From positions 1 to 54,162 of the forward strand of contig CATKEF010000058.1 in assembly GCA_949747905.1 (NCBI GenBank): a stretch of DNA of 54,162 nt. Direction: 5' to 3'. A program made the translations under genes and the position numbers. This DNA comes from an uncultured Eubacteriales bacterium (GTDB taxonomy: Bacteria > Bacillota > Clostridia > Christensenellales > Borkfalkiaceae). The number at the start of each line of letters is the position of its first letter. Within the stretch, counting starts at the first letter, position 1. This document shows, in pieces, positions 1 to 54,162 of this stretch. The notes under the pieces were generated by a model that made no database searches, was not told the DNA's origin, and was given only the letters and a program-made list of their open reading frames with translations.

Positions 1-2
1 AC

Positions 3-1328
3 AAAAACATAGACGAGCCTGACGTTCCCGCAAAGCCTTACTATACGGGAGTCTGGGAAGAATACCAATTGGGAGCTTCCGACATAGACGTTCACGCAAA
101 ATATACTCCCGTGGATTACTTTATTGATTTTTACGCCGACGGAGTAATTGTCGGCACCCGCAAATACAATGTGGAAAACACGCTAATAGTCGAGCCCGAT
201 ATCCCAGAAAAAGAGCATTATGCCAAAAAATGGCAGAATTACAAACTGCCGTTTCCGGAAGGAACGGGCGAAGTCCACGCCGTGTATACTCCCATAGAAT
301 ATGCCGTTCTATTTACGGACGGCAACGGCTTCGAAGAAAGGCGGACGTATAACGTAGAGAATATGATTCTCGAAGAACCGCAGGTACCTTTAAAGGCGCA
401 TTACGAAGGAAAATGGTCGCCGTACGAACTCGACTGTCGCGAAACGGTTTCGGTTGCTGTTTACACGCCGATAAAATATACCGTGGAATTCTATGCTGAC
501 GGAAAACTTTACGCCGAACGCTTTTACGATATTGAAAACAGGCATATTTCAGAGCCGGACGTCCCCGTGAAAAACGGATATAACGCCGAATGGTCGTATT
601 ACCGTCTCAACCTTGAAAATGTAAGAGTCGACGCCATATACACTGAAATTCCCGAACCTGAAACCACAAAGGAACTTATTTTCGTTCCGTCCGAGGACGG
701 ACAAAGTTACAGCGTTGCAGGCGTCAACGAAAATTTTAAAGGCACCGCCGTCGTAATCCCATCCCACTACAATAATCTGCCCGTAAGAAAAATCGCGGAA
801 TCGGCTTTCGCCCGAAACGAAAACATCAAAGAAATCACGATTTTCAACGGCGTTACCGTTATAGAAAAGTACGCCTTTCAATCTTGTACCGAGCTTAAAA
901 CAATCAATTTTCCCGACACTTTAAATGAGATTGGAGCAATGGCGTTTTACGCCTGCGGCATTACGGAACTCGTGCTTCCGCAAAGTCTGGAAATAATAGG
1001 CGAACGAGCATTTCAGTTATGCACGGAATTTACGTCATTGGACATCCCCGATTTCGTTACGGAAATCGCAAGCAGAACTTTCGCCCAGTGCGCGAGACTG
1101 AAAACGGTAACAATCGGGAGCAAAGTACGCATGCTGGGAGTGAACGTCTTTAACGGCTGCCCGCTTGAAAGCGTGACCTTCACCGACCCCGACAACTGGC
1201 GCCAGATGGACGAACTCGTTGCGCCGGAATATTCCGTTGAGGTTAAGGGCGAATTTGACGACCCAGTAACCGCCGCGGACAAACTTTTGCGGCACCACGA
1301 TTATTACTACGTAAAATCCGAAGAATAA
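3..1328 (+). CDS. InlB-like repeat and BspA leucine-rich repeat surface protein, 5' end missing
   Basis: The frame is open to the left window edge, so the true start lies outside; the TTG at 69 is internal. The visible part has three full repeats and one partial repeat of about 60 residues, each beginning YTP and carrying an FYADG-like strand, a (Y/F)xxEN turn, an EPxxPxKxxY segment and a W..Y.L end. These resemble InlB-type (Listeria-Bacteroides) beta-grasp repeats. They are followed, after a short acidic linker, by BspA-type (LRR_5) repeats such as IAESAFARNENIKEITI and IGERAFQLC. Such proteins are normally secreted and mediate adhesion or binding. No C-terminal anchor is visible; it ends in a lysine/glutamate-rich tail. 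It is the only convincing plus-strand gene in the window and converges on the esterase gene. The family assignment is by pattern only; function is unknown. Confidence 0.75.
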   Translation, partial: KNIDEPDVPAKPYYTGVWEEYQLGASDIDVHAKYTPVDYFIDFYADGVIVGTRKYNVENTLIVEPDIPEKEHYAKKWQNYKLPFPEGTGEVHAVYTPIEYAVLFTDGNGFEERRTYNVENMILEEPQVPLKAHYEGKWSPYELDCRETVSVAVYTPIKYTVEFYADGKLYAERFYDIENRHISEPDVPVKNGYNAEWSYYRLNLENVRVDAIYTEIPEPETTKELIFVPSEDGQSYSVAGVNENFKGTAVVIPSHYNNLPVRKIAESAFARNENIKEITIFNGVTVIEKYAFQSCTELKTINFPDTLNEIGAMAFYACGITELVLPQSLEIIGERAFQLCTEFTSLDIPDFVTEIASRTFAQCARLKTVTIGSKVRMLGVNVFNGCPLESVTFTDPDNWRQMDELVAPEYSVEVKGEFDDPVTAADKLLRHHDYYYVKSEE

Positions 1329-1356
1329 AAAACGCGCGCTTACATCGCGCGTTTTT
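1328..1356 (+). terminator. Rho-independent terminator after the repeat protein
   Basis: An 11-bp perfect stem (AAAAACGCGCG pairing with CGCGCGTTTTT) around a 7-base loop begins at the stop codon and ends in a T run. The symmetric A and T tracts let it work in both directions. Confidence 0.9.
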
Positions 1357-1360
1357 ATAA

Positions 1361-1394
1361 ACAAAAATAACGGCTGCGCATTGTGCGCAACCGT
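1361..1394 (-). terminator. Terminator of the esterase operon
   Basis: On the minus strand ACGGTTGCGCA, a CAA loop and TGCGCAGCCGT form a stem with one G-T pair, followed by TATTTTTGT. It lies just after the stop of the esterase gene and next to the opposing terminator at 1328-1356. Confidence 0.8.
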
Positions 1395-1409
1395 CCTTTT
1401 TAAAAGCAT

Positions 1410-3911
1410 TTACGCTGTTTTGCTCTGAGCGGCGAGCCAGCTCCAAAGCGTAGCGTCCTTTCCGCCAACCTGTACTTTCTGAGTACTGCCGATATCGAAG
1501 TCGGAAAGATTGAACACTCCGCCCGTTCCCTTCGCCTGAACGTTTACGCATTGGTCGAGAAGAGTATATATCCAGGAGTAGTGTCCGTTGAATTTGACCG
1601 TTCCGACAGTTACCGTCTCGAACAGAGAATAATAGACGTTAGTCGCGCCTGCGGCAAGCAATTTGATGTAAAGCTCGTTGGTATTCTGGTTGAGCATTCC
1701 GCTCTCCCCTGAAATCTTTACTGTAGGGTCGTCCTTGGAATGGGTAAACCATATGGGAATATTTTTGAGCTTGTTTATCATTGCCTCGTCGATATAATTC
1801 GATCCGTAAGGAGCCGCAACGGGATATGCCGCCGCGAAATATTCGCCGTGCTTCTTCAAAAGTTCCAGTGTCATCCAACCTCCGTTCGAGCAACCGCCGA
1901 CATATATACGGTTTGCGTCTATATCGTTGTTTGCGGAGACGTACTCGGTAATGAGCTTGAAGAGAGACTCGGTATATACGGATTGTGCGGGCGAAGACGC
2001 CTGTTTCCCGTCTCCCTCGTCCATCCACATTGTCGGAGTCTGCGGCGCGAGAACGTAAGCGCCCGCACTTGAAGCCGTTTTAAAATATTTCTGAACGGTA
2101 TCCTTGGAAAGGTTTGAAACCTGGTTGCCGAGAAGCGTAATCGTAGGGTCGGCGCCGCCTTCGCCCGCGCCGTGCAACCAGATTATAAGCGGGTTTTTGC
2201 CTCCGTCGTTTTTGAGCGCCGCAGGTTCGTACGAGCCATACATAAGATTTATCGTTCTGGGGTTGCCGTTGAACGTGATGTTATCGGTAAAAGTTCCGTC
2301 GAGTTTCCAATCATCGAGACAGGGAATCTTTCTTTCGCCTAGAGTTACGTTATTTCCTACTTTGGTATAATCTTTGCCGCCTATATTCAAGGTTCCGTTA
2401 ACTTTTACGCCGACAGCGGACAGGTCTTTCCAGTTGTTTCTGTTGGTTGTCAAATCGTAAGTGAACGGAGAAAGGTTGCCGCCGTATCCCCACATTTCAA
2501 AACTTACTTTATATTCCACCGCCGCATAATGCGAAGACGTGGCGGATTGCGCAAGAGCATTGCCCGACGCGTCCGCAAGATACATTTTATCTTCGTTGCC
2601 GCCGAGCGCCCTACCGCCGACTGTGACGGCAAGATTTGCAAGCGCCTGCTTGCTGATTTCGTGGTCTTTGAAGTTAAGAACGGCTTTTTCAATCGCGGGA
2701 CCGCCTTCGTAGCCGCCTACGATTAAATCAACCGAAACGTTACCCTCGTAAACCGAAGCGGGCGCGGGAGGTTCGGGCAACAGGGCGTTGCCGCTTGCCG
2801 CGGTGCCGTCCGCAGAAGTAATTTTGAGCGAAGTTTCCAAATCGATACAGTCGAGGTTGGGCACGGTAATGCTTGCAACCGTCACAACGAGCACGTTATA
2901 GCCCGCGCGCACGTCAAGCTCGCCTAAGGATATGGGGTCGAAATATGCGTTCCAAACATTAGGCATATCTTTACCAGCACCGCGAAGCGTTGCGTTTTCG
3001 AAGTCGACCGCCTCATCGTTCAATGTCACGGTGAAATCGTCAGACGTGACCGTCTGGTCCTCAACCCACATTACGAAAGTCGACATATCGAACTGAGTAT
3101 TGTTGCTGCTTGCGCGGAGAGTAACCGAGGCTTTGCCCGCTGCCGCGGAATTGAATGTAAACGTTACTTTGTTGCCGACGACGGCAAGATAACCCACGGA
3201 CTTGTTGCCGCTTGCCGTAGGGATATTCTGCTCTACAAACGAAGTTACTTTTCCGTCGTTACTTGATAATTTTCCCTCTATTTTTGCGTCTTCCGCCTCT
3301 ATACGGTAACCCGCAGCCTGACCGGCACTGTTTTTAAGATTTTTAAGCGCCATGTTGTCCACTGCGCCGAATTGCGCGTAAAGCGTAGTGTTTGCATTAA
3401 ACGCATGTGTATTGGGCTCCACTCTTTCACCGCCCGTCTTTGCGGTAAACCATCCGTAGAAACCGGAGCCCTGCTTAGTGACAAACGGAACGTCTTCCGT
3501 CGCGACACCGCCGCCTTTGCCCACCGTCGCGCTTGTTTTTCCCGTAAGCACGCCGCCGTTTGCATCAAACGTTACGGTAAGCGCTTCGAGATAATGAGCA
3601 TAAAATTTTACGTCCGCATTGACTTTATAAGTCTCCAAATTAATTTTGTCACCGTCCGTCGCAGCCGTAAACCAGCCTTCGAACACGGCGCCGTCTTTAC
3701 TCGCAACGGGAACCAAAGTTATCAACGAGCCTTTCTCCACGGTAACCGAGCTTTCACCCGTCAAATGTCCGCCGTTGGCGTCGAACGTCACGGTGTACTT
3801 CGCCGTTTCGTTGTTACCGCCGCAAGCGGCAAAACCGAAACAGAACGAACATGCCATCAGGACGCCGAGAATCAGTGCCGTAAGTTTGAGCCTGAAACCT
3901 GAAATTTTCAT
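1410..3911 (-). CDS. Secreted lipoprotein esterase with InlB repeats and a carbohydrate-binding-like module
   Basis: 833 residues. A signal peptide ends in a FAAC lipobox with Cys30, so it is probably a lipoprotein. Two InlB/Flg_new-type repeats follow (about 38-108 and 112-180; FDANGG ... GWFTA). Next is a beta-rich module (about 198-380; RIEAEDA start) like those in the two cassette lipoproteins. The C-terminal half (about 550-800) is an alpha/beta hydrolase: LIIWLHGAGEGG oxyanion loop, nucleophile Ser675 in GGCSNGG, acid Asp727 or Asp728 in HSKDDP, and His777 in NGHYSW. This layout is seen in CE1-like carbohydrate esterases and PHB-depolymerase-like enzymes. The gene is last of an AMP-ligase, small TM protein, MBOAT operon, 15 bases after MBOAT with an AAGGAGG site. 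It may remove the acyl groups that MBOAT adds, or those on dietary glycans. The substrate is not deducible. Confidence 0.8.
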   Translation of the reverse strand: MKISGFRLKLTALILGVLMACSFCFGFAACGGNNETAKYTVTFDANGGHLTGESSVTVEKGSLITLVPVASKDGAVFEGWFTAATDGDKINLETYKVNADVKFYAHYLEALTVTFDANGGVLTGKTSATVGKGGGVATEDVPFVTKQGSGFYGWFTAKTGGERVEPNTHAFNANTTLYAQFGAVDNMALKNLKNSAGQAAGYRIEAEDAKIEGKLSSNDGKVTSFVEQNIPTASGNKSVGYLAVVGNKVTFTFNSAAAGKASVTLRASSNNTQFDMSTFVMWVEDQTVTSDDFTVTLNDEAVDFENATLRGAGKDMPNVWNAYFDPISLGELDVRAGYNVLVVTVASITVPNLDCIDLETSLKITSADGTAASGNALLPEPPAPASVYEGNVSVDLIVGGYEGGPAIEKAVLNFKDHEISKQALANLAVTVGGRALGGNEDKMYLADASGNALAQSATSSHYAAVEYKVSFEMWGYGGNLSPFTYDLTTNRNNWKDLSAVGVKVNGTLNIGGKDYTKVGNNVTLGERKIPCLDDWKLDGTFTDNITFNGNPRTINLMYGSYEPAALKNDGGKNPLIIWLHGAGEGGADPTITLLGNQVSNLSKDTVQKYFKTASSAGAYVLAPQTPTMWMDEGDGKQASSPAQSVYTESLFKLITEYVSANNDIDANRIYVGGCSNGGWMTLELLKKHGEYFAAAYPVAAPYGSNYIDEAMINKLKNIPIWFTHSKDDPTVKISGESGMLNQNTNELYIKLLAAGATNVYYSLFETVTVGTVKFNGHYSWIYTLLDQCVNVQAKGTGGVFNLSDFDIGSTQKVQVGGKDATLWSWLAAQSKTA

Positions 3912-3926
3912 AAAGTCCTCCTTAAA

Positions 3927-5432
3927 TTAAAATTGAAAATATGTAAACTGACTTATTCCGCCTTTCGACAGCAGATAAATCCAACATAACATAATTGCCA
4001 GTACCAGATAGAGATAGACGGAATACCTTTGCGCATAAAGAGAACGCGAACGACTTTGCGTTTCGGTGAGGGTATAAAGCCCCCTCTCTTCCACTCTTCC
4101 GTATTCTCCGAAATCGTGTATAAGCACGAGACACACCAAACTCATTATCAGTTCCGCCATACCGATTACGCTCATATTCATCGCACCGAAAGCAGCGGTA
4201 AAATATGCCGACCCGAAACCGCAGTCCGTAAACAGTTTGACGAACAGCGACCAGTACTCCGTAAACGACGAGGCGCGGAACAACAGCGATAGCGGTATCA
4301 GAATTATAACGAGCAGTATACGCCGCAGTAATTTGATAGCGGGGTTTTCCAAATCTATACCGTGTTTACCGCAAAAACCCCTCACGGGCTTTCTTAAAAC
4401 GGTTTCCGCGCTTATTAATACCGCCATGCCGAGTCCCCAGAGAACGTAAGTCCAATTTGCGCCGTGCCATAGTCCGCAAAGTCCGAAAACTATGAAGATG
4501 TTCAGAACTTTTCTCGCCTTGCCTTTGCGGTTGCCGCCCAACGGAATATATACATAGTCAGCAAACCACTTTGAAAGCGTAATGTGCCAACGGCGGAAAA
4601 ATTCCGTAACGCTGACCGACAAAAACGGTCTGTCGAAATTGACCGTAAGCCGCACGCCCATCATCCTTGCCGCGCCCGCGGCAATTTCCGAATAGCCCGC
4701 AAAATCACAGTAAACTTGCACGAGAAACAACGCACCCGCAAGCGCCACGGCGAGAGAGTTGGAAGCTCCGACGTCGGAAAATACGCTGTTTACGTAAATT
4801 CCGCACATGTCCGCGACTACGCACTTACGGAAAAACCCCGTAAGCAACAATCTGAGCCCGACAGCGAAATCATCGGAAGTAATCTTGCGCTCCTCTTTCA
4901 ACTGAGGCAGAAGATTTTCGGGACGTTCGATTGGTCCGGCGACGAGCTGAGGGAAATACGAAACGAAGAGAGCGTAATACCCGAAGTGTTTTTCGGGTTT
5001 GAACTTCCCGCGGTAAACGTCTATTACGTAGGAAAGCGTCTGGAAAGTGTAGAAAGAAATTCCGACAGGCAGTATTATATCGAGCGAAAAACCGTCCAGT
5101 CCCAACGCAAAAATATTTAAAAAATCAATCGCGCTCCGAATAAGAAAATTGAAATACTTGAAAAACGTCAGCGTTCCTATGCAGACGATAATCGTCAGAG
5201 CAAGCAGCAATTTCTTGATTTTTGGGTTTTCCGCTCTTCCGATAAGAAGCGCCGCGCCGTACGAAACAATGGTAGTCCCTACAATCAGGAATATGAGCCA
5301 GGGATTCCAACTCATATAAAAATAATAACTGGCGATAAGCAACCATGCCCACCGTATTTTGTGCGGAATCAGCCGGAAAACTATCAGGACCAACGGAAGA
5401 AACACAAGAAATTCAAGGGAATTGAAATTCAT
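3927..5432 (-). CDS. MBOAT-family membrane O-acyltransferase (AlgI/DltB-like)
   Basis: 501 residues from an ATG with a GGAGGG site; the frame extends further upstream but this start gives the typical MNFNSLEFLVFLPLVL opening of AlgI-like proteins. Multiple membrane segments are spread over the length. Family hallmarks are NFDRPFLSVSVTEFFRRWHITLSKW followed by a PLGGNRKG loop (written here as its two parts), and the catalytic-type His323 in GLWHGANWTYVLWG. MBOAT proteins of this branch move acyl groups across the membrane onto polysaccharide, teichoic acid or peptidoglycan, usually with an SGNH or DltD-like partner. Here the start overlaps the preceding small membrane protein by 4 bases (ATGA), and two SGNH-like proteins lie upstream in cassette A. 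The acyl acceptor is unknown. Confidence 0.92.
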   Translation of the reverse strand: MNFNSLEFLVFLPLVLIVFRLIPHKIRWAWLLIASYYFYMSWNPWLIFLIVGTTIVSYGAALLIGRAENPKIKKLLLALTIIVCIGTLTFFKYFNFLIRSAIDFLNIFALGLDGFSLDIILPVGISFYTFQTLSYVIDVYRGKFKPEKHFGYYALFVSYFPQLVAGPIERPENLLPQLKEERKITSDDFAVGLRLLLTGFFRKCVVADMCGIYVNSVFSDVGASNSLAVALAGALFLVQVYCDFAGYSEIAAGAARMMGVRLTVNFDRPFLSVSVTEFFRRWHITLSKWFADYVYIPLGGNRKGKARKVLNIFIVFGLCGLWHGANWTYVLWGLGMAVLISAETVLRKPVRGFCGKHGIDLENPAIKLLRRILLVIILIPLSLLFRASSFTEYWSLFVKLFTDCGFGSAYFTAAFGAMNMSVIGMAELIMSLVCLVLIHDFGEYGRVEERGLYTLTETQSRSRSLYAQRYSVYLYLVLAIMLCWIYLLSKGGISQFTYFQF

Positions 5433-5680
5433 TTTTTCCCTCCGCGCCGTCCGAAAGAGGTCAGATTGAGCGCAAGAAATACAAGCACGAACAAAATAAC
5501 CTCGGTCAAATCGGCTTTGAGAAGCAGTGCGGCTATCGTAGTCGCCACAAAAATAACCGCAGACACCGCAGGTAGGATATAGCCGGATGACGGTCTGATT
5601 ATTTCGAATATGCAAATGAGCGCCGCCACACCGTATCCGGCGACAAGCAGATATGAATTAAGAATTACACTGTCAACCAT
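5429..5680 (-). CDS. Small three-TM membrane protein between AMP-ligase and MBOAT
   Basis: 83 residues with three likely membrane segments (about 6-26, 33-53, 58-75) and a basic tail (FGRRGGKK). It overlaps the ligase end by 8 bases and the MBOAT start by 4 bases, so translation is probably coupled and the protein is probably real. No known family recognised. It occupies the position where a carrier protein (DltC-like) sits in dlt operons, but it has no phosphopantetheine-type DSL motif and is not an acyl carrier. It may help the MBOAT protein assemble. Confidence 0.7.
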   Translation of the reverse strand: MVDSVILNSYLLVAGYGVAALICIFEIIRPSSGYILPAVSAVIFVATTIAALLLKADLTEVILFVLVFLALNLTSFGRRGGKK

Positions 5681-7145
5681 TTGAAAAATATTTTTTTACG
5701 GCAAGTTTATCCGGCTTCCCCGAATCGAGCAGCGGAAGTTTCTCGGCAAACGCTATGCGCTCGGGCATTTCGTTTTTTGTAAGCGTCTTTAAAAGAGCCG
5801 CCCTCACTTCCTCTTCCGTCACAGAAGAGGAGGCAACAATCATGGCGCAAGGAATTTCCCCGTACAGTTCGTTCTCTATGCCCACGACAGCGGCGGCGTT
5901 TACAAACGGCAGTTCCGCAAGCGCGCATTCGATTTTGACGCAGGAAATATTCTCTCCGCCGCGGATTATAATATCTTTTTTACGTCCGCATAGACGAAGA
6001 ATGCCTTTTTCGTCGAAGTAACCCAAATCACCCGTTTTCAGCCAGCCTTCGGAATCGAACGCTTCCCTGTTGGCTTTGTCGTCACCGTAATAGCCGAGCA
6101 TTACGTTAGGTCCCTTTACGCAAATCTCGCCGGTCTCGCCGTCCGGTAAAGTTTTGCCTTCGGAATCGGTAATCTTCGCTTTGACGGAAGGCAACAATCT
6201 TCCCGTCCCCGAAGACCTGTCTTCAAGACTGTCCTCTCTGGACATAGTGGTAATTCCGCCACTTGCTTCGCTCATACCGTAACTGGGAATAATGGTCATT
6301 CCGAGCGCGGCTTCCAGACGTTTGAACTGCTCCGTACCGCACGCGCCGCCTCCCATCATGCCGCCTTTCAATGAACTAAGGTCGTATTTTTCTCTGTCCT
6401 TATAGGTTGCGGCGGTAATATAGCTCGTTGGTACTCCCTGAATAAAGGTTATACCGAACTTTTCTATAGCAGCCATAAGCTCGTCGGGAGCGATGTGCAA
6501 GGGAAAGTACAGCGGGTATCTTACAACGATACAGCAAATCACCATAAACAACCCGAGCAAATGACATACGGGCGTTATTATCATGCCCTTTTCGGCGGGC
6601 ATGTACCAACCTGCGCGGACTGTATCCAGTCCGTTCAAAATCATATTGTTCTGCGATAATATTACAGCTTTACTTACTTTTGTCGAACCGGAAGTAAATA
6701 TAATCAGACCCGGCAAATCGGGGTTTTCACAGACCGAAAAACTTTTTTCCGATAAATCGGGAGAAAACGGAGTTTCCATGCCCTCATATAAGACGACCAA
6801 CTCATTGCCGCGGAATTCTATACGCGCCTTCAAAGGCATATCTACGCCCGTGTTTTTAAGAAAATCATCCACTCCGCCGTGCGCGTGACAGACCACCGCC
6901 ACAGCGCCGAGCGTCTCCAAAGCGTAGATAACAAGCGCCGTCCGCACCCGTCTTTTTGCCTGCAAGCCTACGAAATCGCCTTCCCGTATACCCATATTGT
7001 AAAGCGTACGGGCGTATGCCCTCGTAAGATTAAGCGTTTCCGATACGGTATATCTTTCGGTATTGTCGTAAATACAAAGTTTTTCCCCGTCGTCGCGCGC
7101 GTACTCTTCGAGATAATGAAATAAAGTTTTTTTACGTGTGTTCAT
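5673..7145 (-). CDS. AMP-dependent acyl-CoA synthetase/ligase (ANL superfamily)
   Basis: 490 residues from the ATG at 7145 (MNTRKKTLFHYLEEY). A TTG thirty bases further up lies inside the preceding terminator hairpin and is not used here. ANL motifs are complete: phosphate loop FTSGSTKVSK, adenine motif SYGMSEASGG, GWLKTGDLGYF, hinge GRKKDIIIRGGENIS, and C-terminal catalytic lysine region SGKPDKLAVKK. It should activate a carboxylic acid as acyl-AMP and pass it to CoA or another thiol. Being first of a tight four-gene operon with MBOAT suggests that it supplies the acyl donor. It resembles acyl-CoA synthetases more than D-alanine ligase DltA. The upstream Shine-Dalgarno site is weak. Substrate unknown. 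Confidence 0.88.
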   Translation of the reverse strand: MNTRKKTLFHYLEEYARDDGEKLCIYDNTERYTVSETLNLTRAYARTLYNMGIREGDFVGLQAKRRVRTALVIYALETLGAVAVVCHAHGGVDDFLKNTGVDMPLKARIEFRGNELVVLYEGMETPFSPDLSEKSFSVCENPDLPGLIIFTSGSTKVSKAVILSQNNMILNGLDTVRAGWYMPAEKGMIITPVCHLLGLFMVICCIVVRYPLYFPLHIAPDELMAAIEKFGITFIQGVPTSYITAATYKDREKYDLSSLKGGMMGGGACGTEQFKRLEAALGMTIIPSYGMSEASGGITTMSREDSLEDRSSGTGRLLPSVKAKITDSEGKTLPDGETGEICVKGPNVMLGYYGDDKANREAFDSEGWLKTGDLGYFDEKGILRLCGRKKDIIIRGGENISCVKIECALAELPFVNAAAVVGIENELYGEIPCAMIVASSSVTEEEVRAALLKTLTKNEMPERIAFAEKLPLLDSGKPDKLAVKKYFSNG

Positions 7146-7165
7146 TATGTTTTTATAGCCGAAAT

Positions 7166-7193
7166 AAAGGGGCAACTTTAACGTCGCCCCTTT
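7166..7193 (-). terminator. Hairpin after cassette A, before the ligase gene
   Basis: AAAGGGGC and GCCCCTTT form an 8-bp perfect stem with further partial pairing, followed by ATTT. It lies 13 bases after the stop of the GH3 gene. The weak T run suggests partial termination, so some read-through into the acylation operon is possible. Confidence 0.6.
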
Positions 7194-7206
7194 ACTTCAA
7201 GTCAAT

Positions 7207-10200
7207 TTATTCGGTAGCTTCGTCAATCACTACGGGTTGTTCTTCGGCTTCTTTTTTCATTGCGCTTCTTATTGCAAAGAAGCCCCATACGCCGAATGCT
7301 ACGGCAGCGACGCAATCAACGATAATAAGCGCCACCACCCACAAAGGCAGGACATATACCCATACGTTTCCTTCGCCCATTCCGTTCATCGCGCTGGACT
7401 GAGACACCGTGTAAAGAATATTCTTAGTTGCGCGTCTCAACAGATTGATTTCCGTTGCGTTGGCGGAGCGCGCGTTGAAACTGTTGGGGAAACCTCCCTG
7501 TACAAGGTTCAAATCTCCGCCTGCGCGCAGGAACTGGTCGGGGGACATATATCCGCCGGACTGAAGGTTGTAGTCGGTGATGACCATCCCCTTGAAGCCC
7601 CATTCGTCGCGGAGAACGCCCGTTAAGAGCTCGTAGTTTCCGCCCGCCCAGACTTTGCCGATTCTGTTGAACGAAGACATCATTGCGCGGGTGCCGCCTT
7701 CCTTGACGATAATCTCGAAAGGTCTGAGGTATATCTCTCTGAGCGACTGTTCGTTCAGCCAGGTTACGAGTCCGTTGGAGTCTCTGTTCGTCTCCTGGTC
7801 GTTGACAGCAAAATGTTTTACATAGGTGTAAACGCCCTTTGTGTTCGCGCCGATTACGACGTTCGCTCCCATTCTGCCGCTGAGAAGCGGGTCTTCGGAA
7901 TAATATTCCCAGTTACGTCCTGCGAACTGATTTCTATGAATGTTCACCGCGGGGGCGTACCATCCCGAATAAGGTCTGCCGTCACCCTTAACGTCGCCGA
8001 ACAAGCCCTCTATTCCAATCATGATACCCATATCGTGCGCTATATCCACGTTATATGTAGCCGCGATAACGCACTCGGAAGCATAGAAACACGTTCCGTA
8101 AACGGTGGGGTCGCCCATAAAGTTGGTGAAGCCCGCGGGGCCGTCGGGGTCGGTGGTTTTGGGTTTGTCTATAGACGTTATGTAAGTTGTGTTGAAGTTT
8201 CCGGTACAGATAAGGTTGAGCATTTCATCAGGCGTAAGCATATCAAGAAGTTTATTGAACACCTCGTCGTTATAGTCGACCTGCAGATTCTTATAATCTT
8301 CGTCGCATTTGATAACGTCGTAAAGATGATACGTATCCGTCTTGCCCGATTCGGGTTTGGTTTCTGCTTTGTATCTGTCGCCGTATGCCGCGTCGAACGC
8401 CGTCTGGTCGTATTTGAGCGAATTTATAAACGCGCTGTCGACAACTCTGTCTTCGTCCGTGGGCATGCTGTTGGGAGTTGTAGCGTCGAAGTTGTTTCTG
8501 CTGATATACTGGTCAATCATAAGACCTGCATCTTCGAAACGGTTTCTGACGTTGACGTCATTTCCGTCGTTGTACAAAATTGTGTTATCAACTTTGTATC
8601 TCAGGGAAATCTTGTCGCTGTCCGCCCATGCATGCGCGTTCTTGCCGAGATAAATGTTGTACGTGCCCTTGTCAAGCTCGTAACCTTTGTTATCGTTCCT
8701 ATTGGCGTCGTTGTAATCATACACCGCCATATCCCTTACTTTAAGGGTAATGGTGACGTCCTTCGTCTCGCCGGGCTGAATAATTTCTGTCTTTGCGTAT
8801 CCGCCGAGAACAACGTGCGGCTTCTCTATCTGATTGTCGATGCCGACGCGGTAAGGCGCGTTATAATAAAGCTGCACGACGTCCTTACCCGCATAATCGC
8901 CCGTGTTCGTGACCGAAACGGTAACGACGATATTTCCGTCCTTATCGAGCGAAGCCTCGTTCGCGGGAGCGCTCGATTTAAGCGCCCAGTCGAAAGTCGT
9001 GTAAGAAAGACCGTAACCGAAAGGATATACGACGTGCTCGTCATACCAGTCGTAATCGGCTTCGTCGTATTCGCGAACATACGCCGCGGTTTCCCAATAA
9101 CGGTAACCTACGTATATACCCTCTTCGTATTCGACGAAGTAATAGCTCTGAGGCTGCGTGCCGATTTTGTATCTGTTGCCGTCAGCAACGTTGTTGTTTC
9201 CTATATTGTACCAGGTGGGGTCGGTTTTGAAATCTCTGACATATGTATCAACGGTACGTCCCGAAGGGTTAACGTTGCCGTTCATGATTCTGCCGAGAGC
9301 GTTGATGCCCGCGCCGCCGGGGCTGGCAATCCAAAGCGCCGCGTCGATATCGTACGTACCGTCCTCGAGGAAGCCGAGTTCCATGGAAGTCGCGCAGTTG
9401 ATGACGAGCATAACTTTGTCGAACTTGCCGCAGACTTCGGAAAGCAGCGCCTCTTCGTTGACGTCAAGTTCGAGATAATGGTCGCCTTCGTCCCATCCCG
9501 ACAGAGTTTTGCCGTTATTGTCCGTAGCCGTTCTGGGCAAATCGAAACCTTCGCCGCCTATTCTCGAAATTACGACTACCGCCGCAGCGTTATACTCGGC
9601 GTAAGAATCTCTTACGGCAGAATTGTAGTTCGAAAGCGGAGTTTCGCCCGTGCTGAGACCGTAAGTTACGGTACCCATATCGGGGTTTTTGGACCTTCCG
9701 CTACCCGCCGCGCCGCTCGAATAGAAATCGCGAAGAACGGGGTTGCATTCGTAGCCCGCCGCGTCGAGCGCGTCGTGAAGGTTTACGTTGCTCGAAGTGT
9801 CGCCGCCGGCGGAACCGCTTCCGCCGTAGACGAGGCTTACCGAGTTTTTGCCGAATACGCTGATTTTGGGCTTGCTTGCCGCGGCCTGAACTTCCGATTG
9901 AGGCGTTCTCAAAGGCAGCATTCCGTTGTTTTTCATAAGAATGAAGCCCTCTTCGGCGATGAGCTCGTTGAGTTTGTTCGCCTGTTTAAGCGCGTCGGTT
10001 TTATTCTTTATCTCTTCGGTCGGTCTGAACTGTCTGAAACCGTAATCGCCGTCGTCACTGACGGTATAGTACTGGTACTTACTCGCGTCGCCCTCTTTGA
10101 GCACGCGGCGTTCGCCGCCCATAACGGTTTTTATCGTACCGTAAAGGAATGTGTTCTGCGTGATGACCAAAGTGATTATAAGCAACAGCAAAAGCACCGT

Positions 10201-10269
10201 GCACATCGTAATGAACCACGCCTTACAGCGTTTGAAAATAAGTTTGAATACGTTTTTAACCTTTTCCAT
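7207..10269 (-). CDS. Membrane-anchored GH3 glycosidase with inverted domain order (GH3-1)
   Basis: 1020 residues from an ATG with AAGGAGCGAGG; an upstream in-frame start lacks this site. Order: cytoplasmic N-tail and membrane segment (about 20-38), the alpha/beta sandwich domain normally C-terminal in GH3 (about 70-375, GKNSVSLVYGGSGS), FnIII-like domain (YPFGYGLSYTTF; about 415-510), linker, then the catalytic barrel (about 640-940), and a second membrane segment (about 970-1000) with acidic tail. Nucleophile Asp899 is in VITDYN; the likely acid/base is Glu240 in RIGGEGFD; substrate-binding motifs are KHFAVNDQETNR and GRNWEYYSED. It probably hydrolyses beta-linked glucosides or xylosides outside the membrane. 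It is last of cassette A, 11 bases after the Ig-like lipoprotein. Specificity cannot be read from sequence. Confidence 0.92.
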   Translation of the reverse strand: MEKVKNVFKLIFKRCKAWFITMCTVLLLLLIITLVITQNTFLYGTIKTVMGGERRVLKEGDASKYQYYTVSDDGDYGFRQFRPTEEIKNKTDALKQANKLNELIAEEGFILMKNNGMLPLRTPQSEVQAAASKPKISVFGKNSVSLVYGGSGSAGGDTSSNVNLHDALDAAGYECNPVLRDFYSSGAAGSGRSKNPDMGTVTYGLSTGETPLSNYNSAVRDSYAEYNAAAVVVISRIGGEGFDLPRTATDNNGKTLSGWDEGDHYLELDVNEEALLSEVCGKFDKVMLVINCATSMELGFLEDGTYDIDAALWIASPGGAGINALGRIMNGNVNPSGRTVDTYVRDFKTDPTWYNIGNNNVADGNRYKIGTQPQSYYFVEYEEGIYVGYRYWETAAYVREYDEADYDWYDEHVVYPFGYGLSYTTFDWALKSSAPANEASLDKDGNIVVTVSVTNTGDYAGKDVVQLYYNAPYRVGIDNQIEKPHVVLGGYAKTEIIQPGETKDVTITLKVRDMAVYDYNDANRNDNKGYELDKGTYNIYLGKNAHAWADSDKISLRYKVDNTILYNDGNDVNVRNRFEDAGLMIDQYISRNNFDATTPNSMPTDEDRVVDSAFINSLKYDQTAFDAAYGDRYKAETKPESGKTDTYHLYDVIKCDEDYKNLQVDYNDEVFNKLLDMLTPDEMLNLICTGNFNTTYITSIDKPKTTDPDGPAGFTNFMGDPTVYGTCFYASECVIAATYNVDIAHDMGIMIGIEGLFGDVKGDGRPYSGWYAPAVNIHRNQFAGRNWEYYSEDPLLSGRMGANVVIGANTKGVYTYVKHFAVNDQETNRDSNGLVTWLNEQSLREIYLRPFEIIVKEGGTRAMMSSFNRIGKVWAGGNYELLTGVLRDEWGFKGMVITDYNLQSGGYMSPDQFLRAGGDLNLVQGGFPNSFNARSANATEINLLRRATKNILYTVSQSSAMNGMGEGNVWVYVLPLWVVALIIVDCVAAVAFGVWGFFAIRSAMKKEAEEQPVVIDEATE

Positions 10270-10280
10270 AACCTCGCTCC

Positions 10281-12260
10281 TTAATTGGTTTTTACATTGT
10301 AAAGGCAGGGCGTCCATTTAAGAACGGCGTCGGAAATGTTGAGAATCTGTACATAGTCGATTCCCGGGCCGCCGGTAGACTGACCTTTGAGGAATGTGTT
10401 CGGTTTAACCACAAGTATTATGGAGTTTTCGCCCTCGACGAGCTCTGCTCTTCTCGATGCCGTAAAGTTCGAGAAATTACCCCAGCTTCCTTCGCTCTCG
10501 CCGCCCGGAATGGTAAATTTGCCGTAATCCAATGCCTGACCGTTTAAGATAACGTCGAATTCGTTGGGAGTAAACGTTACAGTGCCGAGTTCACTCGCAA
10601 GGCCTATATCTATTTTCGCGTTCTTTACAGCCTTGGAGCAGGTGAACTTAAATTCGAGAACAATGCTGCAATGCGTGTATCCGATATAGTAATTGTTGCT
10701 TGCGCCCTGATTGGCGCCGGGTTGAACCATTTCTTCCTGAGACGCGGCGCCCGAATAGCCTGCACCGGTTTTGTCGGTCAGGTCGATGTATTCAGCTTCC
10801 ATCTTGCCGTCACCGAGAACGACTTCGATATCGCGGATAGGCAGAATGATTTCACAATTCGACGAGCTGTAACCCGCTGCTTCTCCTTTTATGGTAAATG
10901 TAGCCGAGCGCGCCGACTTGGTAGGCGTACCGTGGAGCAAACCGTTTTTATCCAGAGTCAGACCTTCGGGAAGCGCGGTAATGTTGGTAAACGTTATCTC
11001 CATTTTCGCATCTTCCGGCGCGAGGCTGACCGAATACTCCGTACCTACAAGGGCAGGTTCGAGTTTGATGAATTTTTCAAGAGGTACGCGGGGAGCGACG
11101 ATATTCAAAGTGAATTCAACGGTCTTGGACTCGCATCCCGCAGCGCTTGCCGTTACGGAGAAAGTGTTGTCTTTAATTTCCGTGGGCGTTCCGTAGAGCG
11201 TGCCGTTTTCGTACATGGTAAGACCTGCGGGAAGAGTGCTGCCGGTAGCAAGCGCATAAGTCACTTCGTTGTAGTTGTCCGCGCTCGCAACGTTTACGCC
11301 GTCTTTGAGATTTGCATAAAGCTCTCCCACCATACCGTCGGCGAGTTTTCCGCCCCTGTACGTTATGGTTCCCTGACTGTCGTCTACTTCCATACGTCTT
11401 AAAATAACCGATACTTCGGCAGTTGCCGAATCGTATCCTTCTGCGCTCGCAGTTACGTTGAAAGTCTTTTTACCTGTCTCCGTGGGCTTGCCGTGAAGAA
11501 GTCCGTCCGTTTCGAGAGTAAGTCCCGCGGGAAGGGCGCTTCCCGCAGCCAACGCGTAACTGATATTCTTAGCGCCGGTTGCTTTGGACAGAAGGCAAGT
11601 GTAATACGCCCCCTCCCTGCCCGCGTCTGCGGCGAAGTTTTCGTAAACGATTTTGGGATTGGTTACTTTGACCGTCCAGGTAGCGTCCACGGAGGGTACG
11701 CCCGCAGCGCTTGCGGTGACAACGATAGTTGCCTGTCCCGTTGCCGTGGCGGTACCTTTTATAGCTCCGTTATCGAAGGTCAGTCCGTCGGGCAGAGTCC
11801 CGGATTTTAAAGTATACGTAACGTTGGTCGCGCCCGTGGCAGTAGCTACGGTGGCTTCCGCCTTCGAGTTGACCTCTATTGAAATCTCGCCGCCGACGTA
11901 TGCGAACGCCGCCGCGTTTATAGTTATTTTGAATTCCGCTTCCGCGCTCATGTCGCCGGAAGTTGCAACCACTTTGAATTTGCTTTCGGAAACAGCCTGA
12001 GTAGGCGTACCCGAAACAGTCCCTTCATCGAGAGAAAGTCCCGCGGGAAGAGTGGAACCTTCTTTAAGAGAATATGATATGTCGTCCGCGCCCGTAGCCG
12101 TAGCGACGGAAGCGCTGTAAGCAACGCCTACCTGTCCTTCTTCAAGAACAGAGGGTTCATACGAAAGTTTTGCGCCGCAGCCGGCGGTGAAAAAAGGCAC
12201 GGCGATTACAAAGGCGAGCGCAATATTAGCAAAAGAAAATCTGCGTTTTCCGTTTTCCAT
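10281..12260 (-). CDS. Lipoprotein with five putative Ig-like repeats and a C-terminal carbohydrate-binding-like module
   Basis: 659 residues. Signal peptide with a TAGC lipobox (Cys28). Five repeats of 80-95 residues of the He_PIG/cadherin-like type follow (to about 475), each with an LPxGLxx ... G.(L/V)xGTPT core. The last 180 residues (GKMEAEYIDLTD ... LKWTP) match the small cassette B lipoprotein: both have an EAEY start, a YYIG(Y/F)TH turn, a late GGPxID, and an L.WTP end, which suggests a CBM6/35-like jelly roll. The Ig stalk would hold the module away from the membrane. Start supported by AAAGGAGC. It lies between the two GH3 genes of cassette A, so it probably captures the glycan that they cut. 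Glycan identity unknown. Confidence 0.8.
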   Translation of the reverse strand: MENGKRRFSFANIALAFVIAVPFFTAGCGAKLSYEPSVLEEGQVGVAYSASVATATGADDISYSLKEGSTLPAGLSLDEGTVSGTPTQAVSESKFKVVATSGDMSAEAEFKITINAAAFAYVGGEISIEVNSKAEATVATATGATNVTYTLKSGTLPDGLTFDNGAIKGTATATGQATIVVTASAAGVPSVDATWTVKVTNPKIVYENFAADAGREGAYYTCLLSKATGAKNISYALAAGSALPAGLTLETDGLLHGKPTETGKKTFNVTASAEGYDSATAEVSVILRRMEVDDSQGTITYRGGKLADGMVGELYANLKDGVNVASADNYNEVTYALATGSTLPAGLTMYENGTLYGTPTEIKDNTFSVTASAAGCESKTVEFTLNIVAPRVPLEKFIKLEPALVGTEYSVSLAPEDAKMEITFTNITALPEGLTLDKNGLLHGTPTKSARSATFTIKGEAAGYSSSNCEIILPIRDIEVVLGDGKMEAEYIDLTDKTGAGYSGAASQEEMVQPGANQGASNNYYIGYTHCSIVLEFKFTCSKAVKNAKIDIGLASELGTVTFTPNEFDVILNGQALDYGKFTIPGGESEGSWGNFSNFTASRRAELVEGENSIILVVKPNTFLKGQSTGGPGIDYVQILNISDAVLKWTPCLYNVKTN

Positions 12261-12296
12261 CTGAAGCTCCTTTAAAAATTTCTTTTATTTCGGCAA

Positions 12297-12328
12297 GGCA
12301 GAATTTACCCTCTCGGGTAAATTCCGCC
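12297..12328 (-). repeat. Intergenic stem-loop in cassette A
   Basis: GGCGGAATTTACCC, a GAGA loop and GGGTAAATTCTGCC form a 14-bp stem with one G-T pair, just upstream of the lipoprotein ribosome site. It is directly preceded (minus-strand sense) by ATTGTTTCGGATGGG, which recurs at the same place in cassette B. No T run follows, so it looks more like an mRNA processing or stability element than a terminator. Confidence 0.6.
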
Positions 12329-12371
12329 CATCCGAAACAATTATGTTTAAGTGATAATCACATCCGCCGGA

Positions 12372-15300
12372 TTATTTGTCCGACTTTCTGCTCTTTCTGA
12401 TAAGAACGAACGCCGTTGCCATAAGCAGAGCGCCTACGCTCAAAATGAGAGTGGTTCCGAGGCTAATCGAGCCGCCGCAGCCGCCTGCGGTCTTCTCTTC
12501 GAGTTCCGCAATCTTATCCTGAAGCGCCTTGATTTCTTCGGCATGTTTCTCCGAAAGCGCGGTCACGGTAGCCGTAAGTTCGTCGATTTTACCCTGAAGC
12601 TCTGCACGCATTGCCTCAGCCGCTTCTCTTACCTCTTCGAGTTCCGCCTGAACTGCTGCAAGCTCATCCTTGGTTGCCGATTCTTTTTCAAGTTCGGTTA
12701 TTCTGTCGGTGAGTGTCTTGATGTTGTTGTTAGCCGTTGCAAGCTCGGATTTGAGAGTGTCGACCTTGTCGGAAATTTCCGCAAGAGACGCTTCCAGAGT
12801 TGCGCCCGTATAGTTAATGAATACCGTCGCGCTCTGTCCGATGTATTTTCCGTCCGAAGTCTTGATGGATACGTTGAGCTGATATTCCTTAGCTTCTTCT
12901 CCCTCGATATTAATGGTAGCCATACCCGTTGTCTCGTTCATAGATATGAACTCGTCGGGAAGCTGTTCGGCAAGGTCTACGGGTCTGGTTGCATGGCTGG
13001 ACTTGTGGTCCGCGGGTGTTACAACATATGTAAGTCCGGGATATTCGCTTGCGAATACAGAGTTGGAGAAGTCAATTTTAAGCTCCGCGCCCTGGAACGC
13101 CATATACTTGGAACTTACATAATCCTGATAGTTGGTAAGTTTACCCATATTACAGGTCTGCAAAGCTACGTAGCTGAGGTTGAGAGCAGCCTTTCTCAGC
13201 GAAGTGAGAAGGGTAGCCGTAAGCATTGTGTCACCATATGTTTTATAAGCCTTGGTTATGTTCTTGCCGGTTCCGAGCGAAAGGTCGTTTCCTGCTCTTA
13301 CCATCTGCTCCTGGTCCATGTAACCGCCGTTATACCAGTCGGTTACGACTATGCCCTTGAAGCCCCATTCTTTTCTGAGTACGTTTGTAAGCAGAGGATA
13401 GCTTGCGCCCGCCCAAGTTGTGCCCACTCTGTTGAAAGAGGACATTATTCCGAGTGCGCCGTCATGTCCGACATAGGTCTCGTCGTCAAACAAATCGGTG
13501 GAGTTAACGTCTATTGCAAGCTGGAATGCTTTGAGATAAATTTCACGCGCAGCCTGTTCGGTTGCCCAGGTCGTCGTACCGTTACGGTCGGTTTCCTGGT
13601 CGTTGAGCGCGAAGTGCTTAAGGAAGGGGAACACGCCCTTGGACTGCATACCCTTTGTAACGCAAGCAGCCATCATACCGGAAAGGAATCCGTCTTCCGA
13701 ATAATATTCGAAGTTACGTCCCGAGAAAGGAGTTCTGTGAATGTTCACGCCGGGTCCGTACAGACCGTTGTAGCCCATCCATGCACCTTCTTCGCCGATG
13801 TGTTCGCCCTGCTGTTCTACGAGTTCTTTGTTGAACGTAGCGGCAACGATGCAAGGAGATACATAATAGCATCTTGCCGAGCCGTAGCCGTTAATCTGAC
13901 CGACGAATCCGAAAGGACCGTCGGGATGAATGCCTTCGGGAATTCCGAGCACGTCGAATTTTTCGGACTTGAATTTACCGTTTTCGACGAAGTCCATAAG
14001 TTGCTGAGGAGTAAACTGGTCAAGGAACTTCTTCCACTGAGCATTCTCGGTACCGTCCGCATTATAGGGGTCGATGCCCTTCAAAGACATAAGACGGATA
14101 ACGCCTTCGTCTTCTTCGGTAAGCGCCGTCTTTCTCTGAGTGGGTTTCGTAGCCGAATACCAGGGCTGACCTTCATCGTATTTCGCACCGGAAGGGTCTT
14201 CCTTACTCGTTACGCCGTACTTAAGTTTAGCCACAAACGCAGCGTCAACCGTTCTGTCCTCTTCGGTAGGCTTCTGAGGGAACGTTCCTTCGAAGTTCTC
14301 TCTCGACATTTCGTCGATACCTCTGCCCATGATACCCGCGGACATATCGTCGAACTGGTTGTCGCTATGAACGTCTTCTGCACCGTATGTCTTGTTGTCT
14401 ACGTTCATTTCGTATTTGATGCCGTCGGCAAGATTGAAAGTCTTCTTGGACGTTTCAGGCGCATTGTACCAGCTATGAGCGTCGCGGCTTACAAACAATG
14501 TATAGTCGCCCGCGTCGAGCTCGTAACCCTTGAACTTGTTTCCGTTCGCGTCGTCCCAGTCGTAGGAAGCCATGGATTCGAGCGAAATCTTCATAGTAAC
14601 GGTTTCGCTTGCACCGGGTTGAAGGAGACCGGTTTTAACGAAATCACCGAGATTTACGTGGGCCTTCTCGATTTTACCTGCGGTATAAGGAGCCGAATAA
14701 TAAAGCTGAACGACTTCTTTACCCGCAACTTCGCCGTTATTTTTTACAGTAACGGAAACTGTAATCTCGCTGTCTTTATCGAGCGTGTCTGGAACGTTGA
14801 AAGCTATGCTGGTGTATTCGAACGTAGTGTACGACAAGCCGTATCCGAAGGGATAAAGCACGTTATCAGTCCACCACTTGTTAGCCGTGGCACCCGCTTT
14901 ATTGTCCTCTTCGAACGCGCGGGTCTCGTAATATTTGTATCCGACGTAGATACCTTCTTCGTATACGACTTCTGCACCCGCACCCTTTCCGGCAGCGTCC
15001 AAAAGCGCGTTGCCTGCGGGAACTTTTATGGGAGCGGAAGTACCCGTACCGTCACGTACGGCAGCTTGTTTGTTGAGTCCGAAGTTCTGCACGGAAGGCA
15101 TTTCCGAGAAATTCTTGGCGTAAGTGTCAACAGTTCTGCCCGAAGGATTGACTTCGCCCTTGAGAATTCTTCCGAGAGCCGCAAAACCCGTGGAACCGGG
15201 CAAACCTACCCAAAGAACCGCGTCCACCTTCGCAAGCGTTGCAGCGTCGAGCTCGAGAGGCTGAGCGGCGTTGATTACAAGAATTACTTTTTTGTCGGCA

Positions 15301-16013
15301 GACGTCTCTTTTGCAAAATCTATAAGAGCTTTCTCGTTGTCGTCAAGCTGAAGGTAATGCGCCCCCTCGAGAGTCGAGCGACCTTCCACGCTTGTGCCGA
15401 AGAAGAAGTCGGAAACGTCGATACCTTCACCGCCCGTACGGGAAACCATAACTATGGAAGCCTGGTTATAAGCCGCAAGGCTGTTTTTAACCGCGTCGGT
15501 ATACTTAGCCTGAGGAGTTTCCGCCGTAATCATATCGGCTGCCTGATACTGGTACTGGGGTCTCTTCGGACCGGAAGCCGTATCGTCGTCATAGAACGCT
15601 TTGAGCGTGGGATTGAATTCGAATCCCGCGTCTTTCATTGATTTATATCCGTCGATACCGTCGCCGGATGAAGTACTGAACGATGAAGAGCCGCCGCCGC
15701 CGAATGCGGGATTGCTCCAGTTTTTACCGAAGAGGTTAACTTTTTTAACCGTGCTTGCAAGCGGAAGCGCTTTATCTTTGTTGTGAAGAAGCGTAAAGCC
15801 TTCCTCGGCAATCGTTTCGTTGAATTTATTCGCTTTGTTCAACGAATCCTGACGGCTAGTCGTCTCGAGCTTGTAAGTGTAGCCCTCATACTCCGAACCG
15901 GCTGCAAACGCGCTGAAAGACATCACGTTTATTGCCGAAAGGGCGCATACAGACGCCATAACCGCACAGCCCAAAGGTTTGATTGCCCTCAGTTTCTTTC
16001 TGTTCTTTGCCAT
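12372..16013 (-). CDS. Secreted, C-terminally anchored GH3 glycosidase with coiled-coil stalk (GH3-2)
   Basis: 1213 residues from an ATG with GGAGGA; the frame continues upstream across the promoter, so the longer start is rejected. Signal peptide about 1-38. Inverted GH3 order: sandwich domain with likely acid/base Glu196 in SRTGGEGID, FnIII (YPFGYGLSYTTF), barrel with KHFALNDQETDR, GRNFEYYSED and nucleophile Asp892 in VVTDWYN. After a small beta domain comes about 110 residues of heptad coiled coil (LEASLAEISDKVDTLKSEL onwards), then AGGCGGSIS, a membrane segment and RKSRKSDK. The coiled coil probably acts as a stalk spanning the wall. First gene of cassette A with its own regulated promoter. 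Probably a beta-glycosidase; substrate unknown. Confidence 0.93.
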   Translation of the reverse strand: MAKNRKKLRAIKPLGCAVMASVCALSAINVMSFSAFAAGSEYEGYTYKLETTSRQDSLNKANKFNETIAEEGFTLLHNKDKALPLASTVKKVNLFGKNWSNPAFGGGGSSSFSTSSGDGIDGYKSMKDAGFEFNPTLKAFYDDDTASGPKRPQYQYQAADMITAETPQAKYTDAVKNSLAAYNQASIVMVSRTGGEGIDVSDFFFGTSVEGRSTLEGAHYLQLDDNEKALIDFAKETSADKKVILVINAAQPLELDAATLAKVDAVLWVGLPGSTGFAALGRILKGEVNPSGRTVDTYAKNFSEMPSVQNFGLNKQAAVRDGTGTSAPIKVPAGNALLDAAGKGAGAEVVYEEGIYVGYKYYETRAFEEDNKAGATANKWWTDNVLYPFGYGLSYTTFEYTSIAFNVPDTLDKDSEITVSVTVKNNGEVAGKEVVQLYYSAPYTAGKIEKAHVNLGDFVKTGLLQPGASETVTMKISLESMASYDWDDANGNKFKGYELDAGDYTLFVSRDAHSWYNAPETSKKTFNLADGIKYEMNVDNKTYGAEDVHSDNQFDDMSAGIMGRGIDEMSRENFEGTFPQKPTEEDRTVDAAFVAKLKYGVTSKEDPSGAKYDEGQPWYSATKPTQRKTALTEEDEGVIRLMSLKGIDPYNADGTENAQWKKFLDQFTPQQLMDFVENGKFKSEKFDVLGIPEGIHPDGPFGFVGQINGYGSARCYYVSPCIVAATFNKELVEQQGEHIGEEGAWMGYNGLYGPGVNIHRTPFSGRNFEYYSEDGFLSGMMAACVTKGMQSKGVFPFLKHFALNDQETDRNGTTTWATEQAAREIYLKAFQLAIDVNSTDLFDDETYVGHDGALGIMSSFNRVGTTWAGASYPLLTNVLRKEWGFKGIVVTDWYNGGYMDQEQMVRAGNDLSLGTGKNITKAYKTYGDTMLTATLLTSLRKAALNLSYVALQTCNMGKLTNYQDYVSSKYMAFQGAELKIDFSNSVFASEYPGLTYVVTPADHKSSHATRPVDLAEQLPDEFISMNETTGMATINIEGEEAKEYQLNVSIKTSDGKYIGQSATVFINYTGATLEASLAEISDKVDTLKSELATANNNIKTLTDRITELEKESATKDELAAVQAELEEVREAAEAMRAELQGKIDELTATVTALSEKHAEEIKALQDKIAELEEKTAGGCGGSISLGTTLILSVGALLMATAFVLIRKSRKSDK

Positions 16014-16100
16014 TTGATTCCTCCATTGATTTATTGTCTCCGCAAGAACTAAACCCGCCGAAAAAGCGAAAAAAGCCCCTTGGAAATCATATCTGAACAA

Positions 16101-16164
16101 AGTTTAAAATATAAGAATCGATACGTCAATAGCGAAATCATATCGTGCATAAATTCCGTCATAT
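16101..16164 (-). promoter_or_regulatory. Promoter of GH3-2 with tandem LytTR-type operator
   Basis: Minus-strand -35 TTGACG (16124-16129) and -10 TAAACT (16101-16106) are 17 bp apart. Upstream lie two copies of an ATATGA motif (within 16135-16143 and 16156-16164) exactly 21 bp apart, the proximal one 8 bases from the -35. The distal copy is part of CGTCATATATTACA (plus strand), which is identical upstream of regulator gene A, at the same 27-base distance from the -35. Confidence 0.7.
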
Positions 16165-16176
16165 ATTACATCACAC

Positions 16177-16223
16177 AAAAAAAGTAAAAAAATAACAAAG
16201 ACCGTGCTTCCGTCTTTGTTATT
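16177..16223 (-). terminator. Terminator of the regulator A/SGNH operon
   Basis: A 12-bp perfect stem (AATAACAAAGAC with GTCTTTGTTATT) is followed on the minus strand by TTTTTAC and more T-rich sequence. It separates the SGNH gene from the GH3-2 promoter. Confidence 0.9.
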
Positions 16224-16257
16224 TGTAGCAAAATATGGAATTTTGTCTTAAAATCGC

Positions 16258-18396
16258 TTATTGCATCGCTTTTTTAAGTTTTTCCGCAACTTTGGCGGTA
16301 TACACCTCTTTCCCCTCCGTGGACAGATGGTAATTTGTGTCGTAGAAGTATTCCGCGCCGAAAACACAGTCGTCGAAATTCATATAAACGTTTACTTCCC
16401 CCGCAAGTCCCGATTCGAGATAATTTTCCAGTTCGTATCCCGCTCTTATATTCAGCGCATCCGAATTGACAGGGGCAAAACCTAAATACACGTCCGCGCC
16501 CGCAGCTTTGACGGAAGTATAACATTCAATCATATTTTCCAGTGCGCCACCGTTTTCAACGTCAAATACCGACAGAACCTCGTAAGCCTCGCCGCCGTTG
16601 TCGTATCCTCCCTCGCGCGGCAGATTATGGTCGCCGTGCATATCCATATATTCCAGTCCGTCGTCATAATCGGTCGGGGCAAAACCTTCGCCCGACATGT
16701 AAACCCGTTTCCCCGAAAGATACTTCGAAAAACCGCTCCACACTTTGGTGTATCTCGTCAGGTCGAGTACCGCGAGATAATCGTAATTGCTCTCCAAGGT
16801 AATAAACACCCTCGAATCGAAGTCGTAATTTATAAGAAGCTGATAATCTGCCGCCGTTTCGGGATTGTGCACAAACACGTCTCCGCTTTTAAGATAACGC
16901 AAAATCAAATCAATCTGAAAAAGCGCGCACGTGCCGCCGACCACGCCCATATTGAATACTTCGTACCGCCCGCCGAACGCTTGGGATATGACGGTAGAAT
17001 TAATGCCGTACCATACCGAACAGCCCGCGAAAAACACCATTTTGGGTTTTTTGGAACTATTCAAATGCAACAATTCGAGTTTGTTTGCAAGCTGGGCGTT
17101 CTCCGTATTCGCATAGGCGGGAGGCAAAACGGCGTTTATATGAAGACGTGACACCGCGGAAGAATAGCCGAACGCGCTCTCCGAAAAATTAATTATATTA
17201 TCGAAAAGATACACTTCCCTCAGATTGTCGCAGTAAGTAAACGCAACGTCGGCGACGTACTCGAGCGTATCGGGAAAAATAACCGTTTCCAAACCGTATT
17301 TCATTTCGAAAGAACCGCTTGCGATTGCCGCAACGGGATATCCGTCCAAATACGCGGGCACGGTGACGCGCGCAAGATTTCCGCTATATCCGGTTATGAC
17401 TGCGGCTTTATCGTCCGAATCGCTCTCGGCGACAAGCTCCGCAAGACTCTTTTTGTCCTCGCCTTCGGCATACAGTCTACCCGTATCCTCTCTGTCTATA
17501 AGCACACCGGAAAACATGCTCTGCGGCGAATATTCGCTCCACTCCGCAAACAGCGTGCTTTTTCCGTCGGGCGCGGAAAAACGACTGCCCAAACCTATAT
17601 GTTCGCCGCTTCCGTCGGCGCGCGTGTTCCAACCGATGAGCACATAGCCCTCGCGACGGATTTTATCGGTACCCGTATGAGTGTTCGGACGTCTGTCCGC
17701 CCGTCTTTTGAAACCTATCGAAAAAGTTTCGCCCGTGCTTCCGATGATTTCTCCGCCGTTAACGTCATAACGCACGGCGTTGTTGTGGTCATCGGACGCA
17801 GCAATCCCCGCTGCAACGGGTATTACGCGCAAATTAACCGATTCCTCTATTTTTTTTACGGTAACTGTGACTTTCCGCAAGCCGTTTTCGGGTACGGAAT
17901 CCGCGCCCGTTTCGTCGTAAACAACACTCTCGGAAAACCCGCCGAACGTATATTCTTCTTTAAAATTCAAATCGAAAGTAACCGACTGCCCCGCCGCTGT
18001 CTTCTGCTCGTATTTTTCACAGGAAAAAGCCTCGCCCCGCATAAGCGAAACGGTATAACGCGGTTGCGCCCGCTTCACGGAAATTTCCACAACGGAGGAA
18101 TAGAGGACGTTTTTTACGGTAAGCCTGGTCGAACCGTCGTCCGAAAGGGACGAAAGCGCGTAATCGGAATAATCGGTCCCTTCTATTTCATACCCATCTT
18201 CCGCAATAAGAGTAAACTCCGCGTCTTTGCCGCGCTCCACGTCGACAACGGGAGAACGACACTTAAAACCTTTCCCCTCGGAAACGACAACTCTGCAAAG
18301 ACCGCTTTTTCCGGGCGCCGGCGTAAAACATCCCGCCGACGCAATACAAATCGCCGAAACGGTTATTAATATCAACGCTCTTAGTAATTTTTTCAT
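16258..18396 (-). CDS. Lipoprotein with InlB repeat, BspA repeats and SGNH-hydrolase-like domain
   Basis: 712 residues. Lipobox SAGC (Cys23). Two beta domains follow (about 30-190), then an InlB-type repeat (RYDVNGG ... GWNTRADGSG), BspA-type repeats (IASGSFEMKYGLETVIFPDTLEYV), and a C-terminal SGNH-like domain. The last has a block I-like serine in FFAGCSVWYGIN and a late FYDTNYHLSTEG segment that fits the Asp and His of SGNH/GDSL folds. SGNH proteins of this type (DltD, AlgX/AlgJ-like) often work with MBOAT acyltransferases. It starts 7 bases after the preceding gene with almost no ribosome site, so it is probably translationally coupled. The same modules occur in the neighbour in the opposite order. 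Acyl transfer or esterase activity is inferred. Confidence 0.72.
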   Translation of the reverse strand: MKKLLRALILITVSAICIASAGCFTPAPGKSGLCRVVVSEGKGFKCRSPVVDVERGKDAEFTLIAEDGYEIEGTDYSDYALSSLSDDGSTRLTVKNVLYSSVVEISVKRAQPRYTVSLMRGEAFSCEKYEQKTAAGQSVTFDLNFKEEYTFGGFSESVVYDETGADSVPENGLRKVTVTVKKIEESVNLRVIPVAAGIAASDDHNNAVRYDVNGGEIIGSTGETFSIGFKRRADRRPNTHTGTDKIRREGYVLIGWNTRADGSGEHIGLGSRFSAPDGKSTLFAEWSEYSPQSMFSGVLIDREDTGRLYAEGEDKKSLAELVAESDSDDKAAVITGYSGNLARVTVPAYLDGYPVAAIASGSFEMKYGLETVIFPDTLEYVADVAFTYCDNLREVYLFDNIINFSESAFGYSSAVSRLHINAVLPPAYANTENAQLANKLELLHLNSSKKPKMVFFAGCSVWYGINSTVISQAFGGRYEVFNMGVVGGTCALFQIDLILRYLKSGDVFVHNPETAADYQLLINYDFDSRVFITLESNYDYLAVLDLTRYTKVWSGFSKYLSGKRVYMSGEGFAPTDYDDGLEYMDMHGDHNLPREGGYDNGGEAYEVLSVFDVENGGALENMIECYTSVKAAGADVYLGFAPVNSDALNIRAGYELENYLESGLAGEVNVYMNFDDCVFGAEYFYDTNYHLSTEGKEVYTAKVAEKLKKAMQ

Positions 18397-18403
18397 TTAA
18401 ATG

Positions 18404-19840
18404 TCAATATGCCGTCATATAGGAAGCGAACCGCGACCAGAAATAATCTGTCGCGTACTTGGACAGCATAGCGCTTTTCACGTATATTCTGCACGAGGGT
18501 GCGCCGTCGAGAAGCCCTCCCTTGACAATACACGCCGAAGGGTTTTCATTGTCGGCGACGTACAGTCTCGAAAGATTGTCGCACCCGCGGAAACTGCCGT
18601 CCGCAATACTTCTTATATTTGTCTGTAATTTTATTTCCGTTATAGTTTTATTACCCGCGAAAGTTTCCGCGGAAAAAGAAGCTATTTTTTTACCGCCGTA
18701 CGAGTATGGAACGGTGAGCGACCTTTGCGTGGCGCCCTTTTCCGTCAACCCCGTAATAACGACCCTGCCGTCCTTCTCGTCGTAAATGAAACAATCGGCA
18801 AAAACGTTGTCGCCCTCGCCCGTCTGCGTATCGTCGGGCAACTCGGGTTTTTCGGGAACGTCGATTTCCGTCGGCGAAGTGATTCCGAGCTCCGCTTTCA
18901 AATCTTTGACGAGAGCACGCGTGTAAAGAACGGCGCCTGCGCTGTTACAGTGTACGTTATTGTCGTAAAACCATTCGCAGTCGTAAACGTAATTTACGGG
19001 ATTTCCCAGAATGCGGCAGTCGAGACGTTTATCGAGCGCGTCATAATATGCCGCGATATCGTCCTCGTCCGTCCCCGGACATATAGCCGAAGCATTCGTC
19101 GGCGAAAAGCCGAAATACAATTCGGCGCCTTTGGAGCGTATATATCCGCAGTATTCGTTAACGTAATCGGCAAACTCCGCGCTCAATATTCCCGAATCGT
19201 ACGAAATAAGGGTCGTGGGGTCGAAACCGCCGTCCATAATATTGTAAGGTCTGTTATAAACAAGCGTGCAGTTTTCGTCGAATGAATTAACGCTGTAAAT
19301 TCCGTCGGGAGACGGCGCGTCCCCGTTTTTCCAATATCCGAACTTTTCGCCTGCGTATTCGGGAAAAGCTCCGACCATGGCGCCGAGATTTTCATATTTC
19401 AAACGGGTAAGAAGCCCCGTATTCCCTTCCACGGCACGCCATAAATATCTGCTTCCGAAATAAGTCGAAAGCGACTGAGGCGACTGTTCGGGCGCGAGCA
19501 CAACTATGTCGCCCTCACGAATATCCGCCCTCGACAAATCAATCATCGCCTTTGTTCCGATTGCCGCGTAAAGACCGAAAGGACACACCGTGTAATCGCT
19601 AAGCTCGTCCTGCATAAGGTCGTTCCTCAGCCCGAATGCAACCGAGCTTCCGCCCACGACTATTATGCGTTTACCGCGAGACTTATTAAGTCTGTCCGTC
19701 ATTTTGGGAAGTTCGGCATAATATGTCGCACCGAATTGATTCGGCAAACAAAACCCGAATATCGTGATTAATAACGGAACCGCCAAAATAAGAAATAAAG
19801 TTACCAAGGCGGCGACAACCGCCCTTTTTTTGTTTTTCAT
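18404..19840 (-). CDS. Membrane-anchored SGNH-like protein with C-terminal BspA repeats
   Basis: 478 residues. One N-terminal membrane segment (about 8-27), then an SGNH-like domain: VVGGSSVAFGLRNDLM carries the candidate serine, and WFYDNNVHCNSAG the candidate Asp and His. The last 130 residues are BspA/LRR_5-type (FSAETFAGNKTITEIKL, IADGSFRGCDNLSRLYV). The membrane-plus-SGNH layout resembles DltD-like proteins that act with MBOAT enzymes. The ATG overlaps the stop of the sensor kinase gene by 4 bases (ATGA), so it belongs to the regulator A operon. It could help acylate a surface glycan or act as an esterase; neither can be proven here. Confidence 0.72.
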   Translation of the reverse strand: MKNKKRAVVAALVTLFLILAVPLLITIFGFCLPNQFGATYYAELPKMTDRLNKSRGKRIIVVGGSSVAFGLRNDLMQDELSDYTVCPFGLYAAIGTKAMIDLSRADIREGDIVVLAPEQSPQSLSTYFGSRYLWRAVEGNTGLLTRLKYENLGAMVGAFPEYAGEKFGYWKNGDAPSPDGIYSVNSFDENCTLVYNRPYNIMDGGFDPTTLISYDSGILSAEFADYVNEYCGYIRSKGAELYFGFSPTNASAICPGTDEDDIAAYYDALDKRLDCRILGNPVNYVYDCEWFYDNNVHCNSAGAVLYTRALVKDLKAELGITSPTEIDVPEKPELPDDTQTGEGDNVFADCFIYDEKDGRVVITGLTEKGATQRSLTVPYSYGGKKIASFSAETFAGNKTITEIKLQTNIRSIADGSFRGCDNLSRLYVADNENPSACIVKGGLLDGAPSCRIYVKSAMLSKYATDYFWSRFASYMTAY

Positions 19841-21111
19841 TTGATTTCCCCGACTTCGTTAAGCGGCAGCATTATCAACATATCGAAAGTTTCGTCGCTT
19901 ACGGAAATTTTCATTTCTCCGTTATAAACGCCGGTAATATCCTTTATACTTTTTATTCCGAATCCGTGATTTTCCGAATCGGCTTTATTTGTTTTGGGCA
20001 ACCCGTTTTCTATCACGAGTTCGCCCGCGAAATAATTGCTTACCAGAATTCTGCACATATTGCGTATCCGCGTCACGGAAAGCACTATTTCCCGCCTGTC
20101 CTTTTCACGCACGGTCACAAGACTTTCCACCGCGTTATCCAATGCGTTTCCGAACAGTGAGTATATGTGATACGGTTTCATAAACGACAGTATTTCCCCG
20201 TCAGCTGTGCATATAAGCCTTATGTCGTTGCTTTCGCATTTTGCAAGTTTTTCCGTCAGTATTATATCCAGGGCGCGGTTTCCCGTAAAGAAGTCTTCGC
20301 CGAGATTTTCTATTTCTCCGAACTCTTCCTTGTCCATCTGCCCTTTAAGGGCTTTCTGCTTCAAATCGTGGTGTTTTATGTTTACTTTCTCCGCGTTCAG
20401 CCGCGCACGCTCGTAGTATTCCTTATCCTTTTTTAGCAGTATCTGCAAGATGAGTTTTTCGTCTTTGAGCGTAGTGCTATGTACGTTCAGTATGTTTACA
20501 ATCAGAATTGTTACTCCGAGCATAAACGAAAACAATTTTATATATAAAAACAACACGTCGTTCGTTTTAATGTTTTCCTGTGCATAGTGACTTATGAAGA
20601 CCGCTATAAGCAGAAAGACAAGTTCGGAATACACCATCATAAAATGGTTGAATTTGAGTTTCGTAAACTTGTTTATTCGTCTCGTGAAGAAGAATGCGAC
20701 AAGCGTACCCGTAAGTACAAGATAAGCGACGGATATTACGGGGTAAACGGAATTATATCTGAACGTGCCTCCGAACTTTACCACAAGCCACAAAGTGGCA
20801 TACGAAGCCGTGCTTGCTATATGCTGAACGCAATAGGAATTGAGAGAGTAAAACAGACTTTCGACCAACCCTATATCGAAACTCGAAATTATCGATGCAA
20901 AAAGAAGCACGTAAATTACAAGATAATAATACGGAACGGGTATTCGGAACAATGCCGAACACGCAAAAACAACCGCATAAGACAGCGGGAAAACAAAGCG
21001 GAAATATTTTCGTCTGCGTTTCCACGGGAGAACCGCCATCGAAATCAAAATCAACTGTATGACGAATTCGTTTCCATAAAAAAATGAAGCAAAATTGAAG
21101 TATGTTCTCAC
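19837..21111 (-). CDS. GHKL-family sensor histidine kinase A (AgrC-like)
   Basis: 424 residues from a GTG directly abutting the stop of the regulator gene. Six or seven membrane segments fill residues 1-205, followed by a linker helix and a GHKL kinase core: phospho-acceptor region KHHDLKQ, N-box FGNALDNAVES and G-box HGFGIKSIKDI. This is the HPK10/AgrC type that pairs with LytTR regulators and usually senses a peptide or small ligand in the membrane. No agrB or agrD-like peptide gene is nearby. Its kinase half resembles sensor B (shared GN..LDIIL, CxxNDIxLIC, REKDRR-like stretch), so the two are paralogs. It probably controls cassette A. Confidence 0.9.
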   Translation of the reverse strand: MRTYFNFASFFYGNEFVIQLILISMAVLPWKRRRKYFRFVFPLSYAVVFACSALFRIPVPYYYLVIYVLLFASIISSFDIGLVESLFYSLNSYCVQHIASTASYATLWLVVKFGGTFRYNSVYPVISVAYLVLTGTLVAFFFTRRINKFTKLKFNHFMMVYSELVFLLIAVFISHYAQENIKTNDVLFLYIKLFSFMLGVTILIVNILNVHSTTLKDEKLILQILLKKDKEYYERARLNAEKVNIKHHDLKQKALKGQMDKEEFGEIENLGEDFFTGNRALDIILTEKLAKCESNDIRLICTADGEILSFMKPYHIYSLFGNALDNAVESLVTVREKDRREIVLSVTRIRNMCRILVSNYFAGELVIENGLPKTNKADSENHGFGIKSIKDITGVYNGEMKISVSDETFDMLIMLPLNEVGEIK

Positions 21112-21843
21112 TTAATTTTTAAACGCCCCGTCCTTAAGCATAAAATTCATGAACTTATCGGTAAAGTCTCTCTTGTAATTGCGGCTGAGCGGCAGCGCGA
21201 TGTTCCCCAAATTTACCATATTCTTTTCAAGGGACAGCATACGGCTCATATTAATGAGATAGCATGCGCTGCACTGAGCGAAACAATTGCTGTTGAGACA
21301 CTTCACGACTCCCTGCATGGAACCGCGGCTTCTTATCACTTCGTCTTTACCCTCGATTATCACGTGAAAAAACAGATTGTGCTCCTGAACCTCAATATAG
21401 ACAATATTTTTCAGCGGAACGACAACGTTCCCGTGAACGGTTTTTATAAGCGCCTTTCTGTCGAGGTCGGTTTTCAGAAGCTCGCAGGCTTTTTTCATGT
21501 TTTTATTGAAAGCGTATTCACCGACGGGCTTGATGAGATAGCCCATAGCGTCCACTTCATAACCGTTGATTGCATACTGTTCGAGATTGGTACAAAAAAT
21601 AAGAAGTGATTTGTAATCGCGCGCTCTCAGTTCCTTGGCAACCTCCAGACCGTTTTTACCTTCCATTCCGATATCCAGAAAGATGATATCATACGCGACA
21701 AACTCTGAATCAAGAAGACTCTGTCCGTCGGGAAATTCGTCTGCGGACAATTCCGTGCCGTAAGAATCGCCGAATTCGGCAATCATTTTTTTTAACTTCT
21801 CCGACGCGGATTTATCGTCGTCTACAATAGCAATTTTATACAA
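21112..21843 (-). CDS. LytTR-family response regulator A
   Basis: 243 residues. Receiver domain with acidic pocket IVDDDKS and phospho-acceptor Asp in IIFLDIGMEGKNG; C-terminal LytTR DNA-binding domain (about 135-240: VVPLKNIVYIEVQEHNLFFHV, SMQGVVKCL, NMVNLGNIALPLSRNYK). The start codon is TTG, with a GGAGAGG site upstream; no ATG fits better. It is first of the operon regulator-kinase-SGNH-SGNH. Its promoter carries the same 21-bp-phased motif as the GH3-2 promoter, so autoregulation and control of cassette A are likely. Confidence 0.92.
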   Translation of the reverse strand: MYKIAIVDDDKSASEKLKKMIAEFGDSYGTELSADEFPDGQSLLDSEFVAYDIIFLDIGMEGKNGLEVAKELRARDYKSLLIFCTNLEQYAINGYEVDAMGYLIKPVGEYAFNKNMKKACELLKTDLDRKALIKTVHGNVVVPLKNIVYIEVQEHNLFFHVIIEGKDEVIRSRGSMQGVVKCLNSNCFAQCSACYLINMSRMLSLEKNMVNLGNIALPLSRNYKRDFTDKFMNFMLKDGAFKN

Positions 21844-21891
21844 AAATCAACCTCTCCGTTATATGCTAATTTTTTTTTCGATTGTTTCATA

Positions 21892-21954
21892 ATTATAAAA
21901 TATTTTTATAATTTCACAAGTGCGATTTCTTATGAGGTATAAAAAACGTCATAT
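21892..21954 (-). promoter_or_regulatory. Promoter of regulator A with tandem LytTR-type operator
   Basis: -35 TTGTGA (21914-21919) and -10 TATAAT (21892-21897), spacing 16. Motif copies ATAAGA (in 21925-21933) and ATATGA (in 21946-21954) are 21 bp apart; the proximal one is 8 bases from the -35, as at GH3-2. The plus-strand 14-mer CGTCATATATTACA at 21947-21960 is identical to 16157-16170. Confidence 0.75.
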
Positions 21955-22035
21955 ATTACACAAACCGGCAAAACGAAGTAATTGAGTGAGCGTAACATTT
22001 TGTTATTTAATTTTACTGACTTTTATTATAAACAT

Positions 22036-22073
22036 GAAAAAGCGCGCCGTGTCTGAAAGCGGCGCGCTTTTTC
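22036..22073 (-). terminator. Terminator of isocitrate dehydrogenase gene
   Basis: A 14-bp perfect stem (GAAAAAGCGCGCCG with CGGCGCGCTTTTTC) overlaps the stop codon and carries its own A and T tracts. Confidence 0.9.
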
Positions 22074-23280
22074 AAATTCTGTCGGCAATTGCCTTTAAAA
22101 ATTCTTTGGAATCGAGTTTTTTCGGATGTATACCCTCCATGTTGAAAACAGGCAGCAAATCACCTGTCATATAACCTTGCTCGACGGTTTTAAGAACAGC
22201 TCTTTCGAGTCGCTCCGCAAACGCGCGCAACTCGGAATTACCGTCCAGTTCTCCGCGTTTTTTCAAAGCGCCCGTCCACGCCCAAATCGTTGCAACGGAA
22301 TTGGTGGATGTCTTTTCGCCATCCAAATACCTGTAATAATGACGTGTGACCGTCCCGTGCGCCGCCTCGAACTCGAATTTGTTGTCGGGCGAAACCAACA
22401 CGGAACTCATCATTCCCAGGGAACCGTATGCCGTTGCTACCATATCGCTCATGACGTCTCCGTCGTAATTCTTGCACACCCAAAGCATACCGCCCTCGCT
22501 GCGCATAACGCGGGCAACCGCGTCGTCTATCAACGTATAGAGATAATAAAGACCGCGCTCTTCAAACGTTTCCTTGTATTCCGAGACGTAAATCTCCTCG
22601 AAAATATCCCTGAACCGCCTGTCGTATACTTTCGATATCGTATCTTTCGCTCCGAACCAAACGGGAAGATTGCCGGAAAGCGCGTAGTTGAAACAGCTTC
22701 TCGCGAACGCCGCTATAGATTTATCGACATTATGTACTCCCTGAACGACTCCGCCGCCCGACGAAAAATCATGAATGAGACTGCTTTTGATTTCCGTCCC
22801 GTTTTTATCGCGTATCACCAGATACGCGCTTTCGCCCCGACCGACCCGCTCCTCCACGGCATTGTATATATCTCCGTAAGCATGACGGGCAATTGCAACG
22901 GGCTTTACCCAACCGGGAACGTAAGGAGTTACACCCCGCACGATTATGGGCGAGCGAAAAACCGTTCCGTCAAGTATGCGTCTTATAGTGCCGTTCGGAC
23001 TTTTCCACATTTTTTTGAGCCCGTACTCTTCCACCCTCTGTGCGTTAGGCGTGATTGTCGCGCACTTTACGGCGACGCCGTACTTTTTGGTCGCTTCCGC
23101 CGCCGCAACAGTGACTTCGTCATCCGTCGCGTCGCGGTTTCCGAGCCCCAGGTCGTAGTATTCCGTTTTAAGCTGCACGAAAGGCTCGATTAAAATTTCT
23201 TTTATCCAACGCCACAATACGCGCGTCATTTCGTCGCCGTCCATTTCGACGAGCGGCACCGTCATATTTATCTTAGCCAT
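22072..23280 (-). CDS. icd: NADP-dependent isocitrate dehydrogenase, eukaryote-like subfamily
   Basis: 402 residues, the usual length of the dimeric IDH1/IDH2-like subfamily. It converts isocitrate to 2-oxoglutarate with NADP and a divalent metal. Seen: substrate-binding region [17 protein letters not shown], metal-site segment [11 protein letters not shown], and [12 protein letters not shown] followed by [12 protein letters not shown], all typical of this subfamily. The start ATG has an AGAGG site, part of which lies in a small hairpin. It lies 26 bases after ddl and ends in a strong terminator. It supplies 2-oxoglutarate for glutamate synthesis. Confidence in the family is high. Confidence 0.95.
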
Positions 23281-23302
23281 AATAAACCTCTTTCGGTTTA
23301 TT
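23281..23302 (-). promoter_or_regulatory. Hairpin covering the icd ribosome binding site
   Basis: On the minus strand AATAAACC, loop GAAAGA and GGTTTATT form an 8-bp perfect stem ending at the start codon. The AGAGG ribosome site straddles the loop and stem, so folding could limit initiation. It has no T run. Confidence 0.4.
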
Positions 23303-23306
23303 ATAA

Positions 23307-24407
23307 CTATTTTTTGCCCAGTTTACAAGCGTTTGACGGAACGTTTTCCAGTATTCCCGTTTTAATAAGTTTACGGTTTTTTCCCGCTTCGAAGTCTTCG
23401 CATGCCTGATTTATTACGGCATTCAAAACGGCGTAGAAATCTTTGAACCCCGCCGACAGCAAGTAGTAAGAAAGCGACCCGGGAACGGTATTTATTTCGC
23501 TGAGATACACTGTGCCGCCGCTGATTATATAGTCAAAACGCACGATTCCTCTCATTTCCAGCCTGGAATATACGGCGCTCGTAATGTTTTTGATAAGCAG
23601 CGACGTGTCAGGTGGCAAGTCTGCGGGCAAAACGCTTTTGCCCCCGCCGTCGTACTTGTCTTCGAAACTTAAAATATCACCGCCGCCGAACGCTTCTTCG
23701 CATTCCGATACGCAGACGCGCCCCTCCGAGAAATACGCTGCGCAGTTGATTTCCCTGCGCTCTGCAAAATACTCTTCCAAAATTATGCCGCCGTCGTACA
23801 TTAGCCCGCTTTCGACGGCCGATTTAAGCCCGAATATATCGTCAACCTTTTCGACGCCTATGCTCGAACCGAGGTTGACGGGCTTGACTATAAGCGGAAA
23901 TTCGAGAGAATCGGCTATTTTATCCAAATCGGATAAGGACCTGATATATCTGTATTCCGCCGTCTTTACTCCGAGAGAGCTCAAAACGAGTTTGGTGAAA
24001 TATTTGTTCATAAACGACGCAGACTCGAAAATTCCCGCGCTCGCAAGCGGAATTCCCGCCAACGCGCAAAGACCGCATATTCCCCCGCCCTCGCCTAAGC
24101 CGCCGTGACAACAGTTCAACGCGGCGTCCGCGCGAATAAAATTTTTAAATTTCCCGCGTCTATTCAAGGTATATATGCCGCCGTTCGCTATTATCGCCCT
24201 CGGCGCCGCCGCATAATTTTCAGTTCTGAAATTTTTAATATCGGATAGAGTTTCCCCCGCGTATATATTGCCGTTCTGCGAAATGTACACGGGCACGACG
24301 GTATCGCCGCCGCCCTTTAAAACGTTCGCCGCCATGGTTCCCGTGATTACCGAGATTTCGTTTTCGTTGGAAATTCCGCCGAATATCACCGCTATAGTTT
24401 TGCCCAT
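23307..24407 (-). CDS. ddl: D-alanine--D-alanine ligase
   Basis: 366 residues. An ATP-grasp enzyme making the D-Ala-D-Ala dipeptide for peptidoglycan. Seen: [16 protein letters not shown] at the N-terminus, the [10 protein letters not shown] loop, [19 protein letters not shown]-binding strand, and the metal/substrate end RFDYI ... [17 protein letters not shown]. Start ATG with GGAGG. It lies directly downstream of murF, whose enzyme uses its product. A possible -10 TATAAT at 24462-24467 in the 110-base gap has a poor -35, so it may also be read from the murF operon. Confidence 0.95.
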
Positions 24408-24517
24408 AAAAAAATTACCTCCGCGATTTTATTTTTTCGCTTTGGTAAAATTGTTTACGCAATTATACTATGCAAGGTATTTTTTATTTGACACAAACAC
24501 CGTTCCCGCGCGAGTTA

Positions 24518-26119
24518 TTACATATAAATATCGGGAAGGTCGTTGAGAAACAAGACCGTATCGCCGTTTTTGAGTATGCTTTTCAGTTGCTCCTGCGCGT
24601 CGTTCAGTGTCGGTTTTATAATAAGTCTGTCCGCGTCGCCGCCCGCCGCAAGATACCCTTCTTTTACAGGCTGAATAAGAGTTTCACCCACGAGTATCAC
24701 GTAATCAAGCCCTGCAAGCCGTTCGCCGAGACGTCTGTTTTCGCTCTCCTCCAAAATTCCGAGTTCTACAAGCCCGGGAGTTACGACTATTTTGCTTCCG
24801 CCGAAACTTTTGAGAACTTCCAAAGCCGCGGCAGCACCCTTCACGTTGGAATTGTAGCCGTCGTCCAGGATATTTACCCCGCCGGATTTTATAAGTTGCA
24901 GACGGTGTTCTATAAAATCGATTTTATCGACAGCGCCCGCAATCTCTTTCAACGTCATTCCCACGGCAAACGCAATCGCCGCCGCAAGTCCGATGTTTTC
25001 CGCGGAATGTCTGCCGAGAAGTTTTGTTTTAACCCTCAGACTTTCCCCGCCGAGCGTAAGCGTAAATTCCGTGCCGTCGCAGGTTGCCTCAATATCGGAT
25101 ACGCAGTCCGCCGCGATTTTTTCGCACCCGTAAGAAGAAAACAGCCCGAAGCAATCGGGAGATATAACCGCGCTTTTTTTTGTGTATGCGAGAATTTCCG
25201 CTTTTGCCCTGACAATATTCTCCTCGCTGCCGAAACTTTCGAGATGCTGGCTGCATATGCCCGTTATCGCCGAATAGTCGGGGGGAAACAGCTCGCAAAG
25301 CTCGGCAATGTCGCCGACATGACGGGCGCCCATTTCCGCAATGAAGAAGTCGTAACACTCAAGTTCGGCGCCGTTGATTGTCAAAGCAACGCCCATAGGC
25401 GTGTTGTGAGAACGCGGTGTGGACAGCACGCGATATTTTTCCGAAAGTATGGAATTCAATATAAGTTTCGTGCTTGTTTTTCCGTAGCTGCCCGTAATGC
25501 CTATGATTTTTATTTCGGAATTCGCAATTCTCGCCGCCGCTTTTTTAACGAATTTTGCATTGTGAGGGACCTCGTAAATCTTCGCGACGAGATTGGCAAG
25601 CAATATTACGGGAAAAATCAAAAGAGGGAATACCGCAAGCGCGCAATACCTCAAAACCCCGAAAACTCCGTAGCCCCAAATAAAATCCGCAAAATTTAAA
25701 AGCGTAACGGCGAGATATACGAAAATCGCGCACAAAAGGAAAGATATTACGTAAAGTCTTTTGAATCTGGACGTAAAAGACGCGGGGGAACGCAATGCGA
25801 TTTTTTTATCTGCCACGAAGTACAGTATAAAGAAAATTACGTACGCCGAAAGCCCGACAACCGCAGCATATTCGCCCGCAAACGAAAAACAAAGAGAAAT
25901 AACGGCGCACGCAAGCGCACAGAGCATGGCAAGGAGAATATGCCGCGAAAAAATTTTGTTGCCTTTCTTCGCCGCCCAATTCATAAGTTTGCCGCCGCTG
26001 TATCCGCAAGACTGCAAAATTCCGAGCGGTTTATAAAAACACGCCGATAACAGTACGGAAAACACAACCGCGGTAATCACGCACTCTATTGTCTTTGGAA
26101 CGGAAATAAAAACGCCCAT
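24518..26119 (-). CDS. murF: MurF-like UDP-N-acetylmuramoyl-tripeptide--D-Ala-D-Ala ligase with N-terminal membrane domain
   Basis: 533 residues from an ATG 4 bases after the hydrolase gene; an upstream start would overlap that gene. Residues 1 to about 195 hold five or so membrane segments, then a Mur ligase core: Walker-type loop GITGSYGKTSTK, HNTPMGVALTING, EMGARHVGDIAELC (carbamylated lysine region not clear), GRHSAENIGLAAAIA, and DDGYNSNVKG. Soluble MurF is about 450 residues without membrane segments, so this is a membrane-tethered variant. It adds D-Ala-D-Ala to the UDP-MurNAc-tripeptide. The ddl gene next to it fits. It could instead be a related Mur-type ligase with another substrate. 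Confidence 0.82.
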   Translation of the reverse strand: MGVFISVPKTIECVITAVVFSVLLSACFYKPLGILQSCGYSGGKLMNWAAKKGNKIFSRHILLAMLCALACAVISLCFSFAGEYAAVVGLSAYVIFFILYFVADKKIALRSPASFTSRFKRLYVISFLLCAIFVYLAVTLLNFADFIWGYGVFGVLRYCALAVFPLLIFPVILLANLVAKIYEVPHNAKFVKKAAARIANSEIKIIGITGSYGKTSTKLILNSILSEKYRVLSTPRSHNTPMGVALTINGAELECYDFFIAEMGARHVGDIAELCELFPPDYSAITGICSQHLESFGSEENIVRAKAEILAYTKKSAVISPDCFGLFSSYGCEKIAADCVSDIEATCDGTEFTLTLGGESLRVKTKLLGRHSAENIGLAAAIAFAVGMTLKEIAGAVDKIDFIEHRLQLIKSGGVNILDDGYNSNVKGAAAALEVLKSFGGSKIVVTPGLVELGILEESENRRLGERLAGLDYVILVGETLIQPVKEGYLAAGGDADRLIIKPTLNDAQEQLKSILKNGDTVLFLNDLPDIYM

Positions 26120-26123
26120 AATT

Positions 26124-26822
26124 CTACCCTGTAAAAAAATCGTATACAAGTTTATTGAAAAGCCGCGCGTTTTCGCAAAAACAAAAATGTCCTCCCGGAA
26201 TGATTTCGAGACGACTTCCCGCAATCAACGAACGAAACGTTTCCCCCTCTTCGTCCGGAGGCGTAACCGTATCGTTCTCGCCGTAAATCAGCAAAGTTTC
26301 GTTGGAAACCGCCGCGGCGCATGCGCGCAAATCTTCATTGACTATTTTTTTGTAACTCTCCTTCATCAATGGAGAAAGTTTTCTGTACTCTTCGCTGCCG
26401 AAATGCCTTTCCGCATATTTCGGAAACAGCTTTTTTATTCGTCTGTACGTCTTTACCCGCCGCATATATTGCGGCGAACGCTCTTTTACAAGACCCGCGC
26501 CGCCCGTTATGACGAGCTTATCGCAAAGTCCGGAATTAACCGAAAAAAGTTTGAAAGCCACTCTCGCGCCGAACGAATGAGCGATAACGTGCGGTTTTTC
26601 GAGCCCCGCCGACGACATGAATTTCCCGAGCCACGAGGCGTAATCGCTTACAGACCACGCTTCGTCTGTCGGCTCGCTCGCGCCGAACGCGGGAAAATCG
26701 GGCGCGAACACCCTGAAATATTCGGACAGAAATTCCGTCTGATAGTAGAAACTTTCTTTTCTGGACCCGTAGCCGTGCAGAAGCAGAACATGTTTCCCCG
26801 TTCCCGCAATTTTACAAGGCAC
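26124..26822 (-). CDS. Alpha/beta hydrolase fold protein
   Basis: 232 residues from a GTG. Seen: oxyanion motif LLLHGYGSRKESF, nucleophile elbow AHSFGARVA (Ser), acid in YGENDTVTPP, and His in IPGGHFCFCEN, with a helical cap between. This is a typical soluble hydrolase of unknown substrate. It follows rimI in the same reading frame after a UGA stop, with only seven codons between; the GTG has no clear ribosome site, and an AUU codon nearer the stop would give a more usual N-terminus. Translation probably depends on reinitiation after rimI. It lies between rimI and murF in the operon. Confidence 0.82.
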   Translation of the reverse strand: MPCKIAGTGKHVLLLHGYGSRKESFYYQTEFLSEYFRVFAPDFPAFGASEPTDEAWSVSDYASWLGKFMSSAGLEKPHVIAHSFGARVAFKLFSVNSGLCDKLVITGGAGLVKERSPQYMRRVKTYRRIKKLFPKYAERHFGSEEYRKLSPLMKESYKKIVNEDLRACAAAVSNETLLIYGENDTVTPPDEEGETFRSLIAGSRLEIIPGGHFCFCENARLFNKLVYDFFTG

Positions 26823-26843
26823 GAATTTACCGTCGGAAAAAAT

Positions 26844-27278
26844 TCAAAGCTCCTTTGCCATAACAAGACAATCCTCGCCGTCGGAATAATAGCGCGTTCG
26901 CGCATAAACCCCTCCGAAACCGCACTTGAGATACAAAGACATTGCCGCCGTATTGGATACGCGCACCTCGAGAAAAACCTTTTTCGCCCCTCTCTCCGAA
27001 GCGCATTCGAGCAACCGATTAAGTACCGCCGTCCCCGCGCCGCCGCGCCTGTAAGGCTCCGTAACGGCGATATTGTCGATATCGGCTGTATCCGCGGCTA
27101 CCGTTATCCCGCCATAACCTATGAGTTCCCCGCCGTCTTCTGCCGCAACCCCGATAAAATTATCGGAACCGAAAGAAGACGCAAGCATCTGAAAACTCCA
27201 CGGTTCTTTGGGAAAACACTCTTTTTCAAGCTCCGCAATGCGCAATATGTCCTCATATTTCCACTTTCTTATCTGCAT
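26844..27278 (-). CDS. rimI: Ribosomal-protein-alanine N-acetyltransferase (RimI-like GNAT)
   Basis: 144 residues from the ATG preceded by GGAGGAGAACC. A single GNAT domain: N-terminal IRKWKYEDILRIAELEKECF, acetyl-CoA loop VTEPYRRGGAGTAVL and C-terminal VRVSNTAAMSLYLKCGF are classic RimI features. It overlaps the end of tsaB by 26 bases; tsaE-tsaB-rimI is a very common order in Firmicutes. The likely target is the N-terminus of ribosomal protein S18, although some members acetylate other proteins. Confidence 0.92.
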   Translation of the reverse strand: MQIRKWKYEDILRIAELEKECFPKEPWSFQMLASSFGSDNFIGVAAEDGGELIGYGGITVAADTADIDNIAVTEPYRRGGAGTAVLNRLLECASERGAKKVFLEVRVSNTAAMSLYLKCGFGGVYARTRYYSDGEDCLVMAKEL

Positions 27279-27876
27279 TAAGGTTCTCCTCCGCCTGACT
27301 CCTGCGAACATAGAGAGCCCGCAAAGAATGCGCGGGAATTACTTTACCTCTATGCACCGCGGCGGCAAGACACTGCCCAGCGTCAAGCCCGACATAATTG
27401 TCGAACGGCAAATTCTCAAAACCGAACAGCGGAAATTCAAGCGCGCGCACATCTTCCTCAGACATATAGCAGGGCGGGAACACCACTTCTCCGCCTTTGC
27501 CGTAGCCGCAGACGTAATAATGCGAATGCGCGGCGTCTATTACGACGTAAAAATTTTCACTGTTGACATTATATGCTATCAAATCGAACGAAGTGACGCC
27601 GAGAACGGGCTTGTCCGCACCGAGCGCAAAGCCCTTTGCCGCCGATATTCCGATTCTTATACCCGTGAAAGACCCCGGACCGGTTACAGCCGCAAAAAAA
27701 TCGCATTCTTCGGGACGAAGTTCCGCCTCGTCCAGCGCTTTTTGCACCTCGTCCATCAAAATGACCGAATGTCGCATCGCACAGTCCGTTCCGTGACGCA
27801 AAACACGCTTATCGCCTTTCTGCGCAAGCACGGTAAGATAGCGTGAAGACGTATCTATCGCAAGAAAATTACTCAT
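27253..27876 (-). CDS. tsaB: tRNA threonylcarbamoyladenosine biosynthesis protein TsaB
   Basis: 207 residues from the ATG at MSNFLAIDTSS, overlapping the tsaE end by 8 bases. ASKHA fold: N-terminal LAIDTSSRYLTV, and the signature VTGPGSFTGIRIGISAAKGFA. TsaB scaffolds TsaD in t6A37 synthesis on tRNAs reading ANN codons. Partner TsaE is directly upstream; tsaD is not in the window. Confidence 0.95.
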   Translation of the reverse strand: MSNFLAIDTSSRYLTVLAQKGDKRVLRHGTDCAMRHSVILMDEVQKALDEAELRPEECDFFAAVTGPGSFTGIRIGISAAKGFALGADKPVLGVTSFDLIAYNVNSENFYVVIDAAHSHYYVCGYGKGGEVVFPPCYMSEEDVRALEFPLFGFENLPFDNYVGLDAGQCLAAAVHRGKVIPAHSLRALYVRRSQAEENLNADKKVEI

Positions 27877-28273
27877 ATATGATTTTCCTCTCGTCTTCAC
27901 CCGTTTTTTCTATAGTTACGCTTTTGCACGCGGGAGGAAGGACGTCGGCAATGTTTTCCGCCCACTCCACAAGGCAAACGCCGTCCGAATAAAAATAATC
28001 GCAAAGACCGAGCGCCTCTGCCTGCGCGCCCGAACCCAGTCGGTAACAATCGAAATGATACAACCGCCCCGAATAATCGTTCATATAGGCGAAAGTGGGA
28101 CTGAGCACCTCTTCCTTTATCCCGAGACCGCGGGCAACGCCTTTGGAGAACACCGTCTTACCCGCACCCATTTCGCCTTTCAGGATAACGACGTCGCCGC
28201 CCGAAAGCCGCCGTGCATACTCCTCGGCAAACTTCAGAGTATCTTCGGGGCTCTTAGATAAAAAAACTGCCAT
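27869..28273 (-). CDS. tsaE: tRNA threonylcarbamoyladenosine biosynthesis ATPase TsaE
   Basis: 134 residues. P-loop ATPase: Walker A LKGEMGAGKTVFSKGVARGLG, SPTFAYMNDY and LYHFDCYRL motifs, and LVEWAENI, all typical of TsaE (YjeE). It drives the TsaB-TsaD cycle in t6A synthesis. No ribosome site precedes the ATG, and the predicted transcription start is only 1-3 bases upstream, so the mRNA may be leaderless. First gene of the tsaE-tsaB-rimI-hydrolase-murF operon. Confidence 0.95.
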   Translation of the reverse strand: MAVFLSKSPEDTLKFAEEYARRLSGGDVVILKGEMGAGKTVFSKGVARGLGIKEEVLSPTFAYMNDYSGRLYHFDCYRLGSGAQAEALGLCDYFYSDGVCLVEWAENIADVLPPACKSVTIEKTGEDERKIIYE

Positions 28274-28310
28274 ACGGTTATATTATAAACCGTACGGCAA
28301 CATTTTGCAA
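28273..28310 (-). promoter_or_regulatory. tsaE operon promoter with inverted repeat over the -10
   Basis: -35 TTGCAA (28305-28310) and -10 TATAAT (28282-28287), spacing 17. A TACGGTT/AACCGTA inverted repeat (28273-28279 and 28288-28294) brackets the -10, like an operator. The -10 lies 8 bases before the start codon. Confidence 0.7.
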
Positions 28311-28313
28311 TAA

Positions 28314-29018
28314 TTAAATTTGCGTTTTCTTCTTTTTTTTCGGATTGTCGAACTTCTCGCTCGTCATTTTAATCAGGTGCGACAGCGGTTTGTAAATCAG
28401 AACCACTATTGCGGAGATGCTTACCGTCTTTATAAAGTTAAATAAAAGCGCCCAGTACCATAAATCGATAAAAAGCTGCTTACCCGACTCCCATGTTCCG
28501 CCGAACGCGACGGTAAACGCGGGAAAATTCAGAAAATAATTTACGGGCATGGAAACAATACATGCGGAAACGCACCCGACGGCAAGCGTCCACAAAACGG
28601 TTTTTATGTTTTTGTGCTTTATGTAAATTAAGGCGGGTATAAGAACGTGAGGAAGAACAAACAAAACGTTTGCCAGCTCGCCCACGAACGCAGTGTGCCC
28701 CACGGTAATCGCATGCAACAGCTCTTTGAGCACCGCGATTATCACGCCCGCAACGGGCCCGAGAGAAAAACCGCCGAGCAAAACGAATACGTTGGAAAAG
28801 TCCAGTTTCAAAAAGTCGACGGGCGACCCCGGCAGCAACGAAAAATCAAGCAGTCCGACGGCATACGACAGTGCAACGAATAGCGCCATATACGCTATGC
28901 GCGTAGCCGTAAAATACTTTGCGAAATTCGCCCCGATATTTCTTTTTGCTTTACCCCCGTCGGCAGCCGCGCAAGCGCTCTCTTCCTCCGCCGAAATGTT
29001 TTCTTCGTTATTTTCCAT
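28314..29018 (-). CDS. ribU: ECF transporter S component for riboflavin (RibU)
   Basis: 234 residues from an ATG with AGGAGAG. A charged N-tail (about 35 residues) precedes six membrane segments. Features fit the RibU branch: AYMALFVALSYAVG, DFLKLDFSNVFVLLGGFSLGPVAGVI and LANVLFVLP. The S component binds riboflavin and docks on a shared EcfAA'T module, which is not in this window. The FMN riboswitch upstream makes the substrate assignment firm. Lysine-rich C-terminus. Confidence 0.93.
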   Translation of the reverse strand: MENNEENISAEEESACAAADGGKAKRNIGANFAKYFTATRIAYMALFVALSYAVGLLDFSLLPGSPVDFLKLDFSNVFVLLGGFSLGPVAGVIIAVLKELLHAITVGHTAFVGELANVLFVLPHVLIPALIYIKHKNIKTVLWTLAVGCVSACIVSMPVNYFLNFPAFTVAFGGTWESGKQLFIDLWYWALLFNFIKTVSISAIVVLIYKPLSHLIKMTSEKFDNPKKKKKTQI

Positions 29019-29030
29019 AATAACTCTCCT

Positions 29031-29064
29031 GAAAATAAAATAAGCGCTCCGAAAAAAGGAGCGC
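29031..29064 (-). terminator. Expression-platform terminator of the FMN riboswitch
   Basis: GCGCTCC, a seven-base loop TTTTTTC and GGAGCGC, followed by TTATTTTATTTT, between the aptamer and the ribU ribosome site. It should form when FMN is bound. Confidence 0.85.
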
Positions 29065-29093
29065 AATTAAAAACGGAATAACCGCTTTGAATT

Positions 29094-29212
29094 CTTTTCG
29101 TATCCGGACTGTACCGTCGGTTACGGAATTTCACCGTATCGGGAATGCGAACGCGCATCTTCGCGGACTGTAACCGCCGGTGGGGAATTTCACCCCGCCC
29201 CAAAGAATATCT
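29094..29212 (-). ncRNA. FMN riboswitch (RFN element)
   Basis: Minus strand carries the conserved blocks GGGGCGGGGTGAAATTCCCC, ACCGGCGGTTACAGTCCGCG, GGTGAAATTCCGTAACCGACGG and TACAGTCCGGATACGAAAAGAA (each cut here to 20-22 bases or fewer by block), in the usual order. It senses FMN and turns off ribU by the terminator at 29031-29064. Confidence 0.96.
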
Positions 29213-29227
29213 GTAAATTGTATATTC

Positions 29228-29256
29228 ATTATATAACGACGTTATTCCGCTGTCAA
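29228..29256 (-). promoter_or_regulatory. Promoter of the FMN riboswitch-ribU transcript
   Basis: Perfect consensus: -35 TTGACA (29251-29256), 17-bp spacer, -10 TATAAT (29228-29233). The aptamer begins about 15 bases downstream. Confidence 0.9.
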
Positions 29257-29267
29257 GCGAATAACAT

Positions 29268-29300
29268 AAAAATTAACGGAGCCCGCAGTTGCGGACTCCG
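29268..29300 (-). terminator. Terminator of cassette B
   Basis: CGGAGTCCGC, AACT loop region and GCGGGCTCCG form a strong stem followed by TTAATTTTT, just after the GH3-3 stop. Confidence 0.85.
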
Positions 29301-29317
29301 TAAAATTTATACTCCGT

Positions 29318-32300
29318 TTAAACGTCGGTTTCGTCTGCGCTTTCAGGTTCCGCTTCCGTTGCTGACGCTTTCTTTTTAAGCGTCTTACGTACAATCAGAA
29401 CACCCCAGAGAGCAAATGCGGCGACCGCAGCGCAATCCGCAACAATCAGAATAACGACCCAGACGGGCAAAAGCATTCCGACGATGTTGTACTCCATAAT
29501 GTTGCTGTTGGCAACGGTATACAGAATATGCTTGGTTGCGTTTCTCAGACAAGCAAGCTGCGTTGCGTCCGCGTTCTGATACTCCGGAATCTTCTGCCCC
29601 TGAATGAGCATAAGGTCGCCGCCTGCACGGATTACCTGCTCCTGATTGATATAATCGGTCAGACCGTAGTCGTCGATTACCATTCCCCTGAATCCCCACT
29701 CGTCGCGAAGGACCTGCGTAAGCAATCTGTAATCTCCTCCCGCCCATACGGTACCGATGCGGTTGAACGACGACATCATAGCCGTTGCGCCGCCCTCTTT
29801 TACAGCGATTTCAAACGGTTTAAAGTAAATTTCGCGCATACACTGCTCGTTTGCCCAAGTAATGAGTCCGTTGGAGTCGCGGTTTGTCTCCTGGTCGTTT
29901 ACGGCAAAATGCTTCATATAGCAATAGACGCCTTTTGTCTTGCATCCTTTAATCACTTCCGCAGCCATTTTGCCGGAAATAAAGCCGTCCTCGGAATAAT
30001 ACTCCCAGTTTCTGCCGCCGAAAGGCGTACGATGAATATTCGCCGCGGGCGCATACCAACCGGTATAATGCAAGCCGTCCCTCGTAGCGACAAGCGCTTC
30101 GTTGCCGAGCGCAACTCCCATTCCGAACGCAAGCTCGATATTCCAGGTTGCGCCAAGAACGCTTTCCGCCGCGTACGTGCACGTTCCGGTAGGCGAAGAC
30201 GCCATAAAACTGGTAATTCCGCTCGGTCCGTCGGAATCGTTCGTCTTGGGTTTCCCCACTTTGTCGAGCGCGATGGTGGTAAACGCTCCCGAACCTATCA
30301 TGGTTGCCATATCTTCCGCGCTGAGCTGGTCCAGAAGAAGCTCCCAGCCTTCCGCGTAAGTTTTACCCAAAAGCTGTTTTTTTGCTTCGTTATCCGCAAT
30401 TTCTTTCTCGGACAAGCCTTCGTCGCTGCTCTTTATTCCGAGTTTTTCCTCGGTAAATTTCGTCTTGTTATCGGTATAATCGATTCCGACGAAAAACGCG
30501 AGTTTAAGTCCGTAATTCTTATTCGTATCTTTCATAACGTCGGTATACCAGGGTTTGCCCTCGTCATCCTTCGTCCATGAAAGTGACTGATGGAATTCTT
30601 TCGTGACTTCCCTTTCCGCTTCCGTAGGCGTTGCAGGCATACCCGTCCATCCGTTTCTCGAAAGATAAGTTTCGATATGTCCGCTTACTTCGTCGAACAG
30701 ATTTTCAACGTCTACTCCCGTAGCGCCGTCCGTCTTGTAATTTACCGATTGCGCCAGGGTGCAATCATAGCTTTCGGCGAAATCGTGAGCGTTTCTCGCA
30801 ACGTGCACGGTGTAAGTGCCCGCTTCGAGTTCGTAGCCGCGGTTGTCGTTTCCGTTGGCGTCGGAATAGTCGTAAGATTTCATATCTTCGACCTTCATTT
30901 CAATTGTTACGGTATCCTTTTCACCGGGCTGCAAAAGTTTGGTTTTTGCAAATCCCCCCAGTACTATGTGCGACTTTTCAATGCCGCCGGGAGTATAGGG
31001 CGAAGTATAATAAAGCTGTACCACGTCCTTGCCCGCATACATAGAATCCGCTCTGTTTGTGACCTCCACAGTAACGGAAATCGTCCCATCGGCGGTCAAC
31101 GCCGTCTCGGGCGCGGAGATAACTTTCCAATCGAAATTCGAATAAGAAAGTCCGTAACCGAAAGGATAAACAACGTTTGCGGCGTACCACTCATCGTCGC
31201 CGTAGCCACGCGTTTCGTAATAGCGATACCCCACATATATGCCCTCTTCGTAGTCCACGAAATAGCCGCTGTTGCGCCGCTTTCCCTTTTCGTCTATATA
31301 GTAATATCTGTTGGCGCCGTCCACGTTATTTGTTCCGAAATTGGCAACCGCGGGCGAAGCGAGGAAATCAGCCGCGTAGGTATCGGTCGTATGCCCCGAC
31401 GGATTGACCTCGCCGTTCAGTACTCTGCCGACGGCAAGCATTCCAGACGTACCGGGAAAACCTATCCACATTATGCCTTTGAGTTTGGAACTGTATAAAT
31501 CGCTCGAAGTATTCTCCGCAAAATTCAGCTCGAAACTGCCGGGCGTGTTAAGAAGAATTACAACTTTGTCGAAACGGCTGTAAAGCTCCTTCAAAAGCGC
31601 CTTTTCGTTGGCGTCAAGTTCCAGATAGTGGTCGGAAGCCGCGCCTGCGCCTGCAACGGGACTGCCATCCGACTCGCTTACGTACATAGTACGGGGCAAA
31701 TCGAAGCCTTCGCCGCCTATACGCGAAACAACCATTATTGCCGCGTCCTTATATTCGTTACAGCTGCTCCATTCCGTCGCGGAATAAGAAGCCAACGGGG
31801 TTTCGCCCGTTGCGAAGCCGAAAACCTTATCTCCCATTCCGGGGTTATCCGCCCTGCCCGCGCCAGATTTGTTGGAATTTTCGTAGAAAGATTTAAGGGT
31901 TTTATTAACTTTGAATTCTGCGCGTTCCAGGCTGGTGTATAAATCGGTCATCTCGCCCTGTCCCACGCTCGAACCAGAACCGCCGTAAACCATATTCACG
32001 GAATTTTTCCCGAAAACGCTTATTTTGCTGCCCTCGGCGAGGGGAAGCGCGTTATCTTCGTTTTTGAGAAGAACTATTCCTTCCTCCTCTACCGCGACGG
32101 TAAACTCGTTCGCGGCGGCAACAGCCTGAGCCTTTGTCTGATAATCGGCAATATATTGCCTTTCGCCGTCGAAATCGCCCAGAACGGCGCGTTCGCCGCC
32201 GAAAACTATATTCAGCGTTCCGCTTATAATTCCGACCTGAGTGACGACAACGGATATAACTAGCAGCAGCGCCGTAAGCACGGAGGATACCATAAGCCAC

Positions 32301-32365
32301 ACCCGAGTATCCGTATGCCGCCACAAAAATTTAAAAGCGTCATTGATTTTATTGAAAACTTTCAT
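29318..32365 (-). CDS. Membrane-anchored GH3 glycosidase with inverted domain order (GH3-3)
   Basis: 1015 residues; ATG with AAAGGAGCGG. Close paralog of GH3-1: N-terminal membrane segment (about 24-45), sandwich domain (GKNSVNMVYGGSGS) with likely acid/base Glu219 in RIGGEGFDLPR, FnIII (YPFGYGLSYSNF), linker, barrel with KHFAVNDQETNRDSNGL, GRNWEYYSED and nucleophile Asp899 in VIDDYG, and a C-terminal membrane segment with acidic tail. It is last in cassette B, after the small lipoprotein. It should act on short beta-linked glycans at the outer face of the membrane. Same nucleophile position number as GH3-1, showing how well the two align. Substrate unknown. Confidence 0.92.
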   Translation of the reverse strand: MKVFNKINDAFKFLWRHTDTRVWLMVSSVLTALLLVISVVVTQVGIISGTLNIVFGGERAVLGDFDGERQYIADYQTKAQAVAAANEFTVAVEEEGIVLLKNEDNALPLAEGSKISVFGKNSVNMVYGGSGSSVGQGEMTDLYTSLERAEFKVNKTLKSFYENSNKSGAGRADNPGMGDKVFGFATGETPLASYSATEWSSCNEYKDAAIMVVSRIGGEGFDLPRTMYVSESDGSPVAGAGAASDHYLELDANEKALLKELYSRFDKVVILLNTPGSFELNFAENTSSDLYSSKLKGIMWIGFPGTSGMLAVGRVLNGEVNPSGHTTDTYAADFLASPAVANFGTNNVDGANRYYYIDEKGKRRNSGYFVDYEEGIYVGYRYYETRGYGDDEWYAANVVYPFGYGLSYSNFDWKVISAPETALTADGTISVTVEVTNRADSMYAGKDVVQLYYTSPYTPGGIEKSHIVLGGFAKTKLLQPGEKDTVTIEMKVEDMKSYDYSDANGNDNRGYELEAGTYTVHVARNAHDFAESYDCTLAQSVNYKTDGATGVDVENLFDEVSGHIETYLSRNGWTGMPATPTEAEREVTKEFHQSLSWTKDDEGKPWYTDVMKDTNKNYGLKLAFFVGIDYTDNKTKFTEEKLGIKSSDEGLSEKEIADNEAKKQLLGKTYAEGWELLLDQLSAEDMATMIGSGAFTTIALDKVGKPKTNDSDGPSGITSFMASSPTGTCTYAAESVLGATWNIELAFGMGVALGNEALVATRDGLHYTGWYAPAANIHRTPFGGRNWEYYSEDGFISGKMAAEVIKGCKTKGVYCYMKHFAVNDQETNRDSNGLITWANEQCMREIYFKPFEIAVKEGGATAMMSSFNRIGTVWAGGDYRLLTQVLRDEWGFRGMVIDDYGLTDYINQEQVIRAGGDLMLIQGQKIPEYQNADATQLACLRNATKHILYTVANSNIMEYNIVGMLLPVWVVILIVADCAAVAAFALWGVLIVRKTLKKKASATEAEPESADETDV

Positions 32366-32380
32366 AACCGCTCCTTTGAA

Positions 32381-32409
32381 AAAGTCGGAAAGTTAATCTT
32401 TCCGACTTT
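32381..32409 (-). repeat. Stem-loop between cassette B lipoprotein and GH3-3
   Basis: A 12-bp perfect stem (AAAGTCGGAAAG with CTTTCCGACTTT, 5-base loop) followed by two T and C. It resembles a weak terminator and may lower GH3-3 expression relative to the lipoprotein. Confidence 0.6.
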
Positions 32410-32414
32410 ATACT

Positions 32415-33053
32415 TTAACCGATATTGTCGGTAACGGGTGTCCATGTAAGCGAGGCTTCAGTCGTCAGAAATATTGCGTCTATCGAAGGTCCGCCCGATT
32501 TGCCGTTTACATAATCGTTTTCGCCGATTGTGAGCGTAACGGTATTCTTACCCGCAACAAGATTGACGGTTCCGATATCGTACTTTTTGAACTGACGTTT
32601 GTTCATGCTCGTATTGTTGTCTTTGACGTTTTGTTCGGAATACGTTACGGCGCTACCGTTAACCTTTACGATAAAAGTCGACGGGCTTATTTTAATAGCC
32701 TGCATCCCCTCCGCGGGAGTAAGCCCTATTTTGAGATTTGCCGTCGCCGCTTTGTCGGAATTGATTTCGAAAGTTATAGTCAAACCTTTTTTATGAGTAA
32801 AACCGATATAATATCCGTTGCTCGCATTGGTTGCAGACAAAATCATATCCGTCCCTTCCGCAGCATTGGAAGAACCGGCGCCCACAAGTCCGTCAACATC
32901 GGTATATTCAGCTTCGAACGTAAACTCGTTACCGTTGACTGTAGTACTACCGTTCCCGCCTTCACCGGGGTCGTCTCCGCCGCATGCCGCAAAACCGAAA
33001 GCGCATGCCGAAACAGCGGCTCCCGCAAGTAAAAATTTAATAAATTTATTCAT
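32415..33053 (-). CDS. Small lipoprotein with carbohydrate-binding-like module
   Basis: 212 residues; ATG with AAAAGGAG. Lipobox FAAC (Cys24), a Gly/Asp-rich linker, then one beta-rich domain starting FTFEAEYTDVDG and ending LTWTPVTDNIG. The same domain forms the C-terminus of the five-Ig lipoprotein of cassette A and a related one lies in the esterase at 1410-3911. The EAE(Y/D) opening and later GGPSID are reminiscent of CBM6/CBM35-type jelly rolls. Lying between two GH3 genes, it probably binds the glycan that they degrade, or acts as a solute-capture protein. It lacks the Ig stalk of its cassette A counterpart. Confidence 0.78.
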   Translation of the reverse strand: MNKFIKFLLAGAAVSACAFGFAACGGDDPGEGGNGSTTVNGNEFTFEAEYTDVDGLVGAGSSNAAEGTDMILSATNASNGYYIGFTHKKGLTITFEINSDKAATANLKIGLTPAEGMQAIKISPSTFIVKVNGSAVTYSEQNVKDNNTSMNKRQFKKYDIGTVNLVAGKNTVTLTIGENDYVNGKSGGPSIDAIFLTTEASLTWTPVTDNIG

Positions 33054-33079
33054 AATAATATCTCCTTTTTTTACTTCAA

Positions 33080-33104
33080 GTTGGGGAGAAGCAATCTCCC
33101 CAAC
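33080..33104 (-). repeat. Intergenic stem-loop in cassette B
   Basis: GTTGGGGAGA and TCTCCCCAAC form a 10-bp perfect stem with a 5-base loop before the lipoprotein ribosome site, preceded on the minus strand by ATTGTTTCGGTTGGG. Both the position and the lead sequence match the cassette A element at 12297-12341. Confidence 0.65.
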
Positions 33105-33134
33105 CGAAACAATCTTTAATTAACAAACCGATAA

Positions 33135-36100
33135 TCAGTCGTTTTTGCTTTTAGCTCTTCTTACCGCAAGCAAAGTAACCGCAAGAGCGGACAATCCGAG
33201 CGTAACAAGTATAGCCGAGCCGAATCCTATGGATGAATTACATCCTCCGGACGTACCGCCTTCGCCGCTTACGAACAGAGTGTAGGTCTGAGTCGCGGAT
33301 TCATAGCCGTTCGCCGAAGCCGTAACGGTTATATCGAACGCGCCCGCCTCGGTGGGGGTACCTGATACTACGCCCGTCTTAGAATCTATCGAAAGTCCTG
33401 CGGGAAGTCCCGTCGCCGAATAAGTTATCTCGTCGTAAGCATACAGAGTGTTGAGTTCCGCAAGGTCTTCTCCGCCGAGCGTTGCGCTGTAAGACGAACC
33501 CGTTTTCGCCGTATTGACAAAATCTTTGTTTGCGTTGAGCACTACCTTAGCTCCGCATGGAGCGCCCATAGCGTTGGAATTGAGCACCGTCCAGAGTATA
33601 TTCTTGGTAGCGTTGCGGAGCGCTTTTACGCCCGTTGCCGTCGTTGTCGTTTTATCGGTTACTTCACATACGCCCATGCCTCCCGAAAGTACGAGGTCTC
33701 CGCCCGCGCGGACCATAGCGTCGCCGTCCATCATTCCTTTATATATCGCTATATCGGTAATGACAAAGCCCTTGAAGCCCCATTCGCCTCTCAGAAGGTC
33801 CGTTAAAAGCGCCTTGTTGCAGCCCGCCCAGGTATAACCTATACGGTTAAACGCAGACATGGCAGCTCTTGCTTTACCTTCCTTAACCGCAAGCTCATAA
33901 GCCTGGAAATAAATTTCACGCATAGTCTGCTCGGAAGCCCATACCGCCATACCCGCGGTCTTTCCGGTTTCCGCATTGCCCATTTGTCCGCGGTAACTGA
34001 ATACACCCGCTCCGTCGTTGTGAAGCGCAAAATGTTTTATGAAAAGATAACCGCCCTTGGAGTTGAGTCCGCGGCTTACGCCCGCGACAATTTTGCCCAT
34101 CAAAAATCCATCTTCCGAATAATATTCGGTATATCTTGCGTCGAACGCCGAACGATGCAAATTCATACCGGGAGCGTACCAACCGGTGTATGCGGAAATT
34201 CCCGCGCCGTCGGTTCTGTCCGAGGAACCCCAGAGTCCCTGTTCGCCTATCATAACGCCCATTTCCTCAGCAAGCTCAACGTTCCAGGTGGAAGCGATTA
34301 CGGGTTCGGAAGCGAATCTGTTATAGGGAGTACCCGAGACGCCGGTACCTGTCCATCCGAGAGGTCCGTCCGTATCGAGCGAATAAGGTTTGCCTATATA
34401 ATCGAGAGCTTCGGAATGGAAACCGCCGTTATTAAATAATTCAACCATTTCTTCTACGGTGAGCTGATTTAAAAGCTGTTCCCACATAGGGTCATCGTAA
34501 GTTTTGCCCGCAAGGTCGGCAAGTTTGATTTCCGCGACATCCGGTCTGGTGGCGGAGTTCGCCTGCGTAGGCATAACGTCGTTGGAATCATCCGTTACGA
34601 CGGGCTTGAATTTTTCGTATTCTTCCGCAGTGAGTTTGCTTCTCTCTTCCTCGGTAACAACCGTGGGCATTGTGCCCGCGAAATTCGCTCTCGAAAGTCC
34701 TTTCTTGACGCTGAATTTGTTATCGGCGTATTCATTACTGTCCTCGAAAAGGTTCTTCGATTCGCTCTTTACGTTTGCGGTTTCACCTAACGTATAGGTT
34801 CTGCTTTCGACAAAATCGTGAGCACTTCTGGCAAGTCTTACCACGTAGTCGCCCGCATCGAGTTCATAACCCTTGTTATTGTTTTTATTTGCGTCGTTGT
34901 AATCGTAGGAGGACATATCTTCCACTTTGATTGTAAGCGACACCGTTTCCGACTCGCCGGGTTTAAGTTCCTTGGTCTTTGCGAACGCACCCAGTTCAAC
35001 GTAAGATTTTTCTATTTCTCCCGTTTTGTAGGGCGCCGTATAGTAAAGCTCAACAACGTCCTTGCCCGCGACATTACCCGAGTTGGTAACTTTTACGTCG
35101 AATCTAATCGTTCCGTCGGGCTGAACCGCTCCCGCAGGAGTGGAACTGCTCAAAAGCTCCCAGCTGAAATTCGTATACGACAGACCGTGACCGAAAGTAT
35201 AGGAGACATTATTGTTATACCACTCCCAGTTATCGGTTTTGCCGCCCTCTTCGTAACCGCGAGTCTCCCAATAACGGTAACCCACGTAAATACCCTCTTC
35301 GTATTCTACGAAATAGGTGTTCGTAGCCGCATCATTGAGCTTATAAGTTTTATAGGTATCGTTGCCGGTACCCATCATATCCATCATATCGGCAATTCCC
35401 AACTTATTGTAATTCACATACGACGGAGTTGCAGTCTGGTCAACCGCATAGGTGTCCACAAGTCTGCCGGAAGGGTTGATGTCGCCGTTCAAAAGATGAC
35501 CGGTGACGTCAAGTCCGTTGGTTCCTGCTTCGCCGATAAGTAAAATAGCGTCTATACTGTCGTTTTTCTTCAACCAGTCGATTTCCATAGGCACTGATTT
35601 GTTTATTAAAACTATTACCTTATCGAACTTTTCCGTAACGAAATTCACGAGAGCTTTCTGTGCTTCGCCGTATTGCAGCGCGTGTCCCGTTTCTCCCTGT
35701 TTTTTGCTGGTATTCCCGAGAATAATTACCGCCGCGTCGGCGTAGCTTTCATATGATTTTTCGAACGAAGGCAGCGAATACTGTTCCATATCTATATCCG
35801 CGTCGCCGTTAACCGTTTTGTCGGCGAGATAACCTTCATACATTCCTTTAAGTTTGGGATTTACTTCGAACTTCGCGTCCTCAAAGCTACTATAGAACGT
35901 GGAATCGAAGGTGACGGTTCCCGCGGAAGCCTCGGCGTCGTTTACCGAGCCGCCTCCGTTGGGGGCAATGGAGCCGTATCCGAACACGCTTATTTTATTT
36001 CCGCTTCTGGTTACGGTGGGTTCGTCGCCGGGTTTTGCCGCGGGTGTTTCCGTTTCCGTAATTTTAATGGGCAGAGCCGCGTTTTCATTCTTCAAAAGAA

Positions 36101-36323
36101 CCGCGCCTTCCGCCGCAATCTGATAGTTGAGTTCGAGACCTGCCTCCATCGCTTCGGCTTTACTGCCGTATGCCGACGTATAAGTGGTAAGCGAACTTTC
36201 TTTCTCCGAAGCCGCGTGAACGAAAGTGCGTACCGGCGCCGCTACGCCCGAAAGCGCTATAATTCCCGCAAGCGTAACTGCGGGGGCAAGAAGCAACTTA
36301 CCGGTTTTTGCCGTGTTTTTCAT
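33135..36323 (-). CDS. Secreted, anchored GH3-like protein with divergent active site (GH3-4)
   Basis: 1062 residues from an ATG with GGAGGA; the frame runs upstream through the promoter. Signal peptide about 1-37. Inverted GH3 order with FnIII (YTFGHGLSYTNF) and barrel. Nucleophile-position Asp857 is kept in FVITDIA, but the aromatic residue after Asp is Ile. The RxGGEGFD acid/base segment is replaced by SKKQGETGHAL, KHFAxNDQE by KHFALHNDGAG with an insertion, and GRNxEYY by DARYTEYY. A He_PIG Ig-like domain (LPAGLSIDSKTGVVSGTPTEAG cut to its core LPAGLSI ... SGTPT) and SGGCNSSIG, a membrane segment and RRAKSKND follow. First gene of cassette B. Activity may differ from the other three or be lost. 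Confidence 0.85.
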   Translation of the reverse strand: MKNTAKTGKLLLAPAVTLAGIIALSGVAAPVRTFVHAASEKESSLTTYTSAYGSKAEAMEAGLELNYQIAAEGAVLLKNENAALPIKITETETPAAKPGDEPTVTRSGNKISVFGYGSIAPNGGGSVNDAEASAGTVTFDSTFYSSFEDAKFEVNPKLKGMYEGYLADKTVNGDADIDMEQYSLPSFEKSYESYADAAVIILGNTSKKQGETGHALQYGEAQKALVNFVTEKFDKVIVLINKSVPMEIDWLKKNDSIDAILLIGEAGTNGLDVTGHLLNGDINPSGRLVDTYAVDQTATPSYVNYNKLGIADMMDMMGTGNDTYKTYKLNDAATNTYFVEYEEGIYVGYRYWETRGYEEGGKTDNWEWYNNNVSYTFGHGLSYTNFSWELLSSSTPAGAVQPDGTIRFDVKVTNSGNVAGKDVVELYYTAPYKTGEIEKSYVELGAFAKTKELKPGESETVSLTIKVEDMSSYDYNDANKNNNKGYELDAGDYVVRLARSAHDFVESRTYTLGETANVKSESKNLFEDSNEYADNKFSVKKGLSRANFAGTMPTVVTEEERSKLTAEEYEKFKPVVTDDSNDVMPTQANSATRPDVAEIKLADLAGKTYDDPMWEQLLNQLTVEEMVELFNNGGFHSEALDYIGKPYSLDTDGPLGWTGTGVSGTPYNRFASEPVIASTWNVELAEEMGVMIGEQGLWGSSDRTDGAGISAYTGWYAPGMNLHRSAFDARYTEYYSEDGFLMGKIVAGVSRGLNSKGGYLFIKHFALHNDGAGVFSYRGQMGNAETGKTAGMAVWASEQTMREIYFQAYELAVKEGKARAAMSAFNRIGYTWAGCNKALLTDLLRGEWGFKGFVITDIAIYKGMMDGDAMVRAGGDLVLSGGMGVCEVTDKTTTTATGVKALRNATKNILWTVLNSNAMGAPCGAKVVLNANKDFVNTAKTGSSYSATLGGEDLAELNTLYAYDEITYSATGLPAGLSIDSKTGVVSGTPTEAGAFDITVTASANGYESATQTYTLFVSGEGGTSGGCNSSIGFGSAILVTLGLSALAVTLLAVRRAKSKND

Positions 36324-36377
36324 GTATCTATTCCTCCAACGATTTTTCTTGCGGATTTTACCCCTGCAAGTGCTCAC

Positions 36378-36442
36378 ATTATAGGTAGCATGTGCCAAAA
36401 ATACAATACTATCCGTCATAATCTGTTCAAAATCAGTCAATT
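36378..36442 (-). promoter_or_regulatory. Promoter of GH3-4 with tandem LytTR-type operator
   Basis: -35 TTGTAT (36401-36406) and -10 TATAAT (36378-36383), spacing 17. TTATGACGG (36413-36421) and AATTGACTG (36434-36442) lie exactly 21 bp apart; the proximal copy is next to the -35. TATGACGGA is shared with the GH3-2 operator. Confidence 0.65.
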
Positions 36443-36477
36443 TTTGTTAAACTATACCAATACTGTATACTCATGTC

Positions 36478-36501
36478 AAAAAAAACGCGGCGAACGCCGC
36501 G
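36478..36501 (-). terminator. Terminator of the kinase B/regulator B operon
   Basis: CGCGGCG, TT loop and CGCCGCG form a stem followed by eight T on the minus strand, 13 bases after the regulator stop. It separates the operon from the GH3-4 promoter. Confidence 0.88.
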
Positions 36502-36514
36502 CTTATTATCCGTT

Positions 36515-37213
36515 CTATTTATTTATTATATAATTCATTACGTCCTCTGAAAAACTTTTGCGTTTGGGTCTGGATATCGGCAACCACTGCCCGAACACGC
36601 ACACTCTGTCTTTTTCAAGCGACTGCACGTAATTGAGATTTACGAGAATTCCGCTGTTGCATTTTTTGAAATAAGGCGGAAGCTCGCGCTCGGCGTTCAC
36701 GAGAGAAGTCCGCACGGAAATTTCTCCGTCCGCCATATGATACGCGATATTGTGTCCCTCTACTTCCAGCCAGCAAATATCGTCCACTGCTATGCGCACT
36801 TTTTTGTTGTTTACCGTCAACACCAGTTCCCGACGCTTCACTTCGGAGTACCGTTTCAGAAATTTTCTCATACGACTGGAAAAATCGGTGTAACTCAAAG
36901 GCTTTAAAACAAAATCGAAAGCGTCCACTTCGTAACCTTTGATTGCATAATTCAAAAGATTGGTAATAAAAATTATCCCCACCCTGTCGTCTATTGCTCG
37001 CAAACGTTTTGCAGTCTCCATTCCGTCTATGTTCGGCATCTTTATATCCATAAACACAAGAGAATACACCGGTTTGTAAGCCGAAAGAAATTCCAGCCCG
37101 TCGCCAAACTGATATGTACTGAAAGTTATTCCGTTCGATTTCCCGAAATCCGCAAGATATTTTTCAAGCAAATCACGGTTTTCCTTTTCGTCTTCTACAA
37201 TTGCTATCCGCAC
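36515..37213 (-). CDS. LytTR-family response regulator B
   Basis: 232 residues from a GTG preceded by AAAGGAGG. Receiver: IVEDEKE pocket, phospho-acceptor in LVFMDIKMPNIDGM, and TNLLNYAIKGYEVDAFDFVLKP at the output face. LytTR domain about 130-230 (KKVRIAVDDICWLEVEGHN, CNSGILVNLNYVQSL, WLPISRPKRKSF). Paralog of regulator A but in the opposite gene order relative to its kinase. It probably binds the tandem sites upstream of GH3-4. Confidence 0.92.
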   Translation of the reverse strand: MRIAIVEDEKENRDLLEKYLADFGKSNGITFSTYQFGDGLEFLSAYKPVYSLVFMDIKMPNIDGMETAKRLRAIDDRVGIIFITNLLNYAIKGYEVDAFDFVLKPLSYTDFSSRMRKFLKRYSEVKRRELVLTVNNKKVRIAVDDICWLEVEGHNIAYHMADGEISVRTSLVNAERELPPYFKKCNSGILVNLNYVQSLEKDRVCVFGQWLPISRPKRKSFSEDVMNYIINK

Positions 37214-37238
37214 TTCCCCCCTCCTTTAATAACACGAC

Positions 37239-38567
37239 TCAAACCGTTTCCGCGGGCGCAAAAACTATATCCAGATTGAATATATCGTCCTCGACCGCTA
37301 TACTCAGTTTACCGTCGTACTTTTTACAAACGTTCTGTATGCTCCGCATACCGAAACCGTGATAAAGTTTGTCCTGCTTGGTTACGGGCAGCCCGTCCTT
37401 GAATTGCGGACGCTGCTCGGCGTCGAAATAGTTTTCCATATGCACGCACACCATATTGCCCGTTCTGCGAATCATAATTCTGATAATTCTGCGGTCCTTT
37501 TCTTTTATGGGGACAACGGCATTCATCGCGTTGTGCACACCGTTTTGTATAAGAGAATAAATGTCGCCGCTGCGCATAAAGTCGAGCTGCGCGCCGTCCG
37601 CTATGCAAATCAAGGTAATATCGTTGTTGTGACAGAAGAAACTCGCTTCCGACAAAATAATATCCAACGTTTCGTTACCCGTTTTCAGATTGCCTTCATA
37701 AATATTTATCGCTTTTTCTATTTCTTCCAGCTCGTTCTCGTCTATCCGGGGACGGTTTCTGGCTATCCTCATCCTGTGCCGCAAATCGTGACACTTTGTA
37801 TTTATAAGCTCGATGCTGGCTTTCGTCATTTCGTAATTATGCTTGTCCTTTCGCCAGAGGCTTTCCACGATTTTCAGTTCGTTTTCGTAGCGCTCGGAAT
37901 TCAGCATAAGAAACTGTACGCACAACGCGAATATGCAGGAAAGAATATTGTAAACTGCGAAAATATTGGACACAACCTTGTCTGTGCTCTTTACGCTGTA
38001 TACGACCACCGCGTTAATTATTACGTCCGCCAAAAGTATAAAAATCGAGAGCATTATAAGCCGGTTGCGCCCTATGACCATATTGTCGGCTTTTTTAAGC
38101 CTGTACGCGAGCACCGCCCAGGCTATAACGTACACAACCACGTGCGACGATATAAATATCAGAACGGCAAGGGGTTCCGCGAAAACGTCGGTATTCCCCG
38201 TGTATATGTTTCCTCCAACGCCCAGGATATTGCAAAATAGCGTATAAGTCTGATATGAGATGTGCTGGACGGTGTAAGCGAACATGCCCACGAACAAAAT
38301 CGTGCTCCACGTTTCGTCCACGCATAATTTCACTCCGCAAAGAGTAACTACGAAAAGCGCTATCACCATCACCGAAAGATAGACCGAACTTTCCTGTACG
38401 ACGGGAATTGCAAAACCGGCGGCAATGCAACAAAGCGCTGCGACGGGCGCGCGCCAAAAAATTCCTTTCCTTATTCGCAATCGGAACAAAAACAGCAGAT
38501 ATCCGAACATGAGTTCCGTCAGGAAAATGAATTTATACCAAAAAAGGAGCGAATTGAAATCGTACAT
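37239..38567 (-). CDS. GHKL-family sensor histidine kinase B (AgrC-like)
   Basis: 442 residues. About seven membrane segments (residues 1-220), then a GHKL core: phospho-acceptor in NTKCHDLRHRM, N-box SLIQNGVHNAMNAV and G-box HGFGMRSIQNV. In the N-box the Asp of the usual (L/V)DNA is His here, while both Asn are kept. Paralog of sensor A, sharing the LDIIL.E and NDITLIC-like stretches. Regulator B starts 25 bases downstream. The leader carries two adjacent perfect palindromes, and the ribosome site is weak. The signal is unknown and no peptide precursor gene is adjacent. Confidence 0.88.
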   Translation of the reverse strand: MYDFNSLLFWYKFIFLTELMFGYLLFLFRLRIRKGIFWRAPVAALCCIAAGFAIPVVQESSVYLSVMVIALFVVTLCGVKLCVDETWSTILFVGMFAYTVQHISYQTYTLFCNILGVGGNIYTGNTDVFAEPLAVLIFISSHVVVYVIAWAVLAYRLKKADNMVIGRNRLIMLSIFILLADVIINAVVVYSVKSTDKVVSNIFAVYNILSCIFALCVQFLMLNSERYENELKIVESLWRKDKHNYEMTKASIELINTKCHDLRHRMRIARNRPRIDENELEEIEKAINIYEGNLKTGNETLDIILSEASFFCHNNDITLICIADGAQLDFMRSGDIYSLIQNGVHNAMNAVVPIKEKDRRIIRIMIRRTGNMVCVHMENYFDAEQRPQFKDGLPVTKQDKLYHGFGMRSIQNVCKKYDGKLSIAVEDDIFNLDIVFAPAETV

Positions 38568-38583
38568 CTTTTCAAATAATATC

Positions 38584-38630
38584 TTTCAGCGCCCCGAGCT
38601 CGGGGCGCTGAAACGCGGCATGCCGCGTTT
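38584..38630. repeat. Two adjacent perfect palindromes in the kinase B leader
   Basis: A 30-bp perfect palindrome (38584-38613; half-site TTTCAGCGCCCCGAG) touches a 20-bp perfect palindrome (38611-38630; half-site AAACGCGGCA). In plus direction the second is followed by TTTTTTATATT and would be a good terminator. In minus direction both lie in the kinase leader, 17 bases before the ATG. Confidence 0.8.
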
Positions 38631-38635
38631 TTTAT

Positions 38636-38664
38636 ATTCTAACAGAACAACCGTTCCTTGTCAA
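38636..38664 (-). promoter_or_regulatory. Promoter of the kinase B/regulator B operon
   Basis: -35 TTGACA (38659-38664), 17-bp spacer, -10 TAGAAT (38636-38641). The predicted start is near 38629, so the palindromes are transcribed. No copy of the 21-bp tandem motif is seen here. Confidence 0.75.
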
Positions 38665-38684
38665 TACGCAAAATTTTGCCGCAA

Positions 38685-39566
38685 TCAACCGTAAATACAG
38701 CGACATATATATGCGGCGTATTTCTCCGCAATATTCGCTCCGGTAACCTTTTCGAGACCTCCGAAGAACGCATTGGAATTTACTTCGCAGATATAATACC
38801 CGTTCTCGCCGAAGAGCACGTCTATTCCGCAATAATCGAGTTTCAGTATGCCCGCGGTCTTTTCGCAGAGATTTATAACTTCGCGGGGAGGATTGAAAGG
38901 TGTCCCCGCGCCGCCCAACTCGAGATTGGACCTGAAATCGCCGTCCGAAGTCCGCACCATTGCCGCGACGAATTTCCCGCCGATAACGATGACTCTTATA
39001 TCCCTGCCGAAGCTCGAAGAGATAAACTGCTGAAAAAGATGGGATTTGCATTTGAGTTCTTCGGCAATTTTTTCAAGCTGCTCCCTGTCGTCGGCTTTGT
39101 ATACGCCCTTCCCGAGCGAACCGTAACTTGTCTTTACGACTACGGGATACCCGAGCATTTTTTCCACCGCGTCGAGCGTCTCCGCGCGAACGTCCTCCTT
39201 GGGGTCGTAACAGAGAAGCCCCGGAAGCGTCGCGGGCATCGGTATGTCGTTATCGGCAAGTATCACGGACGTAAGCATTTTATCGTCGCACGCTTCCACC
39301 GCGTAATGGGAATTGAAAAGACGAAGCCCGCACTTTTCAAGCATCTGCGAAACGTATTTATCCTTGTCGAGATATATACAAAAATCGTACTCGTCCGCGC
39401 ACGACTGCAAATTACCCTTTCCGTCTATATACGCGGCGAAAAAATCGTTGCGCCTTATTTCGGCGCGCACGCCCATATTTTCAAGTTCCGCTTTCAGGCG
39501 CACGGACTGATTGAGACTATGTTCGAGTTTTGAATAAGCGTTGACAAGTATAAGTCCTTTTTTCAT
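38685..39566 (-). CDS. RimK-like ATP-grasp ligase of the TIR/SLOG gene set
   Basis: 293 residues. N-terminal Rossmann-like pre-ATP-grasp part (about 1-95: GLILVNAYSKLEHSLNQSVR) and an ATP-grasp domain with YPVVVKTSYGSLGKGVY, FQQFISSSFGRDIRVIVIGG, and the metal-binding end YYICEVNSNAFF. RimK/LysX-type enzymes join an amino acid or other amine to a carboxylate using ATP. The start overlaps the TIR-methyltransferase stop by 4 bases (ATGA), so the two are expressed together. In conflict systems ATP-grasp ligases tag proteins or peptides; here the substrate is unknown. It is much more like RimK than Ddl. Confidence 0.85.
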   Translation of the reverse strand: MKKGLILVNAYSKLEHSLNQSVRLKAELENMGVRAEIRRNDFFAAYIDGKGNLQSCADEYDFCIYLDKDKYVSQMLEKCGLRLFNSHYAVEACDDKMLTSVILADNDIPMPATLPGLLCYDPKEDVRAETLDAVEKMLGYPVVVKTSYGSLGKGVYKADDREQLEKIAEELKCKSHLFQQFISSSFGRDIRVIVIGGKFVAAMVRTSDGDFRSNLELGGAGTPFNPPREVINLCEKTAGILKLDYCGIDVLFGENGYYICEVNSNAFFGGLEKVTGANIAEKYAAYICRCIYG

Positions 39567-40915
39567 TTTACCCCCGCAACGGCAATATACGAAGTATTGC
39601 AGTACCAGAAATCTCTTTCGCAGAACGCCTCTTTCAAAGTGGTAAGAGCTTTTTCCATCCAGGCGCGCTCGGATTTTAAAAATTCGTTATCCGGATTCAG
39701 CTTTATAAGGTCGTCGATTCTGTTCAGTCTGAATTTGAAACCCACGTCAAAAAGATTTTCCTTTCTCTTCCTGTCCTTTTCGCAGGTATCGGTAACGGAA
39801 TACAGCATTCTTATTCCGACGTATCCCGTCCCGTACAGCTGAGAATATAATTTTCTGCCGTTGGACCTGTCGGAATTCGTTATAAGTTTTCCCGACCTCT
39901 CTATTATTTCGTTTAACAGCTCGGTTTCGGGATAACAAAGTTTGCCGCCGTCATCCGAACCTCTTATTATTATTTTTCCGTCGTCCGAGAAAATGTCGTA
40001 AAGTTTTAAAAGCAACAGTTTGGGGTTTTTGAGGTGATGCAGAACAAGCGCGGCAAACACCAAGTCTATCTTTTCGATACCGTTTTCGGCGAAGATGGAG
40101 TTCAACTCGCTTATAACGTTTTTATCTTCGAGGTCGAGGCGATAAAAAGCAAACCTGTCGCCGTAGCCCTCCGCCGCGGCTTTTGCCTCCTCGATGTCTC
40201 TTTCGTTATAATCCACGCCTATCACTTTTTTGATACGCGAATCGGAGGCAAATCTGGAAATCGTGAGAGCGCCGTTCGAACAGCCGAGATCGAGAATGCA
40301 AAGGTCGTCCCTTCCCAACTCGTCGAAAACTCCGTTTATAGCCTGCATATCGAAATTGTAGTAGCCCTTCTGCTGTCTGAAAAGCCTCTCCTTTTCTCCT
40401 TTGATTTCCGAAGTATATTTGCCCACCACGAAATCTTCGTTTCCCTGCGGAGCGTCACCGGAAAACCCCCACTGTGCAAAAGTCTCTTTTATGCGCGTCC
40501 AATCGAAACCGGACGCCCTTACGAAAAGCTGCTGGTCGGAAAGATATTCCATTATGCTGTCGAGGACGTATCTCTTGTTTTCGTCCAGTTTATCCGCTAT
40601 GGAACTGTAAAGCTCCATCAAAGTCAGGTTGTTAGTCATTATGCAGAAAAACTTTTTCCTGAACCTTGCGGTGTATTCGATTTCAGTAAGCACGGGTTTG
40701 CTCGTGAGCGATTTTTCGCTTACGACTATGAGCACGCCCTTGCACCGCTCGCTGCTTATATATCTGCGGGCGTTGAGGTCCCACTCTTCGCCGTAGCTCA
40801 TAGCGTTGTCGAATACCACGTTATATCCCTGCTTGTCGAAAGCCGAAGTTATGGGGTCGATGTCGTTTGCGTGAGAATAACTGATAAATACGTAATCTTT
40901 TGTCCTGTCGTTCAT
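39563..40915 (-). CDS. TIR domain fused to class I SAM-dependent methyltransferase
   Basis: 450 residues. Residues 1 to about 125 form a TIR domain: strand A DYVFISYSHANDID, BB-like loop, CKGVLIVVSEKSL, and a Glu-rich helix KPVLTEIEYTARF where Glu78 or Glu80 sits in the place of the NADase catalytic Glu. After a linker, residues about 190-420 form a Rossmann methyltransferase: motif I CILDLGCSNGAL, acidic ribose-binding Asp235 in IGVDYNE, LVFAALVLHHLKNP and a strand 5 loop FSDDGKIIIRGSDDGG. TIR domains in bacterial immunity cleave NAD or make cyclic nucleotides. The methyltransferase target is unknown. It follows the HD-RyR-SLOG gene by 47 bases with AAAGGG. I know no described protein with this pair. 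Confidence 0.88.
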   Translation of the reverse strand: MNDRTKDYVFISYSHANDIDPITSAFDKQGYNVVFDNAMSYGEEWDLNARRYISSERCKGVLIVVSEKSLTSKPVLTEIEYTARFRKKFFCIMTNNLTLMELYSSIADKLDENKRYVLDSIMEYLSDQQLFVRASGFDWTRIKETFAQWGFSGDAPQGNEDFVVGKYTSEIKGEKERLFRQQKGYYNFDMQAINGVFDELGRDDLCILDLGCSNGALTISRFASDSRIKKVIGVDYNERDIEEAKAAAEGYGDRFAFYRLDLEDKNVISELNSIFAENGIEKIDLVFAALVLHHLKNPKLLLLKLYDIFSDDGKIIIRGSDDGGKLCYPETELLNEIIERSGKLITNSDRSNGRKLYSQLYGTGYVGIRMLYSVTDTCEKDRKRKENLFDVGFKFRLNRIDDLIKLNPDNEFLKSERAWMEKALTTLKEAFCERDFWYCNTSYIAVAGVK

Positions 40916-40962
40916 ATTTGCTACCCTTTATATACTGCGTTATTACGTTTGCCCGACGAAAA

Positions 40963-43185
40963 TTATCCGAAAAGTTTTATCTTCTTTCCGGCGGAACGCG
41001 CCGCCGTATAAGTATCGTAAGTTCCGCCCCTGTTCAGTTCTTTACCGTTCTCGTCCTCGAGCGGCAGAACCTTGCCGTCCCACAAAACGAGCATTTCGTC
41101 GCATTGTCTGACAATATACCTGCTCATATCCTCGTACCGTCTGAGGTTATTCGGCTTGACCCTGACCTCCTTGGTCTGCGCCAGTACGCGCATAAACTGC
41201 ACGCCGCCGTCCGCATGCTCCTTTATAAAAGATTTCCACGGACAGGGAAGCACGGCTATCACGTCTATTCCGCACTTGACCGCTTCCTCGGCAAACAGCA
41301 AGTCGGCGCCGTCCGCAAAACCGCAATAAAGAACGGGCTGATATTTTTCGCAAAGTTCTCTTATGTACGTCCTGATTTTACCGCGCACGTCCTCTTCCAA
41401 GAAGCCGTTAATGCGCCCGAGCTCTCTATGCCCCGTACACCCCAGAATATATGCCTGTTTACGCATGTTCATACGGTAAATTTTTATCCCGTATTTGTCC
41501 AGGTTTTTTACCATATTGTTTATAGGAAAATAGTCTTTTTTCTTTTCGCTGAGCGAAAGGTCGGAATAGGGAATTATATCTTTATGTATTCTCAGCCTTT
41601 CCCGTTCCGCCCTGTTTTTATATGACGTCCCGTATTTCCAGCCCATGCCCGCTTTTTCGTTTACCCAACGTATATGCTCGTCCACCGCCAGATAATCGAG
41701 TTCGTCTTCCGTAAATTCGCCGACGGCAACATAGTCAAGCTGTCTGTCGCTGAAAAAACAGTTTATGTTCTGCAAATGCCTTACGTAATTTTTTGCCTGA
41801 GCGATATTGGACAGCTTGTATTCGAGAGTAAGATTGTCGAACTCTTCGCGCAGATAACCCTTTATTCCCGCCTGTTTGCAATCCTCCATATAACTTATAT
41901 TTATCGTTTCGGCAATTTTGCAAAGACTTATGAATTTGCCGTCCGAAATATAATCGTAAACTTTTTTATCTTTCTTCTTGATACCGACTTTTGCGGTCAG
42001 TCCCCCTATCTCTTTCGTATCGACGACGGCACTGTCAATGTCTTCCGCGAGATTTATTATTTTCTTTGTGTCCGAATAGTTACCGACTTCGAAATAATAG
42101 TCGAGCTTAACACCCGAATCGTCTACGTAGATATCCGCGTCCCAGGCAAGCTCCTGTTTTCTGCTCAATTCCCCGTAGGGCACGCGGTCCCAACACTGCA
42201 ATTCGTCGCAAAGCATTAAAAGATAAGCGAACGGTTGTTCTTTAAGATGAATCTGCTCGTACTTATCCCCCTTAATTTCAGACTTATAAGTGCGCTTGTA
42301 AAAACTGTTGTGCAACAACATTGCCATTACGGAATCAAGCGTGATACGGTCTAGAACGAACCCCTCCGTTTTCAACAGCTTTTTAAGAAACAGAACCGCG
42401 CTGAAATATCCGTGGTCCATAAATTCGGTTGCTTCCGTAATTCGCTTTACAAGACAATTTTCTATTATTTTCAAATCGAGCGCGGCATTATCCGTCAACG
42501 CCCCGAAATTTTTAAGTATCTCCGAAGCGAAAAGCGCGTTTATGTCCCGTCTGCCCTCCGGCATGAACTCTCCGCATTTTGCCGCCTCCTCCTGTGAAAG
42601 CATTGTAAAGTCGCAAAGATTCGCATACTGCATTCTCAGTATCTCGGAATCGTTTCCTGTCTTTTTACCGTATTCGAGCACTTCCAGAAAGGAAATTTCA
42701 TAGGGATAGCCTATGTCGTGAAAAAGCCCCGCAATGCCCCAGTATCTGAGAAATTTTTCATACAGTTTCTCTTCGCCGTAACGCTTTGCGAAAGCGTCAC
42801 GAACGGTTTTATTGCCGTTGAATATAGCAAGACCGAGAGCGAAAACATACACAGAATGCGAGTAATGGTCTCTATGTTTGGTTAAGAGCGTGGCGCTGTT
42901 CGATTCATGCTGATACAATAGTTCCAGAAGTGAATCTATGCCCCGTTTATATCCGCCGAACGTTTCGAATATTTCCGAATAACAGAAAAACACGTCAAAC
43001 GCGTCCTCTTTCGCACCCGTTCTCAAAAATCGCGCAAGCGCGTTCTTGAAGCACAGCTTGTCAACGTCGCGATTGAAATTATATGCGCAACCGTTGGCTT
43101 CCTCGATATTCCCCGCCTCGCCGTCTTTATGCAAAAGCTCGGCGTCGTTAAATATTGCCGTACTCGAATCAATCAAAGACTTCAT
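40963..43185 (-). CDS. HD phosphohydrolase - RyR - SLOG domain fusion protein
   Basis: 740 residues from an ATG with GGAGAGAG; a GTG 15 codons earlier would need most of the leader. Domains in order: HD-type metal phosphohydrolase (about 95-335) with candidate ligands His107/110, His156-Asp157 (LFHDIGY), His258, His292 and Asp327; a middle region of unclear fold (about 340-480); a RyR domain (about 486-573: LAVDEHIRWVNEKAG, GWKYGTSYKN, IPYSDLSLSEKKKDY); and a SLOG domain (about 577-740: LGCTGHRELG, CGFADGADLLFAEEA, GGTYDTYTAARSAG). RyR and SLOG domains are thought to bind nucleotide ligands, and HD domains hydrolyse them. First gene of the three-gene set, with its own promoter. A signalling or conflict role is inferred. 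Confidence 0.85.
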   Translation of the reverse strand: MKSLIDSSTAIFNDAELLHKDGEAGNIEEANGCAYNFNRDVDKLCFKNALARFLRTGAKEDAFDVFFCYSEIFETFGGYKRGIDSLLELLYQHESNSATLLTKHRDHYSHSVYVFALGLAIFNGNKTVRDAFAKRYGEEKLYEKFLRYWGIAGLFHDIGYPYEISFLEVLEYGKKTGNDSEILRMQYANLCDFTMLSQEEAAKCGEFMPEGRRDINALFASEILKNFGALTDNAALDLKIIENCLVKRITEATEFMDHGYFSAVLFLKKLLKTEGFVLDRITLDSVMAMLLHNSFYKRTYKSEIKGDKYEQIHLKEQPFAYLLMLCDELQCWDRVPYGELSRKQELAWDADIYVDDSGVKLDYYFEVGNYSDTKKIINLAEDIDSAVVDTKEIGGLTAKVGIKKKDKKVYDYISDGKFISLCKIAETINISYMEDCKQAGIKGYLREEFDNLTLEYKLSNIAQAKNYVRHLQNINCFFSDRQLDYVAVGEFTEDELDYLAVDEHIRWVNEKAGMGWKYGTSYKNRAERERLRIHKDIIPYSDLSLSEKKKDYFPINNMVKNLDKYGIKIYRMNMRKQAYILGCTGHRELGRINGFLEEDVRGKIRTYIRELCEKYQPVLYCGFADGADLLFAEEAVKCGIDVIAVLPCPWKSFIKEHADGGVQFMRVLAQTKEVRVKPNNLRRYEDMSRYIVRQCDEMLVLWDGKVLPLEDENGKELNRGGTYDTYTAARSAGKKIKLFG

Positions 43186-43220
43186 TTCTCTCTCCGCAAA
43201 CGTATAAACTTTATATGATA

Positions 43221-43249
43221 AATATATCACATAATTTCACAATTTGCAA
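43221..43249 (-). promoter_or_regulatory. Promoter of the HD-RyR-SLOG operon
   Basis: -35 TTGCAA (43244-43249), 17-bp spacer, -10 TATATT (43221-43226). The predicted start near 43214 leaves a leader of about 29 bases with GGAGAGAG. Confidence 0.65.
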
Positions 43250-43289
43250 TACCGCGGCGAAAATTACGCGCATTTAATTTTTACAAAAT

Positions 43290-43645
43290 GATAATTATGT
43301 CGTGTTGAACTCTGAAAAAAATTTTCCGTCTTGTTGAGAACGGAATAAAATTTTTTGTCATGTTAAATTCGGAATGACTCTTAATGTCATGTTGAGCGTA
43401 AGCGAAACATCCGATTCCTCGCTACGCTCGGAATGACGATTTATTTAGCAATGACGACTTATTTAACTAAGAATGACAGAAAAGAATCCTCGCTACCTTT
43501 GTCACCCCAAATTACCTTTACCGCCCAAAGGAATCCTTATCACACCGAAAAACCCTTTCAACCCGAGCCCCCTTTATCAACACGAGCAATTTTTGTCATC
43601 ATGGGCTACCTTTGTCACCCCGAGCGCAGCGAGGGGCACTCCCCT
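43290..43645. repeat. Gene-free stretch of degenerate GTCATGTTGAG / GAATGAC palindromic repeats
   Basis: About 500 bases (43231-43743) have no credible gene. Within them are several degenerate copies of one module: TGTCATGTTGAGCGTAAGCG at 43385-43404, its partly reverse-complementary TCCTCGCTACGCTCGGAATGAC (43416-43437, shown in two overlapping pieces of the same module), weaker copies near 43297, 43327 and 43356, and a CACCCCGAGCGCAGCGAGGGG copy near 43616. Such GTCATTCCGAGCG-AGCGAGGAATC modules are widespread intergenic repeats in gut Firmicutes and Bacteroidetes. The plus-strand frame across them has no ribosome site. Confidence 0.75.
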
Positions 43646-43682
43646 TCTCACAAAAACCTTTACCAATCGGCGAGTACGAAAA

Positions 43683-43718
43683 AAACCGGTCTCGGACTTT
43701 CCCGCCGACGACCGGTTT
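43683..43718 (-). terminator. Terminator of the DegV gene
   Basis: AAACCGGTC and GACCGGTTT form a 9-bp stem with an 18-base loop, followed by TTTTCG, 25 bases after the stop. Confidence 0.8.
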
Positions 43719-43743
43719 GCACCTTTTGTATTAAATACCGCGC

Positions 43744-44589
43744 TTATTCACTGATAAAAAGTACTCCGAGAGTATTTTTTCCGCAATGCGAAGTCACAAC
43801 GCACCCCGCAGTAGTTTCCAGAATTTCGTCGAAACGGAAAAGCTCTTCCACCTGAGCGCGAACTTTTGCCACCGTTTCGGGTTCGCAACACGAGTGCGTT
43901 ATAAAACAGCGCGTTTTGTCGTAATGCGGATACGTCTCCGCAAGGTCGTTGACATACGTTTTCAAACTGCGCTCCATATTACCCATATATTTCTTTTTTG
44001 CATAAAGCTGTCCGTCTTTCATATCAATCATCGGATGAAGTTTCAGAACCTTCGCCCCCATAAGAGACGCAAGCGAACATCTCCCTCCTTTATGAAGATA
44101 ATCTAAAGCGTCGGGCACGAAAGACGTATTGACCTTAGCGCGAAGTCCGTTGATGATTTCGGTAATTTCTTTGGGATTGCGCCCCTCGGCGGCAAGGTCG
44201 CAAGCCTTCAACACAAGCAACCCCTGTCCCGTGGAAAGAGCGAGCGAATCGATAACAAACACTTTTCCCCTGAAAGCCTTGGCAGCATATACGGCGTTTT
44301 CATGAGATGACGAGGCTTTGGACGAAATATTGAAATGTATGACGGCGTCGTCCGTTTCGAGACATTTTCCGAAAAACTCGGCGTACTCCTCCGCGGAAGG
44401 CGCACTTGTCTTGGGCAACACCCCCGATTCGGCAACAAAGCCGAAAATATCCTGCGGCGTCACGTCCACGCCGTCGCGAAAATCTTTCGCGCCCATGGTA
44501 ACCGTAAGCGGCAGAATTTTTACCCCGTATCTTAAAGCCAACTCCTCACCCAAATCGCAAGTGGAGTCGGCGGTAATTCTTATTTTCAT
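43744..44589 (-). CDS. DegV family fatty-acid-binding protein
   Basis: 281 residues, typical length. N-terminal IRITADSTCDLGEELALRYG, LPKTSAPSAEEYAEFF, VIHFNISSKASSSHENA and FVIDSLALSTGQGLLV are hallmarks of the DegV family. These proteins bind fatty acids; in Firmicutes the FakB members hand them to the kinase FakA for phosphorylation. No fakA is nearby. Start ATG with ACGGAGG; it has its own promoter and terminator. Confidence 0.93.
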   Translation of the reverse strand: MKIRITADSTCDLGEELALRYGVKILPLTVTMGAKDFRDGVDVTPQDIFGFVAESGVLPKTSAPSAEEYAEFFGKCLETDDAVIHFNISSKASSSHENAVYAAKAFRGKVFVIDSLALSTGQGLLVLKACDLAAEGRNPKEITEIINGLRAKVNTSFVPDALDYLHKGGRCSLASLMGAKVLKLHPMIDMKDGQLYAKKKYMGNMERSLKTYVNDLAETYPHYDKTRCFITHSCCEPETVAKVRAQVEELFRFDEILETTAGCVVTSHCGKNTLGVLFISE

Positions 44590-44623
44590 TGTATAATGCC
44601 TCCGTTAATCGCTTTCGTTACAA

Positions 44624-44652
44624 ATTATAACACTTATTTATGGTCAATACAA
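44624..44652 (-). promoter_or_regulatory. DegV gene promoter
   Basis: -35 TTGTAT (44647-44652), 17-bp spacer, -10 TATAAT (44624-44629), about 35 bases before the ATG. Confidence 0.7.
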
Positions 44653-44685
44653 TGTTTTCACAAAAATTTTATCTTATATTTTCAG

Positions 44686-44718
44686 AAAGCGGCGCGGCTT
44701 AATAAGCCGCGCCGCTTT
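44686..44718 (-). terminator. Terminator of glyA
   Basis: A perfect stem of 15 bp (AAAGCGGCGCGGCTT with AAGCCGCGCCGCTTT) and a 3-base loop lies 11 bases after the stop. The T run in minus direction is short. Confidence 0.8.
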
Positions 44719-44728
44719 AAAAAACATA

Positions 44729-45979
44729 TTATCTTACGCAATTTTCATATAAGGGAAACGCCTTGCAAAGTTTCGCAACCTCGGCGTTGACATAATCGAA
44801 CGCACCCTCTCTTTCGTCGATAACCTTGGAAATGAGCCTTGCGACTTTACGAGCTTCCTGCTCTTTCATTCCTCTGGACGTCATCGCAGGCGTACCCACG
44901 CGGATACCCGAAGTCACGAACGGTTTCTGCTTATCGAAAGGCACGGCGTTTTTGTTTACGGTAATGTGCACTTCGTCCAACAGCTTTTCAAGCTCCTTAC
45001 CCGTCATATCTTTGTCCGACAGATTAAGAAGGATAAGATGATTATCCGTGCCGCCCGAAACCATTCTCACGCCGCATTTTGCGAATTCGTCCGACATTGC
45101 CGCCGCATTTTTTACTATTTGTCTCTGATATTCTTTGAATTCCGGACTGAGCGCTTCCTTGAATGCCACCGCCTTTGCCGCGATTATGTGCATAAGCGGA
45201 CCGCCCTGAATTCCGGGGAATACAGCTTTGTCCACAGCCTTTCCCCACTCTTCCTTACACATTATCACTCCGCCGCGGGGACCGCGCAAAGTTTTATGAG
45301 TAGTGGTCGTGACAAAATCGGCGTAAGGCACCGGCGAAGGATGAATTCCCGCGGCTACAAGTCCCGCGATATGCGCAATGTCTACGAACATAAGCGCGCC
45401 GACCTTATCGCATATTTCTCGAATGCGTTTGAAATCGATAACGCGCGGATAAGCGCTCGCGCCCGAGATTATAACTTTGGGTTTGCACTCGACGGCAATG
45501 CGTTCCATTTCGTCGTAATCAATGAGTTCGTCGTCTTCACTCACTCCGTAAGGTACAATATTGAAATACTTTCCCGAGATATTTACTGGAGAACCGTGCG
45601 AAAGATGTCCGCCGTGAGCGAGATTCATACCCATAACCGTATCGCCCGGCCGACAGGCGGCAAAAAGCACGGCAAGGTTTGCGCTCGCGCCCGAATGAGG
45701 CTGAACGTTACAGTATTCGCATCCGAATATTTCTTTGAGGCGGTCTCTTGCCAATTCTTCGGCAACGTCCACAAACTTACAGCCGCCGTAATAACGGTGA
45801 GCGGGATATCCTTCCGCATATTTGTTCGTAAGGTGACTTCCCGCAGCCGCAAGCACGGCCGGCGAAACGAAATTTTCGCTCGCTATCAGTTCTATATTAT
45901 TCTGCTGGCGGGACAGTTCGAGTTTAAGCGCTTCGGCAAGTTCGGGGTCGGTCTCTTCTATAAGTGAGATATCAATCAT
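44729..45979 (-). CDS. glyA: Serine hydroxymethyltransferase
   Basis: 416 residues from the ATG preceded by AAGGAG. A longer start nine codons upstream would fall inside the -10 of the promoter and is rejected. It interconverts serine and glycine with tetrahydrofolate, using PLP. Seen: [53 protein letters not shown], and the PLP lysine Lys229 in [14 protein letters not shown]. It provides one-carbon units, also needed by TrmFO in this window. Confidence 0.97.
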
Positions 45980-46004
45980 CGTGTTTCCGTTCTCCTTTTT
46001 AATC

Positions 46005-46033
46005 ATTTTACCATACTTTTACAAATATCTCAA
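46005..46033 (-). promoter_or_regulatory. glyA promoter
   Basis: -35 TTGAGA (46028-46033), 17-bp spacer, -10 TAAAAT (46005-46010) with a TATGG lead resembling an extended -10. It fixes the ATG at 45979 as the glyA start. Confidence 0.75.
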
Positions 46034-46050
46034 CAAAATGATAAAAATTT

Positions 46051-46091
46051 TTTGAAAAGTCCCGCCCGCACTTTCCGTGCGGGCGGGACTT
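46051..46091 (-). terminator. Terminator of the topA-to-trxA operon
   Basis: A 15-bp perfect stem (AAGTCCCGCCCGCAC with GTGCGGGCGGGACTT) followed by TTTTC and more A/T, after trxA. Confidence 0.9.
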
Positions 46092-46104
46092 ACGTTCAGA
46101 CAAC

Positions 46105-46416
46105 TCAGAGCTTTTCGCCGAAGAAATCTTCCGCTTCCGACTTACTCATATATCCTACCGATTTTTCCGACAATTCGCCGCCTTTGAACACGCCGACAAA
46201 AGGAATTGACACGATACCGTATCTAACGGCGAGTTCGCTTTCATCGTCGATGTTTACTTTGACGAACACGGCTTTATCGCCGAACTTTTCGCTTACGCCG
46301 TCAAGAACAGGGGCAAGCATTCTGCAAGGACCGCACCAATCGGCATAAAAATCGCAGACAACCGTTTTATCGCCTTTGAGCAGTTCTTCGAATTTTTCTT
46401 TGTTGATTTTTTCCAT
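46105..46416 (-). CDS. trxA: Thioredoxin
   Basis: 103 residues, a single thioredoxin fold with active site DFYADWCGPCRML and the cis-proline region VSIPFVGVFKGGE. It reduces protein disulfides together with thioredoxin reductase (not in window). It starts 4 bases after hisS, so it is co-transcribed; the strong terminator follows. Confidence 0.95.
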   Translation of the reverse strand: MEKINKEKFEELLKGDKTVVCDFYADWCGPCRMLAPVLDGVSEKFGDKAVFVKVNIDDESELAVRYGIVSIPFVGVFKGGELSEKSVGYMSKSEAEDFFGEKL

Positions 46417-46420
46417 AAAA

Positions 46421-47677
46421 TTATAACTCCTTTTTTAAGTATAAGTAAATATTATCGAAATTAACCGCCGAAACGGTTCCGTCCATCATATTTTTAATGT
46501 TGACAACGCCCGTTTCAAGTTCGTTGCCGCCAATAGCCGCAACATACTTCACGCCCAGCTTGTCCGCATATTTGAATTGCGCTTTCACGCTTCTCTCCAT
46601 CAAATCGGTCTCGGCGCTCACGCCGTTTTTGCGAAGTCCCGCCGCGATTTCAACCGCCTTTTTTCTGCTGTTCTCGTCCATTCCCGCAACATATATGAGG
46701 GGCTTTTTCTCTTCGGGGAATTTAACGTCCGTATTTTCCATCAAAAGCAACAATCTTTCGAGTCCCGCCGCAAAGCCTATCGCCGGCACCGACGACGAAC
46801 CGAGCTCCTCCAAAAGATTGTCGTATCTTCCGCCCCCGCAAACGGTACCCTGCGCGCCTATTTTTGTGGAAACAAACTCGAAAACGGTACCAGTATAATA
46901 GTCCAGACCCCTTACTATGTCGGGATTAACAGTATATTCGAAACCGTGAATCTCAAGCAGCGCTTTGACCTTTTCGAAATGCTCTTTGCAATCTTCGCAA
47001 AGATAATTCAATATTTTGGGAGCGCCCGTCACGATTTTTTTACAGTTCTCATCCTTACAATCGAGCATTCTCAGCGGATTTTTTTCAAACCTCGAACGGC
47101 ATGTGGGGCACATGCTTTCGAGGTGCGGACGGAAATAATCTTTCAGCGCTTTATTGTATTCGTTGCGGCATATGCGGCAACCAATCGAATTAATTTGCAA
47201 CTGCACGTCGGTTATTCCGAGTTTATCCAAAAACAGCGCCGCGGCGGAAATAACTTCCGCGTCGGCTTCGGGAGCGGAGGAGCCGAACACCTCTATGCCG
47301 AACTGATGAAACTCTCTCAGTCTGCCCGCCTGGGGACGTTCATAGCGAAATGCCGGCGTAATGTAAAAAAGTTTCGCTGGCATAGGCGTATTGACAAGGG
47401 AGTTTTCAATAAAAAGCCTCGCGGCGCCCGCCGTTCCCTCGGGCTTTAAAGTAACGCTTCTGCCGCCCTTGTCCTCGAAGGTATACATTTCCTTATTGAC
47501 GACGTCGGTCGTCTCGCCCACGCCGCGCTGGAAAAGTTCGGTATGCTCGAAAATCGGGGTGCGAATTTCCTTCAAATTGAAAACTTCCGCAACCGACCGC
47601 GCCGCATCCTCTAAAAACTGCCATTTAAAACTTTGGTCGGGCAAAACGTCTTTGGTGCCCTTGGGTTTAAAAATCAT
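46421..47677 (-). CDS. hisS: Histidine--tRNA ligase
   Basis: 418 residues, a class II synthetase. Seen: FKPKGTKDVLPDQSFKW start, motif 2 region FRYERPQAGRLREFHQFGIEVFG, histidine-A loop VRGLDYYTGTVFEF, motif 3 GFAAGLERLLLL, and C-terminal anticodon-binding domain. A four-cysteine cluster (CRICR ... CPTC, CKDENC, CEDC) lies in the insertion domain, a common feature of Clostridia enzymes. Start overlaps the Sel1-like gene by 4 bases (ATGA). Confidence 0.97.
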   Translation of the reverse strand: MIFKPKGTKDVLPDQSFKWQFLEDAARSVAEVFNLKEIRTPIFEHTELFQRGVGETTDVVNKEMYTFEDKGGRSVTLKPEGTAGAARLFIENSLVNTPMPAKLFYITPAFRYERPQAGRLREFHQFGIEVFGSSAPEADAEVISAAALFLDKLGITDVQLQINSIGCRICRNEYNKALKDYFRPHLESMCPTCRSRFEKNPLRMLDCKDENCKKIVTGAPKILNYLCEDCKEHFEKVKALLEIHGFEYTVNPDIVRGLDYYTGTVFEFVSTKIGAQGTVCGGGRYDNLLEELGSSSVPAIGFAAGLERLLLLMENTDVKFPEEKKPLIYVAGMDENSRKKAVEIAAGLRKNGVSAETDLMERSVKAQFKYADKLGVKYVAAIGGNELETGVVNIKNMMDGTVSAVNFDNIYLYLKKEL

Positions 47678-47937
47678 ATATATTCCTCATTCTTGCGGAT
47701 TTCTTCCGCCTCTCTCCACAATCTGTTCGCTTCGTCCCTGTCCGCACTCGTACCCTTACCGTAATAAAGGCATTCGCTAAGTTTGTCTTTTAAGTCAGCG
47801 TCGGCAATATCTTTGTCGGCTTCGGTCAACAGCCTGAAAGCTCTCGCTTCGTCCTTTGCCATGCCGATAACCGAGAGAACAAAGACGGAAATAACGGCAA
47901 TGACCGGATAGCCGAGCCCCGCCGACAGTCCGTTCAT
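47674..47937 (-). CDS. Small membrane protein with Sel1-like repeat
   Basis: 87 residues. N-terminal membrane segment (about 8-27), then one Sel1-like repeat: LKDKLSECLYYGKGTSADRD followed by EANRLWREAEE. It starts 11 bases after hslU and overlaps the hisS start by 4 bases, which supports it being translated. Sel1 repeats mediate protein contacts; no specific role known. It sits where codY often follows hslU in other Firmicutes. Confidence 0.65.
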   Translation of the reverse strand: MNGLSAGLGYPVIAVISVFVLSVIGMAKDEARAFRLLTEADKDIADADLKDKLSECLYYGKGTSADRDEANRLWREAEEIRKNEEYI

Positions 47938-47948
47938 TACCCTCCTCT

Positions 47949-49262
47949 TTATAAGACGTATTTCTTCAAATCCCTGTTCCTGACGATTTTTTCGAGATGT
48001 TCTTCAACGTACTTGCCGTTAATTTCTACGGGAATTACAGGATAGTCGTTTCCGCCGGCATTGAAGGAAATATCCTCTAAAAGATATTCCATTACCGTAT
48101 GCAGACGGCGCGCGCCTATGTCCTCCGAAGTTTCGTTTATATCCGCGGATATTTCCGCAATCTTTTCGATTGCGTCCTCCGTAAAGCGCAACTCTATATT
48201 GTCCACCGCAAGAAGCGCGGAATACTGAGTGGTTATCGCATTACGGGGCTGAGTGAGAATATTTATGAAATCTTTTTTAGTAAGGCTTTTCAGTTCGACC
48301 TGTATAGGAAATCTTCCCTGAAGCTCGGGGATAAGGTCCTCGACTTTGGAAATATGAAAAGCTCCCGCCGCGATAAACAGAATATAGTCCGTTTTCACGG
48401 GACCGTATTTAGTCATAACCGTGCAACCTTCGACAATGGGCAGTATATCCCGCTGAACACCTTCGCGCGAAACGTCCGCACCCTGGTTGCCTTTCCCCGC
48501 AATCTTGTCTATTTCATCTATGAAAATTATACCGTCGTTCTCGGCGCGTCTGAGCGCTTCGGCGGCAACGGCGTCGTTATCGATAAGTTTATCCGCCTCT
48601 TCCGCAACAAGAAGATTTTTGGCTTCCTTGACGGAAATTTTGCGCTTCTTCTTTTTGTTCGGAAGCCCCATTCCGCCGAAAATCGAACCCAAGTCTATCG
48701 CCGCTCCGCTTCCGGGAGAAAGTTCAAGCGGTTTGGGTACGTCGTTGACTTCTATTTCAATCATCGTATTGTCGTATTTACCCGCATGGATGTCGTCGAC
48801 AAGCTGTTGCTCGAATACTTCCTTAGCAGTCTCTCCGCGCTCCGACTTCTTGGTTTCGGCAAGAACCTTGGCAATTTTACGCTCGGCAACGGCTGCCGCC
48901 TTATAGCTTACTTCAGCCGTCTTTTCCTCTTTCACAAGGCGCATAGCGCACTCGGCGAGGTCGCGCACCATAGATTCGACGTCTCTGCCTACGTAGCCGA
49001 CCTCCGTATACTTCGTTGCTTCCACCTTTATGAACGGCGCTTTTACGAGTTTTGCAAGTCTCCTTGCTATCTCCGTTTTACCGACGCCGGTAGGACCTTT
49101 CATAATAATATTTTTAGGAGTTATATCATCCTGCAACTCCGCCGAAAGCATACTTCTGCGGTAGCGGTTGCGCAGCGCTATGGACACGGCTTTCTTCGCC
49201 TCGTCCTGTCCGATTATATATTTATCGAGTTCGTGTACAATCTGTTTGGGGGTTAAATCCAT
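47949..49262 (-). CDS. hslU: ATP-dependent protease ATPase subunit HslU (ClpY)
   Basis: 437 residues. AAA+ unfoldase: IIGQDEAKKAVSIALRNRYRR, Walker A MKGPTGVGKTEIA, pore-loop area YTEVGYVGRDVESM, Walker B GIIFIDEIDKI, and the C-terminal tail LKKYVL that inserts into HslV. The intermediate domain is present (about 110-235). It unfolds substrates for the HslV protease encoded upstream. Confidence 0.97.
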   Translation of the reverse strand: MDLTPKQIVHELDKYIIGQDEAKKAVSIALRNRYRRSMLSAELQDDITPKNIIMKGPTGVGKTEIARRLAKLVKAPFIKVEATKYTEVGYVGRDVESMVRDLAECAMRLVKEEKTAEVSYKAAAVAERKIAKVLAETKKSERGETAKEVFEQQLVDDIHAGKYDNTMIEIEVNDVPKPLELSPGSGAAIDLGSIFGGMGLPNKKKKRKISVKEAKNLLVAEEADKLIDNDAVAAEALRRAENDGIIFIDEIDKIAGKGNQGADVSREGVQRDILPIVEGCTVMTKYGPVKTDYILFIAAGAFHISKVEDLIPELQGRFPIQVELKSLTKKDFINILTQPRNAITTQYSALLAVDNIELRFTEDAIEKIAEISADINETSEDIGARRLHTVMEYLLEDISFNAGGNDYPVIPVEINGKYVEEHLEKIVRNRDLKKYVL

Positions 49263-49338
49263 TTCACCTGTCTCCGTTTTTATTTATCTGCTCGCCATGC
49301 GAATTTCATCCTGCGGATGACGATTGTCGCCGTCCTTA

Positions 49339-49875
49339 TCAGATTGTCTCGCACTTTATATTGTCGTTTGTATAAACGCATATTTCGCTTGCGATTTTAA
49401 GAGATTTTTTCGCAATTTCGGCGGCGGAAAAATCGGTGTTCTGATAAAGAGCGCGCGCCGCAGCCAAAGCGTAGTTTCCTCCGCTGCCGATTGCCGCTAT
49501 GCCGTCGTCCGGTTCGATTACTTCACCGGTTCCCGAAACGATTAAAAGCGTTTCGCTGTCCGCGACAATCATAAGTGCTTCGAGCTTTCTCACCGCTTTG
49601 TCGCTGCGCCACAATTCCGCAAGCTCGACGGCGGAACGCATAAGGTTACCCGAGAATTTATTCAGCATGCCCTCGAACTTTTCGGAAAGCGAAAATGCGT
49701 CCGAAACCGAACCGGCAAAACCGAGAATAACCTTACCGCCGTAAATTCTTCTAACTTTCTGCGCGCTGTTCTTGAAAATTACGCTTTCGCCCATAGTGAC
49801 CTGACCGTCGCCGGCGATAGCCGTTTCGCCGTTTCTTTTAACGGCACAAATCGTTGTTGCGTGAAATTCTGTCAT
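49339..49875 (-). CDS. hslV: ATP-dependent protease subunit HslV (ClpQ)
   Basis: 178 residues. Threonine peptidase of the proteasome beta type: [24 protein letters not shown], where the short propeptide precedes catalytic Thr7; [15 protein letters not shown] and [16 protein letters not shown] follow. Ribosome site AAAGGA. Separated by 76 bases from hslU, with a small TCATCC-GCA-GGATGA palindrome in the gap. Confidence 0.97.
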
Positions 49876-50002
49876 AATAATATCCTTTTTGCTGAAATTC
49901 CGTCCGTTTTATTTACGTGAGTCCGGGGCGTAAGCCGAGGAACAATTTACCGTTTCAATTTTTTATCAACCCGAGCATAGCGAAAGGTCTTATAAAATGC
50001 GC
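49876..50002. repeat. Intergenic gap with a repeat remnant between hslV and trmFO
   Basis: 127 bases without a gene. ACCCGAGCATAGCGAAAGGT at 49964-49983 is a degenerate copy of the CCCGAGCG-AGCGAGGGG module found near 43616. Confidence 0.45.
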
Positions 50003-51298
50003 TCAAATCAAAGAGTCTCTGTATTTTTTTATGTTCTCCAAAGCTCTTTCGGCAAGCGCCGCATAGCGTTGTTTTTTATCCTTGATAACTTTATCCAAAG
50101 GTCTGAGTATTCCGAAATTCGCGTTCATAGGCTGAAAATCTTCCGTTGCCCCCGCAATATGCGCCGATAACGCGCCCGAAACGGTAGTGGTGTCGGGTAT
50201 TTTCGGCTCCCTGCCTTTCAATTTTTCATATAAATTAATTGCCGCTAAAATACCGCTCGCAGCGCTTTCGACATAGCCTTCCACACCCGTAATCTGACCC
50301 GCAAAGAAAACACCGGGTCTGCTTTTCAAAGAAAAATCGGCGTTGAGGCATTCGGGCGAATTGAGAAAAGTGTTTCTATGCATAACGCCGTAGCGCAGAA
50401 ACTCTGCGTTTTTCAGGGCGGGAATCATAGAAAACACCCTCTTCTGTTCCCCCCATTTAAGATTGGTCTGACACCCGACAAGATTATAAGCCGAGCCGCT
50501 TTCCGTCTCTTTTCTAAGCTGTAAAACAGCATAAAACTTATTGCCGTCTTTGTCTTTAAGCCCCACGGGCTTTAAATTCGCATATCTGAGACTCTCTCTT
50601 CCGCGGGCAGCCATAACCTCGACGGGCATACATCCCTCGAAAATTTCGCGCTTGTCGAATTCGTGAACAACCGCCCTCTCCGCCGAGACAAGCGCGTCCG
50701 CGAATTCGTCGTAACATTCCTTAGAAAGAGGGCAATTTATATAATCGTCGCCGCCCCTGCCGTATCTGTCGCCGTAAAAGCATTTATCGAAATCTATGCT
50801 GACGCGGGAAACAATAGGAGCCGACGCGTCATAAAAATGCAATTGACCCCCGCATATGCCCGAAATATCCTCCGACAACGCGTCGGTGGTGAGAGGTCCC
50901 GTTGCGATAACGGCGCAATCTTCGGGCACTTTCAAAATCTCTTTACAGATAACTTTTATATTTTTGTGCGACTTTATTTTTGCGGTTACGAACGCCGCAA
51001 AGGCGTCCCTGTCGACAGCCAGGGCTCCGCCCGCGGGAACGCGGGTATTTTCCGCCGCCTCCATAGTCAGCGACCCGAGGACGCGCATTTCCTCTTTCAA
51101 AAGTCCGCATGCGTTCGAGAACGGGTCCGCGCCCTTTAAAGAATTAGAGCAAACCAGTTCGCAGAAATCCCCGTTGGAATGCGCGGGAGTGAAACTCCTC
51201 GGTTTTATGTCGTAAAGCTCGACATCCAGACCGCGTTCGGCAAGAAAATACGCCGCCTCCGAACCGGCAAGCCCCGCTCCGATTACCTTAACTTTCAT
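50003..51298 (-). CDS. trmFO: Folate-dependent tRNA(uracil-54) C5-methyltransferase TrmFO
   Basis: 431 residues. N-terminal FAD site VIGAGLAGSEAAYFLAERG; family block CELVCSNSLKG with Cys50 at the position of the redox cysteine; VPAGGALAVDRDAFA; and C-terminal QITGVEGYVESAASG. It makes ribothymidine at position 54 using methylene-THF and FADH2. It overlaps the end of topA by 11 bases. Confidence 0.97.
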   Translation of the reverse strand: MKVKVIGAGLAGSEAAYFLAERGLDVELYDIKPRSFTPAHSNGDFCELVCSNSLKGADPFSNACGLLKEEMRVLGSLTMEAAENTRVPAGGALAVDRDAFAAFVTAKIKSHKNIKVICKEILKVPEDCAVIATGPLTTDALSEDISGICGGQLHFYDASAPIVSRVSIDFDKCFYGDRYGRGGDDYINCPLSKECYDEFADALVSAERAVVHEFDKREIFEGCMPVEVMAARGRESLRYANLKPVGLKDKDGNKFYAVLQLRKETESGSAYNLVGCQTNLKWGEQKRVFSMIPALKNAEFLRYGVMHRNTFLNSPECLNADFSLKSRPGVFFAGQITGVEGYVESAASGILAAINLYEKLKGREPKIPDTTTVSGALSAHIAGATEDFQPMNANFGILRPLDKVIKDKKQRYAALAERALENIKKYRDSLI

Positions 51299-53603
51299 CT
51301 TCGGGCAACTGAACGGAATAATTGCATTCCTTGGACGAACATTTTATTTTGTTCCCCTTTCTGACGAGAAACTTGCCGCAGTCGGGGCACTTGTCGCCCG
51401 TAGGAACGTCCCAACTGAGGAACTTACACTCGGGATAGCCAGTGCACCCGAAATAAATCTTACCGGATTTCGAGCGCATTCTGCGCATAGGCTTGCCGCA
51501 GTCGGGGCACTTCCCCTCGGTTTTTTCGGTATTCTCGTCCGTCCTGGTCTGAGGGTGACGCGAACCGCATTTGGGGCATTCGAGATATTTTCCGTATCTC
51601 CCGTGTTTAAGCATCATATAAGCCCCGCAATCGTGGCATTGCTCTGTTGTTGCCTCGGCGTCTATCGGGAGAATCGACGAACATTCGGGATAATTGGGAC
51701 AAGCGAGGAATTTGCCGTACTTGCCGCTCTTTACAACCATATTGGCGCCGCACTTGGGACAGCGCATCTCGGAAATTTCCGCCTCGCTTTCGCTGACTAT
51801 GTTCGAGCAGGCGGGATAATTCGAGCAAGCGAGATATTTTCCGTACTTGCCAGTTCTTCTCAGCATAGGACTTCCACACTTCTCGCACTTGATGTCCGTC
51901 ACCTCGTCGCCGTCGGTGGAAGCTGTTTTCAGCTGTTCCGCGAACTTGGGATAGAAATCGGAAATGATTTTATGCCAGTCGCAACCGCCGTCCTCTATCC
52001 TGTCCAAATCTTCCTCCATATGCGCCGTAAAACCGACGTCCATAATGTCCGTGAAGTATTTGACGAGCATATCGGTTATCTTATACGCAACTTCCGTCGG
52101 AAGCATATATTTGCCGTCCTTTTCCACATATTTGCGCTTTGTGAGAACGGATATAATCGAAGCGTATGTGGAAGGTCTGCCTATACCTTTTTCCTCCATT
52201 GCTTTTACAAGCGACGCGTCGGTATAGCGCAAAGGCGGGCGCGTGAATTTCTGTTCTTTTACAAAATCTTTGAGATTCAACCCGTCGCCCTCGTTTAAAG
52301 GAGGAAGGAGCTTTGCCGACTCCTCTTCGTCGTCCTTCTCCTTGCCGACGTCCTGATAAGCCGCCGTCCAACCGGCAAACAGCAGAGCTTTTCCGCTCGC
52401 CTTGAAAGTATACCCCGCGCTTGTCGCTTCGAGCTGCATAGAGTTATATTGCGCTTCCGCCATCTGGGAAGCTATAAATCTGTCGTAAATGAGTTTGTAT
52501 ACGTTGTAATGCTTTCTGTCAAGGCTTCCTTTTACGCTTGCGGGAGTTATCGCAAGATTAATGGGACGGATAGCCTCGTGCGCGTCCTGCGCGCCTTTTT
52601 TCGTTGCGTAATAGTTGGGCTTTTCAGGCGCGTACTCTGCGCCGAAGTTATCCTTTATGAATGCGAGCGCATTGTCCTGCGCTTCCTTTGCAACGCGGAC
52701 CGAGTCCGTTCTTATATAGGTTATAAGCGCGATATGGTCGCCGCCGACGTCCATACCCTCGTAAAGGTGTTGCGCGACGAGCATGGTTTCGGGCGAAGTC
52801 ATTCCGAACTTGTTGGAAGCGTCCTGTTGAAGAGACGACGTCGTGAAAGGCGCGGGAGCGTGCTGCTTTGTAATGCCCTTTTTGACTTTTGTTACGACAA
52901 AACTATCCGCTTTGACCTTTTTCTCTATCTCGTTTGCGAGTTCTTCGGACAGAGTTTCCCCGTTCTTTTTGAACTGATAAACGGCTTTAAACGGCGAATA
53001 CTTTGCATTCCTGTCCTGCAAAAAGGCGTTCATCTGCCAGTATCCGTCAGGTTTGAACGCGGTAATCTCGCGCTCGCGGTCGACAATCAGCCTCAGCGCT
53101 ACGGACTGAACTCTGCCTGCCGAAAGACCGTTCTGAATGCGGTTGTTTAAAAGCGGCGAAAGTTTGTATCCCACAAGCCTGTCCAGAACTCTGCGCGCCT
53201 GCTGCGCGTCTACGAGATTGTAATTAATTTTACGTGGATGTTTCAAAGCATTCTGCACCGCCGCGGGAGAAATTTCATTGAATTCTATGCGATTTTCGCC
53301 GTTTTCGTCGAGTTCGAGAACGGTCTGCAAATGCCAGCTAATCGCTTCGCCCTCGCGGTCGGGGTCAGTGGCAAGATAAATTTTTCCGCTTTTTTTCGCC
53401 TCTGCCGCAAGCCGTTTTATAACGTCCTTTTTCGAGGGGGTGATTACGTAAGTCGGCTCGAATCCCGAAGTGATTTTCACACCCAGCGTACGCTCGGGCA
53501 AATCTCTGACGTGACCGCCCGAGGCGTCCACTTTATACTTGCCTTTAAGATATTTCGAAATTGTTTTCGCCTTCGATGGCGACTCTACTATTATCAGGTC
53601 CAT
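51288..53603 (-). CDS. topA: DNA topoisomerase I
   Basis: 771 residues, type IA. TOPRIM domain (LIIVESPSKAKTISKYLKG, DPDREGEAISWHL), catalytic Tyr296 in ITYIRTDSVRV, and domain signature QDAHEAIRPI. The C-terminus has five successive four-cysteine ribbon modules (about 575-765: CEKCG, CPKCG, CHDCG, CPDCG, CPDCG); E. coli has three zinc ribbons. ATG with CGGAGTT. It relaxes negative supercoils. First complete gene of the operon, after dprA. Confidence 0.97.
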   Translation of the reverse strand: MDLIIVESPSKAKTISKYLKGKYKVDASGGHVRDLPERTLGVKITSGFEPTYVITPSKKDVIKRLAAEAKKSGKIYLATDPDREGEAISWHLQTVLELDENGENRIEFNEISPAAVQNALKHPRKINYNLVDAQQARRVLDRLVGYKLSPLLNNRIQNGLSAGRVQSVALRLIVDREREITAFKPDGYWQMNAFLQDRNAKYSPFKAVYQFKKNGETLSEELANEIEKKVKADSFVVTKVKKGITKQHAPAPFTTSSLQQDASNKFGMTSPETMLVAQHLYEGMDVGGDHIALITYIRTDSVRVAKEAQDNALAFIKDNFGAEYAPEKPNYYATKKGAQDAHEAIRPINLAITPASVKGSLDRKHYNVYKLIYDRFIASQMAEAQYNSMQLEATSAGYTFKASGKALLFAGWTAAYQDVGKEKDDEEESAKLLPPLNEGDGLNLKDFVKEQKFTRPPLRYTDASLVKAMEEKGIGRPSTYASIISVLTKRKYVEKDGKYMLPTEVAYKITDMLVKYFTDIMDVGFTAHMEEDLDRIEDGGCDWHKIISDFYPKFAEQLKTASTDGDEVTDIKCEKCGSPMLRRTGKYGKYLACSNYPACSNIVSESEAEISEMRCPKCGANMVVKSGKYGKFLACPNYPECSSILPIDAEATTEQCHDCGAYMMLKHGRYGKYLECPKCGSRHPQTRTDENTEKTEGKCPDCGKPMRRMRSKSGKIYFGCTGYPECKFLSWDVPTGDKCPDCGKFLVRKGNKIKCSSKECNYSVQLPEDES

Positions 53604-53664
53604 ATTAACTCCGTGCGGCGTAATACCGCCTTATAAATTCCAACAAATTTACTTTATAAGTTGT

Positions 53665-54162
53665 TTATACACAAGAATACCTGTTGCCGCCAAGGCGGAC
53701 TATAAGCCCCTTAATCTCCAAAGCCGACAATTTTGCAATCAATTGATAGGGCTGCTTACCCAGCTTTTCGGCTATTGCGGAAATGAACGCTTCGCCCTCC
53801 GCGCGTATCGCTTCCAGAATTTCCACCTCTTCCGCGGTAAGACTCTGTTTTGCGGGTGCCTCGTAAGAAATATTGTAAGCCGACAGTATATCCTTTGCAT
53901 TTTCGGCGAGCATGCCGCCGTTTTTTATGATTGCGTTACACCCCTCTCCGCTATCCACTCCGACGGAGTAAGGAAAAGCAAAGACGTCCCTTCCGTATTC
54001 CGCCGCGTAATTCGCCGTGATGCCTGCGCCGCTGCGCTTGCCCGCCGAGACAATCAGAACGCCGCGAACCAACCCCGCTATTATCCTGTTTCTCACCGGA
54101 AACAGATAACCCGCGGGTCTGACCCCGGGAGGATGTTCGGTGACGAGCAGCCCTTTGCACGC
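53665..54162 (-). CDS. dprA: DNA processing protein DprA, C-terminal part (5' end beyond window)
   Basis: The frame is open to the right window edge; about 165 residues are visible. The Rossmann/SLOG core contributes GLLVTEHPPGVRPAGYLFPVRNRIIAGL and VLIVSAGKRSGAGITANYA (both shown in part), then a winged-helix end (VEILEAIRAEGEAF ... LSALEIKGLIVRLGGNRY). DprA loads RecA on incoming single-stranded DNA in transformation. The dprA-topA order is typical of Firmicutes. Confidence 0.93.
   Translation of the reverse strand, partial: ACKGLLVTEHPPGVRPAGYLFPVRNRIIAGLVRGVLIVSAGKRSGAGITANYAAEYGRDVFAFPYSVGVDSGEGCNAIIKNGGMLAENAKDILSAYNISYEAPAKQSLTAEEVEILEAIRAEGEAFISAIAEKLGKQPYQLIAKLSALEIKGLIVRLGGNRYSCV

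Follow-up and report, generated by a model that had tools for sequence, protein, structure and literature searches.

A TIR-methyltransferase gene adjoining an HD-RyR-SLOG gene suggests an undescribed bacterial signalling system built on TIR and RyR domains

Introduction

Type I Thoeris combines ThsB, a TIR protein, with ThsA, a Sir2-SLOG protein in which the enzyme is N-terminal and the SLOG domain C-terminal. One founding paper on SLOG domains, that of Burroughs et al. in 2015, reportedly deals with SLOG-linked nucleotide systems, SMODS and SLATT. Animal calcium channels and phage anti-immune proteins both contain RyR domains, and Trp880 in Repeat12 of human RyR3 is reported to stack adenine (PMC12627627). 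A preprint of 29 May 2026 presents RyDEP, a phage RyR-domain anti-Thoeris protein, with H75 and D117 as catalytic dyad, W78 as adenine stacker and H100 as phosphate contact, and demonstrates the binding of cADPR isomers by phage RyR-domain proteins; of eight phage homologs tested, six bind cADPR-type signals, with degradation seen for none, and in its available sections no function is given for bacterial RyR proteins (PMC13232231). In the literature searched, 'RyR domain' occurs with 'Thoeris' only in this preprint, TIR-methyltransferases are not mentioned, and nothing was found that brings together an RCK domain, a TIR domain and phage, whereas the ryanodine receptor, anti-phage activity and TIR appear together in this preprint and in two reviews; earlier literature on SLOG systems may name the architecture.

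In this work, we analyzed a window of 54,162 nucleotides (contig CATKEF010000058.1, assembly GCA_949747905.1) from an uncultured Eubacteriales bacterium of the Borkfalkiaceae, where an earlier note made from the letters alone had proposed that three neighbouring genes constitute one conflict system. Two of them place a TIR enzyme beside a RyR-pocket protein, an arrangement that suggests an undescribed bacterial signalling system.

Materials and methods

A scan of named genomes gave 317 relatives of gene 1, and the best 80 of these 317 loci were mapped; the records are mostly from Clostridia, plus Bacilli, Coriobacteria and others. Counts use 78 of these 80, as L155 and L158 have no anchor ORF and were dropped. 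The ligase survey covers 14 loci, with L085, where the ligase ORF was not called, omitted. The Pfam check of TIR calls took 36 of 37 candidates, leaving out L095:1-603. For the 5-kb test of RyR against TIR domains, 98 TIR and 19 RyR rows over the Pfam cut-off were used with the genome size set at 1.65 Mb, and those scoring below it, 3 RyR rows and the weaker TIR ones, were excluded. RyDEP residues were placed on gene 1 with the help of the EHxRW motif, of the distance from H100 to D117 (17 residues in both) and of a HMMER alignment to other RyR chains.

Results

Organization of the locus

The window genome measures 1.6 Mb and is 97% complete. Its three minus-strand ORFs (Table 1) match the arrangement described in the earlier note, with a 47-base gap and a 4-base overlap, and domain searches recovered the domains listed there: the RyR and SLOG folds of gene 1 are supported and its HD phosphohydrolase is indicated by invariant residues, gene 2 matches TIR_2 and a class I methyltransferase (the Rossmann methyltransferase of the note), and gene 3, noted as a RimK-like ATP-grasp ligase, scores over the TIGR00768 cut-off. 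The 'one good promoter' of the same description proved to be a weak site. The likely start codon of gene 1 is the ATG at 43185. The flanks resemble ordinary chromosomal genes, as judged by eye from their translations, and the G+C of the three genes is similar to that of the flanks.

Table 1. Coordinates of the genes, domains and promoter-like site in the window
Feature	Position	Strand	Details
Gene 1, HD-RyR-SLOG protein, 740 aa	40963..43185	-	alternative GTG start at 43230
HD phosphohydrolase region of gene 1, residues ~71-400	41986..42975	-	H107, H110, H156-D157, H258, H292, D327 invariant
RyR module of gene 1, residues 410-573, Repeat12-type fold	41467..41958	-	
SLOG domain of gene 1, residues 577-740, YpsA/DprA type	40966..41457	-	also similar to ThsA SLOG domain
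Gene 2, TIR-methyltransferase protein, 450 aa	39563..40915	-	
TIR domain of gene 2, residues ~9-140, candidate catalytic Glu E78	40496..40891	-	
Class I SAM methyltransferase domain of gene 2, residues ~197-450, conserved DDG motif	39566..40327	-	
Gene 3, RimK-family ATP-grasp ligase, 293 aa	38685..39566	-	
Promoter-like site 5' of gene 1, TTGCAA-17-TATATT, 9/12, weak	43221..43249	-	

Two further elements were observed around the genes. On the minus strand at 38584-38664, the promoter-like site that scores best in the region (11/12) is directly followed by a strong terminator-like hairpin of 13 pairs, immediately before a histidine-kinase-like gene, and this is possibly an attenuator leader. 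Upstream of gene 1, a 23-base repeat at 43413-43435 has seven copies genome-wide.

The HD-RyR-SLOG protein

The seven HD-type residues of gene 1 are conserved in 76 of 76 proteins; judging by this conservation, they would bind metal and the region would be a catalytic phosphohydrolase. Gene 1 matches PF02026 with 33.7 bits (cut-off 27.4), and 42 of 42 aligned proteins match the same model at E up to 0.1. The RyR module of gene 1 is complete, with the two-fold Repeat12 fold, followed by a YpsA-like SLOG fold at the C-terminus. RyDEP residues H75, W78, H100 and D117 appear to correspond to H504, W507, H534 and D551 of gene 1, which are kept in 76, 76, 74 and 74 of 76 proteins, respectively. Domain and fold searches of gene 1 gave no match to a Sir2 or macro domain, and no relatives turned up in viral contigs when these were searched by exact peptide patterns, an approach of limited reach.

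Full-length gene 1 is patchy, being present in 7 of 61 same-genus genomes. Truncated or fragmentary copies in two genus-mates (G006:C1:62283-63493 and G055:C6:41512-42021) suggest decay of the gene. The window genome also carries a further SLOG-like match, partial and with E 8.5e-5, at a contig edge (G000:C65:5-238).

The TIR-methyltransferase

Gene 2 matches TIR_2 at 7.2e-8, and a profile of 11 of its relatives matches TIR-1/SARM1 (E 1e-16). The candidate E78 is kept in close relatives; it was picked by eye from a conserved 'LxE' column, and the profile alignment does not establish exact equivalence to the glutamate of SARM1. PADLOC models of ThsB are matched at 0.0065 only, and the best PADLOC match is mad2 (5e-9), which spans residues 190-317 of gene 2, over the methyltransferase, and leaves the TIR uncovered; generic methyltransferase similarity probably explains the match. 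Several relatives carry TIR-methyltransferase genes, in differing contexts; in two paralogs SAM motif I looks degraded by eye, and therefore some TIR-methyltransferases may not be active enzymes.

The ligase and the three-gene set

Gene 3 scores 196 bits against TIGR00768 (cut-off 143.4). The ligase is found in 75 of the 101 relatives; within the genus it is present in 53 of 61 genomes, usually as a single copy (two of the 53 are fragments), regardless of the other genes. As a core gene of the genus, it is read here as probably a neighbouring housekeeping bystander, and its proposed role as a system component was not borne out. Directly upstream of the ligase, 3 of 14 loci have a TIR-methyltransferase (the window and two loci fetched for having it), 4 have a gene of 202-205 aa that takes the same place and overlaps the ligase start by 4 bases, and the remaining 7 have another gene or the contig end. 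Each of the 3 genomes with the close form has the TIR-methyltransferase and ligase genes overlapping, by 4, 4 and 1 bases. The genes of 202-205 aa (L083:7079-7690, L086:4581-5192, L088:6184-6801, L090:7181-7789) encode proteins with an apparently hydrophobic N-terminal half, without Pfam match in the one member scanned.

The earlier note had named recurrence elsewhere as the test of its three-gene set; the exact set stands side by side in the window only, among 101 genomes. In G008, an HD-RyR-SLOG gene 68% identical to gene 1 has two TIR-methyltransferases beside it and the ligase on another contig; in only this one other locus was HD-RyR-SLOG seen directly adjoining a TIR-methyltransferase, a scarcity that counts against reading genes 1 and 2 as a pair. 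G002 and G015 carry TIR-methyltransferase and ligase without HD-RyR-SLOG, and the closest two TIR-methyltransferase relatives (61% and 51%) directly precede the ligase with no gene 1 there. In the G008 locus (L091:10300-14051), HD-RyR-SLOG is succeeded by two TIR-methyltransferase genes with two GNAT acetyltransferases between them; SAM motif I of the second TIR-methyltransferase looks degraded.

Recurrence of TIR genes beside HD-RyR genes

In the 78 loci counted among the best 80 of 317, SLOG is fused in 44 and the shorter HD-RyR form occurs in 34. Within five genes, these loci have a TIR gene in 27 cases (the next gene in 18), a TM-RCK-RyR protein in 26 (the next gene in 21) and a SLOG-membrane protein in 13, and the TIR gene is on the same strand within 100 bases of HD-RyR in 12. 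At least one of the three partner types is present in 53 loci and none in 25, the latter speaking against the pair reading. Clustering of these 78 loci (best 80 of 317) at 70% identity leaves TIR in 21 of 50 clusters and TM-RCK-RyR in 19 of 50.

Of the 586 ORFs that lie no more than five genes away, 34 are TIR genes, as are 3 of 225 farther ORFs (best 80 of 317) and 0 of 131 control ORFs. The control ORFs come from 12 loci surrounding the ligase in genomes of the same genus or order and are not matched for lineage; the farther ORFs of the same loci are the better control because many HD-RyR loci come from other lineages than the control. Pfam confirms 34 of 36 TIR calls near HD-RyR genes, and in the 101 relatives 6 of 19 RyR domains have a TIR domain at most 5 kb away, versus 0.2 expected. 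The link between TIR and HD-RyR is real. Of the co-occurrence that the earlier note had asked to be surveyed, the recurrence of TIR beside HD-RyR thus stands above background, and the ligase drops out.

Other counts from the same best 80 of 317 weigh against the pair reading. Where SLOG is fused, TIR lies within five genes in 12 of 44 loci and adjacent on the same strand in 3 of 44, and a channel-like protein, which a search of the window genome did not reveal, is the commoner neighbour (22 of 44). A membrane partner of either kind is found within five genes in 38 of 78 loci, with TIR also within five genes in only 12 of these 38. Nor were PADLOC families enriched in 110 sampled neighbours versus 108 control ORFs. 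TIR without a membrane partner within five genes occurs in 15 of 78 loci. Some TIR partners bear LRR, beta-propeller, Sel1 or nitroreductase parts.

A recurring cassette was observed beside HD-RyR-SLOG in L095, L097, L107 and L119 (in part in L132 and L130), with a TIR protein of 354-383 aa, one of ~700 aa, a ParA/KGG-like protein (by eye) of ~317 aa and one of ~780-990 aa. L095, L107 and L119 also encode a protein of ~200 aa (GNAT in L107), and in L107 and L095 a TIR-methyltransferase follows the cassette, cut by the edge of the stretch examined.

Channel-like proteins with a RyR-type region

Predicted RCK-channel-like membrane proteins with a RyR-type C-terminal region and TIR genes nearby were observed in L173-L179 and at L122:5711-7951; L173-L179 serve as illustration and were not counted, because they were chosen for RyR/channel hits sharing a contig with TIR hits. 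In L175 and L176, a stand-alone RyR protein of 92-93 aa, RyDEP-like in size, adjoins the channel-like gene. A class check of the channel-TIR link found the two within 5 kb in 4 of 23 genomes (close in G353, G371 and G460; a weak match in G211) and not within 5 kb in the other 19 of the 23.

Discussion

We regard as evenly balanced the proposal that genes 1 and 2 form a nucleotide-signalling pair, in which the TIR protein makes a signal, the HD-RyR-SLOG protein captures it and the HD region acts. The gene 2 TIR would convert NAD+ to an ADP-ribose-type signal, for instance a cADPR isomer; the gene 1 RyR pocket, whose fold and four residues are seen, would capture it, and the C-terminal SLOG domain may sense the same signal or a related nucleotide; capture would then switch on, or feed, the metal-dependent HD phosphohydrolase. 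The HD region, with or without the RyR dyad, may destroy the signal as a built-in off-switch. This is a little more likely than an effector destroying a cell nucleotide, because a separate membrane protein, a possible effector, lies within five genes in 38 of 78 loci (best 80 of 317); the effector reading stays alive because the window genome shows no membrane partner. The signal, or a partner, may be a substrate of the methyltransferase, and the LRR, beta-propeller and other parts of TIR partners suggest that the TIR proteins detect the trigger. The preprint reports no signal hydrolysis by the other tested phage RyR homologs, which argues against the pair reading (PMC13232231).

The earlier note's reading of a TIR protein coupled to one that combines SLOG, RyR and HD regions is supported by the recurrence of TIR beside HD-RyR, the RyR domains near TIRs, the folds and the phage RyR precedent; the ligase as a component is not. 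By analogy with domain precedents, a defence role is plausible, but the sampled neighbours are without enrichment in catalogued defence families. More tentatively, HD-RyR-SLOG may be the soluble receiver and terminator of a network widespread in Clostridia and Bacilli, with RyR as the host's receptor for TIR-made cyclic ADP-ribose signals and, in sister loci, an RCK-type channel opened via its C-terminal RyR region.

Other explanations were weighed against the same observations. It is possible, if doubtful, that gene 1 is a Thoeris-like effector of death or arrest whose SLOG/RyR half binds the TIR signal and whose HD region, in place of the ThsA Sir2, destroys cell nucleotides or nucleic acid: it shares the ThsA layout, enzyme first and SLOG last, its SLOG fold matches that of ThsA, its seven HD-type residues are invariant (76 of 76 proteins), the window genome yielded no channel-like partner, and TIR occurs without a membrane partner in the 15 of 78 loci (best 80 of 317) noted above. 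However, a second effector would be redundant where a channel-like or SLOG-membrane partner exists, and the tested phage RyR-domain relatives sequester or degrade the signal (PMC13232231). A role outside defence, in which TIR, RyR and SLOG domains happen to serve the housekeeping or stress regulation of NAD/ADP-ribose metabolism, would fit the chromosome-like flanks (by eye), their similar G+C and the lack of PADLOC enrichment among the 110 neighbours; we consider it unlikely, given the patchiness of gene 1 (7 of 61 same-genus genomes) and the LRR, beta-propeller, Sel1 and nitroreductase parts of TIR partners, a turnover typical of conflict systems.

Rather less probable is chance neighbourhood, with the TIR-methyltransferase going with the ligase and HD-RyR-SLOG having landed alongside; the closest two relatives of the TIR-methyltransferase directly precede the ligase with gene 1 missing, yet TIR recurs beside HD-RyR in many loci, and G008 keeps two TIR-methyltransferases beside a gene 1 of 68% identity with no ligase there. 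That all three genes, ligase included, make or modify one signal seems highly improbable: the overlap of TIR-methyltransferase and ligase in all three genomes with the close form speaks for it, but the ligase is present in most same-genus genomes regardless of the others, its overlapping slot is filled by the 202-205 aa gene in 4 of 14 loci, and no other genome of the 101 has the three together.

The recurrent placement of RyR domains beside TIR enzymes leads us to predict that bacteria themselves rely on RyR domains for receiving or erasing the signals that TIR enzymes make. If true, bacterial TIR immunity would be linked to the long-disputed relation of cADPR and RyR in animals, and a bacterial cADPR-gated, RyR-bearing channel would foreshadow animal cADPR-ryanodine-receptor signalling.

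Among known systems, gene 1 shares with RyDEP the PF02026 domain, the Repeat12 fold and the four ligand or catalytic residues, but RyDEP is phage-encoded and acts against a TIR, whereas gene 1 lies on a bacterial contig with chromosome-like flanks, stands beside a TIR and has its RyR module fused to HD and SLOG. Unlike animal ryanodine receptors with Repeat12, it has no channel part, and the whole-protein architecture is unrelated. The predicted channel-like partner, found elsewhere and not in the window, has 11-12% identity to the RCK-gated K+ channels GsuK and MthK and differs from them in ending in a RyR-type region. The MADS defence system resembles the locus in the likeness of mad2 to the gene 2 methyltransferase domain, whereas the gene 2 TIR is left out of the match. 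With SMODS/SLATT systems there is the likeness of a SLOG-bearing protein beside HD-RyR in 13 of 78 loci (best 80 of 317); two such partners scanned gave weak DUF4231 matches (8e-4 and 0.03), one also SLATT_3 (0.1). As in type I Thoeris, a TIR protein adjoins a SLOG-bearing enzyme with a similar SLOG fold and, by sequence, a candidate TIR producer domain is present; the pair has HD and RyR instead of Sir2, with no other established effector domain found in it, and its TIR carries a methyltransferase. Because a ThsA-type effector is absent we do not file the pair as Thoeris and, by analogy, regard it as a candidate for TIR-to-sensor nucleotide signalling of another make.
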